DNA of 8,797 nucleotides from Chloroflexota bacterium (lineage in GTDB: Bacteria; Chloroflexota; Anaerolineae; Promineifilales; Promineifilaceae). Position numbers and translations under genes: made by a program. The stretch spans positions 1 to 8,797 of the forward strand of contig QQUD01000826.1 in NCBI GenBank assembly GCA_008501785.1, in the 5' to 3' direction. Below, in pieces: positions 1 to 8,797 of the stretch; position 1 is the first letter of the stretch, and each line of letters begins with the position of its first letter. The notes beneath the pieces were generated by a model, which saw only the letters and a list, made by a program, of their open reading frames with translations, had not been told where the DNA came from and searched no databases.

Positions 1-116
1 GAGCCAATGGCAAAAACGCCAACAGCTATTGAAGCAATAACAAGTATGGATCGGGTGCGATCTGCCCACAAGTCGGCCAATACTTTACGGACACGTGGGG
101 ATATTTTTTTCAACAT
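1..116 (-). CDS. FtsX/MacB-type ABC transporter permease, N-terminal fragment
   Basis: This is the first 38 codons of a gene that leaves the window at its left edge. The start codon at 116-114 overlaps the stop of the ABC ATPase gene as TAATG, and a perfect AGGAGG (124-129, minus) lies 7 bases upstream, so the two genes are translationally coupled. The peptide begins [17 protein letters not shown], then has a basic patch (ADRTRS) followed by a hydrophobic segment (ILVIASIAVGVFAIG). This basic stretch followed by the first membrane helix is typical of the N terminus of FtsX/MacB/LolC-type permeases. Its position directly behind a double ATPase agrees: the ATPase would power this membrane subunit. 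The substrate cannot be told. Only the N terminus is visible, so the family call rests on this short match plus context. Confidence 0.75.
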   Translation of the reverse strand, partial: MLKKISPRVRKVLADLWADRTRSILVIASIAVGVFAIG

Positions 117-2053
117 TAGACAGCCTCCTGCACACGACGTGATAAATTCTCTTCTTGTCGTTCGTGGGCGACTTGCCTCAGGTAGGCAATCGTCGGAGGC
201 GATTCATCGATAATTTTGCAGAATAGTTCTTTAGGCAGCATGGCTAATTTGACAGGGCTGTTCCCGGCACGGACGGTGGCAATGGCATTTTGGTTGCCAA
301 GCAGTTCAATTTCGCCAAAGAATTGGTTGGATGTGAGGTGGGAAACGGCCGTTTCCACCACCCCATTATCCACCACATCCACCTGCCCACCTTCCACCAT
401 GTAAAAATAATCCACCGACTCACCCTGTCGAATAATCATTTGTCCCGGTTCATAGACTCGTTTTTCTAGCGTGTGGGTTGCTTGCAGCATCAAATGATGC
501 TCCAACGACGGCATGACTTTCGCTACCGTCGGGTCGATTAGCTCACCATCCGCAATAATAATATTGCGATCTGTGCGACTAGTGAGCGACGGATCATGTG
601 TCACAATCAAAATCGTTTTACCCCGGTTTGCCAGCTCTTGAAACACTTCAATCACAATATCAGCCGAGCGCGTATCAAGATTACCGGTTGGTTCGTCGGC
701 CACAATGATCGGCGGATCTGTCGCCAGTGAGCGCGCAATGGCTGCCGCTTGTTGTTGTCCGTTGGAAACGTTGGCTGGCAAATCATATGCGTGTTCCTCA
801 AGGCCAACCATTTTCAGAAGTTCTAAGGCGCGTTGCGGCCGTTCTTGATACGCATACACATTGCAATAATCCATCGGCAAAATCGTATTTTCCAACAGCG
901 TCAGTGTAGGCAGCAGTTGGAAAAATTGGAAGACAATTCCCACCTGGTGCCCACGCCACAGCGCCCGTTTGCTTTCCGACAAGCTGTAAATATCTTCGTC
1001 ACCAATCGTCACTTGCCCCGATGTGGGATGATCAATGCCGGTGAGCATGTTCAGCAGCGTCGATTTACCACTGCCAGATTTGCCTACCAACGACACAAAT
1101 TGTCCATAATTAATTTCTAAGTCAATTCCTTTCAACGCCGTGAAGCTGCCAGCCGCATTCACATACGTTTTCACCACATTTTCTAAGTGGATAGCTGGCT
1201 TGGACGTGTCGTGGTTCGTTTGTGTGTTCAGGTTCATCAAAACGGGTTTGTTATGTTGCCCATTTGGGTGAACACTAGTTTCCTTCTCTGTCTCTGCCCC
1301 CTGCCCAATCACGTTCAGCGCGTCTTCCTGATGTGTAGATTCGGCCAATCCATCAACCAATTCCCCATCAGAAATGTGCAAGCAGCGCGAAAACCGGGGA
1401 ATGAGTTCGGCGTCATGCGTCACCATCACCACCGTTTTCCCCTGATCAACCAGTCGAGAAAATATGTTGAAGATGGTTTCGGACGTGACTGAATCGAGGC
1501 TGCCGGTTGGCTCGTCGGCAATAATCACCTGGGGATCATTGATTAAAGCTCTGGCAATGGCAATCCGCTGTTTTTGACCGCCGGAGATGTGGGCGGGAAT
1601 CTTATACGCATGTTCACGCAGTTCGACCATGTCTAACAGTTTCAATGCTTGGTCCTGACTCACGCCAGTCTGGTACTGCCCTAAAAATTCTTGCGGCAGC
1701 ATGATATTGTTTGCCAAATCCAGTTGAGGCAGCAGCTCAAAGGATTGATAGACGATGCCCATGTTGTGTCCCCGCCAAACCGCCAGTTCATCCTGGCTCA
1801 TGCTGCCAATGGAAAGTGGGGCGTTATCCGTTGTTTCATTTTGAGGATGGAACAATACCTCTCCTGAGGTGATGATGCTGACACCGGACAGCATGTTGAG
1901 CAAGGTTGTTTTGCCAGCACCCGATTTACCCACAATGCCTAAAAACTCGCCCTTTTTCACGTCGAGGGTGATGCCATTGAGGGCGGTAAATCCTCCGGCA
2001 CCGGTGTGATAGGTTTTTGTTACGTCTTTTAGTTGAAATATCAAATTAGTCAT
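116..2053 (-). CDS. Double ABC transporter ATP-binding protein (MacB/LolD type) fused to a cyclic-nucleotide-binding-like domain
   Basis: This 645-residue protein has three domains. NBD1 (about 5-240) has Walker [10 protein letters not shown] (42-50), Q-loop Q103, signature ISGGQ (156-160), Walker B VIIADE (176-181) and switch His213. NBD2 (about 287-510) has Walker [10 protein letters not shown] (324-332), Q376, a degenerate signature [10 protein letters not shown] (429-438, where the family usually has LSGGQQQRVA), Walker B IIVADE (449-454) and His486. Residues 240-285 form a polar linker. The C terminus (about 520-625) resembles a cNMP-binding/CRP-type beta barrel, with [11 protein letters not shown] (535-545) and a phosphate-cassette-like [18 protein letters not shown] (579-596). 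The cassette Glu is kept (E581), but the Arg that normally holds the cyclic phosphate appears to be Ala590. The NBDs look like the MacB/LolD/FtsE class that pairs with FtsX-type permeases, which fits the overlapping downstream gene. The gene sits 18 bases behind the regulator gene with only a weak SD (AGAGAA). Domain calls are firm; substrate and ligand are unknown. Confidence 0.9.
124..129 (-). promoter_or_regulatory. Shine-Dalgarno of the permease gene inside the ATPase gene
   Basis: AGGAGG on the minus strand lies 7 bases before the ATG at 116-114, within the last codons of the ATPase gene. It supports the TAATG overlap start of the permease and translational coupling of the two genes. Confidence 0.75.
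341..356. repeat. Best copy of the dispersed palindrome GAAACGGCCGTTTC
   Basis: GGAAACGGCCGTTTCC is a perfect 16-base palindrome inside the cNMP-like domain of the ABC ATPase gene, where it encodes ETAVS. The core AACGGCCGTT occurs exactly at 344-353, 2081-2090, 3016-3025, 3512-3521, 3993-4002, 4651-4660, 6049-6058, 7204-7213, 8609-8618 and 8765-8774. ACGGCCGT without the full 10 bases occurs at 3740-3747, 5050-5057, 5805-5812 and 8549-8556. Shorter CGGCCG cores occur at 836, 4313, 4366, 6029, 8132 and 8704. Confidence 0.9.
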
Positions 2054-2071
2054 AGTTTCTCTGGTTAGGTT

Positions 2072-2785
2072 TTATTTGGAAACGGCCGTTAACCCCGAAA
2101 AAATCTTGCGCAACTCATCAGCCAACAATCGACATTCGTCAGGCGACAATTTACGCACAATCTCTTCGTATTGCAGCACATGTTCAAGCAGTATGTTTGA
2201 CCATTCACGGTCTTCAGTTTCATCTTGTGCCAAAATGCCAAAGGCAAATCCGCCTAACAAACAATGATTTGCGGGGGAAATGTCGCCTTCACTCGGTAAA
2301 ATATCGTTTAAATACGAAACGTACTTTTGCTGACCTGCATGATGGCGCAGCCGCACACCAATCACCATCATTACTTCTAAACAATATCGGATATGTTCTG
2401 GACCTTCTGGTGGAATGCGGGACAAGATTTCTGTTTCATATTTCTCTTCGGGGATTAGACCAAGCCGGACTTTTTCTAACACGAATTTCTTCAACGCTTC
2501 CACATTAGGAGGAATCGAGCCAAATTTATTAATCAGGCGTTGTTCTGGTTTCATGACCGGGTAAAAAAGCCGCTCCGCCCGACCGGGGCCAGATTTACCT
2601 TCGGCAACATGATATTCTGAGATGACGGCCCCTTTTTCTTCAAGCAGCCGCAGCATATCGTAAGCCGTAAATGGACTGACACCGAGTCGTTCCGCCAGCA
2701 TTGAATAATGGATGGGTCCGTCTATTTCTTGTGATAAGTCAATCAAATTTTCAATAAATTGTTCTTGCCGTCGCGTCAATTTCAT
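2072..2785 (-). CDS. Winged helix-turn-helix transcriptional regulator, probable regulator of the ABC operon
   Basis: This is a 237-residue soluble protein. Residues 1-75 form a winged HTH: helices around 5-20, a helix-turn-helix at HYSMLAERLGVSPFTAYDML (26-45) and a wing that includes GKSGPGRAERLFYPV (about 62-76). Residues 80-237 are mostly helical with no enzyme motif that I recognise, and probably form a sensing or dimer domain. It is the first gene of a leftward operon with the double ATPase and the FtsX-type permease, so local control of that transporter is the natural inference. A promoter (2827-2855) and several dyad-symmetric sites (2862-2997) lie upstream, as expected for autoregulation. 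No clear SD precedes the ATG at 2785-2783; instead there are two direct copies of TTTGGTTATTTT. The last residues (LTAVSK) are partly encoded by a copy of the AACGGCCGTT palindrome at 2081-2090. I cannot assign a named subfamily. Confidence 0.8.
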   Translation of the reverse strand: MKLTRRQEQFIENLIDLSQEIDGPIHYSMLAERLGVSPFTAYDMLRLLEEKGAVISEYHVAEGKSGPGRAERLFYPVMKPEQRLINKFGSIPPNVEALKKFVLEKVRLGLIPEEKYETEILSRIPPEGPEHIRYCLEVMMVIGVRLRHHAGQQKYVSYLNDILPSEGDISPANHCLLGGFAFGILAQDETEDREWSNILLEHVLQYEEIVRKLSPDECRLLADELRKIFSGLTAVSK

Positions 2786-2815
2786 AAAATAACCAAATTT
2801 CCCAAAATAACCAAA
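2786..2815 (-). repeat. Direct repeat just upstream of the regulator start codon
   Basis: AAAATAACCAAA occurs at 2786-2797 and again at 2804-2815, 18 bases apart (TTTGGTTATTTT on the coding strand). The copies fill the predicted 5' leader up to the start codon, where an SD would be expected. They could be operator half-sites for the regulator or a translational control element; only the repeat itself is seen. Confidence 0.6.
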
Positions 2816-2826
2816 ATATCTCGAAA

Positions 2827-2855
2827 ATGATAATGATTTACATCGCTATCGTCAA
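2827..2855 (-). promoter_or_regulatory. Sigma70-type promoter of the regulator-ABC operon
   Basis: On the minus strand, TTGACG (2855-2850) and TATCAT (2832-2827) are separated by exactly 17 bases. This gives a predicted transcript start near 2820 and a leader of about 35 bases to the ATG at 2785. The dyad sites from 2862 onward lie directly upstream of the -35. Confidence 0.65.
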
Positions 2856-2861
2856 CCCCAA

Positions 2862-2870
2862 TAGGACCAA
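2862..2870. promoter_or_regulatory. Putative operator, near-copy of TTGGACCAA
   Basis: TAGGACCAA lies just upstream of the -35 of the regulator promoter and shares GGACCAA with the two better sites centred at 2918 and 2962. Centre spacing to the next site is 52 bases, close to five helical turns. Confidence 0.4.
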
Positions 2871-2910
2871 TTTCACCCGCTGTTCATCTATAATAACAGT
2901 CGAAATACCA

Positions 2911-2969
2911 AGATTGGACCAAATTACGATAACCATGCAGTTTGGGTTACTAGAAAATTGGTCCAATCT
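2911..2969. promoter_or_regulatory. Extended dyad with paired TTGG(A/T)CCAA sites, putative operator
   Basis: AGATTGGACCAAATT (2911-2925) and AAATTGGTCCAATCT (2955-2969) form an inverted repeat matching at 14 of 15 positions. A nested pair TAACC (2930-2934) and GGTTA (2945-2949) shares almost the same centre. Each arm also contains its own 9-base dyad, TTGGACCAA or TTGGTCCAA. The element lies upstream of the regulator promoter, so it is best read as a double operator, although a 59-base foldback element is possible. Confidence 0.5.
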
Positions 2970-2977
2970 ACGCTAAC

Positions 2978-2997
2978 AATCAACCGATTGGTTGATT
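2978..2997. promoter_or_regulatory. Perfect 8-base dyad, putative operator
   Basis: AATCAACC (2978-2985) and GGTTGATT (2990-2997) are perfect inverted copies around a 4-base centre. The size is typical of an operator. It belongs to the same dyad-rich block upstream of the regulator gene; no partner protein is proven. Confidence 0.4.
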
Positions 2998-3211
2998 AGA
3001 AAATCGACCGGTGAGAACGGCCGTTTCCCCCCTCCGCAAAGGCAACCGCAGTCACCGCGCATTAGATCAATCATTGGCGTTTACCTGCTCATGACTTTAA
3101 CGCCCAAATCAATCGCCAAACTCAATCCACGACGCTATCATAAAAGCGAACAAGCGGATGTAGTTGATGATTAACTGAGGGTTGGAGACGTGCAATTAAC
3201 TATCCGTTTTA
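2998..3211. other. Non-coding spacer
   Basis: No credible gene is seen here. The stretch holds one AACGGCCGTT palindrome (3016-3025). A plus-strand open frame to 3174 needs a TTG start inside the 2978-2997 dyad, has no SD and matches no family, so I leave it out. Confidence 0.5.
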
Positions 3212-3221
3212 GTCAAGCAAA

Positions 3222-3250
3222 TTGACCGAGAACTGAGCTTGCTATATTAT
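3222..3250 (+). promoter_or_regulatory. Sigma70-type promoter of the lysine-rich small protein
   Basis: TTGACC (3222-3227), a 17-base spacer and TATTAT (3245-3250) predict a start near 3257 and a leader of about 100 bases. GTCAA (3212-3216) and TTGAC (3222-3226) form a short inverted repeat over the -35, which could be a small operator. Confidence 0.6.
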
Positions 3251-3340
3251 CATTGCCAATCTTCATTTGTAAAATACGGGACAAGTGATGAGAGATCATA
3301 TTTTTGGAATCTTTCAATCCTGGCATCCCGGCAATTCCCT

Positions 3341-3350
3341 AAGGAGGTGA
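3341..3350 (+). promoter_or_regulatory. Perfect 10-base Shine-Dalgarno that fixes the start at 3356
   Basis: AAGGAGGTGA matches the full anti-SD region of 16S rRNA and lies 5 bases before ATG 3356. It shows that the short frame from 3356 is translated, and that upstream starts in the same frame (from 3239) are not needed. Confidence 0.85.
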
Positions 3351-3355
3351 AGAAG

Positions 3356-3460
3356 ATGGGTAAAGGACAAGAAAAAGGCAAGAAGGGTAAGACCAATAAA
3401 CCCAAGCTGAGTATCAAAGAAAAGAAAAAGAAGCGTAAAGGGAAAAAAGACGCTGATTAA
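3356..3460 (+). CDS. Small lysine-rich basic protein, 34 residues, function unknown
   Basis: The product begins MGKGQEKGKKGKTNKP and ends KGKKDAD. Fifteen of its 34 residues are Lys, with one Arg and no Cys, Trp, Tyr or Phe. It has no signal peptide or membrane segment, so it is probably an unstructured cytoplasmic polycation. Short proteins with a Lys-Gly-rich head and a KLSIKEKKKKRKGKK-like tail occur scattered through bacteria without a known role; nucleic-acid or ribosome binding would suit the charge but is inference. Support that it is a real gene comes from a good promoter (3222-3250), a perfect 10-base SD 5 bases before the ATG, and a terminator 39 bases after the stop. It appears to be a single-gene unit. 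The strong translation signal suggests it is made in quantity. Confidence 0.75.
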   Translation: MGKGQEKGKKGKTNKPKLSIKEKKKKRKGKKDAD

Positions 3461-3498
3461 TTAGAATTCTAACCTTACAGGTTAATTTACTGAAACAA

Positions 3499-3535
3499 AA
3501 AAAGGGTGAGAAACGGCCGTTTCCCACCCTTTTTC
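3499..3535 (+). terminator. Intrinsic terminator built on the AACGGCCGTT palindrome
   Basis: Positions 3499-3534 are a 36-base inverted repeat with one A/C mismatch (3509 against 3524). The arms start AAAAAGGGTG and end CACCCTTTTT, and the centre is GAAACGGCCGTTTC. TTTTTCTTTT follows on the plus strand and a run of seven T on the minus strand, so it could work both ways. It ends the lysine-rich gene at 3460. Confidence 0.8.
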
Positions 3536-3850
3536 TTTTGCATATAAAACTGAATCTGATTACCGATATGTGCCTTCGTTTGATACATTTATGCCGGGTG
3601 AAAACTTGTACGACCCTAAGCGTTTAGCCCTTTGTTCTGCTGCCATGACTGTATTCCACAACAACCTCACCAATTGTATCTATTTGTGAACTTCTTCACG
3701 AAAATTGATAAACTTTAGCTTTGTTTTATGATTTTAGAAACGGCCGTAATTCACTTTGTACGCCTATTCCCCCATGATATACTTCTTGAACATTGTGTTA
3801 TTAGATACCTTTTGTAGCTTTTTCAATGATATGGGTTCTAATACAGAACT
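3536..3850. other. Non-coding stretch before the dynamin gene
   Basis: No gene is supported here. A 32-codon frame from ATG 3591 to TGA 3689 has no SD and no recognisable family. The stretch holds one palindrome copy with a changed last base (AACGGCCGTA, 3739-3748) and a possible promoter at 3705-3732. Confidence 0.5.
3705..3732 (+). promoter_or_regulatory. Possible promoter of the dynamin-like gene
   Basis: TTGATA (3705-3710) and TATGAT (3727-3732) lie 16 bases apart, one short of ideal. The predicted start would be near 3739, at the palindrome copy 3739-3748. The leader would be about 160 bases long. This is the best candidate in the gap but not a strong one. Confidence 0.35.
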
Positions 3851-3885
3851 GGTTAATGGTTAATTGTTAACTGGTTAATTGTTAT
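3851..3885 (+). repeat. Degenerate heptad tandem repeat upstream of the dynamin-like gene
   Basis: TTAA recurs at 3853, 3860, 3867 and 3875, with TTAT at 3882, so the units are 7, 7, 8 and 7 bases long. GGTTAATTGTTA occurs twice exactly (3858-3869 and 3873-3884). The array ends 19 bases before the chosen start codon and lies in the 5' leader. Related short-unit arrays occur at 5653-5750 and 8421-8507. Confidence 0.6.
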
Positions 3886-3903
3886 GGTGAAATGGAGCAA
3901 AAC

Positions 3904-5658
3904 ATGGACGCAATTCTTAGTCCTGAGCAAGAAGACCTACTCAAACGAACGCGCAACACGCTTGGTGACTTGCGTGATATATTGGCGGAAACAACGGCCG
4001 TTTCCGATGATCGCGCCGCATTGGCCGACTCGATTCGACAGCTAGACGATTTATTTTTGCTGGTCGTTGCCGGTGAATTTAACGCTGGCAAATCTGCCTT
4101 CATCAACGCCTTGCTTGGGCAGAACATCCAGATTGAAGGGGTAACGCCAACCACAAGTCAAATTTACCTGCTGAAATATGGCGAAAAAATGGAGCAAATC
4201 CCTGGTGAAAAAGGGACCTGGATACAAACAGCCCCGATGGAGATTTTGCAAAAGATCAGCATCGTAGACACGCCTGGAACCAACGCCATTGTGCGCGAAC
4301 ATGAAGCGCTCACGGCCGAATTTATCCCACGCAGCGATTTGGTGCTGTTTATCACATCCGCCGACCGGCCGTTTACCGAAAGTGAACGCACCTTCCTCAC
4401 CCAAATTCGGGATTGGGGCAAAAAGATTGTGCTGGTTGTGAACAAAGTTGACATCCTGCCCACCGCAGAGGATGTGAAAAAGGTGCTCGATTTTGTGACC
4501 AGTTCGGCACATAATCTGGTGGGGGAGATTTCGGCTGTTTTCCCAGTGTCGGCAAAATTGGCTCAGGAAGCCAAGGCTGGCAAACCACAAAATTGGGAAG
4601 CCAGTGGGTTTGATCCGCTGGAGACATTTATTCACGATACGTTGGACGATAACGGCCGTTTTCGTCTCAAACTCCTTAACCCCATCGGCGTTGGTCTCAA
4701 GCTTGTGCAAAAACAGCTCGATTTTGTAGCAACCGACCTGACATCACTAGCTGAAGACCGGCAGCTGCTCGGTGACATCGAATCGCAAACGACATTTTAC
4801 AATGAAGACATGCAGCGCAACTTCAAGGCACGTCTCAGCGAAATGGACAGCACACTCTATGAAATGGAAAAGAAAGGGAACGATTTCTTTGACGAGATGA
4901 TTCGCTTTTCCCGCATTTCAGATTTGGTACGCTCGAAGCAGTTGGAACGCGCTTTTGAACAAAAAGTGGTTAACGACACGCCTGCTCAGATCGAAAAACG
5001 AGTCAGTGAACTGGTCGATTGGATGGTTGAGCAAGATTTGCGCCAGTGGACGGCCGTTGCCGATCACCTATCCAGGCGTAAACTCACCAACGAAGATCGT
5101 CTGGTCGGGCAATCTGGCCCACGAGAAGGAACGCTGGCCTATGACCGGCAGCGGCTGATCGAATCCATCGGCGCATCCACCCATCGCGCCATCGAAAGTT
5201 ATGATCGGGATCGAGAAGCGGCTGAACTAGCCGATTCAGCACGTTCGGCTGTGATTGGAACTGGTTTGGCTGGCGTGGTTGGGGCTGCTGGATTAGGCGT
5301 TGCCATTGCTGGTGGGCTGCATCTCGTTTTCTTAGATGTGACCGGCATTGTGGCAGGCATTGCCTTTGCCACATTAGGCGCACTCATTTTGCCCGCTCGC
5401 CGCCGCAAAGCCAAAAAAGAGCTTTCCGATAAACTAACCACATTGCGAGACAGGCTGGTCTCCACCCTCACCGAGCAATTTCAACGCGAAATGAAACGCA
5501 GCGCCCAACGTGTCGAAGATACTGTAGCCCCCTTTTCTCGGTTTGTCCGCGCCGAAAATGAAAAATACACCAACCAGCACGACAGCCTTGAAGAATTGGA
5601 AGCGCATCTGCTTGGTTTACAAGCGCATCTGCAAGGAGACAAAGTAGCAAATAATTAA
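3904..5658 (+). CDS. Bacterial dynamin-like GTPase
   Basis: This is a 584-residue large GTPase. Numbered from the ATG at 3904, G1 is GEFNAGKS (57-64), the G2 Thr lies in VTPTTSQ (about 80-86), G3 is DTPG (122-125), G4 is NKVD (180-183) and PVSAK (214-218) is near G5. The GEFNAGKSAFIN form of G1 marks the bacterial dynamin family. A long helical stalk follows. Two glycine-rich hydrophobic segments (about 448-472 and 474-497) precede the basic patch ARRRKAKK, as in a membrane-inserting paddle, and then a coiled coil runs to the C terminus. Such proteins bind and remodel the inner membrane. I chose 3904 because GGAG (3894-3897) lies 6 bases before it; an ATG at 3892, four codons upstream, is possible but has no proper SD. 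The gene stands alone, without the second dynamin gene often found beside such proteins. Two palindrome copies lie inside it (3993-4002 and 4651-4660), with a near copy at 5049-5058. Confidence 0.9.
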   Translation: MDAILSPEQEDLLKRTRNTLGDLRDILAETTAVSDDRAALADSIRQLDDLFLLVVAGEFNAGKSAFINALLGQNIQIEGVTPTTSQIYLLKYGEKMEQIPGEKGTWIQTAPMEILQKISIVDTPGTNAIVREHEALTAEFIPRSDLVLFITSADRPFTESERTFLTQIRDWGKKIVLVVNKVDILPTAEDVKKVLDFVTSSAHNLVGEISAVFPVSAKLAQEAKAGKPQNWEASGFDPLETFIHDTLDDNGRFRLKLLNPIGVGLKLVQKQLDFVATDLTSLAEDRQLLGDIESQTTFYNEDMQRNFKARLSEMDSTLYEMEKKGNDFFDEMIRFSRISDLVRSKQLERAFEQKVVNDTPAQIEKRVSELVDWMVEQDLRQWTAVADHLSRRKLTNEDRLVGQSGPREGTLAYDRQRLIESIGASTHRAIESYDRDREAAELADSARSAVIGTGLAGVVGAAGLGVAIAGGLHLVFLDVTGIVAGIAFATLGALILPARRRKAKKELSDKLTTLRDRLVSTLTEQFQREMKRSAQRVEDTVAPFSRFVRAENEKYTNQHDSLEELEAHLLGLQAHLQGDKVANN

Positions 5659-5750
5659 TTTGTGAATTGGTGAATTGTTAAATGATTAATTAAAGGAGGA
5701 GGCGCTCCGCTCATTAACAATTCACCAATTCAACAGTTCAACAATTAATT
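5653..5750. repeat. Long hairpin repeat between the dynamin and DUF402 genes
   Basis: TGAATTGGTGAATTGTTAA (5663-5681) is repeated in perfect inverted orientation at 5714-5732 (19 bp). AATTAATT arms lie further out (5653-5660 and 5743-5750), and GGAG/CTCC pairs near the tip (about 5699-5709). Within each arm, 8-base units are loosely repeated (CAATTCAC, CAATTCAA, CAGTTCAA, CAATTAAT). It lacks the GC-rich stem and T-run of a terminator and resembles a small foldback repeat. An SD-like AAGGAGG lies in the loop (from about 5694), too far from the next ATG to act as its SD. Confidence 0.75.
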
Positions 5751-5770
5751 ATTCTCTTCTATCCTCCCGT

Positions 5771-6229
5771 ATGTCCGACTTCACCGTCCACAAACTAGAC
5801 GAAAACGGCCGTCTTATCCTCAGCTATCCCGCAAAAGTGTTAGAGCGCACCAACAACCATATTCGGCTAGAGGCATTTTTTAGCCGGGATGATATGGAGT
5901 TGGGATACGTAACGTTTAAGCGGGGAGACCGGTTTGTGGAATATTTTTACACAGACCGTTGGTACAACGTATTTGCAATTTATGATCGGGATGATGCGGT
6001 GTTTAAGGGGTGGTATTGCAATATTTGTCGGCCGAGTGTGATTGGGGAAACGGCCGTTCATTGCGAAGACCTCGCGCTTGACATTTGGATCGATCCCCAA
6101 GGCCAAACCACCATTCTCGATGAAGACGAGTTTGCCCAGCTTGCCATTTCTCAGAAAGAAAAGCACGCGGCACGAATAGCCCTCGACAAACTAATATCAG
6201 TTGGCAATCTGCAAAAACTGCCAACATAA
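5771..6229 (+). CDS. DUF402 family protein
   Basis: The product is 152 residues and soluble. The family core runs from about 42 to 125: VEYFYTDRWYNVFAIYD (56-72), the conserved KGWYCNI (79-85), DLALDIWIDPQG (100-111) and LDEDEF (116-121), with acidic residues placed as in DUF402. Members include the nucleoside tri/diphosphatase Ntdp of Gram-positive bacteria and FAU-1-like RNA-binding proteins, so metal-dependent hydrolysis of a nucleotide is plausible but not shown. A helical tail (122-146) follows. The ATG at 5771 has no SD (ATCCTCCCGT precedes it) and lies 20 bases after the hairpin repeat, so translation may depend on an unstructured leader. ENGRL (11-15) and ETAV (93-96) are encoded by a near copy and an exact copy of the AACGGCCGTT palindrome. 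The gene ends in a terminator that overlaps its stop codon. It may be cotranscribed with the dynamin gene 112 bases upstream, but the hairpin between them makes this uncertain. Confidence 0.8.
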   Translation: MSDFTVHKLDENGRLILSYPAKVLERTNNHIRLEAFFSRDDMELGYVTFKRGDRFVEYFYTDRWYNVFAIYDRDDAVFKGWYCNICRPSVIGETAVHCEDLALDIWIDPQGQTTILDEDEFAQLAISQKEKHAARIALDKLISVGNLQKLPT

Positions 6230-6260
6230 AAACACCCTCTAGTAAAGAAGGGTGTTTTTT
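6228..6260. terminator. Two-way intrinsic terminator between convergent genes
   Basis: AAAAACACCCT (6228-6238) pairs perfectly with AGGGTGTTTTT (6249-6259) around a 10-base loop, with a T-run on both strands. The left arm begins within the TAA stop of the DUF402 gene. It serves that gene on the plus strand and the membrane-protein gene ending at 6294 on the minus strand. Confidence 0.85.
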
Positions 6261-6293
6261 GATTGATAGATATGATCTTTCCAGTAGAGTCGA

Positions 6294-6833
6294 TTATGGT
6301 TCTAAACCAAAAACAATTCCTGAAAAAACATTCCCAATTTGAGGCCCAAGTAAGGTTAATATTGCAATCACAACCACTGGAATAATACAAACCAATGCCA
6401 CAACACCAATGATAATCGCAGTGGTAGTGTTCTTATTTGACCCTTTTTGCATCTCTGCCATTTCTACAGAACCCGTGCCATCAAACAAATTTTGGTTTTG
6501 CACAAACCAGTAAAGAATACCACCGTTAATCACGGCTGAAATAATGAAAGAAATCACGCCGCCAAACAATGACAACAAAATACTAAGCGATTGCATAACA
6601 ACAACAACCCACCAGCCCCATTTTTGCATGCGCCAAATGCCAACAGCAGCAGCGATAGCAGGTGCAGCAAATGCGACATAAATTAGGCCAAAAATGAAGT
6701 CAGGGTCGGATACAACAATACCTATTCCACCCAATATCATAAGCCCAGCTCCAGCTATCAATAAAACTGCATAGGCTGTCACACAACCGGGGCGATAAAC
6801 AGCGCCTTTCGAATAATCAGAAGTATCGGACAT
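6294..6833 (-). CDS. Small multi-pass membrane protein with a pilin-like C-terminal segment, function unknown
   Basis: The product is 179 residues. A short polar N terminus (1-16) is followed by hydrophobic segments at about 17-41, 46-66, 72-91 and 92-110. A polar stretch (112-136) follows, then a last hydrophobic helix (137-162) and the tail LLGPQIGNVFSGIVFGLEP. The final part (IPVVVIAILTLLGPQIGNVFSGI) resembles the hydrophobic helix and IGNVFS end of Flp-type pilins and of other short bacterial membrane proteins, but no prepilin peptidase site precedes it. I recognise no named family for the N-terminal part. The start at 6833 is chosen because GGAGGG (6838-6843, minus) lies just upstream; the open frame continues to 6989, but that extension is not supported. 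Terminators at 6228-6260 and 7030-7062 flank the gene, so it is probably transcribed alone. Confidence 0.7.
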   Translation of the reverse strand: MSDTSDYSKGAVYRPGCVTAYAVLLIAGAGLMILGGIGIVVSDPDFIFGLIYVAFAAPAIAAAVGIWRMQKWGWWVVVVMQSLSILLSLFGGVISFIISAVINGGILYWFVQNQNLFDGTGSVEMAEMQKGSNKNTTTAIIIGVVALVCIIPVVVIAILTLLGPQIGNVFSGIVFGLEP

Positions 6834-6938
6834 ATTTCCCTCCAGAGAAACACACATGAAGAAACCAATAAATTTTCTACACGATTGAGTAAGGGAAAGG
6901 CAAACGTTTTTTATAGAGAGTGCATAAAACGCAAAGCT

Positions 6939-6944
6939 ATTATA
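6939..6944 (-). promoter_or_regulatory. Possible -10 box for the small membrane protein
   Basis: A perfect TATAAT lies on the minus strand about 106 bases before the start at 6833, in AT-rich DNA. No good -35 is seen 17 bases upstream, so this is a half-supported promoter. Confidence 0.35.
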
Positions 6945-7029
6945 TCCATTGTATTCAAAAAACCGAAACTGATGCAGCAAAACAGGCACTCAACGCCTTA
7001 CAGCTAGTCGCAACCTAACAAAATTTACC

Positions 7030-7062
7030 AAAATAAAAACGCCCTCCAACCTGGAGAGCGTT
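7030..7062 (-). terminator. Intrinsic terminator of the Yip1-family gene
   Basis: On the minus strand AACGCTCTCCA pairs with TGGAGGGCGTT around a 3-base loop, with one mismatch (7043 against 7057). A T-rich tract (TTTTTATTTT) follows. It lies about 30 bases after the stop at 7093. Confidence 0.8.
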
Positions 7063-7092
7063 CGATTTCAAACAGTTACTAATTTATTGCAT

Positions 7093-7641
7093 TTACTGAC
7101 CAAACCCTTGCAAAGCTTCAAGGCTGGCACCTGCGGTCAGGCCAACAGCTGTCAAAATCGCAGCAATAATAAGGGAAACAACAAAAACAGCGATAAATGC
7201 GATAACGGCCGTTGCCGCAGCCTTTCCATTGTCCAGGTCAAGCCCCTGACGAATTGCAATGAACGTACAAACCAGCGTCCAAATCCAACCAATAAACGAA
7301 CCGCACACTGGAATAATGCCTAAAATACCGGGGGCCTGAGCAAAACCTAACACACGCAGCATCTGGCCCATGGTGGATTGGCCACCAAATAATGAGGTGC
7401 CAACGAAGTAAGTGACAGCTGCCCAGATAAACCAGCCTACAAACGCATTAAGAACCGTACTTATGAAGCTTCCAAGAAAACTTCCACCCATTGCGGCATT
7501 GATCCCACCACCAATCAAACCACCAATGATGGCTACGATGGCTACAACAATAGCCGCCTGAGAGGTTGCACTTTCGTCTGCTTCGATTTCTTCATAAGTG
7601 TTAACATCTAGTTTGAGTACGCCAATTATTCGATTAATCAC
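7093..7641 (-). CDS. Yip1 family membrane protein
   Basis: The product is 182 residues. The cytoplasmic N terminus MINRIIGVLKLDVNTYEEIEAD is the usual opening of bacterial Yip1-domain proteins, and residues 26-165 contain about five hydrophobic segments (about 29-49, 58-81, 100-117, 118-132 and 141-165). The stretch GTSLFGGQSTMGQMLRVLGFAQAPGILGIIP (81-111) is the most characteristic part of the family, which is widespread but without a defined biochemical role in bacteria. The start is GTG at 7641-7639, supported by AGGAGG (7649-7654, minus) 7 bases upstream and by the family N terminus. The open frame to 7719 begins with TTG and adds an unrelated 26-residue stretch. ATAV (143-146) is encoded by the palindrome at 7204-7213. 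Terminators at 7030-7062 and 7774-7809 bracket the gene, so it is transcribed alone. Confidence 0.85.
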   Translation of the reverse strand: MINRIIGVLKLDVNTYEEIEADESATSQAAIVVAIVAIIGGLIGGGINAAMGGSFLGSFISTVLNAFVGWFIWAAVTYFVGTSLFGGQSTMGQMLRVLGFAQAPGILGIIPVCGSFIGWIWTLVCTFIAIRQGLDLDNGKAAATAVIAFIAVFVVSLIIAAILTAVGLTAGASLEALQGFGQ

Positions 7642-7648
7642 TGAATAT

Positions 7649-7654
7649 CCTCCT
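7649..7654 (-). promoter_or_regulatory. Shine-Dalgarno that fixes the GTG start of the Yip1-family gene
   Basis: AGGAGG on the minus strand lies 7 bases before GTG 7641-7639. It decides between this start and the upstream TTG at 7719. Confidence 0.8.
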
Positions 7655-7773
7655 AAATCGTTGAGTGAGCAAAATCGCCCATTTACTAATAAAACCCAAT
7701 ACAAGCTAAACAGTTTCAAAATGAATCAAATAGATTTGTCGCCTTTAGGGGAAGTCACCTCCTTGATTTACTA

Positions 7774-7809
7774 AAAGAAGGACAATTCATTACGAATGAG
7801 TCCTTCTTT
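7774..7809 (-). terminator. Intrinsic terminator of the DUF4126 gene
   Basis: AAAGAAGGAC (7774-7783) and GTCCTTCTTT (7800-7809) are perfect inverted copies. An inner TCATT/AATGA pair (7787-7791 and 7795-7799) extends the stem across a small bulge. On the minus strand it ends in TTCTTTTAG, 6 bases after the stop at 7815. Confidence 0.75.
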
Positions 7810-7814
7810 CAACT

Positions 7815-8402
7815 TCACGCTTGACTAAAAGCTTCACGCCGCTTTTTGCGACGACGATACCAACGAAAAACAAAGTAAGAAAAAATAGCAAATAAAATGA
7901 TGGCCAGCAGTGGAAGGAAAATTGCCACCAGCGACATGAAAAATGCAGTTACGTCTTCAACAATGCTGACAGCCCAATTTCCGGTTCCGGCGGTGGTAGC
8001 TGTGACAACAGGGCGTGCCATGCCTTTAGCCGTATGCACCCCACCAGCCAAAATCAAACCAGCGCCCAAAGCCAACACTGGATGAATATCTGTGACCACA
8101 TTGGCATTGGCGGCAAACAAAATCGCACCTGCGGCCGGACGGACAAAGGTTTGAATGGTGTCGTTGAGGGTATCTATGGCGGGAATTTTGTCTACTGTCA
8201 TTTCAATGAGCAATAGCACGACCAAAATGCCAATCGCCCACCATGAGCCAATCACATGATAGGGTTCGCTCAAGTCGAGTAAGGGATTGTTTAACGGAAA
8301 TCGTGCAGCGAGCGCGACAATCAGCAGCGGAATATACGCATTTAAACCTGCGCTGCCTGCTAAACCAAATGCGGAGCCAATACCAGCAATTGCTTCAATC
8401 AT
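7815..8402 (-). CDS. DUF4126 family membrane protein
   Basis: The product is 195 residues. The N-terminal GLAGSAGLNAYIPLLIVALAARF (13-35) and the later EMTVDKIPAIDTLNDTIQTFVRPAAGAIL (67-95) are hallmark stretches of DUF4126, a family of small bacterial inner-membrane proteins of unknown function. Hydrophobic segments lie at about 9-33, 53-70, 90-104, 107-122 and 152-180, and the C terminus is strongly basic (WYRRRKKRRE), which suggests a cytoplasmic tail. The start at 8402 is chosen because GGAGG lies 5 bases upstream and because the family N terminus begins there. The frame stays open to 8489, but those extra 29 codons are read through the heptad repeat array and are very unlikely to be translated. 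The gene is followed at once by its own terminator. Confidence 0.9.
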   Translation of the reverse strand: MIEAIAGIGSAFGLAGSAGLNAYIPLLIVALAARFPLNNPLLDLSEPYHVIGSWWAIGILVVLLLIEMTVDKIPAIDTLNDTIQTFVRPAAGAILFAANANVVTDIHPVLALGAGLILAGGVHTAKGMARPVVTATTAGTGNWAVSIVEDVTAFFMSLVAIFLPLLAIILFAIFSYFVFRWYRRRKKRREAFSQA

Positions 8403-8420
8403 TTTGTCCTCCGAAGAAGA

Positions 8421-8507
8421 GAAGTGAATAGTGAATAGTGAATAGTGGGAAGTGGGAAGTGGGAAGTATAAGTACTCATCACTCACCACTTGCCACTATT
8501 CACTTCC
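8421..8507. repeat. Inverted array of heptad repeats
   Basis: The left arm is three AGTGAAT units (8423-8443), three AGTGGGA units (8444-8464) and AGTATA (8465-8470). The pivot is the palindrome AGTACT (8471-8476). The right arm runs in strict 7-base steps that all begin ACT: ACTCATC (8474), ACTCACC (8481), ACTTGCC (8488), ACTATTC (8495) and ACTTCC (8502). GAAGTGAATAGTG (8421-8433) and CACTATTCACTTC (8494-8506) are perfect inverted copies. The array fills the gap between two minus-strand membrane-protein genes and touches the stop codon of the upstream one (8507-8509). Confidence 0.85.
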
Positions 8508-8797
8508 TAAAGCCCTGGAATCCCAACGATGGTTCCTGTAAGCTGCAAACGGCCGTAAGTGATAATGCTTAATTCGATGATTGCCAAAGCTAACCCTATT
8601 GTGAGCGGAACGGCCGTTTCTCGCCACCTAGTCGCCAATCCATCTTTTCGAAAAATCGTTAGCAACAAAATCGTGTTAATCGCCGTCACAATCGTGATCA
8701 CACCGGCCGTACTTACAATTGCCAATACGTAATTGATGGTTGGTTGGTTGCTGAGGAGAAGGAGAACGGCCGTTCCCGCCACCGCCACCACCACCAA
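8507..8797 (-). CDS. Membrane protein, C-terminal part only, family not recognised
   Basis: The frame is open from the right edge to TAG at 8509-8507, giving the last 96 residues of a protein whose start is outside the window; the first visible codon is an internal TTG. Hydrophobic segments lie at about 1-16, 22-48 and 66-84, separated by FRKDGLATRWRETAV, a basic loop that is probably cytoplasmic. The tail GRLQLTGTIVGIPGL is short. I see no motif that gives a function. The segment carries an unusual density of the palindrome: two exact copies (8609-8618 and 8765-8774) and near copies at 8548-8557 and 8703-8710, encoding TAV, TAV, YGR and a shifted form. The stop codon borders the heptad array. 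Confidence 0.65.
   Translation of the reverse strand: MVVVAVAGTAVLLLLSNQPTINYVLAIVSTAGVITIVTAINTILLLTIFRKDGLATRWRETAVPLTIGLALAIIELSIITYGRLQLTGTIVGIPGL

Follow-up and report, generated by a model that had tools for sequence, protein, structure and literature searches.

The question raised by this locus is why a single short palindrome recurs throughout it, and whether the recurrence belongs to the locus or to the genome. The window, that is, the whole 8,797-nt stretch of DNA analysed here, contains ten exact copies of AACGGCCGTT, compared with a mean of 0.02 and a maximum of 1 in 200 dinucleotide shuffles. The excess over chance reported in the first-pass annotation therefore holds, as does its count of four further sites that keep the core: ACGGCCGT occurs 14 times in all, including four occurrences outside the AACGGCCGTT copies, and CGGCCG occurs 20 times. 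Eleven of the 14 8-mers are located within genes. These are in the ABC-ABC-cNMP gene (344–353), the HTH (Fe_dep_repress) gene (2081–2090), the gene for a dynamin-like GTPase (3993–4002, 4651–4660, and the 8-mer 5050–5057), the DUF402 gene (the 8-mer 5805–5812, and 6049–6058), the Yip1-domain gene (7204–7213), and a 96-amino acid ORF (the 8-mer 8549–8556, 8609–8618, and 8765–8774). The encoded tripeptide is TAV except at 4651–4660 and 5805–5812 (both NGR) and at 8549–8556 (YGR). The other three are in the intergenic stretch 2786–3891, at 3016–3025, at 3512–3521 in the apex of a terminator-like hairpin (about 3499–3534), and at 3740–3747 (8-mer). The copies thus occur in genes, intergenic DNA, and a terminator-like hairpin, and their flanks tend to GAAACGGCCGTT (nine copies, both strands counted), both as first described. 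A search of the window against Rfam gave no matches.

The enrichment suspected to be genome-wide was borne out in the two nearest relatives found, in which AACGGCCGTT occurs 3716 and 2492 times and the reversed-word controls, having the same composition as the word, occur 6 and 25 times. Genomes of the same order have up to 14,867 copies of ACGGCCGT. Alternate words also occur: TCGGCCGA in G009 and G027 (9414 and 7668 copies), GCGGCCGC in G044 (12,040 copies; control, 2), and CGGCCG on its own (21,019 copies; control, 132). G052, with mixed flanks, has 25,568 copies of CGGCCG. In the counted genomes of the A, T, and G dialects, reversed-word controls were 17 to 6000 times rarer than a genome's own 8-bp word, and in G052 they were six times rarer. 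The density of 8-bp words reaches 1.9 per kb, and word density in G010 is 5.1 per kb. The ratio of CGGCCG to GCCGGC is about 10 to 270-fold in G042, G001, G048, G010, and G044 and 3 to 5-fold in G003, G018, and G007, and is reversed in some class-mates. Avoidance of a restriction site at CGGCCG was rejected, as the site is over- and not under-represented in these genomes of the order. ACGGCCGT did not exceed 430 copies in any of the 361 class-mates sampled from outside the order. Of the genome samples, that of G041 is entirely masked (all N) and that of G055 partly so. We conclude that this is almost certainly a real, genome-wide, HIP1-like word in one order of Anaerolineae (Chloroflexota).

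The strict unit of the word is CGGCCG, and its flanks are graded, symmetric, and lineage-dependent. In a 374-kb sample of G029, single-base variants inside CGGCCG numbered 0–5 each, as against 314 copies of AACGGCCGTT (both strands). The outer consensus in this sample is GGNAACGGCCGTTNCC, and beyond these 16 bp the flanks are only weakly biased. Densities in coding and non-coding DNA of G029 are alike (1.55 and 1.42 per kb). A Markov model of order 6 or higher had been proposed as the check on enrichment. The G029 sample showed the excess at lower orders (observed/expected of 64 at order 3 and 4.0 at order 5), but the ratio was only 1.35 at order 6 and 0.99 at order 7. Models of order 6 and above are unsuitable as a refutation, because they hold the sub-words of the word itself.

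Coding space is nearly saturated by the word, and protein sequences are pulled along. Occupancy, defined as the share of codable peptide sites that bear the word, was determined in genome samples of 367–400 kb. In G007, TAV is spelled ACG GCC GTN at 360 of 375 sites, where codon use predicts a fraction of 0.154, and [DHNY]GR is spelled as the word at 221 of 245 (predicted, 0.046). Corresponding values are 248/272 for TAV in G029, 342/388 for SA[DE] as TCGGCCGA in G027, and 362/421 for AAA as GCGGCCGC in G044. Other frames are less saturated (131/221 for [FILV]GR in G027, and 63–71% for the third frame in all four genomes). The peptides themselves are also in excess: the 375 TAV tripeptides of G007 are seven times commoner than the 53.8 expected from amino acid use, and SAE (246 vs. 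37.4 expected) and AAA (421 vs. 93.9) are similarly elevated, whereas the word-poor G034 has no excess of TAV (55 vs. 55.8). The strictness of CGGCCG, the lineage-varying flanks, and the near-saturation of coding space all go beyond what had first been noted.

Orthologous sites in rpoB served as a control. The word is present at 83 of 91 codable rpoB sites in the A-type group (which takes in G014 and the 10-bp genomes) versus 2 of 65 in the word-poor group (which takes in the G034–G041 clade). For the words of other dialects, G044 has GCGGCCGC at none of its one codable site, and word-poor genomes have TCGGCCGA at 13 of 71 and GCGGCCGC at 3 of 26. The rpoB tree covers 50 of the 56 genomes (G001, G015, G028, G032, G036, and G049 being absent). 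Because synonymous spelling differs in this way at rpoB, and because bias is weak outside the 16-bp consensus, we conclude that words form in place by substitution and are not copied as a mobile unit.

Some phage contigs are as word-dense as the hosts. Thirty-seven of 120 viral loci had three or more words and a density of 0.9 per kb or above, and 36 of these were used (L135 was left out); the other 83 fell outside this dense set. In the loci thus selected for density, TAV is spelled as the word at 233 of 251 sites, and all 20 selected contigs with at least five codable sites have an occupancy of at least 0.6. Ten ORFs from five such contigs have matches to phage families (terminase, portal, head, tape-measure, or endolysin). 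A single gene common to the dense loci was rejected, as the largest clusters span five loci, with endolysin as one example. In control viral loci with fewer than 0.3 words per kb, TAV occurs 126 times (98.7 expected), with 55 spelled as the word, a number that is inflated since all 120 loci were found by a word-containing pattern. In a viral scan with TCGGCCGA pairs, a single locus of the 120 combined five or more copies with a density of at least 1 per kb, and the 12 loci densest in TCGGCCGA have a GC content of at least 0.60 in all but L479; no clear set of T-dialect (TCGGCCGA) phages is therefore discernible. Phage contigs might be assigned to uncultured hosts with the help of the word.

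What maintains the word is a matter of weighing several explanations, and we tentatively favor a bias in site-specific repair or conversion over selection for a binding site. Substitution in place would run toward the strict CGGCCG core and usually one or two lineage-specific bases per side. The host factor reading the word would be a sequence-specific repair or conversion activity, which may resolve mismatches or heteroduplexes at near-words in favor of the word. Such an activity would act on whatever DNA is replicated in the cell, and host and phage DNA would drift to similar near-saturation, pulling protein sequences along. In favor of this reading are the near-saturation of codable sites in hosts and in the selected phage loci, the peptide excess, the rpoB control, the strict core, the near-random spacing of words in G029, G007, G044, and phage, and the similar densities in coding and non-coding DNA of G029. 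The likeness of host and phage is an argument rather than a measurement of mutation. Very-short-patch repair, in which the mismatch endonuclease Vsr acts in a site-specific manner, was rejected as the source, with Vsr present in only 8 of 56 genomes, two of them word-poor (G034 and G039). This scarcity and the weaker saturation in other frames were counted against repair bias. A bolder form of the idea, which we consider possible though doubtful, is a methylation-independent 'word drive,' in which a host repair or recombination factor of evolvable specificity would push all cellular DNA, phages included, to its word. It would have switched dialect (ACGGCCGT, AACGGCCGTT, TCGGCCGA, GCGGCCGC, CGGCCG) within one order and rewritten amino acids across the proteome, and cyanobacterial HIP1 would be a second such machine.

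The spacing of words bears most directly on selection for a binding site. According to this explanation, to which we give perhaps one chance in three, the word would be bound by an abundant chromosomal protein (for nucleoid organization, segregation, or repair tagging), with weak selection at each site and a specificity that shifted between lineages. The strict core and graded symmetric flanks resemble a dimer footprint, and published statistics, as stated in PMC6604393, favor selection for HIP1. Spacing is near random in G029, G007, G044, and phage (CV 1.01–1.15) and more even than random in G027 (CV 0.85), and each of the five sets, G027 most clearly, has fewer words within 100 bp of each other than random. 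Occupancy climbs with distance to the next word, from 28/41 at <60 bp to 64/65 at 600–1200 bp in G027 and from 46/61 to 55/60 over the same distances in the phage set. Selection with diminishing returns accounts for this dependence and for the even spacing in G027 better than would a bias acting on each site independently. However, codable sites 60–150 bp from another word are almost all filled in G007 (166/175) and G029 (98/105), amino acid sequences are altered, and the selected phage loci are similarly occupied, although their need for host chromosome organization should differ.

An improbable alternative is Elhai's model, in which DNA is marked by a cytosine methyltransferase that recognizes the core of the word, and mismatch repair directed by the methyl groups drives the genome, ratchet-like, toward the recognition site. 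HIPs are associated with methyltransferases in cyanobacteria (excerpts of PMC4390886), and such enzymes are frequent in the order: the cytosine-5 methyltransferase family PF00145 has matches in 26 of 56 genomes, and the N6/N4 family PF01555 in 52 of 56 (45 over the cut-off). We clustered 60 sampled proteins of these families, a subset of all matches to which no genome contributed more than two per family, at 40% identity. One PF01555 cluster of seven comprises six A-type genomes (G004, G008, G012, G019, G024, and G029) and the word-poor G037, and one PF00145 cluster of 11 members spans nine genomes of several types, so an enzyme common to many, though not all, genomes is possible. The PF00145 cluster is loose, many pairs being near 40%, and its tight core (G010, G034, G049, and G050) includes the word-poor G034; its G050 member resembles 3lx6/3me5 (E 1e-108), which we take to be a Dcm (CCWGG), far more than HaeIII (GGCC; E 2.5e-27). 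PF00145 was absent from the word-rich G001 and G007 and the intermediate G014, in which the best PF01555 matches were weak (E 5e-4, 4.6e-4, and 6.2e-5, respectively), and the word-rich G052 had no match to either family; completeness is unstated for all four genomes. Nor is density held near one per kb, as the value for G010 indicates. The presence of PF00145 and PF01555 does not track the word across the 56 genomes, and these methyltransferases are not supported as a general cause. The methylation link first proposed for the site thus loses support with respect to known cytosine methyltransferases.

A protective tag is very unlikely. Host defense would spare DNA that bears the word or its modified form, and hosts and phages would both be selected to gain it, in keeping with the phage contigs that match host density. 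The core recognized in Streptomyces phosphorothioation is GGCC, which fits the core of the word. Codable sites with another word nearby, where extra tags should bring little benefit, are nonetheless filled, and Dnd phosphorothioation was rejected, as DndC (over the cut-off in 5 of 56 genomes; any match in 10) does not follow the distribution of the word. Matches to the PF00145, PF01555, DndC, and Vsr profiles in the 56 genomes did not reveal the responsible protein. Chance, composition, or assembly artefact can be dismissed, given the excess of own words over reversed controls and the agreement among many genomes and at orthologous rpoB sites.

Many bacteria of this order, and the phages carrying the word, use it at most places that protein sequence permits. 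A tripeptide made seven times commoner across a 400-kb sample of a genome strongly exemplifies how a force at the DNA level shapes proteins, and any such word can be gauged simply by its occupancy together with the peptide excess. The order contains word-rich, word-poor, and dialect-switched relatives, so that the cause can be sought through gene content.

Several known systems invite comparison. Chi, KOPS, matS, and parS are likewise genome words and are read by proteins, but they are oriented or few, and we know of no report of their saturating codable sites. DNA uptake sequences of Neisseria and Haemophilus have thousands of copies, some in terminators, and are non-palindromic marks of self. 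The Anaerolineae word is like them in copy number and terminator sites, but it is shared by phage contigs, some of which carry it as densely, and a role as a self-marking uptake tag is thereby weakened. Literature searches (over-represented palindromes, HIP1/Chloroflexi, CGGCCG/Anaerolineae, and HIP1/cyanophage) found no report of the Anaerolineae word among the papers listed; AACGGCCGTT does sit inside a Thermus regulator site (excerpt of PMC6651687). Closer are the alternate HIPs described from single cyanobacteria (GGCGCC, GCsGC, and rCCGGy; Elhai 2015, PMC4390886): in some genomes the usual word gives way to another palindrome rich in GC, the words are sporadic, and each such cyanobacterium had a putative matching methyltransferase. 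In the Anaerolineae order, by contrast, the core is retained and the flanks vary.

The closest likeness is to cyanobacterial HIP1 (GCGATCGC) itself, a short strict palindrome present in thousands of copies in genes and gaps. HIP1 is said to arise by mutation in place (PMC3025956, in part), and is treated by Xu et al. 2018, as cited in an excerpt of PMC6604393. The traits of a HIP found here are an over-represented dispersed palindrome, formation in place, and alternate words in related genomes; PF00145 and PF01555 profiles recovered no word-modifying methyltransferase in G001, G007, G014, and G052. HIP1 proper is absent from the window, L001, and L002. The Anaerolineae word differs in its phylum, in having CGGCCG without GATC as its core, in lacking a constant methyltransferase, in its density of up to 1.9 8-bp words per kb, and in the three 8-bp flank dialects and the 6-bp and 10-bp states within its order. 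We also determined occupancy for HIP1. AIA is spelled as GCGATCGC at 67 of 87 sites in Trichormus plasmid A and 33 of 40 in Synechocystis pSYSM, AIA being 3.4 and 4.1 times its expectation, respectively, and at 149 of 169 sites in viral loci chosen for HIP1 density. Other frames on these plasmids (43/67 and 10/26; 29/72 and 3/19) are weaker than for the Anaerolineae word in G007. As HIP1 on cyanobacterial plasmids behaves alike, the Anaerolineae word works like HIP1, in agreement with its initial description as a symmetric, genome-wide word not tied to any gene. It appears to be a second, independent case of the unexplained HIP1 phenomenon, in another phylum, and bears on the question of what forms and maintains HIP1.

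The first-pass annotation reported ten exact copies of the 10-base palindrome AACGGCCGTT in the window and four further sites that keep its inner eight bases. All ten copies were found in place (shuffle mean, 0.02), as were the four further sites, for a total of 14 copies of the 8-mer ACGGCCGT; the strict 6-bp core, CGGCCG, occurs 20 times. The genes of the window encode ABC-ABC-cNMP, HTH, dynamin-like GTPase, DUF402, Yip1, and DUF4126 proteins, and 11 of the 13 sites at which their peptides could be spelled with the word (codable sites; three peptide patterns used) carry ACGGCCGT. The peptides of these 11 genic words are Thr-Ala-Val (TAV) at eight sites, Asn-Gly-Arg at two, and Tyr-Gly-Arg at one. 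A single protein with two ABC ATPase domains and a C-terminal cyclic-nucleotide-binding domain is encoded at 116–2053 (minus strand). ORF P0001 (3356–3460, plus strand; 34 residues, lysine-rich) has a strong Shine-Dalgarno-like sequence, AAGGAGGTG, directly upstream and a terminator-like hairpin (about 3499–3534) directly downstream; a tblastn search of the fetched loci gave no match to it.

Two close relatives of the window GTPase were found in the species-genome collection, one at 74% identity in the MAG Anaerolineae bacterium IP29b_bin.94 (G001) and one at 69% in the MAG Anaerolinea sp. CH6 (G002). The claimed genome-wide excess of the palindrome is present in G001 and G002, where the 10-mer occurs 3716 and 2492 times versus 6 and 25 for the reversed word (the control, of identical composition). 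Across 56 genomes from the order to which G001 belongs, the 10-mer exceeds 1000 copies in 18, numbers 361–877 in 11, and is at or below 149 in 27. The 8-mer was counted in 396 genomes of the class: it exceeds 1000 copies in 22 of the 35 from the order (14,867 in G007), and none of the 361 others has above 430. A draw of 400 genomes from the phylum, three of them from the order, gave 6919 copies in G001, 646 in G037, and 549 in G034, the highest among the rest being 471. Within this sampling, the word is characteristic of a single order.

The core is strict, and its flanks are lineage specific. ACGGCCGT is the most frequent 8-mer in a 374-kb sample of G029, an A-type genome; each single-base variant inside CGGCCG occurs there 0–5 times, changes of the outer two bases are commoner (6–129), and G is preferred at two positions farther out, giving the consensus GGNAACGGCCGTTNCC. 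Other genomes retain CGGCCG with different flanks. A T dialect, TCGGCCGA, reaches 9414 copies in G009 and 7668 in G027 (controls, 27 and 125), and a G dialect, GCGGCCGC, reaches 12,040 in G044 (control, 2). CGGCCG itself occurs 21,019 times in G010, ~1 per 195 bases (control, 132), and 19,906, 19,809, and 25,568 times in G048, G050, and G052 (controls, 768, 1835, and 7284); in small samples, it has no fixed flank in G010, G050, and G051 and more A and T in G048. In the GC-richer A-type genomes G003, G018, and G007, whole CGGCCG is just 3 to 5 times the control, and the excess sits in ACGGCCGT. Genomes differ in the fraction of 8-mers that continue into the full 10-mer (6% in G007, 27% in the G029 sample, 54% in G001, 82–84% in G012 and G011), so the favored word spans 6 to 10 bp. 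GCCGGC is nearly absent in two genomes with extreme CGGCCG counts (132 copies in the 4.1 Mb of G010, 51 in the 8.0 Mb of G044). Conversely, CGGCCG is nearly absent and GCCGGC common in five class-mates outside the order (2 and 192 copies in G285, 7 and 858 in G394, 16 and 1479 in G106, 13 and 862 in G176, and 92 and 5312 in G170); some class-mates thus shun the core that the order saturates.

Coding occupancy is near total. For each reading frame of the word, codable peptides were listed in 367–400 kb per genome and the share spelled with the word was counted. With ACGGCCGT, this share was 360/375 for TAV and 221/245 for [DHNY]GR in G007, and 248/272 and 167/200 in G029. G027, whose sample has no ACGGCCGT, spells SA[DE] (342/388) and [FILV]GR (131/221) with TCGGCCGA, and G044 spells AAA (362/421) and [CGRS]GR (117/149) with GCGGCCGC. 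The third frame (xRPy) is less filled (G007 95/137, G029 90/143, G027 91/142, G044 85/120). Codon use alone predicts 9–16% in the first frame and 2–5% in the second, and the same residues reordered are near expectation in G029 (VAT 6/51, ATV 9/43, RGD 1/18), with the small sets RGY (2/12) and RGH (1/8) somewhat above it. Arithmetic from the occupancy counts gives a bias of ~5 natural-log units per codable site in G007. The peptides are also in excess: TAV 375 versus 53.8 expected (G007), SAE 246 versus 37.4 (G027), and AAA 421 versus 93.9 (G044), the last to be weighed against the background that AAA exceeds expectation in all samples (G007, 180 versus 121.7). Word-poor G034 has 55 TAV versus 55.8 expected and still shows some CGGCCG bias, spelling 28/55 with the word (0.242 expected). 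CGGCCG is near saturation in small samples of G010 (RP 14/19, [STPA]A[VADEG] 35/42). Word density in G029 is similar in coding (1.55 per kb) and non-coding (1.42 per kb) DNA.

At orthologous sites in rpoB, the word forms in place. ACGGCCGT occupies 83/91 codable sites in A-type genomes, 2/65 in word-poor, 7/17 in mixed-flank, and 0/7 in T genomes, which have TCGGCCGA at 7/8. Among the 23 A-type genomes that have sequence at a Tyr-Gly-Arg site in alignment column 1487, 22 carry the word, and the sole exception is G011, a 10-bp genome. In the RpoB protein tree (n=50), a starred, otherwise A-type group of 32 rows contains word-poor G023, G034, G035, and G037–G041; the exact position of the seven G034–G041 rows is not settled by the tree. 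A fork uniting G023 with five word-rich genomes has support of 91 and is not starred. G023, word-poor yet among the word-rich by RpoB, has 155 copies of ACGGCCGT and 886 of the control. Its rpoB has ACGGTCGT at column 1487 and ACGGTCGC at column 1556, which match the word apart from GGCC to GGTC changes, as if the force had been lost and the words were decaying.

The word is also present in phage contigs. Searching IMG/VR with the 16-bp consensus gave at least 120 stretches; among the matches listed, 37 viral loci reach a density of 0.9 ACGGCCGT per kb or more with three or more copies, a choice by word density that says nothing on the frequency of such phages. Ten of ten large ORFs from five dense contigs match phage head, portal, terminase, tape-measure, or endolysin families. 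In 36 of the 37 dense loci, ACGGCCGT spells TAV at 233/251 and [DHNY]GR at 138/199 sites, TAV numbers 251 versus 39.6 expected, and the pattern is present in 20/20 contigs with at least five codable sites. L479 (11,121 bases) is the sole viral locus of moderate GC (0.52) in which TCGGCCGA is dense (11 copies, and none of its reversed control), and is possibly a T-dialect phage.

The words may arise through a site-specific bias of repair or conversion that affects any DNA within the cell. The main observation against such a bias is the spacing of the words, which makes selection for a spaced binding site a serious rival. In each of the five sets, words within 100 bp of each other are rarer than random, and occupancy in G027 clearly climbs with distance to the next word, from 28/41 under 60 bp to 64/65 at 600–1200 bp; in G044, codable sites overlap within runs of alanine, which confounds the equivalent short-range drop. 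TCGGCCGA in G027 (samples L104 and L289–L307) is spaced more evenly than random (CV 0.85; gaps under 100 bp, 7.6% versus 14.8% expected), a pattern not shared by the A and G dialects. In all five sets, sites more than 1200 bp from the next word (8–22 each) have lower occupancy than those at 600–1200 bp, which we read as recently acquired DNA. Methylation of the core, a role raised by the first-pass annotation, is disfavored as a general cause where known methyltransferases are concerned. G001, G007, G014, and G052 lack PF00145 and have PF01555 at best at E 6e-5 to 5e-4, or none; a gene could be missed in one MAG (completeness not given), less so in all four. Many of the remaining genomes do have enzymes in common: one PF01555 cluster includes six A-type genomes and word-poor G037, and a loose PF00145 cluster covers nine genomes, word-poor G034 among them, with a tight core that appears closer to Dcm than to a GGCC enzyme. 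The presence of Vsr or of Dnd does not track the word, and both were rejected as causes.

The same occupancy test was applied to HIP1, the cyanobacterial word GCGATCGC, on two cyanobacterial plasmids (350 kb). AIA is spelled with it at 67/87 and 33/40 sites and numbers 87 versus 25.7 expected and 40 versus 9.7; other frames are less filled (43/67 and 29/72; 10/26 and 3/19). Of 118 viral loci from a paired-GCGATCGC scan of IMG/VR, 24 (including L623, L676, L694, and L733) carry HIP1 at 1–4 per kb in at least five copies, so the cyanobacterial word is likewise found on viral contigs; in the 24 loci, picked for HIP1 density, AIA is spelled with it at 149/169 sites (32.9 AIA expected). No earlier statement of the peptide effect was found in the portions of the literature that the search covered. 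In both systems codable sites are filled and the matching tripeptides are in excess, and the two are thus alike in kind. The word of this Anaerolineae order is real and, as the annotation had proposed, resembles HIP1. It is such a system outside the cyanobacteria, one in which dialects differ between lineages and no methyltransferase is constant.
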